This document shows positions 1 to 45,323 of a stretch of DNA of 45,323 bases, piece by piece. Numbering within the stretch: the stretch's first letter is position 1; each line of letters begins with the position of its first letter. Under the pieces are notes generated by a model. The model searched no databases, was not told where the DNA came from, and saw only the letters and a list, made by a program, of their open reading frames with translations. The translations under genes were made by a program, and so were the position numbers. Origin of the DNA: Halanaerobiales bacterium (GTDB lineage: Bacteria; Bacillota; Halanaerobiia; Halanaerobiales; DTU029). The stretch is taken from positions 1 to 45,323 of the forward strand of contig JARRCS010000026.1 in the NCBI GenBank assembly GCA_029981855.1, written 5' to 3'.

Positions 1-25
1 TAGCAATCTCTCCTTGAATTGTCAA
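1..25 (-). promoter_or_regulatory. Leftmost tandem promoter (cut by window edge)
   Basis: On the minus strand there is TTGACA (20-25), a 17-nt spacer, then TA at the window edge where the -10 box would begin. Spacing and -35 match the two promoters to its right, so this is read as the third member of the same leftward tandem array. The -10 box itself lies outside the window. Confidence 0.6.
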
Positions 26-38
26 GTAGAATTTTTAT

Positions 39-53
39 GCCCTCAAAGAGGGC
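39..53. terminator. Short GC hairpin within the promoter array
   Basis: GCCCTC-AAA-GAGGGC forms a 6-bp stem. Read leftward it is followed by ATAAAAATTC, a weak U-tract, so it could end spoIID readthrough or act in the leader of the promoter array. Assignment as a terminator is tentative. Confidence 0.3.
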
Positions 54-83
54 TTTGTTTCCTCTTTAAGAGCGACAGATAAT

Positions 84-112
84 ATCTTAACATCACTCTC
101 TCATCCTGTCAA
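84..112 (-). promoter_or_regulatory. Tandem sigma-A promoter, middle copy
   Basis: Minus strand TTGACA (107-112), exactly 17 nt, TAAGAT (84-89). It is a direct repeat of the promoter at 162-190, with similarity running well past the boxes (about 55-60 bp). It points left, out of the window, downstream of the spoIID stop. Tandem consensus promoters of this kind usually drive rRNA or tRNA operons. Confidence 0.75.
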
Positions 113-161
113 GGGCTTTTTTTAAGTTTCTTTTAAAACCCTTTTAAGAGCAACAGAAAAA

Positions 162-190
162 ATCTTAACATCTCCCTTTATAATTGTCAA
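162..190 (-). promoter_or_regulatory. Tandem sigma-A promoter, right copy
   Basis: Minus strand TTGACA (185-190), 17-nt spacer, TAAGAT (162-167). It begins about 11 bp beyond the spoIID stop codon and points the same way. Spacer length and -10 are identical to the copy at 84-112. Confidence 0.75.
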
Positions 191-200
191 GGGTAATTTT

Positions 201-1139
201 TTAATCATATTCCTTGACAATTTCAATATCTTTAAAATAATAGCGTATTATCTCTTCGGGTGACTTGCCATCCTTTGCCATGGCATAAGCTCCCCATTGA
301 CTCATTCCCACCCCATGGCCGAAACCTGAACCGGTAAAACTGTAACCATTACCCTTTTTCACTATATTAGATATCTTGGTTGACTTTAATTTTCGAGGAT
401 CCAGTTCCTTACGGAAATCGGCTGCCTTAACGGTTGCATTACCTTTATTACCGGTAAAGCGAAAATCTATTACCCTCCCGGTCTTATCTTTATTAACAAT
501 CTCTATCTTATTTAGAACACCTATATCCTTCCCCATCTTCTTTAAGGTGTTTGCAATCTCCTCATTACTAAAAGAAACCGTCCAGTTACGAATATCGGCC
601 GGAGCCTGATCATCCGGTGATTTTACGCTTTTGATATAAGGTGGTTCCGGCTCTTTAAAGGCCAGCCCAACCCTGGCAGATGTAGTCTGCCCACCGGCAC
701 TGGAATGAAACCAGCCTTTAATATAATCATCCTTATATACGGCAACCTCACCCCTGGTTTTTTTAACCGCATTTCTAACTCTATCAGTAATATTCTCCGG
801 TTTATACTCCTGGGCATATTCAAAACTACCGCTGATTACATTTGTTTTATTCTCATCCATGTATTTCAGGGCAAAGGTACGGGCAATAATAGCCTGCGCT
901 CCATAGGCATTTTCAGGCCACCCCTTCTTCATCTCCCCGGCAACTACTCCGGTAATATACTCCTCAAATTTCATTCTTTTATCTTCCCTATTTGCCAGTT
1001 TAACTACAATCTCCGGTTCACCCTTTAACTTATTCCTTTCTCTAACTCCTTTAACCCTTGCCTGTTCACAACCGGCAACCAAAACCACTAATAATGTTAA
1101 GATAACAAAGTATTTAAAATAACCTTTACTTCGCAGCAC
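201..1139 (-). CDS. spoIID: SpoIID/LytB-family lytic transglycosylase lipoprotein
   Basis: 312 aa. A hydrophobic N-terminus ends in the lipobox-like LVAGC, predicting lipidation at Cys24 and export. The SpoIID/LytB domain follows: EEYITGVVAGEM near residues 59-70, where Glu69 aligns with the catalytic Glu of SpoIID, then AQAIIARTFA, and near the C-terminus FGHGVGMSQWGAYAMA. In the family this enzyme cleaves peptide-stripped glycan strands during engulfment in the DMP machine; no SpoIIP or SpoIIM gene is visible here. The start is GTG with SD GGGGGAA a few bases upstream. It lies beyond the dacF terminator and so probably has its own promoter. A more general SpoIID-like amidase enhancer (LytB) role is the main alternative. 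Confidence 0.88.
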   Translation of the reverse strand: MLRSKGYFKYFVILTLLVVLVAGCEQARVKGVRERNKLKGEPEIVVKLANREDKRMKFEEYITGVVAGEMKKGWPENAYGAQAIIARTFALKYMDENKTNVISGSFEYAQEYKPENITDRVRNAVKKTRGEVAVYKDDYIKGWFHSSAGGQTTSARVGLAFKEPEPPYIKSVKSPDDQAPADIRNWTVSFSNEEIANTLKKMGKDIGVLNKIEIVNKDKTGRVIDFRFTGNKGNATVKAADFRKELDPRKLKSTKISNIVKKGNGYSFTGSGFGHGVGMSQWGAYAMAKDGKSPEEIIRYYFKDIEIVKEYD

Positions 1140-1196
1140 TTAAATTCCCCCTTTCAGATATGTTTAGTTTTTCATAAATATAATCATTTTATGCGA

Positions 1197-1232
1197 AAGA
1201 AAAAAACCTATCGTAAGTTTAACGATAGGTTT
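1197..1232 (-). terminator. Rho-independent terminator after dacF
   Basis: Perfect 11-bp stem AAACCTATCGT/ACGATAGGTTT (1204-1214 and 1222-1232), followed on the minus strand by a run of seven or more T. It ends the yabM-mazG-dacF unit. Confidence 0.88.
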
Positions 1233-1296
1233 AATTAGCAAGTCTAAAGAAGTTTCAGCCTCTTTAAGACTCATACAATAACCGCGGGAAAATATA

Positions 1297-2466
1297 TTAC
1301 CCTAATACATTTTTAAGCAGGCTGCCGATCCAGTTAACAAAGGCCCTCCAAAGCCGGGTGAGCAAACCGGCCTTCTCTATATCTTCACTGGCAATTAAAT
1401 TTACTTCACCCAGTACCTTTTCATCCTGTAATACGACCTCTTTGCCGAGGATCTCACCCTTTTTAACCGGGGCTTTGAGGTCTTCCTTAATAATCACCTT
1501 CTTGGTCAGTGAGCTCTTAGTTCCCCTCTTGACAAGGACATACAGATCATTAGCTGCTTCAGCCACTGTAACCGTTTTTTTACCACCGGGCACCTCTATA
1601 TTTTGTACCTGTGCACCTTTTTTGATTACCAGTTCCTTGCTAAAGGTATTAAAACCGTAATCCAGTAATCTGGCTGTAACCTCTTCTCGCTCTCTTTCGC
1701 TGTTAGCATTCATTATAACTGAAATTAACCTCATATTATCCCTCCTGGCAGTAGCAGCCAGGCAGAAACCGGCAGCATCAGTATGTCCGGTCTTCAATCC
1801 ATCCATACCGGGATAATCCTTAATTAATTTGTTGGTATTGACCAGCATGGCCTTGCGGTTGGGTAGTTGCAGGTAATCCACCCAGATAGATGCCCATTCT
1901 AAAATCTGGGGATATTTTACCAGTTCCCTGGCCATGATAGAGATATCTCTGGCAGTTGAATAATGTTCCCCACCTTTTGCCGGCAGACCGGTGGAATTAA
2001 CAAAATGGGTATTCTTCATCCCTAATTCCTGAGCCCTTTTATTCATCCGGCTGACAAAGTTACTATAAGTGCCGGCAATGGTCTCGGCTACAGCCACACT
2101 GGCATCATTGGCAGAGGCAATCGTTACTGCCTTGAGAAGGTCTCCCATTTTTACTCTGGTACCAGCAGCTAAAAATATCTGAGAACCACCCATAGATTCC
2201 GCGAATCTACTAATGGTAACCTCATCTTCCAGACTTACCGTTCCTTTTTCTACCTCCTCCATAGCCAGTAACAGGGTCATTATCTTGGTAATGCTGGCAG
2301 GTGGTAATTTTTTATCAGCATTCTTTTCAAATAATACCTGACCTGTATCAGCATCTACCAGGATTGCTGCCTCTACTCCTACATCAAAGTCCTGAGCCTC
2401 CACAACAGCAATCATAGAAAAGATTATTAGTATAATAATAAAAGCAAAAAAGACGGATTTCTTCAT
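1297..2466 (-). CDS. dacF: D-alanyl-D-alanine carboxypeptidase (DacF/PBP5 type)
   Basis: 389 aa. Signal peptide to about Ala24, then the three serine-DD-peptidase motifs: S58-ITK61, S118-AN120 and K225-TG227. A PBP5-type C-terminal beta domain follows, and the end (LTRLWRAFVNWIGSLLKNVL) looks like the amphipathic membrane anchor of PBP5/6 enzymes. It removes the terminal D-Ala of muropeptide stems and limits cross-linking; the DacF subtype acts on the forespore side of the cortex in Bacillus. The ATG overlaps the mazG stop by ATGA, so translation is probably coupled. The subtype (DacF versus DacA) cannot be settled from sequence alone. Confidence 0.92.
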   Translation of the reverse strand: MKKSVFFAFIIILIIFSMIAVVEAQDFDVGVEAAILVDADTGQVLFEKNADKKLPPASITKIMTLLLAMEEVEKGTVSLEDEVTISRFAESMGGSQIFLAAGTRVKMGDLLKAVTIASANDASVAVAETIAGTYSNFVSRMNKRAQELGMKNTHFVNSTGLPAKGGEHYSTARDISIMARELVKYPQILEWASIWVDYLQLPNRKAMLVNTNKLIKDYPGMDGLKTGHTDAAGFCLAATARRDNMRLISVIMNANSEREREEVTARLLDYGFNTFSKELVIKKGAQVQNIEVPGGKKTVTVAEAANDLYVLVKRGTKSSLTKKVIIKEDLKAPVKKGEILGKEVVLQDEKVLGEVNLIASEDIEKAGLLTRLWRAFVNWIGSLLKNVLG

Positions 2467-3287
2467 CCCTGTTCCCCCTCCAGTTTAGTTTTGGATTCTT
2501 CCCAGTAAAAATCTAATTCCTTTAGGCTTAGCTCAGCAAAATTATAACCTTCTTCCCTTACCCTGAATTCAATGTACTTAAACCTCTCTTTAAATTTTAA
2601 AACGGTCTGCAACAAAGCCAGCTCAGGATTAATAGCAAAAAAACGGCTCAGGTTAACTACAGCAAAGAGAAGATCTCCCAGTTCCTTACCGATCTCTTCC
2701 TGCTGGTTCTCCCTGATTGCCTCTCTAACCTCAAGTATTTCCTCTTCGATTTTAGCGATAACATCCTCAACATTATCCCAATCAAACCCCACTTCAGCAG
2801 CCCTGGCCTGTACCTCATAGGCCTGATTCAAAGCCGGCTGGGCCTGAGAAAGATCTTCAAGGAGTGATTTATGCTCTGCTTTGCCTTTGTTAATCCTTTC
2901 TTCCCTTTTAATCTCCTCCCAGGTAGCTTTAAGCTCTGAGATGGTATTAACCTCTCTGTCCTGAAAAACATGGGGATGACGCCTGACCAGCTTATCACTG
3001 ATGGCTTTAAAAATATCGATCAGATTGAAATCCCCCTTTTCTCTGGCAATCTGGGCCTGAAAAACCACCTGTAACAAGAGATCCCCTAACTCCTCCTTGA
3101 GGAGATCCAGGTCCTTTTTCTGTAAGGCCTCCACCACTTCATAGGCCTCTTCAATTACATAGGGTTGTAGTGAATAATAGTCCTGTTGTTTATCCCAGGG
3201 ACAACCATTAGGCCCGCGTAATACTTCCATAATCTTGACCAGTCTTTCAACTTCATCCTTTAATTTTTCCATATTCATTGATTTCAT
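2463..3287 (-). CDS. mazG: MazG nucleoside triphosphate pyrophosphohydrolase
   Basis: 274 aa, the two-domain MazG form. The first domain opens with LRGPNGCPWDKQQ and has EEAYEVVEAL and EELGDLLLQVVF; the second repeats the pattern with EEILEVREAI and KELGDLLFAVVNL. These EExxE/ExxD motifs bind Mg2+ for hydrolysis of NTPs to NMPs and PPi (housecleaning; ppGpp effects are described for E. coli MazG). The first ATG is chosen because GAGGGA lies 7 nt upstream. It starts 3 nt after the stop of the upstream flippase and overlaps dacF by 4 nt. Adjacent to yabM it corresponds to B. subtilis yabN, which also has a methylase domain that is missing here. Confidence 0.93.
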   Translation of the reverse strand: MKSMNMEKLKDEVERLVKIMEVLRGPNGCPWDKQQDYYSLQPYVIEEAYEVVEALQKKDLDLLKEELGDLLLQVVFQAQIAREKGDFNLIDIFKAISDKLVRRHPHVFQDREVNTISELKATWEEIKREERINKGKAEHKSLLEDLSQAQPALNQAYEVQARAAEVGFDWDNVEDVIAKIEEEILEVREAIRENQQEEIGKELGDLLFAVVNLSRFFAINPELALLQTVLKFKERFKYIEFRVREEGYNFAELSLKELDFYWEESKTKLEGEQG

Positions 3288-3290
3288 TAA

Positions 3291-4913
3291 TTAATCCCTC
3301 ACTAATCCCAGTTTCTTTAGCTTACTAGCTAATTTTTTACCTATCTTTGGTATCAAAACCAGATCACTATATTTAATCTCCTTCAGAAGTAGCAGAGCAA
3401 ATCCGTAAGCTATGATCGCCATTAAAACTATAACAGAGGTGGCCAGGGTATAGCTATAATCCGTGAAATAGCTGAATAGTTTGTTCAGGAGCAGAAACCC
3501 CTGTTTAGTAACCACCCCCATTAAAAAAACAGCCAGAACAGGTTTGATTACCAAAACCTTTACCTTAAAATCGAAATGGGTATATTTTTTGACGGAGAAT
3601 AGATTAAGTAAGGCGGCCACTGCAAATCCGGCAACGGTTCCCAGTGCTGCCCCCCTGATTCCAAAGCTCGGAAGTCCGGTTAAAGTATAATTAATAAAGG
3701 CATTGGTGATAGCCCCTAGAAGGAGGTTTCGTGCCGGAATACCGGTTTTACCGATTCCCTGTAAAATTGCCGAGCTTGTCTGCTGTAAGGCGATAAATAA
3801 AACACCCCAGGCTACCACCCTTAAAGGTATGGCTGCATCAGGGGCAGCAAAGATAACCCTACTTAAGGGACGGGCCAGAACATATAATCCAACAGAAGAT
3901 GGTAGCCCCAGTAAAATGGCTAACCGTAATCCGGTCTCGGTTCTTGTTTTGATCAGATTATCTTCCTTTAAGGCAAAGGCTTCTGAGATAGCAGGAACCA
4001 GACTGGCCGCCAGTGAAACCGTAATAATTGTGGGGAAATTTACCAGCGTCATGGCTACTGCAGCTAAATCCCCGAAAAGCCGGGTTGTTTTTTCAACGGT
4101 AAAGCCAGCTACCTGCAACCTGTTAGGTACAATTATCGTATCAACAAGGGTCATCAGAGGTTGTACCAGGGCCCCGAAGGTGATAGGTATCCCCAGGGCG
4201 GCAATATCCTTAATAATCTTCCAGCTATCTAAAGTATCTATTGAGCTAATTTGGACATAATTCCAGATATGCTTTCTCCTTTTATAGTATACATAAAGCA
4301 GGGTTAAAAGTCCAGCAACAGAACCAGTAACAGCACCAAAAGTAGCTCCTGCTGCCGCAAAACCCAGGCCATAGGGAACGAGAAAATAGACTAAAGTAAC
4401 CATGGTAATCATCCGAACCAGTTGTTCAATAACCTGGGAATAAGCTGTGGGTACCATATTCTGTAAACCCTGGAAAAACCCGCGGTAGGTTGCCATAATA
4501 GAGACAAAAAATATAGCCGGGGAGATTGCCAGAACGGCATAATAAGCCCTGGGGTCCCAGTTAAAGATATTAACCAGGGGTTTGGCTAAAAAGGCCATTA
4601 ACAGGGAAAAGAAAAACCCAACCCCTAGACTAAGGTATCTACCCACCCGGAATATCTTAAAAGCAGTCTTCCTCTCCCCCAGAGCAATCCGGGCTGAAAT
4701 AAGTTTGGCCAGGGAAACGGGTATACCAGAACGGGAGACTACCAGCAAGGTTGTATAGATCGGATAAGCCATCTGATATAACCCCATTCCCTCAGTTCCG
4801 ATAATCCTGGTTAGAATTACCCTGTACACAAAGCCCATTACCTTTGCAGTTAATCCAGCTGCCGTTAAAATAGCAGCCCCTTTGATAAAATTGTTCCCCT
4901 TATCCTCTCCCAT
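3291..4913 (-). CDS. MATE/MOP-superfamily polysaccharide flippase (YabM/SpoVB type)
   Basis: 540 aa from the chosen start, with about 14 hydrophobic segments. The N-terminal pattern (FIKGAAILTAAGLTAKVMGF, then YRVILTRIIGTEGMGLYQMA) is typical of SpoVB/YabM/MurJ-like lipid-II or oligosaccharide flippases. Its place between spoVT and mazG matches B. subtilis yabM, although SpoVB is the best-studied relative. Two ATGs are in frame: the first (4922) directly abuts SD GGGGAAGG, while the second (4913) has 9-nt spacing and is preferred. It is the probable first gene of the yabM-mazG-dacF operon. The transported substrate is inferred only. Confidence 0.85.
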   Translation of the reverse strand: MGEDKGNNFIKGAAILTAAGLTAKVMGFVYRVILTRIIGTEGMGLYQMAYPIYTTLLVVSRSGIPVSLAKLISARIALGERKTAFKIFRVGRYLSLGVGFFFSLLMAFLAKPLVNIFNWDPRAYYAVLAISPAIFFVSIMATYRGFFQGLQNMVPTAYSQVIEQLVRMITMVTLVYFLVPYGLGFAAAGATFGAVTGSVAGLLTLLYVYYKRRKHIWNYVQISSIDTLDSWKIIKDIAALGIPITFGALVQPLMTLVDTIIVPNRLQVAGFTVEKTTRLFGDLAAVAMTLVNFPTIITVSLAASLVPAISEAFALKEDNLIKTRTETGLRLAILLGLPSSVGLYVLARPLSRVIFAAPDAAIPLRVVAWGVLFIALQQTSSAILQGIGKTGIPARNLLLGAITNAFINYTLTGLPSFGIRGAALGTVAGFAVAALLNLFSVKKYTHFDFKVKVLVIKPVLAVFLMGVVTKQGFLLLNKLFSYFTDYSYTLATSVIVLMAIIAYGFALLLLKEIKYSDLVLIPKIGKKLASKLKKLGLVRD

Positions 4914-4980
4914 TGAATACATCCTTCCCCTAAAATCATATCCCTACTTATAATTTCAAAAATATAGATATTTAATTAAT

Positions 4981-5262
4981 GCCTCACTATCGTTCGGCAA
5001 CTTACTTTTTACCTTCAAACAACTGCAAATAGATGTTGAAGAGATGTTTGGGAATTTTTTGTATATGACTCTTGGTGAATCGGAGTTAAAAATCAGGTCG
5101 AGCCACAGGAGATGGCGAGCTTATCAAGGGTCAGGATGACCCATTTGATAAGTTTGCCTGATTTTTAACGGAGATGAACCTTAGAGTCATCAAAAAATTT
5201 CCACTGAATCGAAAACATCTATTTGTAGTTTGCAAAAAAGAAATTTCCTATGGTATATATCT
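4981..5262. repeat. Family A nested inverted repeat, copy 1 (full length)
   Basis: Outer arms AACTGCAAATAGATGTT (from 5021) and AACATCTATTTGTAGTT (to about 5232) pair. Inside them further paired segments occur in register: AATTTTTTG with CAAAAAATT, ATGACTCT with AGAGTCAT, GTTAAAAATCAGG with CCTGATTTTTAAC, and a terminal hairpin CTTATCAA/TTGATAAG enclosing GGGTCA/TGACCC. Flanks CGTTCGGCAACTTAC and AAATTTCCTATGGTAT also recur at other copies. With the spoVT terminator it fills the 440-bp gap between the flippase and spoVT; no gene is seen in the gap. Confidence 0.85.
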
Positions 5263-5326
5263 ATCTTTTCCCCGCCAAACCTCTTTTATACTCCCTAACA
5301 TCAGTTACTGCAAGATTAGAATGATT

Positions 5327-5346
5327 CCCCCTCTAATGAGAGGGGG
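5327..5346 (-). terminator. Hairpin downstream of spoVT
   Basis: CCCCCTCT-AATG-AGAGGGGG is a perfect 8-bp stem just past the spoVT stop. The sequence after it on the minus strand (AATCATTCTAATC) is not a good U-tract, so termination is likely but may be inefficient. Confidence 0.5.
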
Positions 5347-5353
5347 TTAAGTA

Positions 5354-5935
5354 TTACTGTTCCATCTGCTTGGCTAAAAATGAAGCGGCAGTATTAGCTA
5401 ACTTAAGCTCCAGATCACCTAACTCCTTATCATCCTCCTTATTACTTATTACGACAACACCTATCGGATCACCTTCAACTATTATTGGTGATAAAACCGA
5501 GGAAGAGAAGGAATAACCCTCAATACCTTCGATATTCCCCTGACAGAAGGCTTCAATTCCCTTACCATTAATAATCTTCGTTCTTCTCTCTTCCATTACC
5601 TGTTCTGCATCAGGACTTATTTTCTTATCTAGAAAGGCTTTACGCGGCACACCTGAAACGGCAATGATTACATCTCTATCCAGGATAAAAACACCATGAT
5701 TGGTCTCTTCTGCTAAGGCATCGGCATATTCCTGAGCAAACTCGCTTAATTCCCCTATGGGTGAGTATTTTTTTAAGATTACTTCACCTTCTCTGTCTAC
5801 AAAGATCTCCAGAGGCTCTCCTTCTCTGATTCTCATTGTCCTTCTAATCTCTTTAGGAATAACAACCCTTCCTAGATCATCAATACGTCTGACTATACCT
5901 GTTGCCTTCATTCTGTTTGCCGGATAAACCAGCAT
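5354..5935 (-). CDS. spoVT: Stage V sporulation regulator SpoVT (AbrB + GAF)
   Basis: 193 aa. After a short N-terminal lead comes a canonical AbrB swapped-hairpin DNA-binding domain (MKATGIVRRIDDLGRVVIPK, RTMRIREGEPLEIFVDREG), then a GAF-like domain with CQGNIEGIEGYSFSSSV and GVVVISNKEDD. SpoVT is a forespore regulator that modulates sigma-G genes in Bacillus. Start choice: ATG at 5935 follows GAGGAGGT closely, whereas the ATG of the usual family N-terminus (MKATG, 5911) has no SD; the open frame to 5992 lacks support. The protein would thus carry 8 extra residues. Gene order (mfd upstream, yabM downstream) matches Bacillus. Confidence 0.93.
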   Translation of the reverse strand: MLVYPANRMKATGIVRRIDDLGRVVIPKEIRRTMRIREGEPLEIFVDREGEVILKKYSPIGELSEFAQEYADALAEETNHGVFILDRDVIIAVSGVPRKAFLDKKISPDAEQVMEERRTKIINGKGIEAFCQGNIEGIEGYSFSSSVLSPIIVEGDPIGVVVISNKEDDKELGDLELKLANTAASFLAKQMEQ

Positions 5936-6090
5936 TTCACCTCCTCTAGGGTTAATAGATACTGTCCTTCCTGGTTCAATATAAATAATCAATTATTACT
6001 TCTTAAGGAAGGGGTTGTTATAGATAGCTTTCCCATCTAAGGCAAATTTATACTCAAGGTGAAATTCTTTCAATGTTTAATCAGGTTAAT

Positions 6091-6215
6091 ACCTCACATC
6101 GTTCAGCAACAACTGCAAATAGATGTTGGAGAGATGTTTAGATATTTTAACACATGAGCCTTAGTGAATCGAAGCTAAAAATCGGGCCAAAGTATCGGAA
6201 ACATCTATTTGTAGT
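6091..6215. repeat. Family A inverted repeat, copy 2 (overlaps mfd 3' end)
   Basis: Left flank CGTTCAGCAAC, left arm AACTGCAAATAGATGTTG (6111 on), a short interior with GAGCCTTAGTGAATCG, then right arm ACATCTATTTGTAGT ending at 6215. The right arm lies inside the mfd reading frame and contains its TAG stop (6205-6207) and last codons. Confidence 0.8.
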
Positions 6216-9200
6216 ACTTATTACTACTGGTATTTGCAAATTTCAAGAGATAATCAATAACCTCCTCCAGAAATTTAATTGACAAACCCTTAATTCCGAT
6301 TACAGGTTTTTCCCCTGTCCTAATCTTAATCTTCCCGGGGTATTTATCAATAAGTTTGAAAATGGCCTTACCGTCTATTTGCTTAAGATCTTTAAAATAA
6401 CAGTTAATTATCTGCTTATTTTTGCTAATCTTCTCCATCCCCAGCCGGCCTGCCTTGGCTTTGATCCTGCCAATCTTAATAAGATTCATAACAGGTTCAG
6501 GTGGATCGCCAAAACGGTCGATTAATTCATCAATAACATCACTGAAATACCTCTCATCCTTCAGCCCCATAATCTTTTTATAGATCTCAATTTTCTGTCT
6601 GGAGTCAGAGATATAACTATCGGGAAGATAGGCATCAATATCCAGATTTATCTCAACTCCGGTATCCCCCTGTGCCTTTTTCCCTTTAAGTTCTTCTACC
6701 GCATTCTCTAAGAGCTTACAGTAGAGGGAAAAACCTATAGAGGCAATATGACCATGTTGTTCCGGCCCGAGGAGGTTACCGGCCCCGCGGATTTCTAGGT
6801 CTCTCATCGCAATTTTAAAGCCGGAACCAAGGTTGGTAAACTCCTTAATAGCCTTAAGCCTTTTTTCCGCTATTTCAGGCAGAATCCTGTCCCTCTCATA
6901 GAGGAGGTAGGCATAGGCTATTCTGTTTGAACGCCCTACCCTGCCCCGTAACTGGTATAACTGGGCTAAGCCCATCTGATCCGCCCGGTTGATAATAATG
7001 GTATTAACATTAGGAAGATCGAGACCGGTCTCGATAATCGTCGTACAGACCAGCACATCATATTCCTTGTTATAAAAGTTCAACATTAGCCTCTCCAGAC
7101 GGTGTTCATTCATCTGGCCGTGAGCCACGGCAACCCGGCAATCAGGAACTAGTTTTCTGATCATATCGGCCTTCTCTTCGATATCCTCCACCCGGTTATG
7201 GACAAAATAGACCTGTCCCTCCCTGCTGATCTCCTTTCTGATGGCATCCCGAACTAAATCCCGGTTGAATTCCCGGATGTAGGTACGAATCGGGTAACGA
7301 TTTTCAGGAGGGGTCTCAATAACACTCATATCCCTAACCCCGACCAGGGCCATGTGCAGGGTCCGGGGAATGGGGGTAGCGGTCAGGGTCAAAACATCCA
7401 CATTGCGTTTAATATCCTTTAACCTCTCCTTGTGACTTACCCCGAAACGTTGCTCCTCATCAATAACCAGTAAACCTAGATCATTAAAAACAACATCTTT
7501 GGATAATAAACGGTGAGTCCCGATGATAATATCTATCTCGCCCAGGGCCAGCCTCTTTAAGATCTCCCTTTGTTCTTTCTGGGTTTTAAATCTACTGATC
7601 ATCTCAATCTCAATCGGATAGTTCTCCATCCTCTCCCTAAAGGTATTATAATGCTGCTGGGCCAGAATGGTGGTGGGAACCAGGATGGCCGTCTGCTTAC
7701 CATCCATAACGGCTTTAAAGGCAGCCCTGATAGCGACTTCGGTCTTACCATATCCCACATCGCCGCATAATAACCTGTCCATAGGGGTGCTGGATTCCAT
7801 ATCCCGCTTAACATCCTCGATAGCAGTAAGCTGGTCAGGGGTCTCCTCATAGGGAAAGGCCTCTTCAAACTCCTTCTGCCAGATCGTATCCTCGGAGAAG
7901 GCATAGCCTTCAATGGTCTCCCTCTCGGCATATAGCTCCAGGAGCCCAATGGCCATCTCCTTGACGGAATTTTTTACCCTCTGTTTAACCTTTTTCCAGT
8001 CATTACCACCCAGTTTATATAATTTAGGTGGATTCTGGTCAGCACCAATATATTTCTGGACCAGATTAACCTGATCCGTGGGGACATATAATTTATCCTC
8101 ACCGGAGTATTTTAAAACCAGGTAGTCTTGGTGCTTTCCCTGAATCTCCATGGTCTTAACCCCAAGATATTTACCAATACCGTGGTTCTCATGAACCACA
8201 TAATCACCTACATTAAGTTCATTTAAGGAGCTGATCTTGACTCCTTCTTCCAGCTCCCTTAATTGACGCTTCTTTCGCTGGGGTTTACCGATTACCTCTT
8301 TTTCTGTATAGATTACCAGTTTAAGGTCATCAATAATAAAACCCTCCGAAAGACTCCCTGCGGTAACTACAATCTTTTCCTGCTGAAACTCTCCTGTGGC
8401 AAAGATAGCCGGTAACCCGTTATCCTGTAAAAACTCCGTTATCCGTTTAGCTTTACTGGCGGAATTGAGGGTTAGAATTACCCTGTAACCTTCTGCCAGA
8501 AACTCCTTTAACCTCTCTACCATCAATTCCAGCTGACCATGATAGGGTTCAACCCCTTTAATGGAAAAAGTAATCTCTTGATAATCTTTCAATAGGGGTG
8601 TTTTATCCGGTTGGGAGGTAAAGTAAATACTTGTAAATTGTTGCAGATCGGCAATTAGATCATCAGGTGTAAGGAAGTTTTCGGCATAACTGGGGATAAT
8701 ACTACCCTGTTCCAGTAAGGTAGCCTGGGTTTCGGCCAATTCCCTGTCAAAGCTTTTCAGCCTCTGCCAGATCTTCTCCGTCTGGTCAAAGAGGATAAGG
8801 GTATCCCCGGTGAAGTAATCAAGTAGGGAATCTCCTTTATCGTAGAAATAAGGGAGAAACTGTTCAAAACCCGGAAAAACATTAAACTCCTTTAATCTTT
8901 CCAGAGCCAGCTCCTTTTTTCCCATTAAATACTCTGCTTCTTCCCTATTACCGAGATTGTATAGTCTCTCAATAGCCTGGTCAAAATCATCCCTGATCTC
9001 CGGGAGGGCGCTGTTGAGTTTCTCAGGTAAGATAAGTAACTCCCGGACAGGGGGAATTACTACCTTCTCGATACTCCTTTCAGATCTCTGGGAAACGGGA
9101 TCAAACTCCCTGATGGAATCTATCTCATCGCCAAAAAACTCTATTCGGTAAGGTTTTTTATTGGTAATGGTATAGATATCAACAATACCGCCCCTGATAC

Positions 9201-9723
9201 TGAACTGGGCGGGTTCTTCAACCATCTCTACCCTTTCATATCCGATTAAGGAAAGCCTTCTTGATAGCTCCTTGAGATTTACCTCTTCCTCCAGAGATAG
9301 AGAGAGGGATAGTTTCTTAAAATACTCAGCGGGCATTAACCTTCTCATCAGGGTAGTACCCGAGGTAAGAATCAGCTTAGGTTCATCCTGACCAAAGGTA
9401 AGGGCCTGTAAGACCTCCAGTCTTTCCCTGGTTTCCGGTAGATCGGCAATAATCTGCTCATGAGGCAGGGCCTCAATTTCGGGATAGACCAGAATTCTAT
9501 CCTCAGATACCAGACGGATTAAATCTTCATAATATTGATCAATATGAACATTATCACTGGTAAGTAGTAAAACATTTCTATTGAGCTGAGGCAAAATATT
9601 GCCGATAAAAAAGATCAGGCGGGAGTTATTTAGTCCATCTATTGCTACATTTCTACCCCTCTGTACCAGCTCGAGAACCTTTTTGGTTTTTAAATTGTTT
9701 GAAAATACAGTATTCAATCGCAT
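6205..9723 (-). CDS. mfd: Transcription-repair coupling factor Mfd
   Basis: 1172 aa, full length for the family. Order: UvrB-homology module with VDIYTITNKKPYRIEFFGDE; RNA-polymerase-interaction (CarD-like) domain near residue 510 (GDYVVHENHGIGKYLG); RecG-like translocase with Walker A GDVGYGKTE near 655, DEEQ box near 754 (LLVIDEEQRFG), and QLRGRVGRSNR; C-terminal TRCF domain (DAYLPDSYISD). It displaces RNA polymerase stalled at lesions and recruits UvrA. SD AAGGAG lies 7 nt before the ATG. The last codons and TAG stop come from a family A repeat, so the C-terminal end was reset by that element. The fin/yabK gene found between pth and mfd in Bacillus is absent. Confidence 0.98.
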   Translation of the reverse strand: MRLNTVFSNNLKTKKVLELVQRGRNVAIDGLNNSRLIFFIGNILPQLNRNVLLLTSDNVHIDQYYEDLIRLVSEDRILVYPEIEALPHEQIIADLPETRERLEVLQALTFGQDEPKLILTSGTTLMRRLMPAEYFKKLSLSLSLEEEVNLKELSRRLSLIGYERVEMVEEPAQFSIRGGIVDIYTITNKKPYRIEFFGDEIDSIREFDPVSQRSERSIEKVVIPPVRELLILPEKLNSALPEIRDDFDQAIERLYNLGNREEAEYLMGKKELALERLKEFNVFPGFEQFLPYFYDKGDSLLDYFTGDTLILFDQTEKIWQRLKSFDRELAETQATLLEQGSIIPSYAENFLTPDDLIADLQQFTSIYFTSQPDKTPLLKDYQEITFSIKGVEPYHGQLELMVERLKEFLAEGYRVILTLNSASKAKRITEFLQDNGLPAIFATGEFQQEKIVVTAGSLSEGFIIDDLKLVIYTEKEVIGKPQRKKRQLRELEEGVKISSLNELNVGDYVVHENHGIGKYLGVKTMEIQGKHQDYLVLKYSGEDKLYVPTDQVNLVQKYIGADQNPPKLYKLGGNDWKKVKQRVKNSVKEMAIGLLELYAERETIEGYAFSEDTIWQKEFEEAFPYEETPDQLTAIEDVKRDMESSTPMDRLLCGDVGYGKTEVAIRAAFKAVMDGKQTAILVPTTILAQQHYNTFRERMENYPIEIEMISRFKTQKEQREILKRLALGEIDIIIGTHRLLSKDVVFNDLGLLVIDEEQRFGVSHKERLKDIKRNVDVLTLTATPIPRTLHMALVGVRDMSVIETPPENRYPIRTYIREFNRDLVRDAIRKEISREGQVYFVHNRVEDIEEKADMIRKLVPDCRVAVAHGQMNEHRLERLMLNFYNKEYDVLVCTTIIETGLDLPNVNTIIINRADQMGLAQLYQLRGRVGRSNRIAYAYLLYERDRILPEIAEKRLKAIKEFTNLGSGFKIAMRDLEIRGAGNLLGPEQHGHIASIGFSLYCKLLENAVEELKGKKAQGDTGVEINLDIDAYLPDSYISDSRQKIEIYKKIMGLKDERYFSDVIDELIDRFGDPPEPVMNLIKIGRIKAKAGRLGMEKISKNKQIINCYFKDLKQIDGKAIFKLIDKYPGKIKIRTGEKPVIGIKGLSIKFLEEVIDYLLKFANTSSNKYYK

Positions 9724-9810
9724 AGCCTAACTCCTTATTTAAATTCAAAGTACCTTATAGCATAATTACCTTTTTTTGAACTACCATAAAACTGCAATTA
9801 GTTATTCAAA

Positions 9811-9848
9811 TGCCAAAAGGGCCCCTACTATATAGCACGGGCCTTAAT
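9811..9848 (-). terminator. Probable terminator after pth
   Basis: Left arm AAGGGCCC and right arm GGGCCTT pair with one bulged G around a 14-nt loop, followed on the minus strand by TTTTGGCATTT. It lies just beyond the pth stop and before mfd, and no other gene fits in the 129-bp gap. Confidence 0.5.
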
Positions 9849-9852
9849 ATGC

Positions 9853-10410
9853 CTAATTAAACTTGTTCATAGCAGTCTGAAAGCCATCCTGAAGAATAGT
9901 TTCCACAGCGGCAATCGTCCTTTTTATTGCCGCTTCTATCAATTCTTCTTCTTCCTGATTAAAATAACCTAAAACATAATCAATTACCTCTACCCCTTCA
10001 GGAGGGCGGTCAATCCCAATACGAATTCGGGGTATTTCCTCACTACCAAGGGTTCTAATGATTGATCTCAGGCCTTTATGTCCACCGGCACTTCCCCTCT
10101 CTTTAATCCTGATTTTACCCGTAGGTAAGTCCAGATCATCATAGATAACCAGTATTTTATCTAGGGGTATATTATAGTAATCTGCTAATAAAGCAACAGC
10201 TTCACCACTGTTATTCATAAAGGTCTGGGGTTGAGCTAGAATAACCTTATTATTAGCAATAAGGCCTTTACCGATTATAGCCCTTAATTTAAAGGAGGTA
10301 GATTTAATCCCAAAAGCCTTTGCCAGGGAAAAAATCGCCCTGAAACCAACATTGTGCCTGGTATTAGCATACTTATCTCCGGGATTACCTAGACCGACTA
10401 TCAGATTCAT
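9853..10410 (-). CDS. pth: Peptidyl-tRNA hydrolase
   Basis: 185 aa, normal bacterial Pth length. The N-terminus MNLIVGLGNPG carries Asn9, and NTRHNVGF carries the catalytic His19. IYDDLDLPTGKIRIK and GSAGGHKGL complete the active-site and tRNA-binding motifs. The enzyme hydrolyses peptidyl-tRNA released by ribosome drop-off. The start at 10410 is chosen because GGAGG lies 8 nt upstream; the frame is open to 10446 but that extension has no SD and is not family-like. It sits downstream of ctc, as in Bacillus (spoVC). Confidence 0.97.
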   Translation of the reverse strand: MNLIVGLGNPGDKYANTRHNVGFRAIFSLAKAFGIKSTSFKLRAIIGKGLIANNKVILAQPQTFMNNSGEAVALLADYYNIPLDKILVIYDDLDLPTGKIRIKERGSAGGHKGLRSIIRTLGSEEIPRIRIGIDRPPEGVEVIDYVLGYFNQEEEELIEAAIKRTIAAVETILQDGFQTAMNKFN

Positions 10411-10479
10411 GCTGATCCCTCCAGGCCAACTTAAAGCGTAATCCATTACAGATTACGCCTTATTTCATATTAAATTTTA

Positions 10480-11124
10480 CTATTCCTCCTCTTTTTTAGC
10501 CTCTTCTTCACCAATTACTTCTGGCTCAACAAATTCTTCTTCCTCTTCTTCAATCTCTTCTTCTACTAGTTCAGTAGGTGCAACTACGGTTACTATAACC
10601 TCATCAAGCGGTGTTTTAATTTCAATCTCTTCGGGAACATCAAGGTCACTGACCATTAAAGAATCACCTATATGGAGATCGCTAATATCCAGCTCTAACT
10701 CTTCAGGAATATCAGCAGGTAAGCACTCAATTTCAACCTCTCTTAACAGCTGCTGTAATACTCCACCCTCCTTAACTCCAGGAGCATCTCCCTTTAAGCT
10801 TAAGGGAATAGAAACGGAAATCTTTTCATCCATTGAGATATGTTGAAAATCAATATGGAGAAGGTCTCCTTTAATTGGGTCTCTCTGAATCTCTTTGATC
10901 ATAACTGTTTCTTTAGTTTCTTTATCATCATCAACTATGGTCAGATCAAAGATGACATTACCACTCATTTTATTTTGTAGTTGAATAGGATCAACTATAA
11001 GTGGCTGGGACTTACGGGTTTTACCGTATACTACCCCCGGGAGCAGACCAGCCCTCCTTAATTTACGGGCGACTCCCTTACCTGTCTCTTCTCTCACCTC
11101 TGCTTGTAAGTTATATCTTTTCAT
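10480..11124 (-). CDS. rplY: Ribosomal protein L25/Ctc (general stress form)
   Basis: 214 aa. L25 domain (residues about 1-90, with TGKGVARKLRRAGLLPGVVYG), then the TL5/Ctc beta domain (ISMDEKISVSIPLSLKGDAPGV and IECLPADIPEELELDI), and a very acidic Glu-rich C-terminal tail. It binds 5S rRNA in the central protuberance. SD AGGAGAGG precedes the ATG at 11124, so the longer open frame (to 11154) is rejected. Position between prs and pth matches Bacillus ctc. The Glu tail is common in longer Ctc proteins. Confidence 0.95.
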   Translation of the reverse strand: MKRYNLQAEVREETGKGVARKLRRAGLLPGVVYGKTRKSQPLIVDPIQLQNKMSGNVIFDLTIVDDDKETKETVMIKEIQRDPIKGDLLHIDFQHISMDEKISVSIPLSLKGDAPGVKEGGVLQQLLREVEIECLPADIPEELELDISDLHIGDSLMVSDLDVPEEIEIKTPLDEVIVTVVAPTELVEEEIEEEEEEFVEPEVIGEEEAKKEEE

Positions 11125-11219
11125 AAAAATCCTCTCCTTTATTTGTTTTCCCAATTAAACAGCATTCTGAAACATATTATACCATTCATAACTTAAATCG
11201 GCAAGGTTAAATAAAAAAA

Positions 11220-11312
11220 GGTTTTCGACTAAATGAACTTAGGCGAATCAAAAATATCTACTGAATCGAAAACATCTATTTGTAGTTTTTAAAAAGGGAA
11301 TTCCTATAATAT
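11220..11312. repeat. Family A repeat, copy 3 (right half only)
   Basis: It contains ATGAACTTAGGCGAATC, CTGAATCGAAAACATCTATTTGTAGTTT and the right flank AAAAAGGGAATTCCTATAAT, ending at the prs stop. The left arm is missing. On the minus strand GTTTTCGA and TCGAAAAC pair and are followed by CTTTTTTTATTT, so this remnant may end prs transcription. Confidence 0.7.
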
Positions 11313-12256
11313 TAAAATAAAACACTGACAGATAGATCCTTAAAAATCCGGTCGATGGCTTCACCCAGCAAAGGAGCTACCGAGAGCACCTTGAGATTAT
11401 CCAGACCAAGGTCATCTCTCTGGGGAATAGTATTGGTAACAACTATCTCTTTGATCGGGGCCTCCTTCAGCCTCTTTACTGCCGGTCCCGAGAAAAGACC
11501 ATGGGTTCCACAGGCGTAGACATTAGTGGCACCTTTTTCCTTTAATACCTTTGCCGCCTCAGTAATTGTCCCGGCGGTATCAATAATATCATCAAAGAGG
11601 ATGACATTACGTCCTTTAACATCACCGATGACATTCTGCACCTCAGCTACATTTGCTTTGGGTCGCCTCTTATCGATGATAGCTAAAGGAATATTAAGAG
11701 ATTCTGCCAGGGAGCGAACCCTTTTAACCGCTCCTACATCAGGGGAAACAGCAGTTAAGTTATCTATGCCCTTATTTTTAAAATAATCGATCATAATCGG
11801 GGCGGCATAGAGATTATCAACAGGTATATCAAAAAAACCCTGAATCTGGGGTGCATGCAGGTCGATCGACAATAACCGTCTAGCTCCGGCCGTTGTAATT
11901 ATATTGGCCACCAACTTAGCCGTAATGGGATCACGGGGCCGGGACTTTCTATCCTGCCGGGCATATCCGTAATAAGGTACTACGGCAGTAATCCTCCTGG
12001 CAGAAGCCCTGCGCAGGGCATCGATCATTACTAAAAGTTCCATCAGATTATCATTGACCGGCGGGCTGGTGGGCTGGATGACAAAAACATCGGCCCCACG
12101 GACAGTCTCATCGATCCTGACCCCGATCTCTCCATCCTCAAACCGGGAGATTTCAGCACTGACCAGCTCAGTTCCTAGATAATTACATATCTCCTTAGCA
12201 AGCTCAGGATGGGCATTCCCGGCAAAAATCTTTAATTTCTCACTATAGGTTGACAT
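11312..12256 (-). CDS. prs: Ribose-phosphate pyrophosphokinase
   Basis: 314 aa. It has the class I PRPP synthetase motifs: VFVIQPTSPPVNDNLMELL, DRKSRPRDPITAKLVAN, DLHAPQIQGFFDIPVDNL, and the PRPP loop ILFDDIIDTAGTI. It transfers pyrophosphate from ATP to ribose 5-phosphate, feeding purine, pyrimidine, His and Trp synthesis. The ATG at 12256 overlaps the glmU stop by one base (TGATG) and has GAGG 7 nt upstream, so an apparent TTG one codon earlier is unlikely. The two genes are probably translationally coupled. Confidence 0.98.
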   Translation of the reverse strand: MSTYSEKLKIFAGNAHPELAKEICNYLGTELVSAEISRFEDGEIGVRIDETVRGADVFVIQPTSPPVNDNLMELLVMIDALRRASARRITAVVPYYGYARQDRKSRPRDPITAKLVANIITTAGARRLLSIDLHAPQIQGFFDIPVDNLYAAPIMIDYFKNKGIDNLTAVSPDVGAVKRVRSLAESLNIPLAIIDKRRPKANVAEVQNVIGDVKGRNVILFDDIIDTAGTITEAAKVLKEKGATNVYACGTHGLFSGPAVKRLKEAPIKEIVVTNTIPQRDDLGLDNLKVLSVAPLLGEAIDRIFKDLSVSVLF

Positions 12257-13626
12257 CAATTATCCTCAATACCTCCCTCTTTCTTTTTCATAATCCGAGC
12301 AGGCACACCAATTACAGTCACATCCTCCGGTACATCCCTGGTCACCACCGCTCCTGCACCTGTTCTACCTCTATCACCTACCTTAACCGGAGCAACCAGG
12401 GTGGTATTACTACCAATAAAGGCCGAATTGCCAACAATTGACTTATGCTTATGCTTCCCATCATAGTTAGCAAAAATTGTTCCGGCCCCAATATTGGTGC
12501 CTTCTCCGATCTCAGCATCACCAACATAACTTAAATGAGGAACCTTAGATTTCCGGCCGACAGTAGCCTTCTTTAACTCAACAAAATCACCCACCTTTGC
12601 CTCCCTGGCTATCCTGCAGCCAGGTCTGATATAGACGAAAGGTCCGATGTTTGTCTCATCTTCTATAATGCTCTCTATAATATGGCAATTTGCCCTTAGA
12701 TTAACATTATTACCAATCTGCACATCAACTATTCGGCAATAGGGACCGATGATACTATGGGACCCTATCCTGGTATTCCCTTCAATAAAGGTAAAGGGAT
12801 AAATTACCGTGTCATGCCCGATCTCTACCCGGCTATCAATATAGGTAGTTTCCGGATCAATAATCGTTACTCCCTCTTTCATCAGGTCTTCATTAATCCT
12901 CCTCCGGATAACCTTTTCTGCCCTGGCCAGGTTTATCCGGTCATTAATTCCGAGAATCTCTTCCTTATCCTCTACTACAACGGGAATAATCTTTTCACCC
13001 TTAGCCTGTAAATAACTGATGGCATCGGTTAAATAGTATTCACCCTGAGCATTATTATTATCCAGATTATCTAAAGCCTTAACCAGTAATTTGCTATTAA
13101 AACAGTAAACCCCACTATTTATCTCTCTGATCTGTTTCTCTTCTTTACTGGCGTCCTTCTCCTCCACAATTCTAATAATCTGCTCCTGATTATTTCTAAT
13201 AATCCTGCCATAACCATGGGGGTTGTCGAAAAAGGCAGTTAAAATGGCCGCTCCGGCACCGCTCCTCTCCCAGGTAGTAACCAGCCTTTTAAGTGTCTGC
13301 TCTGTTAGGAGAGGTATATCACCGTATAATATCAATACCGGTCCCTGATGGTCCTCTATAAATTCCCGGGCCTGAAGAACGGCATGACCGGTACCCAGCT
13401 GTTCCTTTTGCTCAACGAATTCGAGCCTCTCGTCATCCAGTGTACTTTTAACTTCTTCCCCCTGATGCCCAACAACAACAACTATCTGCTTACTTAAGCA
13501 AAAGACATTATCGAGCACATGCTGTACCATCACTTTTCCCCCGAGGCGGTGTAAAACCTTGGTTAAATCCGATTTCATTCTTGTTCCCTGACCGGCTGCT
13601 AAAACAATCGTCAGCAAATCTATCAT
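12256..13626 (-). CDS. glmU: Bifunctional GlmU (GlcNAc-1-P uridyltransferase / GlcN-1-P acetyltransferase)
   Basis: 456 aa. The N-terminal nucleotidyltransferase (about 1-230) has VLAAGQGTRMKSDLTKVLH and LYGDIPLLT. The C-terminal left-handed beta-helix (about 250-450) has hexapeptide repeats and the active-site stretch GDFVELKKATVG, SYVGDAEIGEGTNIGAGTI. It makes UDP-GlcNAc for peptidoglycan. The ATG is preceded by GAGGGGGT. It starts 10 nt after the exonuclease-like gene ends and is coupled to prs downstream. Confidence 0.98.
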   Translation of the reverse strand: MIDLLTIVLAAGQGTRMKSDLTKVLHRLGGKVMVQHVLDNVFCLSKQIVVVVGHQGEEVKSTLDDERLEFVEQKEQLGTGHAVLQAREFIEDHQGPVLILYGDIPLLTEQTLKRLVTTWERSGAGAAILTAFFDNPHGYGRIIRNNQEQIIRIVEEKDASKEEKQIREINSGVYCFNSKLLVKALDNLDNNNAQGEYYLTDAISYLQAKGEKIIPVVVEDKEEILGINDRINLARAEKVIRRRINEDLMKEGVTIIDPETTYIDSRVEIGHDTVIYPFTFIEGNTRIGSHSIIGPYCRIVDVQIGNNVNLRANCHIIESIIEDETNIGPFVYIRPGCRIAREAKVGDFVELKKATVGRKSKVPHLSYVGDAEIGEGTNIGAGTIFANYDGKHKHKSIVGNSAFIGSNTTLVAPVKVGDRGRTGAGAVVTRDVPEDVTVIGVPARIMKKKEGGIEDN

Positions 13627-13636
13627 CTTTACCCCC

Positions 13637-14479
13637 TCATTGATGAAGAAATAAGTTAAAACTATCTCTCTCCAGCAAGGAACGGTTCTCCTCCTTTAAG
13701 ATATCACCTATCTTTAACATAAAATCTATTTCAGGTAGATTACCATTAAGAATATAATGCCGGAGATAGACAGGATAAAGAGCATCCTTAATACCGTATT
13801 CAACTAGTAAATCCAGATTCCTGTAGGCACTAAATAAGCCGATTACATCAGCATCAAAGACCTTTTTAACTACTTTATTCAAACTTGAACCACCGATAAT
13901 ATTGGCCAGATTACTTTTAGAAAGAAGTTCCATGGTATCATCATAGTAATATAATTCTGGCAACTCATCACCGTAAGCAGACTCGAGGATGGTTATATCT
14001 GAATTAAAATTGTGGCCGACAATTATCTCCGGTTTAAATTGAGCGATTACCCCTCTTAAATGATTTATTCCTTCTGAATAGCCGACAGCTAAGGCCAGAT
14101 TATTGTTGGTAAAAACTATACCCGATGAAATATAATCTAAACCATCTATAAGTACATACTGGATACAATCCAGTTTACTCTTTAAATACTCCGTATCAAT
14201 CCCCATAATCCTTCGGGCACGGGGTTTTTTGCTCAAGGCGGGATCCACCCTGAAGGTAACCATTCTATCATATGTAAGATCAAGTTTCTTTAGTTTTTGC
14301 AGTATATTTGATTCAGGGTTCTTGATACCGATAACCTTTGCTATTTCTTCGATTGAGGCAGTTTTAAACTTTTTTTCAGTCGGGTACTCCTTTAAAACTC
14401 TTTTTAACCTCTTCCCCCGACCCAGGATAATTGCCAGTTTATGCTGATATAAATCCTCTGCCATTACATATGGTCTCAT
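13637..14479 (-). CDS. Helix-hairpin-helix + DEDDy 3'-5' exonuclease-like protein
   Basis: 280 aa. The N-terminal third has a helix-hairpin-helix-like stretch (LKEYPTEKKFKTASIEEIAK, then VIGI; residues 29-52), resembling UvrC/ComEA-type DNA-binding repeats. From residue 90 it looks like an RNase H-fold DnaQ/PolB exonuclease: ExoI GIDTEY (Asp95, Glu97), ExoII VGHNFNSDITIL (Asp161), ExoIII YGIKDALYPVYL (Tyr228, Asp232). All four acidic residues of the DEDDy class appear present, so it is probably active on DNA or RNA 3' ends, though the substrate is unknown. SD GGAG lies 7 nt before the ATG. It is inserted between spoVG and glmU, adjacent genes in Bacillus. Confidence 0.72.
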   Translation of the reverse strand: MRPYVMAEDLYQHKLAIILGRGKRLKRVLKEYPTEKKFKTASIEEIAKVIGIKNPESNILQKLKKLDLTYDRMVTFRVDPALSKKPRARRIMGIDTEYLKSKLDCIQYVLIDGLDYISSGIVFTNNNLALAVGYSEGINHLRGVIAQFKPEIIVGHNFNSDITILESAYGDELPELYYYDDTMELLSKSNLANIIGGSSLNKVVKKVFDADVIGLFSAYRNLDLLVEYGIKDALYPVYLRHYILNGNLPEIDFMLKIGDILKEENRSLLERDSFNLFLHQ

Positions 14480-14548
14480 TGAAAATCTCCTTAATACTTA
14501 CCATTAGCCGTAAGAAGTATAACAGACTACGATTATTTTGTCAAGAAG

Positions 14549-14585
14549 CCAAAAAAAAACAGAGACCAGAACAAAGGGTCTCTGT
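14549..14585 (-). terminator. Strong terminator after spoVG
   Basis: Perfect 9-bp stem ACAGAGACC/GGTCTCTGT (14559-14567 and 14577-14585), followed on the minus strand by nine T. It makes spoVG largely monocistronic. Confidence 0.93.
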
Positions 14586-14596
14586 GCCAGAATGTA

Positions 14597-14854
14597 TCAG
14601 ACAATCTCTTCCTTATACTTGTCCAGAACAGTAGTCTGAATCAGATTTCGCATCTCGGTAGTTATCGGATGACAGATATCTCTAAACTCTCCCTTTTGAT
14701 CTCGCCTGGAAGGCATGGATACAAAGAGACCATTTTTACCGTCAACTACCCGGATATCCTTGACGACAAAGGCATCATCAAAGGTAATAGAAGCATATGC
14801 CTTTGTTGCCCCCTCCTGAGATGACAAAAATATCCTCACATCAGTTATTTCCAA
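14597..14854 (-). CDS. spoVG: Septation/sporulation regulator SpoVG
   Basis: 85 aa with TTG start. The sequence EITDVRIF, AYASITFDDAFVVKDIRV, DGKNGLFVSMPSRR and EFRDICHPI is diagnostic of SpoVG, a small nucleic-acid-binding regulator. Start choice: TTG at 14854 gives the conserved family N-terminus and stands 8 nt from AGAGGTGG; the upstream GTG codons overlap that SD. In Bacillus spoVG is sigma-H dependent and repressed by AbrB; here the visible promoter is a sigma-A type and no sigma-H site was found. Confidence 0.95.
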   Translation of the reverse strand: MEITDVRIFLSSQEGATKAYASITFDDAFVVKDIRVVDGKNGLFVSMPSRRDQKGEFRDICHPITTEMRNLIQTTVLDKYKEEIV

Positions 14855-14901
14855 CCAGGCCACCACCTCTTAGTGTTTTTTTCATATATTTCCTTATTCT
14901 T

Positions 14902-14930
14902 ATTATACTTAATAAGTTCGCAAAAGTCAA
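14902..14930 (-). promoter_or_regulatory. spoVG sigma-A promoter
   Basis: Minus strand TTGACT (14925-14930), 17-nt spacer, TATAAT (14902-14907). Transcription would start about 40 nt before the TTG start of spoVG. Confidence 0.8.
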
Positions 14931-14978
14931 CAGAAAAAGAATTTTATCTAAAACCTAAGAATACTTCACCAAACCAAC

Positions 14979-14998
14979 TAAATCTCTAATTTAGTGGT
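14979..14998 (-). terminator. Possible weak terminator after the PurM-fold gene
   Basis: ACTAAAT and ATTTAGT pair around a short loop just downstream of the stop at 15005. The following minus-strand sequence (TGGTTTGGTG) lacks a good U-tract, so function is uncertain. Confidence 0.3.
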
Positions 14999-15004
14999 AG
15001 AGGT

Positions 15005-15991
15005 TTATTCCATTAATCTCCATAATTCATCCTTTCCTGACCACTTAAATCTCTCCCACCGGCCATCCTTTTGGATAATAAATCTGCCACCTTCGACTAT
15101 TTCACCGATCCTGGCTGCTATGATACCCTTTTTAGAAAGTTCCTTAATCAGGCCTTCTCCATCAGGAATGGATATCAGCATACTCCCCGAGGAGATAAGG
15201 CCGGCAGGATCGATGCCCATGGCCCTACTTATTACTTCGGTCTCTTCAGGGACCGGTAAATTATCCAGGTAAAGGTTAAATCCTAGTCCAGATGCCCTAG
15301 AAAGTTCCTCCAAGGCACCGTAAAGCCCGCCTTCAGTAACATCATGCATGGCATTTGCCCCGTATCCGGCTGCAAGCAGGCCTTCCTCAATAACACTTAA
15401 TTTCTCACCATACTTCCGGGCAGCTGAAATTATCTTCGGAGAAACCCCCTTCTTAAGTAAAAGCTCCCGGTAATCATTAGCCAGAATATAGGTACCCTCA
15501 ATCCCAACACCTTTGGTTAAAATTAAATCATCACCCGGCAGGGCTCCACCTGAAGCAACATACTTTCCCCTGGCAACCCTACCGACGGCGGTTATCGTAA
15601 TAATCGGTTTACTGACAGCAGAAAGAACCTCGGTATGGCCACCCAGAATCTCTACATTAATAGAACGGGCGGTAGTATCGATCTCTTCCATCAGAGCTGC
15701 TATATCCTGATCGGTAGTTGCTGGCGGCAAAAGTAAAACAACCTGAATTCCCACCGGCTCTGCCCCGGTAGCGGCCAGATCATTACAAGCCACATGAACA
15801 GCAAGATAGCCCGTATTCTGACTGGCACCGGTAATCGGGTCAGAAGAAATAACCAGCAAACCTTCTTCAAGATCAACTACAGCACTATCCTCTCCTATTC
15901 CGGCATGGATCAGTACCTCTTTACGCCTCTGTCCGATCTTTTTTAATACTATCTCCTCGAGCTTATCTCCGGGTATTTTGCCAATCTTCAT
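15005..15991 (-). CDS. AIR synthase-related (PurM/HypE/ThiL-fold) ATP-binding protein
   Basis: 328 aa. PurM-superfamily architecture: N-terminal AIRS domain with GEDSAVVDL and VISSDPITGASQNTGYLAVH, ACNDLAATGAEPVG, GGHTEV; C-terminal AIRS_C domain with GDDLILTKGVGIEG, DVTEGGLYGALEELS and SSGSMLISI. The DVTEGG block is HypE/ThiL-like. The specific reaction is unknown: HypE acts in Ni-Fe hydrogenase maturation, but no hyp genes are near. It follows an ECF transporter S-subunit by 4 nt, so the pair may handle one vitamin or cofactor precursor. The ATG at 15991 has AGGA about 9 nt upstream; the preceding TTG codon is discarded. Confidence 0.78.
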   Translation of the reverse strand: MKIGKIPGDKLEEIVLKKIGQRRKEVLIHAGIGEDSAVVDLEEGLLVISSDPITGASQNTGYLAVHVACNDLAATGAEPVGIQVVLLLPPATTDQDIAALMEEIDTTARSINVEILGGHTEVLSAVSKPIITITAVGRVARGKYVASGGALPGDDLILTKGVGIEGTYILANDYRELLLKKGVSPKIISAARKYGEKLSVIEEGLLAAGYGANAMHDVTEGGLYGALEELSRASGLGFNLYLDNLPVPEETEVISRAMGIDPAGLISSGSMLISIPDGEGLIKELSKKGIIAARIGEIVEGGRFIIQKDGRWERFKWSGKDELWRLME

Positions 15992-15995
15992 CAAA

Positions 15996-16520
15996 TCACT
16001 TCCTAAAATAGTGATTTAATTGCCGGGCTATCGGTAGGGCGATTACCCCGCCAATTAGCATCTGGGCATAATCAATTCCAACCTCCGGTAAAACAGCCGG
16101 CCAGCTAATCAAAAATCCCTTGGTAATGGCATAACCGATCACCATCAGGTTACCACCGGCAATGATGGCCAGAATATTCTGCTTTAAGTCCCCTTCTTTT
16201 GCCAGCTTGCCAACAATAAACCCCTCTAAACCCTTGATGATAAAGGTAAAAGGAGCCCAAATGGAATAACCCAGCAGGATATCAACCAGGGCTGAACCGA
16301 TCGAACCTGCCACAGCACCGGCTCTACTACCGAAAACCAGGGCAATAATATAGATGGCCACTTCACCTAAATTAAAATAGGATGAACTGGGTCCTGGAAT
16401 ATGTAGATAAGTTGCTACCGCGGTAAAAGCAATAAATAAAGCCAGATAGGCTAAGATACGGGCAGATAGGTGCTTAAATTTTAGATTCTGCAACGGTTCT
16501 TTAATGCTATCTTCCGGCAT
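15996..16520 (-). CDS. ECF transporter S component (substrate-binding membrane subunit)
   Basis: 174 aa, with about five to six hydrophobic segments. The motifs STYLHIPGPSS-like loop, YFNLGEVAIYIIALVFGSRA, GSALVDILLGY and FIIKGLEGFIVGKLA resemble the ECF-ribofla_trS family (PF07155-type) of S components, which bind a vitamin and use a shared EcfAA'T energiser encoded elsewhere. The substrate cannot be told from sequence. SD AAGGAG precedes the ATG. It is the first gene of a two-gene operon with the PurM-fold protein. Confidence 0.75.
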   Translation of the reverse strand: MPEDSIKEPLQNLKFKHLSARILAYLALFIAFTAVATYLHIPGPSSSYFNLGEVAIYIIALVFGSRAGAVAGSIGSALVDILLGYSIWAPFTFIIKGLEGFIVGKLAKEGDLKQNILAIIAGGNLMVIGYAITKGFLISWPAVLPEVGIDYAQMLIGGVIALPIARQLNHYFRK

Positions 16521-16559
16521 TTAATCAACTCCTTCTTTATCCTGGACTTTATTAAGTAT

Positions 16560-16589
16560 AGTATATACTCTAAAATATTGATTAGTCAA
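16560..16589 (-). promoter_or_regulatory. Promoter of the ECF S component / PurM-fold operon
   Basis: Minus strand TTGACT (16584-16589), 18-nt spacer, TATACT (16560-16565). It would give a leader of about 30 nt, too short for a riboswitch. Confidence 0.7.
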
Positions 16590-16628
16590 GCATTGTCAGA
16601 ATAGTTTTCTGAGGATAATTTAAAGTAT

Positions 16629-16664
16629 TAAAAAAACCTGATACCGGAATGTTCCGGCACCAGG
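16629..16664 (-). terminator. glnA terminator
   Basis: CCTGGTGCCGGA and TCCGGTATCAGG form a long stem with one or two mismatches around a short loop, followed on the minus strand by seven T. It lies 44 nt past the glnA stop. Confidence 0.9.
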
Positions 16665-16707
16665 CAAAGAGTAGAGATGAATTTGATGAGTTATCCTTAG
16701 AGATTAC

Positions 16708-18033
16708 TTAAAAAGATAAATACTGTTCCAGTTCCCACTGGTGAACCTGTGTCCTATAGACATCCCACTCAATCAGTTTTGCCTCTACAAAGTGTTCAAA
16801 AATATGCTCACCCAGCGTATCCCTAATAACATCATCTTCTTTCAAATTATTTACGGCCTCTATAATGTTTCCGGGTAGACTCTCTATTCCCCTGGACAGG
16901 CGTTCCTCCTCGCTCATGGTAAAGATGTTATCGCTAGTCTGATCACCAGGCTCAATCTTATTTTTAATTCCATCAAGACCAGCCTTTAGCATTACTGCCA
17001 TTGCCAGATAGGGGTTTGCCGATGGATCAGGGTTACGTAGTTCAAGCCTGGTAGCATTTCCCCGGGCTGAAGGAACCCTAATCAGAGCACTCCTGTTACG
17101 GGCCGACCAGGAAATATAGACCGGTGCCTCATAACCAGGAACCAGACGCTTATATGAATTAATAGTAGGATTAGTTATAGCTGTTAGGGCTGGGGCGTGT
17201 TTTAAGAGGCCACCGATATAGTAATAGGCTATCTCACTTAACTCTAATTCGCCTTCAGGATCATAAAAGGCATTCTTGCCATCCTGAAACAAAGACTGAT
17301 GAACATGCATTCCGGAGCCATTCTCACCGTAGATCGGTTTAGGCATAAAGGTAGCATGTAGATTATGATTTAAAGCAATCGCCTTGGTAACAAATTTAAA
17401 GGTAGCAATATTATCTGCCGTTCTAAGAACCGGGGTATATTTGAAGTCTATCTCATGCTGACCGGGAGCAACCTCATGATGAGAAGCCTCTACTTCAAAA
17501 CCCATCTCTTCCAGAGCCAGAACAATATCCCTTCTGGCATTCTCCCCTAAATCTACCGGAGAAAGATCAAAATAACTGCCTTTATCATGGGTTATTGTCG
17601 TTGGATTACCCTTCTCATCTCGCTCAAAAAGAAAGAACTCTGGTTCAGGGCCGGCATACATCTCATAACCCATCTCTTTAGCCTCGGCAATTACCTTTTT
17701 TAAGGTGCTGCGGGGACAACCGGCAAAGGGCTCTCCCTCAGGTGTATAAATATCACACATCAATCTAGCTACTGCACCTTCTTTAGGTCTCCAGGGAAAG
17801 ATGGTAAAGGTATCATAATCCGGTTTTAAGTACATATCGGACTCCTGAATCCTGGTAAAGCCCTCAATAGAAGAACCATCGAACATAATCTTGCCATCTA
17901 AGGCAGCCGGCAGCTGTTCTACAGTGATGGCAACATTCTTAATCGTTCCTAGAATATCAACAAATTGCAGCCTGATAAACTTGACATCTAACTCTTCCGC
18001 CATTTTTAAAATATCTTCTTTACTCATCGACAT
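16708..18033 (-). CDS. glnA: Glutamine synthetase type I (GSI-alpha)
   Basis: 441 aa. N-terminal beta-grasp domain with [28 protein letters not shown]; catalytic stretches [41 protein letters not shown] and [15 protein letters not shown]. It condenses glutamate and ammonia. The length (about 440) and the lack of an adenylylation-loop tyrosine context indicate the GSI-alpha type, controlled by feedback inhibition and GlnR rather than adenylylation. The ATG at 18033 has GAGGAG 8 nt upstream. It begins 5 nt after the glnR-like gene, forming the common glnRA operon. Confidence 0.97.
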
Positions 18034-18038
18034 AATTT

Positions 18039-18395
18039 TTACTCCTCACTCCTCTTGATTTTTCTTAGAGTATTATTTTTGAAATCAGGGTACAGGGAGG
18101 ATAATTCCCCCTTAAAGTACCTGTTCAAACCTTTTTGGGGAAAAAGAATAGTATTCCCTTTAACAGGGGTTGGGGGATTTAATTTCTTCTTAACAACTTC
18201 AATAGTATACCCCTCCTCTAGAAGAGACTTAATTTTTTCTAACCTTTTTATATCATCCTCGGAAAAAAGTCGTTGATTCCCCTTGGTACGGTCCGGAAAG
18301 ATTAAACCCATCTGATCATAATATCTGATCTGGCGAGATGTCAATCCGGTTTTTTCCTTGACAATTCGCATTGGGATATTCTTTTTACCGGCCAT
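18039..18395 (-). CDS. glnR: MerR-family regulator, GlnR-like
   Basis: 118 aa. An N-terminal winged-helix MerR domain ([57 protein letters not shown]) is followed by a short basic C-terminal tail ([14 protein letters not shown]), like GlnR/TnrA, whose tails mediate glutamine synthetase sensing. GlnR represses glnRA when glutamine is plentiful. Location directly upstream of glnA supports the call. A clear TGTnAn7TnACA operator was not found in the upstream region. The SD is a G-rich GAGGGGG about 10 nt before the ATG. Confidence 0.87.
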
Positions 18396-18436
18396 AAAAA
18401 TTAGACCCCCTCTCTAATTCCATTCCTTTTAAGGTA

Positions 18437-18465
18437 ATTATACACTAATATTTATTTTATGTCAA
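18437..18465 (-). promoter_or_regulatory. glnRA promoter (perfect sigma-A consensus)
   Basis: Minus strand TTGACA (18460-18465), 17-nt spacer, TATAAT (18437-18442): both hexamers and spacing are consensus. A full-consensus promoter is what one expects for a gene held down by a repressor. Confidence 0.88.
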
Positions 18466-18590
18466 GTCTATGTTAGCTTTTTAGTTAAATTTTTTTGCCC
18501 TTCGCTGCATATAGTTATTATAGAACAAATTATCCTTTGAATTTTTTGCCTGCGGTAGACCAAATTAAACTAATTAGGAGTTGATAAAAA

Positions 18591-19676
18591 TTGGAGAAGG
18601 GTAAAATCAAGAATTTCTTTCCGGGTGGAAATACCTCACAGGGATTCTATTCCTTTTACGATTATTTGCCTTATAAAACTGAAAGGGCCTTCATCATTAA
18701 AGGTGGTCCCGGCACCGGTAAATCCACTTTTATGAAGAAAATTGGTTACGAAATGACTGAACATGGTTATAATATTGAGTTTCACTGGTGTTCCTCCGAT
18801 AATAATTCACTGGATGGGGTGGTCATACCGGCTCTTAAGCTTGCCATCCTGGATGGAACAGCCCCCCATATGATCGATCCCGAAAACCCCGGGGCAGTTG
18901 AAGAGATAGTTAATCTAGGAGAATACTGGAACAGCAGTTATCTACGCAAACACAGGCAGGAAATTATTAAATTGAACAAATTAATAAAAAAGAGATTTAA
19001 GCAGGTCTATCACTACCTTAAGATTGCTAAACTCGTTCATGATGAGTGGGAATCCTATTATATTGAAGGGTTAAACCTGAACAAAGCAAATCAAAAAATA
19101 GCAGAAATAATAGATCTGATCTTAACAGAAAAATCACCTTCAACCCCTGGCCCGGGCAGACATCTCTTTGCCAGTGCTATTACCCCCGGTGGGGTTATTA
19201 ATTACTTTGATAACCTGACCGAAGAAATAGGCCGCCGTTTTATCGTCAAGGGTGAACCGGGAACGGGAAAATCAACCCTGATTAAGAAAGTGGCCGATGT
19301 AATTGCAAAATACGGTTATGAAATCCTTTACCTGCACTGCGGCTTTGTTCCTGAAAGTCTTGATGCTATCATTATCCCCGGACTGGATACCGCCATTATT
19401 AATGGCACTCCCCCACATACCCTGGAAGCAAAAAGAGATGGGGATCAGATTATCGATATGATGGCCTGTGTAAATTTAACAGTGTTAAAACAGTATGCTG
19501 ATGAGATAGCGGAGGTAAAAAGCCTCTTTGACGGAATAATGAAAAGGGTATTTAACCATTTAAAGCAGGCCAAAGAGACCCATGATGAGATAGAGGAATT
19601 TTACATCACCGCCATGGACTTCAAACAGGTAGAGAATAAACGCAAGGAAATATTAAGGGAGATTTTTGAACTATAA
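18591..19676 (+). CDS. Duplicated P-loop ATPase (PRK06851-like)
   Basis: 361 aa, an internal duplication of two P-loop modules. Each half starts with a 'glycine-rich strand + Walker A' unit: IIKGGPGTGKSTFMKKIG near residue 36 and IVKGEPGTGKSTLIKKVA near 218. The same continuation follows in each: GYNIEFHWCSSDNNSLDGVV / GYEILYLHCGFVPESLDAII, then PALK or PGLDTAI and PHM/PHT. Each module ends in a helical stretch with KxxHDExExYYIxxLN. The family is widespread in spore-forming Firmicutes; its function is not known to me. TTG start with SD TAGGAG about 10 nt upstream. It is divergent from glnR, with its own terminator. Confidence 0.75.
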   Translation: MEKGKIKNFFPGGNTSQGFYSFYDYLPYKTERAFIIKGGPGTGKSTFMKKIGYEMTEHGYNIEFHWCSSDNNSLDGVVIPALKLAILDGTAPHMIDPENPGAVEEIVNLGEYWNSSYLRKHRQEIIKLNKLIKKRFKQVYHYLKIAKLVHDEWESYYIEGLNLNKANQKIAEIIDLILTEKSPSTPGPGRHLFASAITPGGVINYFDNLTEEIGRRFIVKGEPGTGKSTLIKKVADVIAKYGYEILYLHCGFVPESLDAIIIPGLDTAIINGTPPHTLEAKRDGDQIIDMMACVNLTVLKQYADEIAEVKSLFDGIMKRVFNHLKQAKETHDEIEEFYITAMDFKQVENKRKEILREIFEL

Positions 19677-19708
19677 AGAAGGATACTTTCTTATACATAA
19701 ATGAAATA

Positions 19709-19734
19709 CTGCCTATCAGGCAGGATTTTCTTTG
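19709..19734 (+). terminator. Terminator after duplicated P-loop ATPase gene
   Basis: CTGCCT-ATC-AGGCAG stem followed by GATTTTCTTTG, 32 nt past the stop codon. Confidence 0.65.
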
Positions 19735-19747
19735 TTCTAAATATCTC

Positions 19748-19840
19748 ATTTCCATTCAGCAATAACTGTAAATAGATGTTGGAAAGATGTTTGGAAACAT
19801 CTATTTGTAGTTTTCAAAAAGAAAATTCCTATAGTATGTA
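19748..19840. repeat. Family A inverted repeat, copy 4 (minimal form, overlaps gene end)
   Basis: AACTGTAAATAGATGTT (from 19763) and AACATCTATTTGTAGTT (to 19814) are brought together with only a 17-nt loop. The right flank AAAATTCCTATAGTATGTA runs into the MobA-like gene and contains its TAG stop (19829-19831) and last codons. Confidence 0.82.
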
Positions 19841-20587
19841 TTTATCCCTCATCAGTTTCAAATCACTGGGCTTATCAACATCAAAACCTATCTCGGGGTG
19901 CTGGGTTATCATCCCCCGGCCTTTATAGCCGGTAATCTTGGCTACTCTTTTCTCTATCTCACTGATAGAGAGATTACCTATGACAAATTTAAAGATAAAT
20001 TTTACCCCCAGAAGCTGACTCAATTTCCAGGGCTTTTTACGCCAGATAATCACCTTTTCAAACAGTTCCAGTGCCCCTTGTATAATTTCCGGATTAATAA
20101 CTACCATATTACCTCCGGTAAAAGTGCCTTCTGCTAAATGGACATAGGTCCTCTTAGCAGAGGGAAATTTAGCTAGATTTTTCTCTTTGGGTATAATCGG
20201 GTAATAGATATCAGCCTCATTATCCTCTAAACAGGTAGAAATAAATTCATCGATTACATCCTCGGTAATTAGAGGTATATCGGAGGTCACCAGGAGCAAA
20301 TACTTCCCTGGTTTAAGGACTTCTACCCCCCTTTTGATATTATCCAGTAGAGAATCTCCGGACTCAATTATTAAATCAACCCTCTCCTTAACAGAAGACT
20401 CAATCTCCTGCTTAGGCCCAACTACACCAACCCTTCCGGTATGCTTTGCTCTATTGACAGCCTTGATGACATATTCTACCATCGGTATATCTGCAATTTC
20501 AATTAAAGCCTCATGTTCTGTAGAAGACACCTTTTTCAAAGGGCCTTCATTCCGTGCCCCCGCAAGTATCAATACATCTACAGTCAT
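19829..20587 (-). CDS. MobA-like NTP transferase
   Basis: 252 aa. GT-A-type nucleotidyltransferase fold: VLILAGARNEGPLKK at the N-terminus (a loosened version of the LAGGxSxRMG signature), IPMVEYVIKAVNRA, LLVTSDIPLITEDVIDEF (metal-binding Asp), and a C-terminal IGFDVDKPSDLKLM like IspD/MobA. The glycine-rich loop lacks the usual RMG, so substrate and activity are uncertain. It follows ispE by 53 nt and is probably co-transcribed. The C-terminal codons and stop come from a family A repeat flank. GGAGG and GAGG motifs precede the ATG. Confidence 0.72.
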   Translation of the reverse strand: MTVDVLILAGARNEGPLKKVSSTEHEALIEIADIPMVEYVIKAVNRAKHTGRVGVVGPKQEIESSVKERVDLIIESGDSLLDNIKRGVEVLKPGKYLLLVTSDIPLITEDVIDEFISTCLEDNEADIYYPIIPKEKNLAKFPSAKRTYVHLAEGTFTGGNMVVINPEIIQGALELFEKVIIWRKKPWKLSQLLGVKFIFKFVIGNLSISEIEKRVAKITGYKGRGMITQHPEIGFDVDKPSDLKLMRDKYIL

Positions 20588-20640
20588 CTACCTCGCCTCC
20601 CTTACCCTTTAATAAAACGGATCCTTGACATTAAATAAAT

Positions 20641-21516
20641 TCACCATAATTCACTAAATTCCTGCTTGACTGTCGAGGTAACAAAAACAAAATCCTCTTT
20701 CCGTGGCCAGTTATCCTTGATAAAAAGAGCCTCTTCTCCCTTATCGAGTATCCCAAAGATTGTCGGTCCGCTACCGGTCATAAGTGAAAATTTGACACCC
20801 ATCTCTTTTAAAATGCCTTTAATCTCATAAATATCATTAAAGAGACGGGCCGTCACCGGTTCCAGGTCATTGGCCCAACCCTCCTGCCAGTTTATCTCCT
20901 TCCCCTGCTTGATAATTTCAACTAACCTGGATACAGGTATCTCCAGCCCATTTTTTAATCTATCATATTCTCGATAAATAAAAGCTGTGCTTACTTCAAC
21001 CGGTGGAGTAATTAAAATAATATGTATTTTATTCAGGTCGGGTAGCTGTTCTAATTGCTCCCCCCTCCCATAGGCATAGGAGGTTCCACCTTTTAAACAG
21101 AAGGAGACATCTGATCCGAGTTTAGAGGCCATTTCTCTGATTACCTCATCACTTATTTTTAGCTGATAGAGCTTACTTATCCCCTTTAATACGGCGGCAG
21201 CATCGGTACTCCCACCGGCCAGTCCCGCTGCCAGGGGTATGTTTTTTTCAATAAAGATCTCAACTCCTCCGTCAATACCGGATTGCTCTAAAATAAACTC
21301 AGCCGCCCGATAGGCAAGATTACCACTGCCTTCCGGTAATCCGGGATGGGAGGAAACAACCCTGATTCCGCCAGCAATTTTTTTCAAATGAACCCTATCA
21401 TGCAGGCCGATTGTCTGCATGATCATTTCCAGCTCATGGTAACCATCAGCCCTTAAGCCCTTTACCTTCAGAGCCAGGTTGATCTTGGCAGGGGCGGGAA
21501 GTACTATCTCTTCCAT
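20641..21516 (-). CDS. ispE: 4-diphosphocytidyl-2-C-methyl-D-erythritol kinase
   Basis: 291 aa. GHMP kinase: N-terminal PAPAKINLALKVKGLRADGY with HELEM, ATP-binding IPLAAGLAGGSTDAAAVL, and the C-terminal MTGSGPTIFGI loop. It performs the fourth step of the non-mevalonate (MEP) isoprenoid pathway. The start at 21516 follows GGGGAGA with 5-nt spacing; the longer open frame to 21558 has no SD and is not family-like. Its neighbour, a MobA/IspD-fold protein, is too diverged to call IspD. Confidence 0.95.
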   Translation of the reverse strand: MEEIVLPAPAKINLALKVKGLRADGYHELEMIMQTIGLHDRVHLKKIAGGIRVVSSHPGLPEGSGNLAYRAAEFILEQSGIDGGVEIFIEKNIPLAAGLAGGSTDAAAVLKGISKLYQLKISDEVIREMASKLGSDVSFCLKGGTSYAYGRGEQLEQLPDLNKIHIILITPPVEVSTAFIYREYDRLKNGLEIPVSRLVEIIKQGKEINWQEGWANDLEPVTARLFNDIYEIKGILKEMGVKFSLMTGSGPTIFGILDKGEEALFIKDNWPRKEDFVFVTSTVKQEFSELW

Positions 21517-21541
21517 TGAAATCTCCCCTTTCTTTAATCCT

Positions 21542-21570
21542 ATTATATCACCAGTCAAAAAAAAAGTTAA
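21542..21570 (-). promoter_or_regulatory. ispE promoter
   Basis: Minus strand TTAACT (21565-21570), 17-nt spacer, TATAAT (21542-21547), about 25 nt before the ispE start. Confidence 0.6.
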
Positions 21571-21757
21571 TGGGGAGATAACATCTTTTCATCCACAAGC
21601 TGTAAAAGCGGTTCCCTGGTCTCAAATTCAATTATCCCCTTATTTTTCCCCGATTATTTTAAAGCTATTCAGCCTTAACCCTAACTTGCCTATCTTCAAC
21701 CTTATTATGCACAATTTCAACTGACTTTAATACTTACTTCTGGTCATAACTGCAAAT

Positions 21758-21788
21758 AAAAGCCCCTGTTGTTTAAGCAGAGGCTTTT
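21758..21788 (-). terminator. Terminator overlapping the end of the endonuclease/phosphatase gene
   Basis: AAAAGCCCCTG (21758-21768) pairs with CAGAGGCTTTT (21778-21788), with one mismatch. On the minus strand it is followed by TTTTATTT. The upstream arm is made from the last codons and stop of the gene. T-rich on both sides, so it may work in both directions. Confidence 0.75.
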
Positions 21789-22570
21789 AACTCCACCACT
21801 ACAGGTAAATGGTCAGAAGCCTTGCTGGCTAAAGTATAGCCATTAATTAACTTATAATTAAGATTGGAAAAGTAAAGGTCTATCTCATCTTTTGCCTTAT
21901 CTGCCGGGTAGGTTTTAACCCCTTGCAGAAGGGGTTTATAGGCAAAACCCGTTTTTAGTTCGGTATTGAAATCTCCCATTAGAATAAATGGGTTCTCCAG
22001 CCGGGCAAGATAATTTTCTATCCAGTTAAGCTGTCTCTCTCTATCCCTTTTATTCAGAGAAAGATGGGTTATTATAATATAGGAATATCTATGGTCAGGA
22101 AGCAAGATTTTAGCAGTTAATAAACCCCGTTTCTCAGAACCAGGTTCCCCTGGCAGAATATGGTTACTGGCCTCCTTGATAGGAAACCTGGTCAGGATAG
22201 CATTCCCATAACTTCCTATAACTCTATTTACTGTGGGGCCGAAAACATAGTTCATTTCCAGTTTACCGGCTAAGTACTCAACCTGATTTTTAAAATTAGT
22301 CCTGATCATACCCTTATCAACTTCATTAAGGCCAATAATATCTGCTCCTGAATCCTTAATTATGCTGGCAATCCGATCAAGGTCAAGCTTACCATCCAGG
22401 CCGACCCCGTGCCTGATATTATAAGTCATTATTTTGAGAGAAGAGGGAGAATCCGGTGAATCAATTACCTCTTTTGAAACTACTACTGTGGTACTATTCT
22501 TATTCTGGAGATAACTAATATAAGTCGCTATAACTAATGTAATAACGATGATCATTAACAGTTTCTTCAT
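21773..22570 (-). CDS. Secreted or membrane-anchored endonuclease/exonuclease/phosphatase-family protein
   Basis: 265 aa. An N-terminal hydrophobic helix (KKLLMIIVITLVIATYISYL) serves as uncleaved anchor or signal peptide; no clear cleavage site. The EEP fold follows: MTYNIRHGVG, ADIIGLNEVD (metal Glu), ITHLSLNKRDRERQL, LMGDFNTEL (Asp/Asn), DEIDLYF, and the C-terminal ASDHLPVVVEL (catalytic Asp-His). Enzymes of this fold cleave phosphodiesters or phosphomonoesters (nucleic acid, inositol phosphates, sphingomyelin); the substrate is not evident. Start ATG with GGAGG about 8 nt upstream. Monocistronic between its own promoter and terminator. Confidence 0.85.
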   Translation of the reverse strand: MKKLLMIIVITLVIATYISYLQNKNSTTVVVSKEVIDSPDSPSSLKIMTYNIRHGVGLDGKLDLDRIASIIKDSGADIIGLNEVDKGMIRTNFKNQVEYLAGKLEMNYVFGPTVNRVIGSYGNAILTRFPIKEASNHILPGEPGSEKRGLLTAKILLPDHRYSYIIITHLSLNKRDRERQLNWIENYLARLENPFILMGDFNTELKTGFAYKPLLQGVKTYPADKAKDEIDLYFSNLNYKLINGYTLASKASDHLPVVVELKASA

Positions 22571-22594
22571 TGTTAACCCTCCCTCTGACTATTG

Positions 22595-22624
22595 ATTATA
22601 ACATATATTACCCATGAATGGCAA
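22595..22624 (-). promoter_or_regulatory. Promoter of endonuclease/phosphatase gene (extended -10)
   Basis: Minus strand TTGCCA (22619-22624), 18-nt spacer, TGTTATAAT including an extended -10 (TATAAT 22595-22600). Confidence 0.65.
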
Positions 22625-22789
22625 ACGTTATATTAACCAATTTCCCCCATCATGAATAAAATATTTTAGGCGGAAACAGATTGGCTTGGCCATAATAGTG
22701 ATTCCCGGAAATTATATACAAAAATCTTGTGTATAATTTTCTAGACATTAAAAAGCAGCCGCCGAAGAGCTGAAGGAGGTTTAAAAGCA

Positions 22790-23362
22790 ATGGGCAGCTT
22801 TCATATCTATATTGAGTTAAGTAGCAGGCGTTTAATCCTGAAAACTAATAAGGAGATCTTTAATACATACCCGGTAGCAATCGGGAAACCTTCAACACCA
22901 ACTCCTACGGGTGATTTCCAGATACTAAATAAGATCAAAAATCCCGGGGGTGTCCTGGGGACGAGATGGATGCAGTTTACCTGGCGTAATCACGGTATCC
23001 ATGGCACAAATAAACCCTGGCTGATAGGCCAGGCTGTCTCTAATGGCTGTGTCCGGATGTATAACCATGATGTGGAGGAGGTCTTTGACCGGGTCTCTGT
23101 CGGGACCCCGGTTACCATTCGCCACTCCTTCCAGGGTATTAATAAACCCGGTTCAAAGGCTGGTTCTTATAAAGACTCTGCAGATCCACTTTCTTATTTC
23201 ATCTATACCGTCCGCAGGGGTGATTCCCTCTGGAAGATCAGCAGGAGATACGGCACAACGGTGGCCTTAATTAAGTCATTAAATAACCTGACAGGTGATT
23301 TAATCTATCCCGGTCAGAAATTAAAAATACCTGCTAGGCAAAGTAAAAGGCAATGGCAATGA
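22790..23362 (+). CDS. L,D-transpeptidase (YkuD) with C-terminal LysM
   Basis: 190 aa. Residues about 1-115 form a YkuD catalytic domain: PVAIGKPSTPTPTGDFQI, HGIHGTN with His71, and SNGCVRM with nucleophile Cys87. Residues about 141-186 are a LysM module (YTVRRGDSLWKISRRYGTTV, with a PGQKLKIP end) that binds peptidoglycan glycans. It forms 3-3 cross-links or acts on cortex/coat peptidoglycan; B. subtilis YkuD is spore-associated. No signal peptide is visible, and the ATG with GGAGG about 10 nt upstream is the only sensible start, so it may act in the mother cell. The 3' end overlaps the convergent pseudogene by 29 bp. Confidence 0.88.
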   Translation: MGSFHIYIELSSRRLILKTNKEIFNTYPVAIGKPSTPTPTGDFQILNKIKNPGGVLGTRWMQFTWRNHGIHGTNKPWLIGQAVSNGCVRMYNHDVEEVFDRVSVGTPVTIRHSFQGINKPGSKAGSYKDSADPLSYFIYTVRRGDSLWKISRRYGTTVALIKSLNNLTGDLIYPGQKLKIPARQSKRQWQ

Positions 23363-24322
23363 TCAGATAGGCGGCAATCAGCTGCAGCCCTTCAAACCAG
23401 TTTGATTTCCCCTGTAAATAGACAATATTGATTGCCAGTACAGAGAGCCCGATAGAGCTGATTTCTAAGAGGTTAAATAATACATTCATCGGATGATTAA
23501 TCAGATGGCTAATAAAGATCAATAAAGGGACTAAAAAGAGAGCCACCTGAATACTGGAGCCTACCGCAATGGTGATACTAAGGTCAATCTTGTTCATCCG
23601 GGCCATATTAATAGCCGTGAGGTTCTCCGCCACATTAGAGATCAGAGGTAGAATGATGATACCGATAAAGACCGCTGAAATATTAAATCTCTCCTGGATT
23701 ACAGTGATAGAGCCTACCAGAATATGTGCCTCCAGAGCAATAAAAGAAGTAATCAGAAATAAAAAGAGAATGTGCTTCCAGAGATCATTTTTAACCGGCC
23801 TCTCCTGCTCCCCTTCTTTATTCCAGTAGGTTTTTTCCCTTTCATGAAAGATTAAAGTAAAATAAAGGCTGGCCAGGTAGGTACTAAAAAGAACAAAACC
23901 TACCCCCATACTTAATTTACCCAGGACAAGGGTTTTACGCTGTTAGTAATGGCCAGCAATTTATCAAAGCTCTGTCTTCTGTGCTTTAACCCCCCCAGAA
24001 AAAAAGACATCCCCAGTACTAAAAGGAGATTCATCAGGATCGAACCGGTGATATTTGCTTTAACAACATTGAGCAGACCATCAATAATCGCAAATAGGGA
24101 AATGATTAGTTCGGTGGCATTACCGAAGGTGACATTGATTAATCCTCCCCAGCTACTTCCCAGGTGTTTCCTCAACCTGTCAGTAATATTGGACATAAAA
24201 GCTGCCAGGGGAATGATAGCCAGGGCAGAAGTAATAAATGACCAAAGAGAGCGATCCTGAAAATAATAAAACCCAAAACTAATGGGTACAAAGACAAGCA
24301 TTATCCCGATCTTATTATGCAT
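23334..24322 (-). pseudogene. Ca2+/H+ antiporter (CaCA/CAX family), decayed
   Basis: Two adjacent reading frames make up one exchanger. The upstream piece (24322 down to 23912, 136 aa) holds the first helices and the alpha-1 motif GNATELIISLFAI. The downstream piece (23909 down to 23334) holds TYLASLYFTLIFHE and the alpha-2 region with SNVAENLTAINMARMNKIDLS. They are in different frames; the shift lies around 23920-23945. Compared with a typical CAX protein of about 350 aa, the junction also lacks roughly 30-40 residues (the fifth helix region), so this is deletion plus frameshift rather than a single sequencing error. A translated second half (SMGVGFVLF start) has no clear SD. Confidence 0.75.
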
Positions 24323-24435
24323 ATAATTAATCCACCTCGTAATTTATTATATCCATAGCTGAAGCAGATTACACCTGCTGCAGGCCTAAATTTATACAAC
24401 CAGTGCAATAGGTAATTACAATACCTGTATGAATT

Positions 24436-24471
24436 TAAAAACCCGCAGTCTTTTATTAAAAAAACTGCGGG
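24436..24471 (-). terminator. Second terminator after kbl
   Basis: CCCGCAGT and ACTGCGGG stem (24442-24449, 24464-24471), followed on the minus strand by TTTTTAAATT. It backs up the terminator at 24490-24515. Confidence 0.75.
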
Positions 24472-24489
24472 AGTTTAAAGAAAACCTCT

Positions 24490-24515
24490 AAAAAAGCCGA
24501 CTGCGCGGCTTTTTT
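24490..24515 (-). terminator. First terminator after kbl
   Basis: AAAAAAGCCG/CGGCTTTTTT perfect stem with a 6-nt loop, overlapping the kbl stop codon by two bases. On the minus strand TTTTTTAGAGGTTTT follows. Confidence 0.85.
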
Positions 24516-25692
24516 AAATTATCCCCAGTTCCTTGCCCACCTTCTTAAACTTGCCCAGGGCAAAATCCAGGTCTTCCCTGCTATGGGTAGCGGAGATCAT
24601 TACTCTGATTCTGGCCTTACCCCGCGGTACAGTGGGGAACCCGATCGACTGGGCAAAGACCCCCTCTTTAAAGAGACAGAGACTCATATAAGAAGCAGTT
24701 TTAGCCTCACCGATCATCACCGGTGTTATCGGTGTCTGACTGTGACCGACATCGAATCCTGCCTCCCTCATCTTCTCCTTAAAGTAATCCCCGTTGTTCC
24801 AGAGCTTCTGAACCAGGCTATCGTCCTTCTCCAGTATCTCAATGGACTTAATAGTAGCGGCAATATCCGGTGGGGTTACCGCTGAGCTGAAGAGGAAGGG
24901 ACGGGCCCTCTGTTTTAAGTACTCAACCAGTTTCTCGCTTCCGGCGGCACAGCCGCCTACCGTTCCGATAGCCTTAGAAAAGGTTCCTATCTCTACATCT
25001 ACCTCTCCGTGCAGGTCAAAGTGGTCGACTATTCCCCGGCCATGGCTGCCCAGTACTCCTTCACCGTGGGCGTCATCAACCATCGTTAGACAATCATATT
25101 TTTTAGCCAGTTTAACTATCTCTGGCAGGGGGGCAATATCTCCATCCATGCTGAAGACACCATCTGTGACAATTAATTTTCTCCCTGAAGCCCCTTCTTT
25201 AAGAAGCGCCTCCAGGGATTCCATATCCCCGTGTTTAAAGATCTTGATCTCTGCCTTGGAGAGCCGGCAGCCATCGATAATGCTGGCATGGTTCAGTTCA
25301 TCACTGTAAATGGTATCACCCTTACCCACAATAGCGGGTATAACAGCCAGATTAGCATTAAAGCCCGATTGAAAGGTTAGAGTAGCCTCAACCCGTTTAA
25401 ATTGGGCCAGTTTTTCCTCTAACTCTTCATGCAGGGTCATGGTCCCGGCTATGCTTCTGACCGCTCCCGGCCCAATCCCATATATATCCAGTGCCTTTTT
25501 GGCTGCCTTGACCGTTTCCGGGTGATTGGCCAATCCTAAGTAATTGTTGGAACTGAAATTTAAGAGCTCCTTGCCATTAATCTTTACCCAGGCTCCCTGT
25601 GGCCCTTCCAGGGTACGGATCTGATTATATAACCCTTCCTCCTTAAGTTTATTTAATTCTGCATCTATAAAATTTTGGAAATTTTCGTTCAA
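24514..25692 (-). CDS. kbl: Glycine C-acetyltransferase (2-amino-3-ketobutyrate CoA ligase)
   Basis: 392 aa alpha-oxoamine synthase of fold type [44 protein letters not shown] and the PLP lysine in [12 protein letters not shown] (around residue 238) are all present. With Tdh it converts 2-amino-3-ketobutyrate and CoA to glycine and acetyl-CoA. The start is TTG with GGAGG and 6-7 nt spacing. It begins 15 nt after tdh, so the two form a threonine-catabolic operon; adjacency supports Kbl over BioF (8-amino-7-oxononanoate synthase), which shares the fold. Confidence 0.93.
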
Positions 25693-25707
25693 TCTTAACC
25701 CTCCTCA

Positions 25708-26748
25708 TCAAGGATATAGTACTATCTTCCCGCAATCTCCACTTTTCATTAATTCCATCCCCCTGGCAAAATCCTCTAAAGAGAAGTGATGGGTTATTAC
25801 CGGATCAAGATCCAGTCTTTTTTCTTTAATCAAACGCCCTGCAATATACCAGGTTCTAAACATCTCTCTGCCGGTTATGCCGATTAGTTTAATCCCTTTA
25901 AAGATAACATCACCGGTTAAATTCAGAGTAACCTCCTGATCGGGGATCCCGAGTAAAGCCATCCTGCCGCCCGGGGTTAGTAACTTTAATCCCTGTTTTA
26001 AAGCACTCTGGTTGCCCGACATCTCTGCCACAAAATCCACTCCTTTACCTGAAGTTAGATTTTTTACTATATATTCCAGGTCCTCCTTTAATGGGTTAAC
26101 AATCAGATCAGCCCCCATCTCTTTAGCGATCTCCCTCCGATAACCATTGGGTTCACTGACAATGATCTTTGTGGCACCAAAGATTCTGGCTACACCAACC
26201 GCCAGCAAGCCGACAGGGCCTGCTCCGGTAATTAAAATATTCTTACCGGAAACATCTCCGGCCCGGATGGTATCGATAGCATTACCGAGAGGTTCCTGAA
26301 CCGAGGCATAGGCCGGAGGAATCAGGGGGTCATTAGGCCAGACATCAACCTCTTCCAACAGGGCATAATCGGCAAAAACCCCGTCAGTATGAACTCCTAG
26401 AATCTTCATCGACTTACAGATATGCTGATTACCGGTCAGACACTGATAACACATCCCACAGGGAATATGGGTCTCGGAGGAGACATAATCCCCTACTTTA
26501 ACCTTTTTTACCCTCTCACCAACTCTGACAACCTCACCAGCTACTTCATGGCCCATAATCTGTGGCAGATTTATATTTTTCCTCGCCCATTCATTCCAGA
26601 TATATATATGATAATCGGTTCCACAGATAGAAGTACTCTTTACCCTGATTAATACCTGTTCAGGACCAACCTCTGGCACTTCCATCTCCACAAGCTCCGC
26701 ACCGAAAGCAGGATCCTTTTTTACTACCGCTTTCATCTTATCCCCCAT
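25708..26748 (-). CDS. tdh: L-threonine 3-dehydrogenase
   Basis: 346 aa zinc medium-chain dehydrogenase. Catalytic zinc region SICGTDYHIYIWNEWA and GHEVAGEV, structural zinc cysteines in CGMCYQCLTGNQHIC, NAD-binding ITGAGPVGLLAVGVA, and the closing MKSGDCGKIVLYP. The IYIWNEWA stretch is characteristic of threonine dehydrogenase over other alcohol dehydrogenases. It oxidises threonine to 2-amino-3-ketobutyrate with NAD+. ATG start with AGGAGG and 7-nt spacing. It is the first gene of tdh-kbl. Confidence 0.95.
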   Translation of the reverse strand: MGDKMKAVVKKDPAFGAELVEMEVPEVGPEQVLIRVKSTSICGTDYHIYIWNEWARKNINLPQIMGHEVAGEVVRVGERVKKVKVGDYVSSETHIPCGMCYQCLTGNQHICKSMKILGVHTDGVFADYALLEEVDVWPNDPLIPPAYASVQEPLGNAIDTIRAGDVSGKNILITGAGPVGLLAVGVARIFGATKIIVSEPNGYRREIAKEMGADLIVNPLKEDLEYIVKNLTSGKGVDFVAEMSGNQSALKQGLKLLTPGGRMALLGIPDQEVTLNLTGDVIFKGIKLIGITGREMFRTWYIAGRLIKEKRLDLDPVITHHFSLEDFARGMELMKSGDCGKIVLYP

Positions 26749-26932
26749 GAAACTACCTCCTAAATTGTAGTTAATAAATAAACAATATCACCCCCACTTA
26801 TTCTATTCACTACTATTCTAGCTACTCTCAAAGCCAGTCCAAAATTACTTCTATTAATTAATAAATTCATTGTTAAATTTAATATTCCTGCTTAAAAATT
26901 TATGTAATTCAAAATATATTTAGAACTACACA

Positions 26933-26963
26933 AAAAAGGAGAAGGTTAGTTCCTTCCCTCTCC
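26933..26963 (-). terminator. Terminator after SPOCS-LysM gene A
   Basis: GGAGAGGGAAGG pairs with CCTTCTCC (bulged), followed on the minus strand by six T. It lies 16 nt past the stop. Confidence 0.75.
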
Positions 26964-26978
26964 TGTGATAGCCCTTTT

Positions 26979-28490
26979 TTAACCTCTGGGAATTAGTATC
27001 TGCTGACCAACCTGCAGCTGTCTGGGATCAGCAATATTATTAATCTCGATAAGCCTCTCTACTGATACCCCGTACCGCTGAGCTATTAGATAAAGGGTAT
27101 CACCGGGTCTGACAGTATAGGTAAAAAAGCCTTCTTCTTCAACCACTTCAATTGGTCTTTCAGTAACACCTGTGATAATCGGTACTCTGACCACTTCGGT
27201 TACCAGTAAATTCACATCCATGATGGCCCTTACCGAGATTCTCCTTTCATCAATTCTTTCCGCAGTTACCCGGTCAACACTTACATCGGCAATGGCATCC
27301 ATCTCGGCGGTTACTTCGGGGATATCAATAAAACTACTAAAGGTTATACTACCTGAGGTAAAATAAACCGGTTGCTGCGGCAGGTCGGCAACATAAATAA
27401 TGTTAACATCGACGATACCATTGATAATAACACCGCCACTAGTTGTTTCAGCACTAACGCTTCCTCCTCTGACCATGCCAGTCGCCCTAATCACCCGGGA
27501 TATATCAGGATTTTCCTCCGGAATTGTAATCTGATCTCTTTCCAGGATCCTGGTCCTCTTTTCAGCAACTACCCTCTCCACCAGCACCGTTCTCCTAATC
27601 GGGAAGAACCTATCCCTGGTTACAATCTCAATGGGAATCTCTACTACTTCCTCCCTGATTACCAGAATTCTGAAGTTGGCCCCGATGGTTTTACGAACCC
27701 TTCTATTATCTACCCTCTCAGCCTCCTCTTCAGTAATGGTAATATCTACAAAGGGTGACATCTTAGGGGTTACCCCCCTAAAGATAAAGGATTCGGTAAA
27801 GGGGAATTGCAGGTTTACAAATTCTACTGTTCCCTGGGTATTAACATATAAGAGATTATTATTAATTACCCCTCTGACAATTACCCGGTCATAATCGGTA
27901 GTTATATCAACGATCTGAGGACTAGCTTCAAGGCTGATAATCCTTCTGATATCTGGGGCTTCTGTCGGAAGCCTTTCAACATCTCTCAGTTCCCTAGTAA
28001 ACTCTCTTTCCTGTAACTGGTGCCGAATTCTGAAACGCTCCCTTTCTATTTCAATCCCCGGCCGTTCCTCAATAAACTTGACTACCTCGGGGGCGGTAAT
28101 TTCAATATCACTGGTTACAACAAACTCTACCCCGATTAAACGGTCATTAATTAAATAGAAGTTAATATCAGATATACTGGCTACTATATCTGCCTCAAGA
28201 CCCCGTCTTGCCCCTCTAACTGCTACCCGGTCCGTGAAATTAAAGCTTCGCCTGATACTGATAACATTAGAAGGATCTTCAGCCGAAGCATAAAAGATGG
28301 TTGACCTAATTATACCGCTAAAAACAACATAACCTGTTTCCAAATTAACATCAGTAATTTCCACCCGGGCATTAACACTGACAACCCGTTCGGCCGGAGG
28401 TAGTCTAGTGGGGATAGCTACATTTCTGACTACTTTGGTCTCTACCGTTCTCCGGGCAATAACTTCACTGATCTGCAGTTGATCCGGCAT
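26979..28490 (-). CDS. SPOCS (DUF3794) x3 + LysM protein A, SipL-like
   Basis: 503 aa, no signal peptide. About three SPOCS/DUF3794 repeats (residues roughly 15-135, 150-290, 300-440): each has a beta-rich core and a gxi...iYva-type strand (GIIRSTIFYASAED, GVINNNLLYVNTQG, GIVDVNIIYVADLP), then an end strand such as VVFSG or VVRVPI. A LysM closes the protein (YTVRPGDTLYLIAQRYGVSV to LQVGQQILIPRG). SPOCS + LysM is the layout of Clostridioides difficile SipL, which binds SpoIVA during coat assembly in the mother cell. Strong SD AAAGGAGG, 7 nt before ATG. It is the first of four linked paralogs, so it may be a SipL orthologue or a duplicate. Confidence 0.85.
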   Translation of the reverse strand: MPDQLQISEVIARRTVETKVVRNVAIPTRLPPAERVVSVNARVEITDVNLETGYVVFSGIIRSTIFYASAEDPSNVISIRRSFNFTDRVAVRGARRGLEADIVASISDINFYLINDRLIGVEFVVTSDIEITAPEVVKFIEERPGIEIERERFRIRHQLQEREFTRELRDVERLPTEAPDIRRIISLEASPQIVDITTDYDRVIVRGVINNNLLYVNTQGTVEFVNLQFPFTESFIFRGVTPKMSPFVDITITEEEAERVDNRRVRKTIGANFRILVIREEVVEIPIEIVTRDRFFPIRRTVLVERVVAEKRTRILERDQITIPEENPDISRVIRATGMVRGGSVSAETTSGGVIINGIVDVNIIYVADLPQQPVYFTSGSITFSSFIDIPEVTAEMDAIADVSVDRVTAERIDERRISVRAIMDVNLLVTEVVRVPIITGVTERPIEVVEEEGFFTYTVRPGDTLYLIAQRYGVSVERLIEINNIADPRQLQVGQQILIPRG

Positions 28491-28629
28491 CTTAAAACCT
28501 CCTTTCCTTAAACTTAGGCTTTCCTTATTTTAATTATCCTTTTAATCTTCTGTGGATTTAAATTAACCCTTCTCGTCTTTGGTTCCATCTTTTTTCCCCT
28601 TTTATCTGCCAAAATCATCCCCCCCTTTG

Positions 28630-28860
28630 AATTAGGTAACCTAAATTTTTCCCGGAGATGAACCTTAGAGTCATAAAAAATTTCCTGCGACGCACTCGAT
28701 GTGCTAGTGTCTAAACCATCATTGCGTAATTTAAAAGAAGGTTTAGACCGACGCGCTCGATGCGCTAGTGCAGAAACCATCATTGCGAAAGTAAAAAGAA
28801 GGTTTCTGCAATCGGAAACATCTATTTGCAGTTTTCAAAAAACAAACGTATTTAATTAAC
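28630..28860. repeat. Family A repeat, copy 5 (right half, interrupted by family B array)
   Basis: AGGTAACCTAAATTTTT, GAGATGAACCTTAGAGTCAT and AAAAAATTTCC match copy 7 closely. At the point where copy 7 reads ACTGA there are instead 125 bp (28686-28810), after which ATCGGAAACATCTATTTGCAG resumes. The left arm is absent. The 541-bp gap 28491-29031 holds only this, the terminator at 28988-29025, and AT-rich sequence; an open frame across it (28514-28783, minus) has no SD and no family features. Confidence 0.78.
28688..28810. repeat. Family B: tandem pair of about 61-bp hairpin units
   Basis: Unit 1 (28688-28748) and unit 2 (28749-28810) share the frame CGACG-stem-TCGAT-stem-TAGTG, then CATCATTGCG. 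Each folds into two hairpins. Stem 1 is GCAC/GTGC in unit 1 but GCGC/GCGC in unit 2; stem 2 is GTCTAAACC/GGTTTAGAC in unit 1 but TGCAGAAACC/GGTTTCTGCA in unit 2. The differences between units are compensatory in both stems. Confidence 0.85.
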
Positions 28861-28987
28861 TACTTATAGATAGTCAATATAGTATATGCGGCCAAAGGGT
28901 AAACTGATAAAAAATTGGCTTCACTATAATATTTATTAATGTAAATTATTTGATATCCCGGGCAAGGAAATATACTGTGTGGATATT

Positions 28988-29025
28988 AAAAAAAAGAACT
29001 GCAGGCTTTTTATCCTACAGTTCTT
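28988..29025 (-). terminator. Terminator after SPOCS-LysM gene B
   Basis: AAGAACTGTAGG/CCTGCAGTTCTT stem around ATAAAAAG, followed on the minus strand by a run of T. It starts 7 nt past the stop. Confidence 0.88.
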
Positions 29026-29031
29026 AATTCC

Positions 29032-30672
29032 TTATCCTTTCGCATCGATTATCCTACGTGGTACACAGATCTTCTGACCGATCTGTAAGTTGTTAGGATC
29101 GATATTGGGATTGGCTCTTAAGAGAGCATCAATGGTGGTACAGTACCTCCTGGCTATCTTCCAGAGTGTATCTCCCGGCTGTATTACATAAACTATATAG
29201 GAAGGAGGACACTCATCTTCAACGACGGGTGAAATAATAACAATATCGATCACAATCTCCATCTGCCTGAACTCGGTTACCTTGGCAAACTTACGTAAGA
29301 CTGCCGTAACTTCTAGAGTTCTTTCATTGATTATCTCAGCAGAAGCCCTGGTTACCGTAACTTCGGTATGGACATTCATGCCGGGCTCGGTTCCCGCAAT
29401 ATCAATGAAATTCTCGAAACCGAAAAATCCTTCTACAAAATGAACCGGCTGCAGGAGATAGGGTTCTTCAACATCAGCCACATACAAAACACTGGCTGCA
29501 ATTCCTTCTTCTGGAACTTCGCCTTCAGCTAATTCTGCTAATCTGGGGTCTGCCGTAATCAATACCCCACCTTCTTCAGTTGTTGCAGTATATCCAATCA
29601 CACGGGCATTGGCCTCAATAATCCTTTCGACATCAGGTTTTCCTGGTGGAATATTGATTCTTCCGCTTACAGTCTCATGAACCGTAGCCTCGCCAACGAC
29701 ATCCTCAACCCTGAGCAACTCTCTTTCAACTTCAACCAGATCACTAATAACATCGACGACGACCGTTACCTGTTTGGGTTCGGTAACCTTGACAAAGAAC
29801 TGGACTACTACATTTACCTCAACAGTATCCTCATCAATAAACTCAAAAGAAACCCTTTTAATGGTTAGATTGACATGAACCGTCATACCGGGTTCTGCAC
29901 CGGGAACATCGATAGCCTCACTGAAGGGGAAAGACCCCTCCATAAAGTGAACCGGCTGCTGAAATTCCTCCGGGGGGACATCGGCCACATACATTACACC
30001 GACAAAGATTTGACCATCTACTATAACTACTCCCTCTTCAGAAATTTCGGTTGTGACATTCATAATCTCTGGTGTTACACTTAAAATCCGTTCAATCGGG
30101 GGTTTTTCTTTAGGTCGTGTCACCCGGCCTTCAATGACAGTGGTTACAGTGTTTTCACCAATTACATCCTCAATCCTCAACAACTCCTCAGTGATATTCT
30201 CCTCGGGGATGCCGGTGATATCCGTAATAACGGTAATCTGTCTATATTCGGTAACCTTAACAAATTTGGTCAGTACAACGGTAATCTCAATTGTCCTGGG
30301 ATCAATCCGCTGGAAGGAAACCCTTCTTATATTTATATCTGTAAAGACGTTCATGCCGGGTTCAGCTTCCGGGATATCAACAGAATTGACTAAAGGAATC
30401 TGCCCCTCTGTAAAATGAACCGGCTGCCGAAAATAGGGTTCTTCAACATCTGCTACATAGATTACACCTACATCAATTTTTCCGGTGATGTTGACAACAC
30501 CGTCTTCAATATTAGCCACGATATCTGTCAGGTTTGCTCTAACATCGATTACTCTCTCAACATCCGGTTTGGTGGCCGGAACAGTAATCTGCCCTGTTAC
30601 GGTCTCTGAAACGGTATCTTCCCCAATTACGAACTCTACTCTTATTAGTTCTTCCTCAAAGGTAATAGCCAA
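29032..30672 (-). CDS. SPOCS (DUF3794) x3 + LysM protein B
   Basis: 546 aa, no signal peptide. Three very similar SPOCS repeats (about 5-150, 155-305, 315-480): each starts with a 'VIGEDTV / VIGENTV / VVGEATV' strand, then KPDVERVIDV-like, a GVxYVADVxExxQPVHF segment, an IDIAGTEPGMN- or DVPGAEPGMT-type loop, and a final FVKVTE strand. A LysM follows (YVIQPGDTLWKIARRYCTTI to LQIGQKICVPRR). Start choice: TTG at 30672, with AAAGGAGG 7 nt upstream; the apparent TTG six codons earlier overlaps that SD. The role is inferred as spore coat morphogenesis by analogy with SipL. It has its own terminator, so it is probably monocistronic. Confidence 0.85.
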   Translation of the reverse strand: MAITFEEELIRVEFVIGEDTVSETVTGQITVPATKPDVERVIDVRANLTDIVANIEDGVVNITGKIDVGVIYVADVEEPYFRQPVHFTEGQIPLVNSVDIPEAEPGMNVFTDINIRRVSFQRIDPRTIEITVVLTKFVKVTEYRQITVITDITGIPEENITEELLRIEDVIGENTVTTVIEGRVTRPKEKPPIERILSVTPEIMNVTTEISEEGVVIVDGQIFVGVMYVADVPPEEFQQPVHFMEGSFPFSEAIDVPGAEPGMTVHVNLTIKRVSFEFIDEDTVEVNVVVQFFVKVTEPKQVTVVVDVISDLVEVERELLRVEDVVGEATVHETVSGRINIPPGKPDVERIIEANARVIGYTATTEEGGVLITADPRLAELAEGEVPEEGIAASVLYVADVEEPYLLQPVHFVEGFFGFENFIDIAGTEPGMNVHTEVTVTRASAEIINERTLEVTAVLRKFAKVTEFRQMEIVIDIVIISPVVEDECPPSYIVYVIQPGDTLWKIARRYCTTIDALLRANPNIDPNNLQIGQKICVPRRIIDAKG

Positions 30673-30710
30673 TCTTTTTCCTCCTTTCAATTTAAATAAT
30701 TTATCAATTA

Positions 30711-30737
30711 TAATATATGCATCAATTATTAAAATGT
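30711..30737 (-). promoter_or_regulatory. Candidate sporulation (sigma-K/E-like) or sigma-A promoter for gene B
   Basis: Minus strand AC (30736-30737), 16 nt, CATATATTA (30711-30719) fits the mother-cell sigma-K pattern AC-N16/17-CATAnnnTA. The same DNA also reads TTCACA-N17-TATATT for sigma-A. Either would start about 32 nt before the gene. The two readings cannot be separated here. Confidence 0.4.
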
Positions 30738-30851
30738 GAATCTTATAATTGCCTTATTTAATATATATAGACTTTACTACTTAATTATGACTAAAAGATT
30801 TCTGCACACCCTTCAATTTCCCATCATAAAATATCTCAGGAGGTGGGAAAG

Positions 30852-31271
30852 ATGCCCTTTGGATATTCAAAAGATATTTTTAAGTATCCACCCGTTCAAT
30901 ATATACCCCTTGATCCTTTTAATGATATAAGAGGTAAATACCCCGGACAACTCGAAAATACCCGTATTTTTGTTTTTGATCACCTGGAGGAAGAGTCCTT
31001 ACATAGTAAATTAAGGGCTTTACAGATTAATATAAATTATAATATTATGGAGGGAGAGCTGGTTCTTTTGGTCCTAAATGGTAAGGTAAACCTGATTCAG
31101 TACAGGGGTTATGAAGTAATTATGGTGGGAAAAAGAAAACCGGGGTTTTACCAGATCTTTAAAATTACCGATCAGTATTTCTACAAAGACAGGTTGATAT
31201 TTATTCTTTATAATGGAGAAGATAGTCAGAAACTGGACTGGGTAAGGTATGATAAGCTAAAGAAAATATAG
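30852..31271 (+). CDS. Uncharacterised small protein between SPOCS genes
   Basis: 139 aa. No signal peptide or membrane segment, and I recognise no family. It is rich in aromatic residues and predicted beta strands (YIPLDPFNDIRGKYPGQL, IFVFDHLEEESLHSKLRALQ, ELVLLVLNGKVNLIQYRGYE, RLIFILYNGED). The start at 30852 is chosen because AGGAGG lies 8 nt upstream; an earlier GTG overlaps that SD. It is a plus-strand gene set between two minus-strand SPOCS genes, with a terminator just after it. Any coat or sporulation role is guessed from location only. Confidence 0.65.
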   Translation: MPFGYSKDIFKYPPVQYIPLDPFNDIRGKYPGQLENTRIFVFDHLEEESLHSKLRALQININYNIMEGELVLLVLNGKVNLIQYRGYEVIMVGKRKPGFYQIFKITDQYFYKDRLIFILYNGEDSQKLDWVRYDKLKKI

Positions 31272-31284
31272 AGAAACAGAAAGT

Positions 31285-31310
31285 CTGCCTTATTTACAGG
31301 CTTTTTTTTT
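31285..31310 (+). terminator. Terminator after the small unknown gene
   Basis: A short stem GCCT/AGGC around TATTTAC is followed by eight T. The stem is weak; the T-run is strong. Confidence 0.5.
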
Positions 31311-31340
31311 GGCAATTACATGACATTCTGAGAAGAAGGA

Positions 31341-31370
31341 ATAAAAAAACGGCCCACTTTTAAGTGGGCC
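31341..31370 (-). terminator. Terminator after SPOCS gene C
   Basis: Perfect GGCCCACTT/AAGTGGGCC stem, followed on the minus strand by GTTTTTTTATTCC. Confidence 0.92.
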
Positions 31371-31402
31371 ATAGTCCTTGGCATAACAAGCTCTAATCCT
31401 TC

Positions 31403-33187
31403 TTATACTCCATAAGGTCCGACTTCATTGACGTTAAACTGGATGTTCTCGGTAACTTTAACAAATATATCTCCAATTACCTTCTGAGTTAGGACATCTC
31501 CGGCAGGACTTAAGATCGGTTTGATAAAGGATATTTCCGGAATTACATCTACATTCATACCTGGCCTTGCTCCGGTTATCTCGACAAAGGTACTGAAGGG
31601 AACATTCTCTTCCTGGTGAAGTTCAACATTATCTTCACTGATAAAGAAGATCTGTTTACGGATTATCCCCTGTACAATAACCTTATCACTGATTACTACC
31701 GTATTGAGATTCTCAAAGACGGCATCAATTTCCTTAATCTTGATTGCCGGCTGATCTAAGGTAACAGTAGTTTCACTTAAAATCTGTTTGGTATTTTCAC
31801 CGATTACCTCTGGTAACATAACCAGCGAATCATCACCTGTTGCAACATTTATCTGAACCGTCTCAGTTACTTTAACAAATAATTCCAGAACTATCTCCTG
31901 GCTAACAGTAGTTCCATCCGGACTTAATTCCTGTTTGATGTGCTCAACATTCGGGTGTACCTGAACATTCATCCCAGGTTCTGCCCCCGGTATTTCAACA
32001 AACTCACTGAAGGGGATATCTTCTGCCTGGTGATGCTCAACATCATCTGTTCCAATATAGAATAACTGTTTGTGGATTACACCCTGGATAATAACCTTAT
32101 CTTCGATCACATCAGCTACCAGATCAATAACCTCTGCCGTTACATCAACAATTTTTACCGCTGGAACAGCCAGAGTTACTTCATTATTAATCATTGTCTG
32201 AACAGAATTCTCACCGATTACCCTCTCTACCTTAACCAGAGGCCCTGTTCCTGTTTCCACAATTAGTTGCTGCACAGATAAAACCTTTACAAAGAACTGT
32301 AAGACTACCTTCTGATGCAAGACATTACCATCCAGAATTAAATCGGAGACAATGTGTTCTATAGTTGGTTCAACGAGAACATCCATCCCCGGTTCAGCCC
32401 CTGGAACATCAACGAAAGTACTGAACTCAACATCTTCAGCCTGATGGTGGATAACATTGTCTGTACCTACGAAAAAGATCTGTTTATGTATGATACCCTG
32501 TATGATAACTTTATCTGTTATTACATCTGTTATCAGCTCTGTGATCGTTGCATTGATGTCCCTGACCTTGATAGCTGTCATCACTAGAGGAAGATCACTT
32601 ACCTCCATCGTCTGCACTACGTTTTCACCGATAACAACCGGGGTTTTAATCAACTCTAAACCTCCTACTTGTTGTAATTCAGGCATATGCAAACCTCCTT
32701 TACTATTTTCTTGGATTTGCTGTACTGACAGCTCCTCCTCTTCATCCTGAACTTCTGATTCAGAAATATCTTGGATTTCAATAACCTCTTGCTCTTCCTC
32801 AACCCCTTCTTCATTAATTTCTGGTTTATCAAAATCATTATCTAATTCCTCTGTATTTAATTCTTCTTCAATTAATTCCTCCTTTCCATGGTCATCACTA
32901 AGGCATCCTTCATTATCTTCGGGGGTAAAAATGTGATGAAAGGCATAGATCTCATGAACCTTTCGTGGTTTTAAATCATTTTCCTCAGATTCTCGAAAAT
33001 CAGTATTTTTCTGATAAGCTAGTTCATAGGCCTTTCTATTTAATTTTGGTACTGGTTTCGGTCGGCTAAGAACCCCTTCTTCCAAAATGTCATTTATTTT
33101 ATTAAAATTAGTCCAATAGTGGTATAAATAATAAGTACCTATCATAAAACCGGCAATTATTCCCAGTAAGATAAACCAGCCTAACAA
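31403..33187 (-). CDS. SPOCS (DUF3794) x3 protein C with N-terminal membrane segment
   Basis: 594 aa. One N-terminal hydrophobic helix (FILLGIIAGFMIGTYYLYHY, residues about 5-24), then roughly 140 residues of acidic, Glu/Asp-rich sequence, then three SPOCS repeats from residue 168 on. Each repeat has VIGENxxQ, AxKIxxI, a DKVIIQGIIHKQ-FF strand pair, HQxExxPFS, EIPGAEPGM and a closing FVKVTE. No LysM. Start: TTG with G-rich SD GGGGGTGG. Within the frame a perfect SD (AAGGAGG, 32694-32700) and ATG (32686) with 7-nt spacing would produce a 427-aa soluble form that begins like its paralogs (MPELQQ). Either the gene makes two isoforms or a separate upstream ORF was fused to it. Confidence 0.78.
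   Translation of the reverse strand: MLGWFILLGIIAGFMIGTYYLYHYWTNFNKINDILEEGVLSRPKPVPKLNRKAYELAYQKNTDFRESEENDLKPRKVHEIYAFHHIFTPEDNEGCLSDDHGKEELIEEELNTEELDNDFDKPEINEEGVEEEQEVIEIQDISESEVQDEEEELSVQQIQENSKGGLHMPELQQVGGLELIKTPVVIGENVVQTMEVSDLPLVMTAIKVRDINATITELITDVITDKVIIQGIIHKQIFFVGTDNVIHHQAEDVEFSTFVDVPGAEPGMDVLVEPTIEHIVSDLILDGNVLHQKVVLQFFVKVLSVQQLIVETGTGPLVKVERVIGENSVQTMINNEVTLAVPAVKIVDVTAEVIDLVADVIEDKVIIQGVIHKQLFYIGTDDVEHHQAEDIPFSEFVEIPGAEPGMNVQVHPNVEHIKQELSPDGTTVSQEIVLELFVKVTETVQINVATGDDSLVMLPEVIGENTKQILSETTVTLDQPAIKIKEIDAVFENLNTVVISDKVIVQGIIRKQIFFISEDNVELHQEENVPFSTFVEITGARPGMNVDVIPEISFIKPILSPAGDVLTQKVIGDIFVKVTENIQFNVNEVGPYGV
32684..32700 (-). promoter_or_regulatory. Internal ribosome-binding site and start codon in SPOCS gene C
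   Basis: AAGGAGG (32694-32700), 7-nt spacer TTTGCAT, ATG (32684-32686), in frame with the longer gene. This SD is better than the one at the outer TTG start. It encodes GGLHMPEL when read through. Confidence 0.7.
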
Positions 33188-33244
33188 TTAACCACCCCCT
33201 TTTCTTGATATATAATATGGTCCTTCCCTTAAAAGTGTGCAAAG

Positions 33245-33281
33245 CAAAAAAAAATAGTAGCAGGTTTTTTCTCCTGCTACT
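33245..33281 (-). terminator. Terminator after SPOCS gene D
   Basis: AGTAGCAGG/CCTGCTACT perfect stem with A-rich loop, followed on the minus strand by nine T. Confidence 0.93.
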
Positions 33282-33295
33282 CCAAGAAATCTATC

Positions 33296-35227
33296 TTATT
33301 CTGCAAAAACCACTACTTCAATCGGTATTCTACCTACACCAACAACATTTAAGACCAGGGTTTCTTTAATCACCCTTGTTAATAAACCTAAGGGATCATT
33401 AACATCGGTAACTACCGGGAAAGTTCTTACTTCAGTAACCAGTGGGTCTTCTGAGACTACGACCTCTTCCCTAACCAGAACTGTTTCGGTTGTTATATCC
33501 GTTCCCTCAATTAAGGTAACCACCCGGATAAACCTAGGTGAATCAGCCTCAATCCGGGCCTCCAAAACAATTATCTCTTTAAGCCTTCTTCCCCCATCAA
33601 TCAACCTGTTGATTATTGCCTCAATAGTAACTTCAGGTACTATTTCTCCTGGGCCAATCGGTTCGGGTAAGGGTATTTCTATCCTGAAAGGAACCCTCTC
33701 CTCTATATGCCGGACTATATTATCGGGACAGACAAAGGCGATATCCTTGACCACCGTACCGGTTACCGCAACCAGGTCATCCAGGATAAGTTCGGCTTTT
33801 ACATCGATAATCTCTGCTGCTGTCGGCTCTTTAACCTTAATAGCCGGACACGGCAGCTCGACAATATTCTCGATAATAGCCTGCTTCCGGGCAGCAACCT
33901 CTGCCCGCTGGACAATGGTTATAAATTCAATAATCAGCTGTCGAGGTGGTGGGGGTGGTGGTACCTTCTGTTCAACCAGGAGCTGCTTTTGATTCTCCCC
34001 GATTACAACCGGTAATACTGTCTCTAAACCGGTTTCATCCAGCAAGACATTTAATTGATTGATCTCTTCTACCTTGGCAAAGATCTCGATAATTACCTTC
34101 TCTTCAAGCAAGGTGTCATTTATTAAGTTAAAGATAATATCTTCAATCTCCGGCTCAACCCTGACAGTCTGGCCCGGAGCCGCTCCCGGTATCTCGATAA
34201 ATGTACTGAAGGGCAGATCCTCTACCTGATGACGTTCAATATTATTATTATCAACAAAAAAGATCTGTTTAAGGACAATTCCCTGAACTATAACCTTATC
34301 TTGCAAGACTTCAGTCCTGACATTGATAATGTCAGCATTAATTTCTTTAACCTTTTGGGCCGGCTGGTCTAAGGTTATTTCACTTCTCCGCATCAGCTGG
34401 GTTGTATTTTCTCCGATAACTACCGGTAGTTTAGCTAAAAAATCAAATCCTGAGGCAATCCTGGTCTGAACCGGCTGGGTAACCCTGGCACTAATTTTGA
34501 TCACGTTCTTCTGGGAAAGGGTGATTCCATCCTTAGCCAGGTCAAAGCCGATGAACTCTATTTCGGGTTTAACTTGAACATCCATACCGGGCTGAACCCC
34601 CGGAAGTTCTATAAAGGTTTCGAAGGGTACTTCCTCTGCTTGATGAATAGAATTATTCTCCTGATTGATAAAAAAGATCTGTTTTTGGAGAACACCCTGA
34701 ATAACTACCTTACCGGAAATTACATCGGTCTCAATGTTACTGATTAATCCCCTGATCTCATCAACCTTAATTGCTGTCTGATCCAGGATCACTTCGTTTT
34801 CTTTAATTATCTGTTTTTCACCCTCTGCAATGAGTTGATCCACCTCGACCAGGGTTCCAGCTTTATCAAGGGCCACCCGGATTACTTCCTCTTCTTCCAC
34901 CTTGACAAAGATATTTAACAGCACCTTCTGGGTTACAATAGTACCCTCAGGATTTAATTCAGCAAAAACCTTTTCAATATCTATATCAATCTGGGCTGCC
35001 ATGCCCGGAGCAGCACCAGGAACATCAACAAATGTATCAAAGGGCATATCATCAGTCTGATGATGAACTATGTTATCATTCCCGACAAAAAAAATCTGTT
35101 TATGAATAACCCCCTGGATAATTACTTTATCGGGTATAATCTCAAGAGTAAGGTCTCTAATCTCTGCCTCAATATTTCTAATCTTGATTGCAGGAACTGG
35201 TAATGGCACATCCTGTATACTAATCAT
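33296..35227 (-). CDS. SPOCS (DUF3794) x4 protein D
   Basis: 643 aa, no signal peptide and no LysM. Four SPOCS repeats: about 1-118 (its first strand is missing, starting directly at VPAIKIRNIEAEI), 127-260, 268-400 and 405-560. The fourth is unusual: after VIGENQKQ comes a run of six prolines and a 40-residue insertion before PAIKVKE. Repeats carry the shared DKVIIQG and KQIFFV, HQ, GAxPGM motifs. A C-terminal tail of about 80 residues (ITTETVLVREEVVVSEDPLV) is not SPOCS-like. ATG start; the SD AAGGAGG is 13 nt away, longer than usual, and no better start exists. Probable coat or morphogenetic scaffold by family. Confidence 0.8.
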   Translation of the reverse strand: MISIQDVPLPVPAIKIRNIEAEIRDLTLEIIPDKVIIQGVIHKQIFFVGNDNIVHHQTDDMPFDTFVDVPGAAPGMAAQIDIDIEKVFAELNPEGTIVTQKVLLNIFVKVEEEEVIRVALDKAGTLVEVDQLIAEGEKQIIKENEVILDQTAIKVDEIRGLISNIETDVISGKVVIQGVLQKQIFFINQENNSIHQAEEVPFETFIELPGVQPGMDVQVKPEIEFIGFDLAKDGITLSQKNVIKISARVTQPVQTRIASGFDFLAKLPVVIGENTTQLMRRSEITLDQPAQKVKEINADIINVRTEVLQDKVIVQGIVLKQIFFVDNNNIERHQVEDLPFSTFIEIPGAAPGQTVRVEPEIEDIIFNLINDTLLEEKVIIEIFAKVEEINQLNVLLDETGLETVLPVVIGENQKQLLVEQKVPPPPPPRQLIIEFITIVQRAEVAARKQAIIENIVELPCPAIKVKEPTAAEIIDVKAELILDDLVAVTGTVVKDIAFVCPDNIVRHIEERVPFRIEIPLPEPIGPGEIVPEVTIEAIINRLIDGGRRLKEIIVLEARIEADSPRFIRVVTLIEGTDITTETVLVREEVVVSEDPLVTEVRTFPVVTDVNDPLGLLTRVIKETLVLNVVGVGRIPIEVVVFAE

Positions 35228-35334
35228 ATATAAAAATATCCCTCCTTTCTTTCATACATTATTGCTATATTATATGCTATAAATATATAGCGTGATTATT
35301 ATTAAAGATAATAAATACTTTTTTAATGATTTTT

Positions 35335-35390
35335 TTAATGCCTGGCCAGGAAACATGTTATTGGGGATAACATAATTTTTCAGGCATTAA
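35335..35390. repeat. Large two-tier inverted repeat between gene D and a CAP gene
   Basis: TTAATGCCTG (35335-35344) pairs perfectly with CAGGCATTAA (35381-35390), extended by flanking T/A runs. Inside, ATGTTAT (35355-35361) pairs with ATAACAT (35367-35373). There is no T-run after the right arm on either strand, so it is not a standard terminator. Confidence 0.6.
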
Positions 35391-35418
35391 AAAAGACCCC
35401 CTGATTACAGAGGGTCTT
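35389..35418 (-). terminator. Terminator after CAP-domain gene 1
   Basis: AAGACCCTCTG/CAGGGGGTCTT stem with one mismatch, followed on the minus strand by a run of T. It lies 18 nt past the stop. Confidence 0.85.
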
Positions 35419-35435
35419 GTAAGCCTGTCCATTTT

Positions 35436-36512
35436 TTAACCAATAAATAACTGGGTAAACATATATCCATAGGGGCCACCCTTTTTAATCCCGATACCTA
35501 CTTTAGTAAATTTAGGATTCAGGATATTTCTCCGGTGACCGGAGCTATTCATTAAGGCCCTATGGGCACCACTAACACTACTGTTACCTGCTAAGTTCTC
35601 TCCGGCAGTACGATATTTAATACCGGCATCATTAAGCATCTTAAAAGGAGAGCCATAGGTTGGCGAATTATGACCGAAGTAATTATTGTCGATCATATCC
35701 TGACTCTTCTTACGGGCCAGGTTTACCAGCCTTGGATCCATCTGTAATGGTTCTAACCCGCGAGAAGTTCTCTCTTTATTAATCATAGATAACATCTGCT
35801 GCTCTAATCTACTTAAATTAGAGGAAGGTTGCTCCGGTTTGGTCCCTGGCTCTTCCGGTGCTGGCTGTTCTGGCTGTGGTTGTGGCTGTGGATCTGGCTT
35901 AGGTTCCGGCTCCGGCTGTGGTTGTGGTTGTGGTGCCGGACTTGGAGCTGGCTCTACAGGTGCATTGCCAAACTTAGCCCTATAGACAGCATCAATTTTA
36001 TTCTTAGTTGTGCTATCAACCTTACCGGTTATTGGAAGCCCATGATCCCTCTGGAAGTACATAACAGCAAGGGTGGTCTCTCTTCCGTAATATCCGCTTG
36101 GGCTCACATCATAACCAAGCTTAGCCAATTTCAACTGGATGTTCTTAACAGCTGCTCCCTGCATACCTCTTTCTAAGAGAACATTCGAGGAATTATCGGG
36201 CTGGCTTGTCCCGTTATCATTTTCGTTATTATTATTATTATTGGTATCTCCATTATTGGTATTATTATCGTTATTTCCGCTATTTCGGTTAATTACTTTA
36301 TCGGTACCATATTTTGCCTGGTAATACCTGGAATAAAAATCATCTCTAGAATCCGAACTATAATACCTGCTATTATTAGAAGAATACCTGGTTGAATACT
36401 GATATCCACTTGAAGAACTGAAACTATATGCCAGTAAATCTGCTGGCACCAAAGTCATGATAAAGACCAGTGTTAACAGGACAACTAAAATCTTTCCCGT
36501 TAATTTTCTCAT
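35436..36512 (-). CDS. Secreted CAP-domain protein with peptidoglycan-binding domain
   Basis: 358 aa. Signal peptide at the N-terminus (KILVVLLTLVFIMTLVPADL), a Ser/Tyr/Asn-rich low-complexity stretch (about 30-110), a PG_binding_1 domain (GMQGAAVKNIQLKLAKLGYD to STTKNKIDAVY), a Pro-rich linker of PQPQPEPEP type, and a C-terminal CAP/SCP domain of YkwD type (LSMINKERTSRGLEPLQMDP, HNSPTYGSPF, AGENLAGN, HRRNIL, YMFTQLFIG). YkwD-type CAP proteins are found in spores and envelopes; the biochemical role is unclear. ATG with GGAGGAG upstream. Its CAP domain closely matches the adjacent gene, so the pair arose by duplication with different N-termini. Confidence 0.88.
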   Translation of the reverse strand: MRKLTGKILVVLLTLVFIMTLVPADLLAYSFSSSSGYQYSTRYSSNNSRYYSSDSRDDFYSRYYQAKYGTDKVINRNSGNNDNNTNNGDTNNNNNNENDNGTSQPDNSSNVLLERGMQGAAVKNIQLKLAKLGYDVSPSGYYGRETTLAVMYFQRDHGLPITGKVDSTTKNKIDAVYRAKFGNAPVEPAPSPAPQPQPQPEPEPKPDPQPQPQPEQPAPEEPGTKPEQPSSNLSRLEQQMLSMINKERTSRGLEPLQMDPRLVNLARKKSQDMIDNNYFGHNSPTYGSPFKMLNDAGIKYRTAGENLAGNSSVSGAHRALMNSSGHRRNILNPKFTKVGIGIKKGGPYGYMFTQLFIG

Positions 36513-36537
36513 ATATTATCTCCTCCTTGAAATTAGT

Positions 36538-36682
36538 GCTCCACTATTGCTCTGCAACTTTATTACTACTACAAATATGAGTTTGCCTGATTTTTACCGG
36601 AGATGAACTATAGACGAATCAAAAAATTTCTTACTGAATCGGAAACATCTATTTGTAGTTTAAAAAGCAATTTCTAATGGAA
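36538..36682. repeat. Family A repeat, copy 6 (degenerate left arm)
   Basis: Weak left arm (ACTACTACAAATATG), then TTTGCCTGATTTTTACCGGAGATGAAC, GAATCAAAAAATTTC, ACTGAATCGGAAACATC, TATTTGTAGTTT and the right flank AAAGCAATTTCTAATGG. It ends 12 bp before the stop of CAP gene 2. Confidence 0.75.
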
Positions 36683-36694
36683 TTGAATTAAATT

Positions 36695-37462
36695 TTAGAC
36701 TGCAGGATCAGGACTATCTATAAATAACTGCACAATCATTAAGCCATAAGGTCCACCTTCAATAATCCCAACACCGATCTTATCATAACGCGACATTAAG
36801 ATATTATCTCTATGCTCAGGACTTTCCATCAATGAGCTAAAGGCCTTTTCAACGGTTCTGGCACCGGCTAAGTTTTCCCCGGCCAGAGAATACTGAATTC
36901 CTTCCTCTTTTAACATCTCAAAGGGTGAGCCAAAGGTTGGTGACTGATGAGCAAAGTACTTATTCCTGATCATATCCCTGGCCTTTTTTCGGGCCAGCTC
37001 AACCAGTTGCAGGTCTATCTTCAGGGTATTTAACCCCTTTTCCCTTCTGATCTGATTAACCAGCTCGATCATCTTGCTCTCTTTATCAGTTAAACCCTCC
37101 GAATTTAATTCGGGGTTTTCTACTATCACAACCTCATCTTTTTGCCGGGAGATTTCCTCTGGATTATCATTTATTTGTTTACTATCTTTATTATTAACTG
37201 TATCATTTAAATCCAGGTTTAATCCCTTTTTAATTGTGGAGGTAATCAGATCATCACTACCACCGCCAGTAGTATTATCTATCATTAAATTAAGGATCCA
37301 TAACATAACTAAGCCTTTAATAACTGTTAGGACACTACCTTTATGGTCACTCCAGAAGCTGGCTTCCACTCTGGTACTGCCCAGAAAGCCAAAGGTTAAA
37401 AAATTAACTAATAATACTACTACCAGTAAAATAGGGATCTTCTTTGAACGGTAACCTTTCAA
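36695..37462 (-). CDS. CAP-domain (YkwD-like) protein 2
   Basis: 255 aa. N-terminal hydrophobic segment (IPILLVVVLLVNFLTFGFLG), probably signal or anchor; a second short hydrophobic stretch (TVIKGLVMLWILNLMI); a polar linker; then a CAP domain from about 125: VNQIRREKGLNTLKIDLQLV, HQSPTFGSPFEML, AGENLAGA, HRDNIL, GLMIVQLFID. It lacks the peptidoglycan-binding domain of its neighbour. TTG start preceded by GGGGGTG. The upstream DNA shares a 20-bp motif with the promoter of the six-LysM gene. Confidence 0.83.
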   Translation of the reverse strand: MKGYRSKKIPILLVVVLLVNFLTFGFLGSTRVEASFWSDHKGSVLTVIKGLVMLWILNLMIDNTTGGGSDDLITSTIKKGLNLDLNDTVNNKDSKQINDNPEEISRQKDEVVIVENPELNSEGLTDKESKMIELVNQIRREKGLNTLKIDLQLVELARKKARDMIRNKYFAHQSPTFGSPFEMLKEEGIQYSLAGENLAGARTVEKAFSSLMESPEHRDNILMSRYDKIGVGIIEGGPYGLMIVQLFIDSPDPAV

Positions 37463-37492
37463 GATTTCACCCCCTGAAATGCATTTGTCTTG

Positions 37493-37512
37493 ATTATAAC
37501 ATAAGTTAGTAT
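37493..37512 (-). promoter_or_regulatory. CAP gene 2 promoter/operator motif shared with the LysM gene
   Basis: Minus strand ATACTAACTTATGTTATAAT. It matches the element at 39614-39633 in 18 of 20 positions. It includes an extended -10 (TGTTATAAT) and an AnTAnTAAC...GTTA-type dyad. Confidence 0.5.
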
Positions 37513-37542
37513 GCCATGGCTAATGTAATTAATGGAAAAAAC

Positions 37543-37564
37543 AAAAAAATCGCCGGGTGGCGAT
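37543..37564 (-). terminator. Terminator after the PspC/LiaF-like pair
   Basis: ATCGCC-ACCC-GGCGAT on the minus strand, followed by about six further T then GTTTTTT. It lies 36 nt past the stop. Confidence 0.9.
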
Positions 37565-37599
37565 CTAGTTTGGCGCTCCTCGAGGCAAACCTACAAGAT

Positions 37600-38565
37600 C
37601 TAGTATAACCTCAAGTCTATATTGCTGGCCGAAGCAGCTATCTCAATCTCTATCTTGTTTGCTGCCTGCTGATAGTTCTCAGACTGATAGGTATTATCAG
37701 CAACTTCCTTTAAACCGGCCTCAATAAAATTATTCTTACTAATAACACCTGTTGTCCTGATTTCAATACCCGCTTCCCGGGGAAGATTCAAGTCTACACT
37801 GGCCGCTCCGAAATTCAATTCAACTTGACTGGTATAATCACCCAGATCTATCTCCAGATCACCGGCACCGGCATTGACAGTCAACTCTTTTACCTGTAAT
37901 TTTTCTAAATTCAAATTAAACTTGCCGGCACCCGTATTAATCTCCAGATCAACCGGTACTCTTTCGGTTAAATAGAGCCGCCAGTTATCTTCTCCGGAGA
38001 GATTAAACCACTTGAAGTCCTTTACTCTCTCTACAACTAAATGGCCCTCCCCCTTCTCCTCTTCAAAGAGATAGTCAACCCTGGGACGTCTATATCTATA
38101 CCTCAGGATTGCCTCATAAAGTTTTTCCTCATCCCTGGTAGCACCGAGATAAATCCTGCCTGCCCCAAAACTTAGATCAACCTTCAGCCTCTTAATTTTC
38201 TCATCCATCTCTATGGAGCTCCTGTAAGTACCTGAATCTCTGAATATTCCCGGATTATATTCATAATGATAGTCATGGTCATAGTCAAAGTCATATTCAT
38301 AGTGATAGCTCCTGTAATAAAAGAAATTAGTAAATACTAAAAGGAAAATAATGGTGGCAACTAACAGGAGAGGTACCAGCCACCATAGTCCGGTATCCTT
38401 GAGAAGAATATTTAACCCGATAAAGATCAGAATCAGCGGCCAGAAATCCAGTAAAAACAGCCAGTTTATCCTGGGGACCAGACCGAGGGTATGTAACAGG
38501 AATAAAAGCCCCAGGCAGACCAGAAGTATGCCAATAATAATCTGCGAGCTATTCCCCCTAGCCAC
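37600..38565 (-). CDS. LiaF-like membrane protein with toastrack domain
   Basis: 321 aa. Three N-terminal membrane helices (about 9-30, 36-55, 61-79), then a stretch (83-103) made almost wholly of Tyr, Asp, His and Glu, then a soluble LiaF/DUF4097-type beta 'toastrack' domain (KVDLSFGAGRIYLGA, VDLEINTGAGKFNLNL, NAGAGDLEIDLG, NFGAASVDLNL). LiaF-like proteins damp envelope-stress two-component systems, but none is visible here. GTG start with GGGGGT and 8-nt spacing; the gene begins inside the 3' end of the PspC gene (8-nt overlap), so translation is coupled. Confidence 0.85.
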   Translation of the reverse strand: MARGNSSQIIIGILLVCLGLLFLLHTLGLVPRINWLFLLDFWPLILIFIGLNILLKDTGLWWLVPLLLVATIIFLLVFTNFFYYRSYHYEYDFDYDHDYHYEYNPGIFRDSGTYRSSIEMDEKIKRLKVDLSFGAGRIYLGATRDEEKLYEAILRYRYRRPRVDYLFEEEKGEGHLVVERVKDFKWFNLSGEDNWRLYLTERVPVDLEINTGAGKFNLNLEKLQVKELTVNAGAGDLEIDLGDYTSQVELNFGAASVDLNLPREAGIEIRTTGVISKNNFIEAGLKEVADNTYQSENYQQAANKIEIEIAASASNIDLRLY

Positions 38566-38998
38566 GCTTTCTTACCCCCTTTATAAGAAGACTGAGGCCA
38601 AGAACTACAATTAGTAAAGGCCAGAACCTCTCCCAGCGGAAAAAGGGCAGCCATCTATCTATCAGAAAGAAGACCCCCAGGATTACCAAAATAAAACCTA
38701 GAATCTTCTGCCTCTGGTCATAATTTTTATCATCTGTGGGATTATCAGCATACTCTTCGTCAATTTCACCCTCAACTATAACCTCACCCTCTTCCGCTTT
38801 CCTTTTACTCCGGACGGGTTCTTCAGGAATAACTATCCAGGCGATAATATAGGCCAGGATCCCTGCACCCCCCGCCAGAACGACTAAAATAAAACCTAAC
38901 CTTATCCAGGTGGAGTCTATATCAAAAAAATCTGCTAGACCCCCGCAAACACCACCAATAACCCTGTCTTCCCGGGACCGGTATAATTTTTTAGCCAT
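38558..38998 (-). CDS. PspC-domain membrane protein
   Basis: 146 aa. PspC domain at the N-terminus (KLYRSREDRVIGGVCGGLAD, FFDIDSTWIRLGF, AYIIAWIVIPEEP) with one to two helices, an acidic linker, and a C-terminal pair of hydrophobic segments (ILGFILVILGVFFLIDRWLP, FWPLLIVVLGLSLLI) like DUF5668 helices. PspC-domain proteins sense or respond to membrane stress. ATG with GGGGTGAAAGG upstream. First gene of a two-gene operon with the LiaF-like protein. Confidence 0.9.
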   Translation of the reverse strand: MAKKLYRSREDRVIGGVCGGLADFFDIDSTWIRLGFILVVLAGGAGILAYIIAWIVIPEEPVRSKRKAEEGEVIVEGEIDEEYADNPTDDKNYDQRQKILGFILVILGVFFLIDRWLPFFRWERFWPLLIVVLGLSLLIKGVRKRG

Positions 38999-39032
38999 CC
39001 TTTCACCCCTTAAATATTTAGTGTATTAATCC

Positions 39033-39372
39033 CTCACTCTGTTCGGCAACTTACTTTATCTTCAAACAACTGCAAATAGATGTTGGAGAGATGTTTGGAA
39101 ATTTTTTGTATATGACTCTTGGTGAATCGAAAGGGAAAATTAGGTCGAGCCACAGGACGTGGCGAGCATGATGCCCGGTTTATGGCATTATCAAATTTAC
39201 CTTTTAAAGGATTATGGCGAAGCCAATTTGATTATTCAGGGTCAGGATGACCCATTGAATTAGGTAACCTAAATTTTCCCTGGAGATGAACCTTAGAGTC
39301 ATCAAAAAATTTCCACTGAATCGGAAACATCTATTTGCAGTTTTAAAAAAGGAATTTCCTACTAGTATTTAA
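39033..39372. repeat. Family A nested inverted repeat, copy 7 (longest)
   Basis: Outer arms AACTGCAAATAGATGTT (from 39068) and AACATCTATTTGCAGTT (to 39343) pair perfectly. Within: ATGACTCT/AGAGTCAT, GGGAAAATTAGGT pairing with ACCTAAATTTTCCC (one bulge), GCCAC/GTGGC, ATCAAATT/AATTTGAT and GGGTCA/TGACCC. The interior is longer than in copy 1 and more branched. It occupies half of the 671-bp divergent gap 38999-39669; the rest (39373-39604) holds two small GC-rich hairpins (39485-39499 and 39510-39537) and no supported gene. Confidence 0.85.
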
Positions 39373-39604
39373 TTATACACCCTTTTATCTATTTCTATAA
39401 TTTAGAGTAGTTTCCTGCAAAATTTTATACAACTTATTTAGAGTTTATGAGCAAAAATATACTCAGCCCTAATTTTACTCATGTTGGAGCAGGATGCTCC
39501 ATTGGCCCTGGGAATAATTAAAATTCTACCCGGGAATATTACATCAGGATCTGCTAGAGGGAGGGACTAAGCTGATTATGGATATAATTACATATTTCAA
39601 GCTA

Positions 39605-39633
39605 TTGTTTCATATACTAACATATGTTATACT
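39605..39633 (+). promoter_or_regulatory. Promoter of the six-LysM gene with direct repeats
   Basis: TTGTTT (39605-39610), 17 nt, TATACT (39628-39633). Two 14-bp direct repeats, ATACTAACATATGT (39614-39627) and ATACTAACAGATGT (39629-39642), have a 15-bp period, and TAACATATGTTA forms a perfect palindrome across the -10 edge. It is likely a regulated promoter. Confidence 0.55.
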
Positions 39634-39669
39634 AACAGATGTAATTCGAAAAGAAAGGAGAGAAAATAA

Positions 39670-40923
39670 ATGAAAAAATACGCTCTTTTTGTTGCTGTTT
39701 TGTTAGCCGTTGTTTTGGTTGTCTCGGTCAACCCTGTTCAGGCAGAAGTAACTTACCAGGTTAAAAGTGGAGATACCCTCTGGAATATCTCCCAATATTT
39801 TGATATACCGGTAAGGGTCCTGCTTAGACAAAACAATATTTCAAATCCAGGCAATCTTTATGTCGGGCAGGAATTGATTATCACCAGGACCAATAATTCT
39901 ATTACTATTACTTTTGGTAACGGTAGCAACTTAGATAACAACAATACTACGAACTACTTTGAGTACTATGTCAAACCAGGTGATACACTCTGGAAGATTG
40001 CCCAAAGATTTAATACAACTATGGAAAAATTAGTTGAATTAAATGATAATATCGATTACACTTATAACATTTATGTCGGGCAAAAGCTTATTGTTCCAGG
40101 TCAAAATAATAATAGAAACAATAATAATAACCTAAGTAATCAACCACGTTACACCTATTATACTGTTAAACCAGGGGATATTCTCTGGAACATTGCTCAG
40201 AAGTTTAATACTACTGTTGCCAGGTTAGTAGAGTTAAACAACATCAGAAATGCTTATGATCTTTATGTTGGTCGTAGGTTAATTGTCGAAGTTAATGAAC
40301 CGGTTACTCAGCCTGAGGTTAGCCCCACAAGACAACCCTATGTCCCCTATTACTTTTATAAAATTCAGGAAGGGGATTTAATCTGGAATATTGCTGATAG
40401 ATTCGGTATTAGAGTTTCTGAGCTAGTAGAGGCTAATAATATTACAGATGTAAATCAAATCCAGACCGGTAGAGTATTAGTTATTCCTTTAGAAAAATCG
40501 ACAAAATTCTCCTATATTCAAAGAATGAACAGGAAGCTAAAAAATTACTACCGGGTTCGGGGAAACGAGACACTGGCTGACATTGCAGCATACTTTAAGA
40601 TACCAGAAGAAGGTTTGAGAGCCATTAATCACCTTGCAAGTGATGAAGAGGTATATACCGGTCAGCTACTGTTGATGCCTGTTAGTTCAGCCTTCTTTAA
40701 AAAGCATGAAATTTATACTGTCAGAAGAAATAATATGCCTATTCATGAAATCGCCTATCAAAAAGGTATATCTATCAGGTCTATCCTGCAGGCTAACTAT
40801 ATGAAGAATATTAATGCTAAATTTAAAGCAGGAACCACCTTGATTATTCCTCTGGACAAGGATAGTAAAGCCGTCTGGGTAGATTATGAAAACGGTAAAC
40901 CCGTAAATTCCTGGTTCAATTAA
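39670..40923 (+). CDS. Secreted protein with six LysM modules
   Basis: 417 aa. Signal peptide (KKYALFVAVLLAVVLVVSVN to about Ala25). Six LysM modules: about 28-72, 97-142, 163-207, 228-272, 290-335, 346-395. The first three are canonical (VKSGDTLWNISQYFDIP, VKPGDTLWKIAQRFNTT, VKPGDILWNIAQKFNTT), the fourth nearly so, and the last two have lost the GDT core (VRGNETLADIAAYF, VRRNNMPIHEIAY). Asn-rich linkers separate the first modules. No catalytic domain, so it probably acts as a peptidoglycan- or chitin-like glycan binder on the wall or spore. ATG with AAAGGAGA 8 nt upstream; own promoter and terminator. Confidence 0.9.
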   Translation: MKKYALFVAVLLAVVLVVSVNPVQAEVTYQVKSGDTLWNISQYFDIPVRVLLRQNNISNPGNLYVGQELIITRTNNSITITFGNGSNLDNNNTTNYFEYYVKPGDTLWKIAQRFNTTMEKLVELNDNIDYTYNIYVGQKLIVPGQNNNRNNNNNLSNQPRYTYYTVKPGDILWNIAQKFNTTVARLVELNNIRNAYDLYVGRRLIVEVNEPVTQPEVSPTRQPYVPYYFYKIQEGDLIWNIADRFGIRVSELVEANNITDVNQIQTGRVLVIPLEKSTKFSYIQRMNRKLKNYYRVRGNETLADIAAYFKIPEEGLRAINHLASDEEVYTGQLLLMPVSSAFFKKHEIYTVRRNNMPIHEIAYQKGISIRSILQANYMKNINAKFKAGTTLIIPLDKDSKAVWVDYENGKPVNSWFN

Positions 40924-40942
40924 TCAAATAATTCGCCTTATA

Positions 40943-40977
40943 CCCTGCAGTTTTCATTACTGCAGGGTTTTATTTTT
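40943..40977 (+). terminator. Terminator after the six-LysM gene
   Basis: CCCTGCAGT/ACTGCAGGG stem with loop TTTCATT, followed by TTTTATTTTTA. Confidence 0.92.
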
Positions 40978-41073
40978 ATCTAACAGCCTCCGCCCTTTCC
41001 TTTACATCCTTTTTAATGTCATTATTAATGACTTTGAAGTCAGGGGTATAAATCAAATAACTTAAATTAATAA

Positions 41074-41094
41074 CGCCAGGAATAATTCCCTGGC
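41074..41094. other. Hairpin in the LysM-CDF intergenic region
   Basis: GCCAGG and CCTGGC pair around AATAATTC. Flanking T-tracts are weak on both strands, so a terminator role is doubtful. The rest of the 40924-41320 gap is AT-rich and holds the LysM-gene terminator and one candidate small ORF. Confidence 0.35.
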
Positions 41095-41152
41095 ATTTAT
41101 CATAAAACTAAATTCTTAAAATAATAAAATTAGGTGCTTATATGTATTATTT

Positions 41153-41236
41153 TTAGATAAATAAAAAACATATAATTATTAAACATATAATCGGAAAAAA
41201 ATCAAAACAACGGCGTCTGGACTCAAGTTCAGCCAT
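41153..41236 (-). CDS. Candidate 27-aa small membrane peptide
   Basis: An ATG (41236) lies 10 nt after a perfect AAAGGAGGG (41246-41254) and opens a 27-codon frame ending in TAA. The peptide has a charged N-terminus (AELESRRR) followed by a Cys- and Ile-rich hydrophobic run (CFDFFPIICLIIICFLFI). The strong SD and the charged-then-hydrophobic layout fit small membrane peptides, but no homologue is known to me and no clear promoter or terminator was found. Confidence 0.35.
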   Translation of the reverse strand: MAELESRRRCFDFFPIICLIIICFLFI

Positions 41237-41320
41237 TAAGTTATTCCCTCCTTTATTTGTGTAATTTTTATTATATATTATGATATCTAAATAAGATATG
41301 TTACAAATAAATAATTAAAG

Positions 41321-42196
41321 TTAATGGTTCTCTGGCAGCATCGGGTCTACATGGATCAGCACTTCCTTGACCTCCGGATTAAGAGAAGAGATCTTCCTCT
41401 TTACCTCTGAAGCAATTTGATGCCCTTCCAGTACCGTTAGGCGAAAATCTACCAGAATTTTAAGATCTATAAAGAGATCAACTCCGCTATAATGAGCCTT
41501 TAGGTCAACAACCCTCTCGACCCCCTCGATACTCTCCGCCTGTTTTTCGATGGTGATTAACTTTTCCTCAGGAGGAGAGGTAATCATCAGGGTTACAACT
41601 GCGTCTTTGGTAATATCCCAGCCAACTTTAATAATCATCAGAGAAACAATCAGACCGGCAACGGGATCCAGTACCGGATAACCCAAATAAGAGCCCATGA
41701 CCCCGATGGCAGCAGCAATAGATGAAACTGCATCAGAACGGTGATGCCAGGCATCAGCTATTAAGGCCTGATTGCCGGTAGCTTTTCCAGTCTTATATGT
41801 ATAACGGAACATTAATTCTTTAATAGTGATGGAAATAACGGCAGTCCAGAAGGCCAGTAAGCCAGGGGAGTGGTAGTCCTGATAAACGATCTGTTTACCC
41901 GAATTAATAGTCAGCAAGGCCCCGGTGAAGAGAAGGATAATTCCCAATAATTTAGCTGCAATCGGTTCTGCATTACCGTGGCCATAGGGATGTTCTTCAT
42001 CCGGCGGAAGGTTGGAAATATTAAGGGCTATTAAAACCGCAATAGTCGAGACAATATCAGATAGAGAATGAAAGCCATCAGCAATTAAGGCCGAACTTCC
42101 GGTAATAAAACCAATCCCGGTTTTAAATATGGTCAGTAAGATATTACCGGTTATAGTAATTATTGACACTCGCTTTCCTTGCTGATACCTATCCAA
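41321..42196 (-). CDS. Cation diffusion facilitator (CDF) metal exporter
   Basis: 291 aa from a TTG start. Six membrane helices in CDF order, with metal-site motifs ADGFHSLSD in helix 2, the linker HPYGHGNAE, and ADAWHHRSD in helix 5. A C-terminal cytoplasmic domain follows (EKQAESIEGVERVVDLKAHY to EVLIHVDP). The HxxxD-type sites suggest Zn2+, Fe2+ or Mn2+ as substrate, by proton exchange. Start choice: TTG at 42196 has AGAGGTG 5 nt upstream; the longer frame from GTG 42223 has no SD. Its divergent neighbour is a TSUP transporter; the two need not be related. Confidence 0.9.
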   Translation of the reverse strand: MDRYQQGKRVSIITITGNILLTIFKTGIGFITGSSALIADGFHSLSDIVSTIAVLIALNISNLPPDEEHPYGHGNAEPIAAKLLGIILLFTGALLTINSGKQIVYQDYHSPGLLAFWTAVISITIKELMFRYTYKTGKATGNQALIADAWHHRSDAVSSIAAAIGVMGSYLGYPVLDPVAGLIVSLMIIKVGWDITKDAVVTLMITSPPEEKLITIEKQAESIEGVERVVDLKAHYSGVDLFIDLKILVDFRLTVLEGHQIASEVKRKISSLNPEVKEVLIHVDPMLPENH

Positions 42197-42445
42197 GATT
42201 ACACCTCTTTCCTGCTGCTCCACAAAATCTACCCAAAAAATACTTTTGCTCAGAGAGTATCATTACTTACGCAACAGATTTCTCTGTTTCATAGTCTGTA
42301 TCGTGACTTTTAAATTCCCTTTAACAGTGTATGCTACTTGGGATAACCCCAATTTGTTCCAGGATGAAGAAAAAAAGAGGAAAAATATCTTTCATCTAGA
42401 ATATGTTAAGAGGTTAAAAAAAACTAATCAGGTAAGGTGGAGTTA

Positions 42446-43198
42446 ATGCAAATATTCATTCTATGTATTGCCGGTTTCATCGCAGCAGTATTTGATTCAA
42501 TAGCCGGAGGCGGAGGGATAATAACCATACCGGCATTCCTGGCTTTAGGAATACCTCCCCATTTCACGCTGGGAACAAATAAGTTCGCAGCCTCCTGGGG
42601 ATCCTTTACCAGTACCTTAACCTTTCTTCGCTCGGGAAAAATATATCTACCATTAATCAAGTATATTATTCCCTTTACCTTTCTCGGGGCCTCCCTCGGT
42701 GTTAATACTGCATTACGTATCAATCAGAAATACCTCCAGGTTATTGTACTGGTTATGCTCGCCTTTGTTTCAATTTACACTATCCTGAAAAAGGATATCG
42801 GTAAAGATGATAGCTTTGAGGGACTTGATAGAAAAAAAATAATAACCGGTTCTGTTATCGGTTTTATTCTCGGTTTTTATGATGGTTTCTTCGGTCCGGG
42901 GACAGGCTCCTTCCTGCTCTTTGCCTTTGCCCACTTTTTCGGATTTAATTTTACCAGAAGTACGGCCAATGCCCGTATCCTTAACTTTACCAGCAACTTT
43001 ACTTCCCTGTTGCTCTTTGCCATTAACGGCAAGATAATCTATGCCCTGGGGATACCGATGGCTATTAGTATGGTCCTGGGGGCCAGACTCGGTTCCAAAA
43101 TTGCTATCAAACAAGGTGGTAAAATCATCAAACCTATCTTTGTAACCATGACTTTACTGGTTGTAATTAAATTATTCTTTGATACATTTTATGGTTAA
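42446..43198 (+). CDS. TSUP-family (TauE/SafE) anion transporter
   Basis: 250 aa. About eight hydrophobic segments in two halves, each opening with the family motif: DSIAGGGGIITIPAFLALGI, GTNKFAASWGS (first half) and GFYDGFFGPGTGSFLLFAFA, STANARILNFTSNFTSL (second half). TSUP proteins carry sulfite, sulfonates or organosulfur/organic anions; the substrate here is unknown. The ATG at 42446 is preferred because AAGGTGG is 5 nt upstream; an in-frame GTG three codons earlier lies within that SD. Confidence 0.9.
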   Translation: MQIFILCIAGFIAAVFDSIAGGGGIITIPAFLALGIPPHFTLGTNKFAASWGSFTSTLTFLRSGKIYLPLIKYIIPFTFLGASLGVNTALRINQKYLQVIVLVMLAFVSIYTILKKDIGKDDSFEGLDRKKIITGSVIGFILGFYDGFFGPGTGSFLLFAFAHFFGFNFTRSTANARILNFTSNFTSLLLFAINGKIIYALGIPMAISMVLGARLGSKIAIKQGGKIIKPIFVTMTLLVVIKLFFDTFYG

Positions 43199-43219
43199 CA
43201 GCTCTTAATATAACTACGC

Positions 43220-43246
43220 AACTTAAAATAACTGCAAATAGATATC
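43220..43246. repeat. Family A repeat, left-arm remnant
   Basis: CAACTTAAAATAACTGCAAATAGAT matches the left flank and arm, then diverges. No right arm is found within the gap. Confidence 0.45.
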
Positions 43247-43303
43247 ATAACCATCACTCAATTTTTGAATTTTACAAACTTCCACTTCCTTTCAACTCCA
43301 ATA

Positions 43304-43340
43304 TTTTATCACTTTTATAACCTTTTGTAAAGTGCTAAAA
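43304..43340. promoter_or_regulatory. Inverted repeat upstream of manA
   Basis: TTTTA-T-CACTTT (43304-43315) and AAAGTG-C-TAAAA (43329-43340) pair with one mismatch. It lies about 100 bp before the manA start with no T-tract after it. A regulator-binding site is possible. Confidence 0.3.
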
Positions 43341-43441
43341 GCCCACTTGCAGAAAAGAAAAAGAGGATTTTTCCCCGCTCTCTAGAAATACTAAAAAGAG
43401 ACTTCAGCAGTTGATCTTAAATTATAGGAGATGATTCAGTC

Positions 43442-44512
43442 GTGGATCTTTACCCGTTAAGATTTGAACCTGTCTACAAGGAAAAAATATGGGGCGGAAC
43501 TAAATTAAAGGAAGTATTTAACCGTAAGTTACCAAATAATAAAATAGGGGAAAGCTGGGAGGTTACTGCCCATCCCAATGGAACGAGTATAGTCAGCAAT
43601 GGTGATTTTAAGGGAAAAAAAATAACCTCCCTGATAGAAGAATACCCGGAAGAGATGCTGGGAAGTAAGGTTAAATATGATGTTAAGAGACGTTTTCCCC
43701 TCCTGGTCAAATTCCTGGATGCCAATGATAAATTGTCGGTTCAGGTTCATCCCGATGATGACTATGCTCAGAGGGTTGAAGGTGAACCGGGCAAAACGGA
43801 AATGTGGTATATAATCGATGCTAAAGTGGGGACTAAATTAATCTATGGCCTCAAACCCGGCACCACCAGGGATGAGTTTGCCCGTGCTATCAGAAATGGC
43901 ACTTTAGAAAGGTATCTAAATGAGGTCGAGGTAAAAAGGGGGGATATCCTTTTTATACCTGCAGGAACCATCCATGCCATCGGAGAGGGGATCCTGTTAG
44001 CGGAGATACAGCAGAACTCCGATATTACCTACAGGGTATATGACTGGAACCGGCCCGGTAAAGATGGGAAACCCCGTCCCCTCCACATTGATAAGGCCCT
44101 GGATATAATTAACTTTAACCAGGAAACAATTAAAGCTAAAAGCAAACCCCTTATTTTTAAGGGAGATAGTTATACCCGTTACTTTCTAGCTGCCTGCCCC
44201 TATTTTGTAACCGAAAAATTGGATATCAGGGGTAGTTATAGTCTTAGTCCTACCGGAGAGAGATTCTATGTTATAATAGCTCTAGATGGTGAGGGAAGAT
44301 TACTCCACCGTAGTTCCAGTTATAAATTAGCTCCAGGAACAACCTTCTTTTTACCAGCAGCATTAGATAGAGTCACTATCGAAGGTCAATCTGAGTTTCT
44401 GGTAACCTACATTCCCGCTGGTAAGCGGGAGATAATTAACCGGTTAGCAAAACTCGGCTTTTCAGAGAAGAACACCATGGAACTGGCTGGAATAACACAC
44501 TGGGAATTTTGA
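43442..44512 (+). CDS. manA: Mannose-6-phosphate isomerase, class I
   Basis: 356 aa. Type I PMI cupin: N-terminal YKEKIWGGTKLKEVF, zinc ligands in KLSVQVHPDD, the KTEMWYI glutamate, and GTIHAIGEGILLAEIQQNSD, with the signature YRVYDWNRPG. C-terminal residues form the second cupin-like beta domain. It interconverts mannose 6-phosphate and fructose 6-phosphate, linking mannose use to glycolysis and supplying precursor for GDP-mannose. The start is GTG with GGAG about 11 nt upstream, longer than ideal; no better in-frame start is present. Monocistronic with its own terminator. Confidence 0.94.
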   Translation: MDLYPLRFEPVYKEKIWGGTKLKEVFNRKLPNNKIGESWEVTAHPNGTSIVSNGDFKGKKITSLIEEYPEEMLGSKVKYDVKRRFPLLVKFLDANDKLSVQVHPDDDYAQRVEGEPGKTEMWYIIDAKVGTKLIYGLKPGTTRDEFARAIRNGTLERYLNEVEVKRGDILFIPAGTIHAIGEGILLAEIQQNSDITYRVYDWNRPGKDGKPRPLHIDKALDIINFNQETIKAKSKPLIFKGDSYTRYFLAACPYFVTEKLDIRGSYSLSPTGERFYVIIALDGEGRLLHRSSSYKLAPGTTFFLPAALDRVTIEGQSEFLVTYIPAGKREIINRLAKLGFSEKNTMELAGITHWEF

Positions 44513-44566
44513 CAAATTGTAAATTCCTATGTATAAAAAAATAAAAGTAGGATATGCTATTATCAG

Positions 44567-44647
44567 GAAACCAGCAATGATAAAAGAATATGTAGTAGCT
44601 AGATTCTAGCTAATATGGACTAGCAGAAAACAATCATTGCCGGTTTC
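44567..44647. repeat. Structured element related to family B hairpins
   Basis: GAAACC-A-GCAATGAT (44567-44581) pairs with ATCATTGC-C-GGTTTC (44633-44647) apart from one mismatch. In the middle TAGCTAG-ATT-CTAGCTA forms a second hairpin (44596-44612). The right part, CTAGCAGAAAACAATCATTGC, resembles CTAGTGCAGAAACCATCATTGC of the family B unit at 28765-28786. The rest of the 44513-44900 gap is a terminator and AT-rich DNA with a possible TTAATT-N18-TATAAT promoter near 44700-44740. Confidence 0.55.
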
Positions 44648-44654
44648 TTTAAAC

Positions 44655-44689
44655 AAGGGATGCTATTTTTAGCATCCCTTTTATCTTTT
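44655..44689 (+). terminator. Terminator after manA
   Basis: AAGGGATGCT/AGCATCCCTT perfect 10-bp stem with loop ATTTTT, followed by TTATCTTTT. It is 140 nt past the stop, beyond the structured element. Confidence 0.85.
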
Positions 44690-44900
44690 CTCCTATATAA
44701 CTTAATTTTTCATCATTATTTTCGATATAATAGTCAGGGCATACTTTTTTGGATAATTTTTAATCAAAATAAAGGATTTATTAGAATGCATGTATAAATA
44801 TATAAATTAGAATATTTTAACTATTTTTATCATACATTTATATTTTGAGTAATATTCTTTCAATAGATGTTTTTTTCTTGACCCTCAAAAGGAGGTTTTT

Positions 44901-45281
44901 ATGTTTTTTAACTTTTTCATTTTTTACTTTCCGACCGAATTAATAGTCTTATTAATTACCTTGGCCTTATTTAATATTAATTTTAAACTGCAGAATAAAA
45001 TTATACTTCCCTTCTGCCACACTATCTTCCTCTTTTATATTCTTAATAACCTGACATCTCCAAAGTTAACATTGATCATATCTTTAACCTTTACCATCCT
45101 TATAATAAAGATCCTCTTTAAAGCTGACCTGTTACTCATTATATTGCTTACAGTAGTCACCTATTCCATCTACATACCCCTGGAATATATTATCTTTACC
45201 CTAAACTTAATCTTATTTAATAATAGTGTCCACACCGGTGTAAAAGGGCGGTATAAAAACGGAATAGTTTGCGGAATTTAA
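44901..45281 (+). CDS. Small polytopic membrane protein, possibly a truncated sensor
   Basis: 126 aa, four to five hydrophobic segments (FPTELIVLLITLALFNINFK, LTLIISLTFTILIIKILF, LLLIILLTVVTYSIYIPLEY), ending in a short polar tail (NSVHTGVKGRYKNGI). The pattern resembles the membrane domain that precedes GHKL histidine kinases in some Firmicutes, but no kinase follows before the window ends. It is either a complete small membrane protein or the head of a broken gene. ATG with AAAGGAGG and 5-nt spacing. The call is by topology only. Confidence 0.5.
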   Translation: MFFNFFIFYFPTELIVLLITLALFNINFKLQNKIILPFCHTIFLFYILNNLTSPKLTLIISLTFTILIIKILFKADLLLIILLTVVTYSIYIPLEYIIFTLNLILFNNSVHTGVKGRYKNGIVCGI

Positions 45282-45323
45282 AATTTAAAACAATATTGCG
45301 GAGAAATTAATAAACAAAAAAGC

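Follow-up and report, generated by a model that had tools for sequence, protein, structure and literature searches.

The stretch analysed here, referred to as the window, is the 45,323-nucleotide contig JARRCS010000026.1 (positions 1 to 45,323, forward strand) of a Halanaerobiales bacterium (GenBank assembly GCA_029981855.1). Two minus-strand genes encoding SipL/LysM proteins (ORFs 26979-28490 and 29032-30690, with domain matches to SipL/SPOCS plus LysM) flank a short array of two tandem units that lies inside a copy of a longer repeat, termed family A. An 89-aa minus-strand ORF (28514-28783) overlaps the array. Further along the window, at 31403-35227, the direct repeats D1 and D3 are found ~414 bp apart across the minus-strand ORFs 31403-33187 and 33296-35227. 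The features of the array and its host repeat are the following, a caret marking the point of insertion here and below:

28623..28687, plus strand: left (inner) part of the host family A copy, left end missing (direct repeat D4; comparison with 5021-5230 and 39068-39342)
28688..28809, plus strand: inserted two-unit array of 122 nt inside the family A repeat, with CTG (28685-28687) on its left and AATCGG (from 28810) on its right
28689..28748, plus strand: unit 1, GACG...GTCTAAACC...GGTTTAGAC (covariance models R1, 86.2 bits, and R2, 83.1 bits)
28692..28704, plus strand: unit 1 hairpin 1, GCAC-TCGAT-GTGC (folding, covariation)
28709..28748, plus strand: unit 1 hairpin 2, GTCTAAACC / GGTTTAGAC, with a purine-purine mismatch, inner TC/GA pairs and ATTGCGTAA in the loop
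28750..28809, plus strand: unit 2, GACG...GCAGAAACC...GGTTTCTGC (R1, 86.5 bits; R2, 81.1 bits)
28753..28765, plus strand: unit 2 hairpin 1, GCGC-TCGAT-GCGC (folding, covariation)
28770..28809, plus strand: unit 2 hairpin 2, GCAGAAACC / GGTTTCTGC (folding)
28810..28835, plus strand: right end of the host family A repeat, AATCGGAAACATCTATTTGCAGTTTT (direct repeat D2, 17-mer count)
5021..5230, plus strand: family A copy without units, empty site AAATTTCCACTG^AATCG
39068..39342, plus strand: family A copy without units, empty site

An earlier sequence-only reading had described two adjacent units of two hairpins each, in which both sides of a stem change together, and both observations were borne out. 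TRF reports a period of 61 bp at 28688-28805 (1.9 copies, 85% matches), the two tandem 61-nt units are 86% identical, and both fold more stably than dinucleotide shuffles (-16.7 kcal/mol, z -2.8, and -25.4 kcal/mol, z -4.7) into one 4-bp hairpin followed by one 9-11-bp hairpin. All eight stem positions that differ between unit 1 and unit 2 fall into four compensated pairs, one in hairpin 1 and three in hairpin 2, and the remaining differences are confined to loop 2. The 3' arm of unit 2 ends in CTGC, which resembles the CTG that precedes the array.

The host repeat, family A, is palindromic and MITE-like and is abundant throughout the genome, where many deletion forms of it occur. Empty copies read AAATTTCCACTG^AATCGG (CCACTG^AATCGG) and filled ones AAATTTCC(C)CTG, the units and then AATCGG, so that the insert sits between CTG and A, with one nearby A missing. 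The idea that the array exactly replaces an ACTGA of family A was thus mistaken, and what had been called copy 7 of the repeat is one among many, since the 17-bp family A end occurs ~283 times in the source genome. The identical dimer is present in further family A copies, three with the same junction and a fourth with a shortened left side, and most unit copies of the source genome are carried inside family A repeats. Because the same dimer recurs in other family A copies, it was most probably inserted into an ancestral copy of that repeat and multiplied with it; judged from these sequences, the window dimer most likely came along with family A, its insertion being ancestral rather than fresh or local. 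The array had also been taken for a clean insertion, which holds for the kind of event, unit-exact in the six filled/empty pairs described below, and fails as a local one.

A search of the source genome for such hairpins, as the sequence-only reading had suggested, revealed ~50 copies of the unit: BLAST gives 45 matches, and covariance model R1, for which 13 units were used, gives 52. R1 matches occur in 35 of 59 Halanaerobiia genomes, representing 19 of 30 genera, and this class-wide family rules out a purely local curiosity. In a sample of 299 genomes from the phylum the seven with a match are all Halanaerobiia; three more Halanaerobiia genomes of that sample gave no R1 match, nor did the ~290 sampled genomes outside the class at E<=0.001, stricter filters losing weak matches. 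Hosts of the hairpin-1 pattern include Halanaerobium congolense, H. saccharolyticum, H. kushneri, H. polyolivorans, Fuchsiella alkaliacetigena and Orenia metallireducens. Matches to this pattern outside Halanaerobiia were taken as chance, given ~60 chance matches estimated and model scores of at most 30 bits. Four viral contigs also match the hairpin-1 pattern. A clear second hairpin follows 30 of the 37 hairpin-1 matches made in 26 Halanaerobiia loci; of the remaining seven, five have a weaker second arm, one lies at a contig end and one is the outer unit of a nested pair. None of the units examined contains a gene between its hairpins, as an autonomous version would. The window gave no match at gathering score in Rfam 15, and nine loci compared with Rfam to E 1 yielded rRNA, tRNA, a T-box region and sub-threshold families, but no known family for the unit. 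A literature search of open-licence papers found no description of this repeat. It is a previously unlisted, probably mobile double-hairpin DNA repeat of ~60 letters, spread through the salt-loving Halanaerobiia.

The covariance model, also proposed at the outset, was built, and the stems keep pairing across copies. Alignment A3, of 85 distinct units, has 93.2% of its stem cells paired and 302 cells with changes on both sides, where shuffles give 82.8; in A4, which holds units from loci fetched later, shares few with A3 and comprises 53 distinct units aligned to the A3-derived model R2, 91.8% are paired, with 186 both-side changes against 52.9 in shuffles. Both alignments were fitted to the structure and so favour it, and the slid controls, in which pairing on A3 drops to 25-44%, used the same alignments. 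Of 123 distinct units, 112 retain the purine-purine mismatch of stem 2; the 5' GACG of the unit is nearly invariant, and the loops are conserved across genera. Among internal stem pairs of A3-A5, G.T departures (61) and A.C departures (51), a comparison blurred by decaying copies, are about equal, so that no RNA-strand preference is visible. Moreover, paired stems with compensatory changes can arise and persist through DNA template switching alone (PMC8794818). The view that compensation reflects selected structure was largely right, in that a real conserved structure exists (93% and 92% pairing); selection for an RNA structure was not supported, as departures are balanced and template switching can also yield compensatory changes. 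However, template switching does not readily explain the kept stem-2 mismatch or the loops conserved across genera.

Insertion of the unit is best seen at six filled/empty pairs. At each of them a single unit of 58-63 nt, or a dimer in the case of the window, has been inserted exactly and with no target duplication:

H. kushneri: 59 nt inserted at CTG^AGTC, inside another unit
Source genome: 63 nt inserted at CAG^AAACC, inside another unit
IS605 tnpB gene: 58 nt inserted at CAGC(A/G)G^CAGG
IS605 region behind tnpB: 62 and 60 nt inserted at CCTCG^CAAGTT
Family A: 122-nt dimer or 61-nt single unit inserted at CTG^AATCGG
Terminator-like hairpin: 59 nt inserted at CTC^AA

For tnpB, IS605 and the terminator-like hairpin, the empty site comes from a related copy and not from the identical locus in a sister strain, and a site in the ilv region of H. 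saccharolyticum, where no clean empty site is available, was excluded from the six pairs. The insert begins one base before GACG and finishes at GTG (or TGC), and the target motif beside the insertions is loose. Two of the insertions, from different genera, disrupt another unit at homologous positions. Seven IS605-type elements carry at least one unit between tnpB and the right end, some units in them apparently having been lost by unit-unit recombination, and a second larger repeat family with an embedded unit occurs at eleven loci of G027 and its named records.

These larger repeats lend themselves to another explanation, in which the unit has no dedicated mobility and is a quasi-palindrome spread by family A, IS605, the G027 repeat and recombination, its stems being kept by template switching. 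Many copies do ride in larger repeats, template switching can make and keep hairpins with compensatory changes (PMC8794818), and the balance of G.T and A.C departures agrees with it. We nevertheless consider this explanation doubtful: units were inserted exactly at unrelated sites, twice at a homologous in-unit spot in different genera, the stem-2 mismatch is retained instead of being corrected, and loops are conserved across families.

A further layer of information comes from the genes next to which units are found. In Halobacteroidales and relatives, units adjoin tRNA 3' ends and regenerate the CCA (thirteen tRNA-adjacent loci). The overlap between unit and tRNA is four bases, 3' ACCA, in most cases examined (Halobacteroidales tRNAs and two loci of genome G001), and several tRNA sites have CACCA on both sides of the unit; at a tRNA-Gly gene the shared sequence is CATC instead of ACCA. 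For tRNA-Val, an apparent empty form reads CCCACCA^TTTTATTTAG, and the filled form has a unit with CACCA on both sides followed by TTTATTTAG, which provides a seventh filled/empty comparison. With gene names read from translations, sense units abut AAAGGAGG or AGAGGAGG, the Shine-Dalgarno sequence, of acpP in Halanaerobium and Orenia; two genera show the same for rpsP, and two genomes for a flagellar-operon gene. Units located after rpsH and tRNA genes are antisense, and units also occur in rRNA operons. This placement means either that the unit prefers highly transcribed spacers as targets or that some copies have since been recruited to a function.

Sense units beside Shine-Dalgarno sequences, together with conserved loops and covarying stems, are what would be expected of a cis-acting structured RNA that serves in transcribed spacers as a processing, stability or translation signal, its spread being secondary. 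Units next to tRNA genes and rpsH are nevertheless antisense, pairing departures show no RNA-strand bias, copies interrupt the tnpB gene and one another, and most source-genome copies ride in family A, all of which makes a primary role as RNA unlikely.

The flank of the insertion sites also bears on how the unit may move. At 15 of 40 sites the left flank matches the 3' end of the element itself over at least 3 nt, against 7.7 expected after re-pairing (p 0.00045), and at 10 of 34 against 4.8 expected (p 0.007) when the six tRNA sites are left out; an automated first pass, with some false units included, gave p 0.0002. The 40 contexts were picked by hand once the pattern had been seen, some of them are related by descent, and a left flank may be what is left of an older unit; for these reasons the resemblance is a lead and not proof.

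With respect to a mobilising enzyme, Pfam Y1 matches, fragments included, occur in 32 of the 35 genomes with units and in 13 of the 24 without (p 0.0015), a test that ignores kinship and transposon load; three genomes have units and no Y1 match. In Halanaerobium and G001 the RAYT-like Y1 genes are mostly flanked by other repeats, no unit was matched within ~1 kb in the surroundings examined, and one Y1 locus of the source genome gave no unit match. Ten RAYT-like Y1 genes are accompanied by GGTACC-type palindromes (Halanaerobium and genome G008) or GGGACGGTTC repeats (G001). RAYT was rejected as the mobiliser, with no support from adjacency and weak support from distribution (p 0.07). Some IS605 copies contain units internally and not as their ends.

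Taken together, the six duplication-free filled/empty pairs, the tRNA-Val comparison, the occurrence in 19 genera, the covariation, the kept mismatch, the flank resemblance and the Y1 association support the reading of the unit as a non-autonomous ~60-nt mobile element of single-stranded DNA, akin to REPs or to IS200/IS605 ends, to which we assign a probability of about one half; against it stand a search that found no cognate enzyme, the use of related copies as empty sites in three events and the A lost from family A. In this proposed model, the element would move as one folded DNA strand with two hairpins and would be cut and joined by a single-strand endonuclease supplied in trans, for which a Y1/HUH transposase is the most plausible candidate, while the 5' arm of stem 2 would pick the target, for example as the TGGTG complement of tRNA CACCA ends. 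The dimer would have reached its present position in the window inside family A. The choice of target is suggested by the resemblance of the left flank to the element's own 3' end, to which the 5' arm of stem 2 is complementary. It is a tentative and rather improbable idea that the base of stem 2 both closes the hairpin and selects the target through this arm, with compensatory changes retargeting the element, which would then be a minimal guide-programmed mobile DNA.

Among known systems, IS200/IS605 ends and the PATE-like, ends-only copies (PMC7290912) share with the unit a duplication-free insertion by a short target resembling their own end, and insertion of this kind, 3' of a short target, was found at the six pairs and tRNA-Val. 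The unit differs in carrying neither tnpA nor tnpB, and IS605 right ends in these genomes end in GTCAA whereas the unit does not. Inserts of 64 nt in tnpB are described for H. hydrogeniformans (PMC7290912). GTAG REPs, which are associated with TnpAREP/RAYT, are likewise short folded extragenic repeats without a gene of their own, with conserved bases by the hairpin and a stem imperfection, the E. coli REPs requiring a stem bulge (PMC8266576), and their single-strand cleavage at a short motif may by analogy apply to the unit. In contrast to them, the unit has two hairpins, head-to-tail arrays and no terminal GTAG tag, and the RAYT-like genes fetched show no unit beside them.

The 5' GACG, which is CGTC on the other strand, could place the unit in the superfamily of CGTC-tagged REPs. 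Both have this conserved tag beside a small hairpin, occur inside longer palindromes (REP dimers in the CGTC case) and lack a known transposase (PMC3733652). CGTC REPs are described there as a single hairpin with an 8-9-bp stem and a 4-5-nt loop beside an unpaired terminal CGTC tag, arranged chiefly as head-to-head dimers and almost never head-to-tail. In the unit, however, GACG lies beside a 4-bp stem with a 5-nt loop, a 9-11-bp hairpin follows, the first C of the CGTC tag is paired in stem 1, and arrays are head-to-tail. With two defining features failing, stem and hairpin on the one hand and dimer arrangement on the other, membership of this superfamily is very improbable.

Fungal mitochondrial double-hairpin elements also have two hairpins and are short, thought to be mobile and located in intergenic regions or rRNA genes, and for those of Allomyces no flanking duplication is reported (PMC10085805, PMC2800124). 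They differ in belonging to eukaryote organelles and in the RNA route suggested for them there, and are likened to the unit by form, not sequence. MITEs resemble the unit in being non-autonomous, present in many copies and near genes, but the unit has neither the terminal inverted repeats nor the target duplication that were looked for; it is the host, family A, that is MITE-like.

Hairpin repeats are common in bacteria. To our knowledge, few of them have a class-wide record that combines nested insertions and filled/empty sites with covariation. A word of caution that follows from this family is that covariation need not mean functional RNA. If the guide reading were true, stem covariation would record retargeting rather than the upkeep of an RNA fold, for instance retargeting to tRNA CACCA ends, where the CCA is restored by the element. 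An element of ~60 nt that inserts whole, regenerates tRNA ends and is perhaps guided by its own stem would thus represent a small and testable system of single-strand transposition.

Follow-up and report, generated by a model that had tools for sequence, protein, structure and literature searches.

Organization of the Gene C Locus

The window, that is, the entire stretch of 45,323 nucleotides analysed here from a Halanaerobiales bacterium (GCA_029981855.1, contig JARRCS010000026.1), holds a cluster of SPOCS genes, one of which, gene C, reads through 594 codons without interruption from a TTG at 33187 in the ORF listing of the window (Table 1). Its product scores 151 bits over three domains against PF12673 (curated cut-off 23.6) and is thus a SPOCS/SipL domain protein, in which residues 1–167 constitute the N-terminal part and residues 168–594 the SPOCS part. 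A Pfam scan detected no LysM domain in gene C; the window paralogs A and B carry LysM. Kinship of gene C with paralog A was rejected, the identity being 48% to paralog D versus 25% to paralog A. The preliminary description had likened the inner N-terminus MPELQQ to that of paralog A (MPDQLQ), a resemblance by eye only that we consider superficial; relatives begin with MSGLQN, MDPLVR or MADVKQ at this position.

Table 1. Coordinates of gene C and associated features in the window.
Feature	Position	Strand	Remarks
Sigma-K/sigma-E-like promoter, CACA-N16-CATATTATA	33211..33239	(-)	Upstream of the anchor; pattern search
Shine-Dalgarno (SD) sequence of outer start, AAAGGGGGT	33194..33202	(-)	Duplex energy -11.2 kcal/mol; spacing to TTG 6
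Gene C outer ORF, TTG start, 594 aa	31403..33187	(-)	Membrane helix, acidic tether and three SPOCS domains
N-terminal helix, residues 2–38	33074..33184	(-)	Hydrophobic at about residues 2–24; AlphaFold model and hydropathy
Conserved segment after helix, LNRKAYELAYQKNTDF...KVHEIYAFH	32936..33043	(-)	Common to anchors of other Halanaerobiia
Acidic tether, predicted disordered	32687..32935	(-)	pLDDT <50 over residues 62–173
Internal ribosome-binding site and start, AAGGAGG-N7-ATG (AAGGAGGTTTGCATATG)	32684..32700	(-)	In frame, between tether and SPOCS domains
Inner ORF, SPOCS scaffold, 427 aa, MPELQQ...	31403..32686	(-)	Holds all three Pfam SipL/SPOCS domains
Pfam SipL (PF12673) matches in inner ORF	32569-32339, 32155-31934, 31741-31529	(-)
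Probable intrinsic terminator, GGCCCAC...GTGGGCC then T run	31341..31370	(-)	Read in the sequence, unscored

The outer product had been described as adding a membrane helix and an acidic tether of about 140 residues to an inner product with SPOCS domains only, and both descriptions are borne out. The best 19 residues of the anchor, which adjoin the start, have a mean hydropathy of 2.0, and the stretch that follows is strongly acidic (41 D/E versus 13 K/R in residues 34–167, and 31 versus 3 in residues 91–163). An AlphaFold model, built from 25 sequences, combines the N-terminal helix and the low-confidence tether with confident β-strands from residue 177 onwards, so that the inner start just precedes the folded part. 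The conserved segment after the helix was judged by eye from the translations of G000, G001, G004, G010, G022 and, in part, G002. No family was found for the anchor alone in NCBIfam, no solved structure matched gene C in sequence at E 0.01, and a fold search returned no meaningful match (best E 0.0093, TM-score 0.07).

A hydrophobic segment is present in nearly all anchors of the relatives described below, as judged by an automatic scan that picked the wrong ORF in G001 (G003 and G063 have no anchor). The anchor in the window has no K/R before the helix and one within 15 residues after it; in many anchors the counts on both sides are similar, and they include residues that precede the true start. 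These charge counts give no clear orientation of the anchor, and we place the SPOCS domains tentatively in the cytosol.

An Internal Start in Gene C

The in-frame AAGGAGG-N7-ATG noted in the preliminary description is confirmed in the sequence of gene C. The pattern AAGGAGG-N5-9-ATG occurs at four sites in the window versus 0.91 expected from shuffles, and the other three sites are the starts of listed ORFs (28490, 36512 and 44901). When all ATG, GTG and TTG codons located more than 50 codons into the 34 window ORFs taken as genes were scored for pairing with the 16S tail, the inner ATG of gene C, with an anti-SD duplex energy of -12.1 kcal/mol, turned out to be the best of 328 internal in-frame starts (next best, -11.5 kcal/mol), and its energy is comparable to that of the best gene starts in the window. 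A weaker second internal site of gene C (TTG, -10.9) lies 11 codons downstream of the inner ATG.

Joined and Separate Genes among Relatives

Relatives were collected from two samples: (i) the Halanaerobiia, where 18 of 59 genomes carry the SPOCS part of gene C at E ≤1e-40, and (ii) the G059 class, which comprises genomes assembled from metagenomes under the labels Bacillota, Firmicutes or Hydrogenispora, and where all 29 genomes matched at E 1e-100. Twenty-seven loci of the latter were tabulated, G073 (contig end, no upstream sequence) and G065 (an 825-codon frame, read as a paralog) being set aside, which yields a table of 45 loci. Nine loci that we read as having another architecture or no hydrophobic anchor (L052, L053, L054, L059 and L062–L066) stand outside the table.

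According to labels assigned by eye, anchor and SPOCS part are fused in frame at 21 of the 45 loci and separate or out of frame at 18; in four more an A tract marks the place where the frame is lost, and in two (G003 and G063) no anchor was seen. The preliminary description had raised the question of a stop codon between the two parts in relatives, and the answer is yes: the 18 loci with separate or out-of-frame genes imply that some species have a joined gene where others have two parts, while the two loci lacking an anchor imply that tethering is not universal. When the fused label is placed on a tree of the 45 SPOCS parts, with the A-tract out-of-frame genes scored as a state of their own, it changes 8 times, and at least 6 changes are forced by well-supported branches; removal of five long-branched rows leaves 7 changes in the 40-row tree, again with at least 6 forced. 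Judging from these trees, the join between anchor and SPOCS part is one that evolution has made or broken repeatedly, with at least six changes.

Individual loci depart from the common pattern. At L093 (G003), which has no anchor, the promoter-like motif discussed below immediately precedes the SPOCS gene (-48), an arrangement that looks like a clean deletion of the anchor. The listing of outer starts covered 19 of the 21 fused genes; L120 and L121 (G074 and G060) are fused and have no recognised start codon ahead of the helix, though a AAAGGGGGG site is present there.

The divided loci raise the possibility that the inner product alone is the working scaffold, and that the anchor is a small membrane protein which either became fused by chance or serves mainly for coupling of translation. 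Separate or out-of-frame genes at 18 of 45 loci, together with the anchorless G003 and G063, are in line with this explanation and imply that covalent attachment is not indispensable everywhere. We nonetheless consider it unlikely: the frame is open across anchor, tether and SPOCS part at 21 loci, with about 80 to 320 codons ahead of the inner start, and three genera of the window's own family (G000, G001 and G004) are fused.

Conservation of the Internal Start

In the tabulated set, every one of the 21 fused genes has a start at the junction with an SD energy of -11 kcal/mol or lower, the best start within a 97-nt stretch having energies of -11.1 to -12.5, whereas the remaining in-frame starts in these genes, 633 in number, include just 2 that reach -11. 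Both of these fall among the 114 starts located in tethers, so that the chance level within a tether is about 2/114. Fisher's test of junction versus other starts gives p ∼1e-37, a value that ignores relatedness as well as the choice of the best start within 97 nt. Eleven extra loci from across the phylum add three fused genes, two with an SD energy of -12.1 (G453 and G415) and one with -7.8 at an ATG (G300), and no anchor was seen in the other eight; further phylum-wide matches included paralogs and genomes that the table already covers. Overall, 23 of 24 fused genes seen thus reach -11 or lower at the junction, G300 being the exception. In the split relatives, the site of the inner start is the ordinary start of the SPOCS gene. 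G010 and G022, both of them very long-branched, have TTG or GTG in place of ATG at the inner start. Local RNA accessibility was computed for 10 of the 21 fused genes; the inner site is only mildly favourable in most of them, and in G064 and G068 it does not exceed the mean of the other starts. At the junction of L101 (G038), the SD for the inner start consists of an A9 tract running directly into G6.

If only the full-length fusion were made, the internal SD would have to be a relic of a formerly separate gene or a chance product of the purine-rich tether. Acidic codons rich in purines can indeed yield SD-like strings, and fused genes occur in many species. Such an origin is nevertheless improbable, more so than that of a scaffold working without its anchor, when the 21 of 21 junctions are set against 2 of 633 starts elsewhere and against the chance level in tethers; moreover, near the inner start the tether varies in length and sequence among relatives, and a relic should have decayed. 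The inner start has been kept while the join changed repeatedly, and the site therefore appears to work as a start and not to be a relic. A pause of elongation that aids domain folding without any initiation would fit the location of the site at a predicted domain boundary, and yet it is very improbable, since a pause needs no start codon, one is present at workable spacing in all 21 fused genes, and split relatives begin their SPOCS gene at the equivalent site. Finally, an error of sequencing or assembly that erased a stop between two genes, a notion to which the stops and frame changes at the junction of some relatives lend some colour, is rejected as next to impossible because independent genomes of other genera, among them G001 (a single-contig genome), G004, G038, G039, G041 and G046, are likewise fused in frame, as are 21 of 45 loci across several genera.

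The preliminary description had left it as two isoforms or a gene fusion, and both halves hold: the locus has fused and split states, and the internal start is kept in all 21 tabulated fused genes, as expected for two isoforms from a single mRNA and not for a relic. Based on the sequence comparisons collected so far, gene C most likely yields an anchored and an unanchored protein from one message.

Putative Promoter, Probable Single Transcript and Link to Sporulation

The pattern CACA-N12-18-CATATNNTA has two matches in the window, one ahead of the anchor of gene C (Table 1) and the other at 30738-30711, upstream of paralog B, which suggests that paralog B belongs to the same regulon. Among the relatives, CAC-N14-18-CATANNNTA is found upstream in 39 of 45 loci versus 0.78 expected from mononucleotide shuffles, and in 40 of 45 loci CATANNNTA is absent within 200 nt of the inner start; a single mRNA is therefore likely to serve both products. 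The spacing of the motif is compatible with the 14–16 nucleotides given for sigma-K elements of B. subtilis in the passage cited (PMC517825), and we read the motif as presumably recognised by sigma-K and not by sigma-E.

SpoIVA was found in 27 of the 59 Halanaerobiia genomes; it accompanies gene C in 17 of 18 genomes, compared with 10 of the 41 that lack gene C (p 4e-7). The sole exception, G022, has gene C and no SpoIVA match. The best reading is that gene C is a mother-cell sporulation gene, a prediction that rests on the association with SpoIVA and on the promoter-like motif. Adjoining the SPOCS cluster, the window encodes at 35436-36512 and 36695-37462 what we take, from their appearance, to be CAP/SCP (YkwD-type) proteins, and in G003, G004 and G012 similar proteins are likewise encoded upstream of gene C.

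An A9-A10 Tract in a Related Clade

Within the G059 class, a clade of eleven species (L108–L118) has a run of nine or ten A residues in the tether, which is present in all eleven and starts 106–117 nt ahead of the conserved SPOCS match. The frame of the anchor continues into the SPOCS part in seven of them and is broken in four (G076, G061, G075 and G067), a state that changes three times on the tree, at least two of the changes being forced; the sister species G061 and G075 have A10 and A9, respectively. Twenty lysine codons are invariant throughout the clade and only one of them is AAA in every species, and the tree length at third positions amounts to 5.1 changes per site, so that conservation of lysine alone fails to explain the tract. 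A10 is a rare sequence: in four of the eleven genomes, it has 2, 3, 6 and 10 matches genome-wide (overlaps counted), one in each being the tether site. A test of codon positions downstream of the tract, meant to show whether the SPOCS frame is still translated there in the out-of-frame species, revealed no third-position excess in any group; since the in-frame species likewise lack it, the test gives slippage no support. That the genomes of the clade are mostly metagenome assemblies is a further point against slippage.

Runs of nine A residues are described as prone to slippage in many bacteria (PMC1088944, in the passage cited), and an A11 run in tssM is described as giving rise to two variants, both of them required (PMC4256274, likewise). 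The A9-A10 tract is thus a candidate for a programmed slippage site; none of the papers searched treats transcriptional slippage together with sporulation and the spore coat. It is tempting to speculate, and we do so tentatively, that the link between anchor and scaffold evolved into a control point, with the start for the free scaffold kept nearly everywhere and the supply of tethered scaffold set by the state of the join, be it in frame, separated or, in one clade, slippery. If this were true, a selected A9-A10 tract would fix the proportions of three products, namely the scaffold with its anchor, the scaffold alone and the anchor alone, irrespective of the frame found in the genome.

Proposed Mechanism and Significance

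We propose that one mother-cell mRNA with two in-frame starts gives rise to a membrane-tethered and a free SPOCS scaffold, which we regard as probable. A single mother-cell promoter would drive transcription of gene C. Initiation at the outer TTG would then yield the 594-residue protein, the N-terminal helix of which would reside in a membrane while its acidic, disordered tether bears the three SPOCS domains; the membrane may be the outer forespore membrane, with the SPOCS domains facing the mother-cell cytosol. Initiation at the inner ATG, with its near-perfect SD, would yield the free scaffold of 427 residues. Anchored copies may seed a layer on the membrane, which free copies would extend, although the existence of both forms could equally have a cause other than seeding. 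That both starts are used is what we infer, and a consideration against it is that the inner start may be blocked by ribosomes on their way through the outer frame. All three fused genomes in the window's family combine a TTG as outer start with an inner ATG that has a stronger SD, which suggests that the free form may be the more abundant one.

How a soluble scaffold of the spore coat is attached to the forespore membrane varies between spore formers, and tethered and free copies from one gene would constitute a simple answer for the Halanaerobiia and a related class. Repeated fusing and splitting around a constant internal start illustrates, in addition, how bacteria can switch between one gene and two while keeping both products. 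The second product would escape any gene finder whose output is restricted to the longest frame.

Comparison with Known Systems

Thermus dnaX (A9; PMC1088944) and tssM of Citrobacter rodentium (A11; PMC4256274) are described in the cited passages as genes in which an in-frame tract leads to two length variants. The A9-A10 tract of the one related clade is comparable to them as a candidate, and runs of six or more identical nucleotides are absent from gene C of the window.

Among families of spore proteins, the SPOCS part of gene C has weak similarity to the CsxC family NF045794 (29 bits versus a cut-off of 135); CsxC appears in work on exosporium proteins of C. sporogenes. Gene C has three SipL/SPOCS domains; DUF3794 is presumably the older name of this Pfam family. 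SipL of Clostridioides difficile is described as having three DUF3794 domains (PMC6436350), and SpoVID of B. subtilis as having an N-terminal SPOCS domain (PMC10867305). According to the passages on them, however, both SipL and SpoVID have a C-terminal LysM, which gene C lacks, so that it does not qualify as an ortholog of either; these source passages mention no internal start.

The nearest precedent, as far as the cited passages go, is SafA of B. subtilis, likewise a spore morphogenetic scaffold with an internal in-frame start: its second start (M161/M164) gives rise to C30, which is devoid of the N-terminal targeting part and is recruited by full-length SafA (PMC6490927, PMC6282716). The two differ in what the longer form adds, since the N-terminus of SafA is described as comprising LysM and a SpoVID-binding region without a transmembrane domain (PMC6436350), whereas that of gene C consists of a membrane helix and an acidic tether, and the short form would consist of SPOCS domains. 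Like SafA/C30, gene C has an in-frame internal start, and the SD of this start is conserved in 21 of 21 fused relatives. Gene C would hence represent a known kind of arrangement, internal-start isoforms of spore scaffolds, for which it provides an unusually clear evolutionary record.
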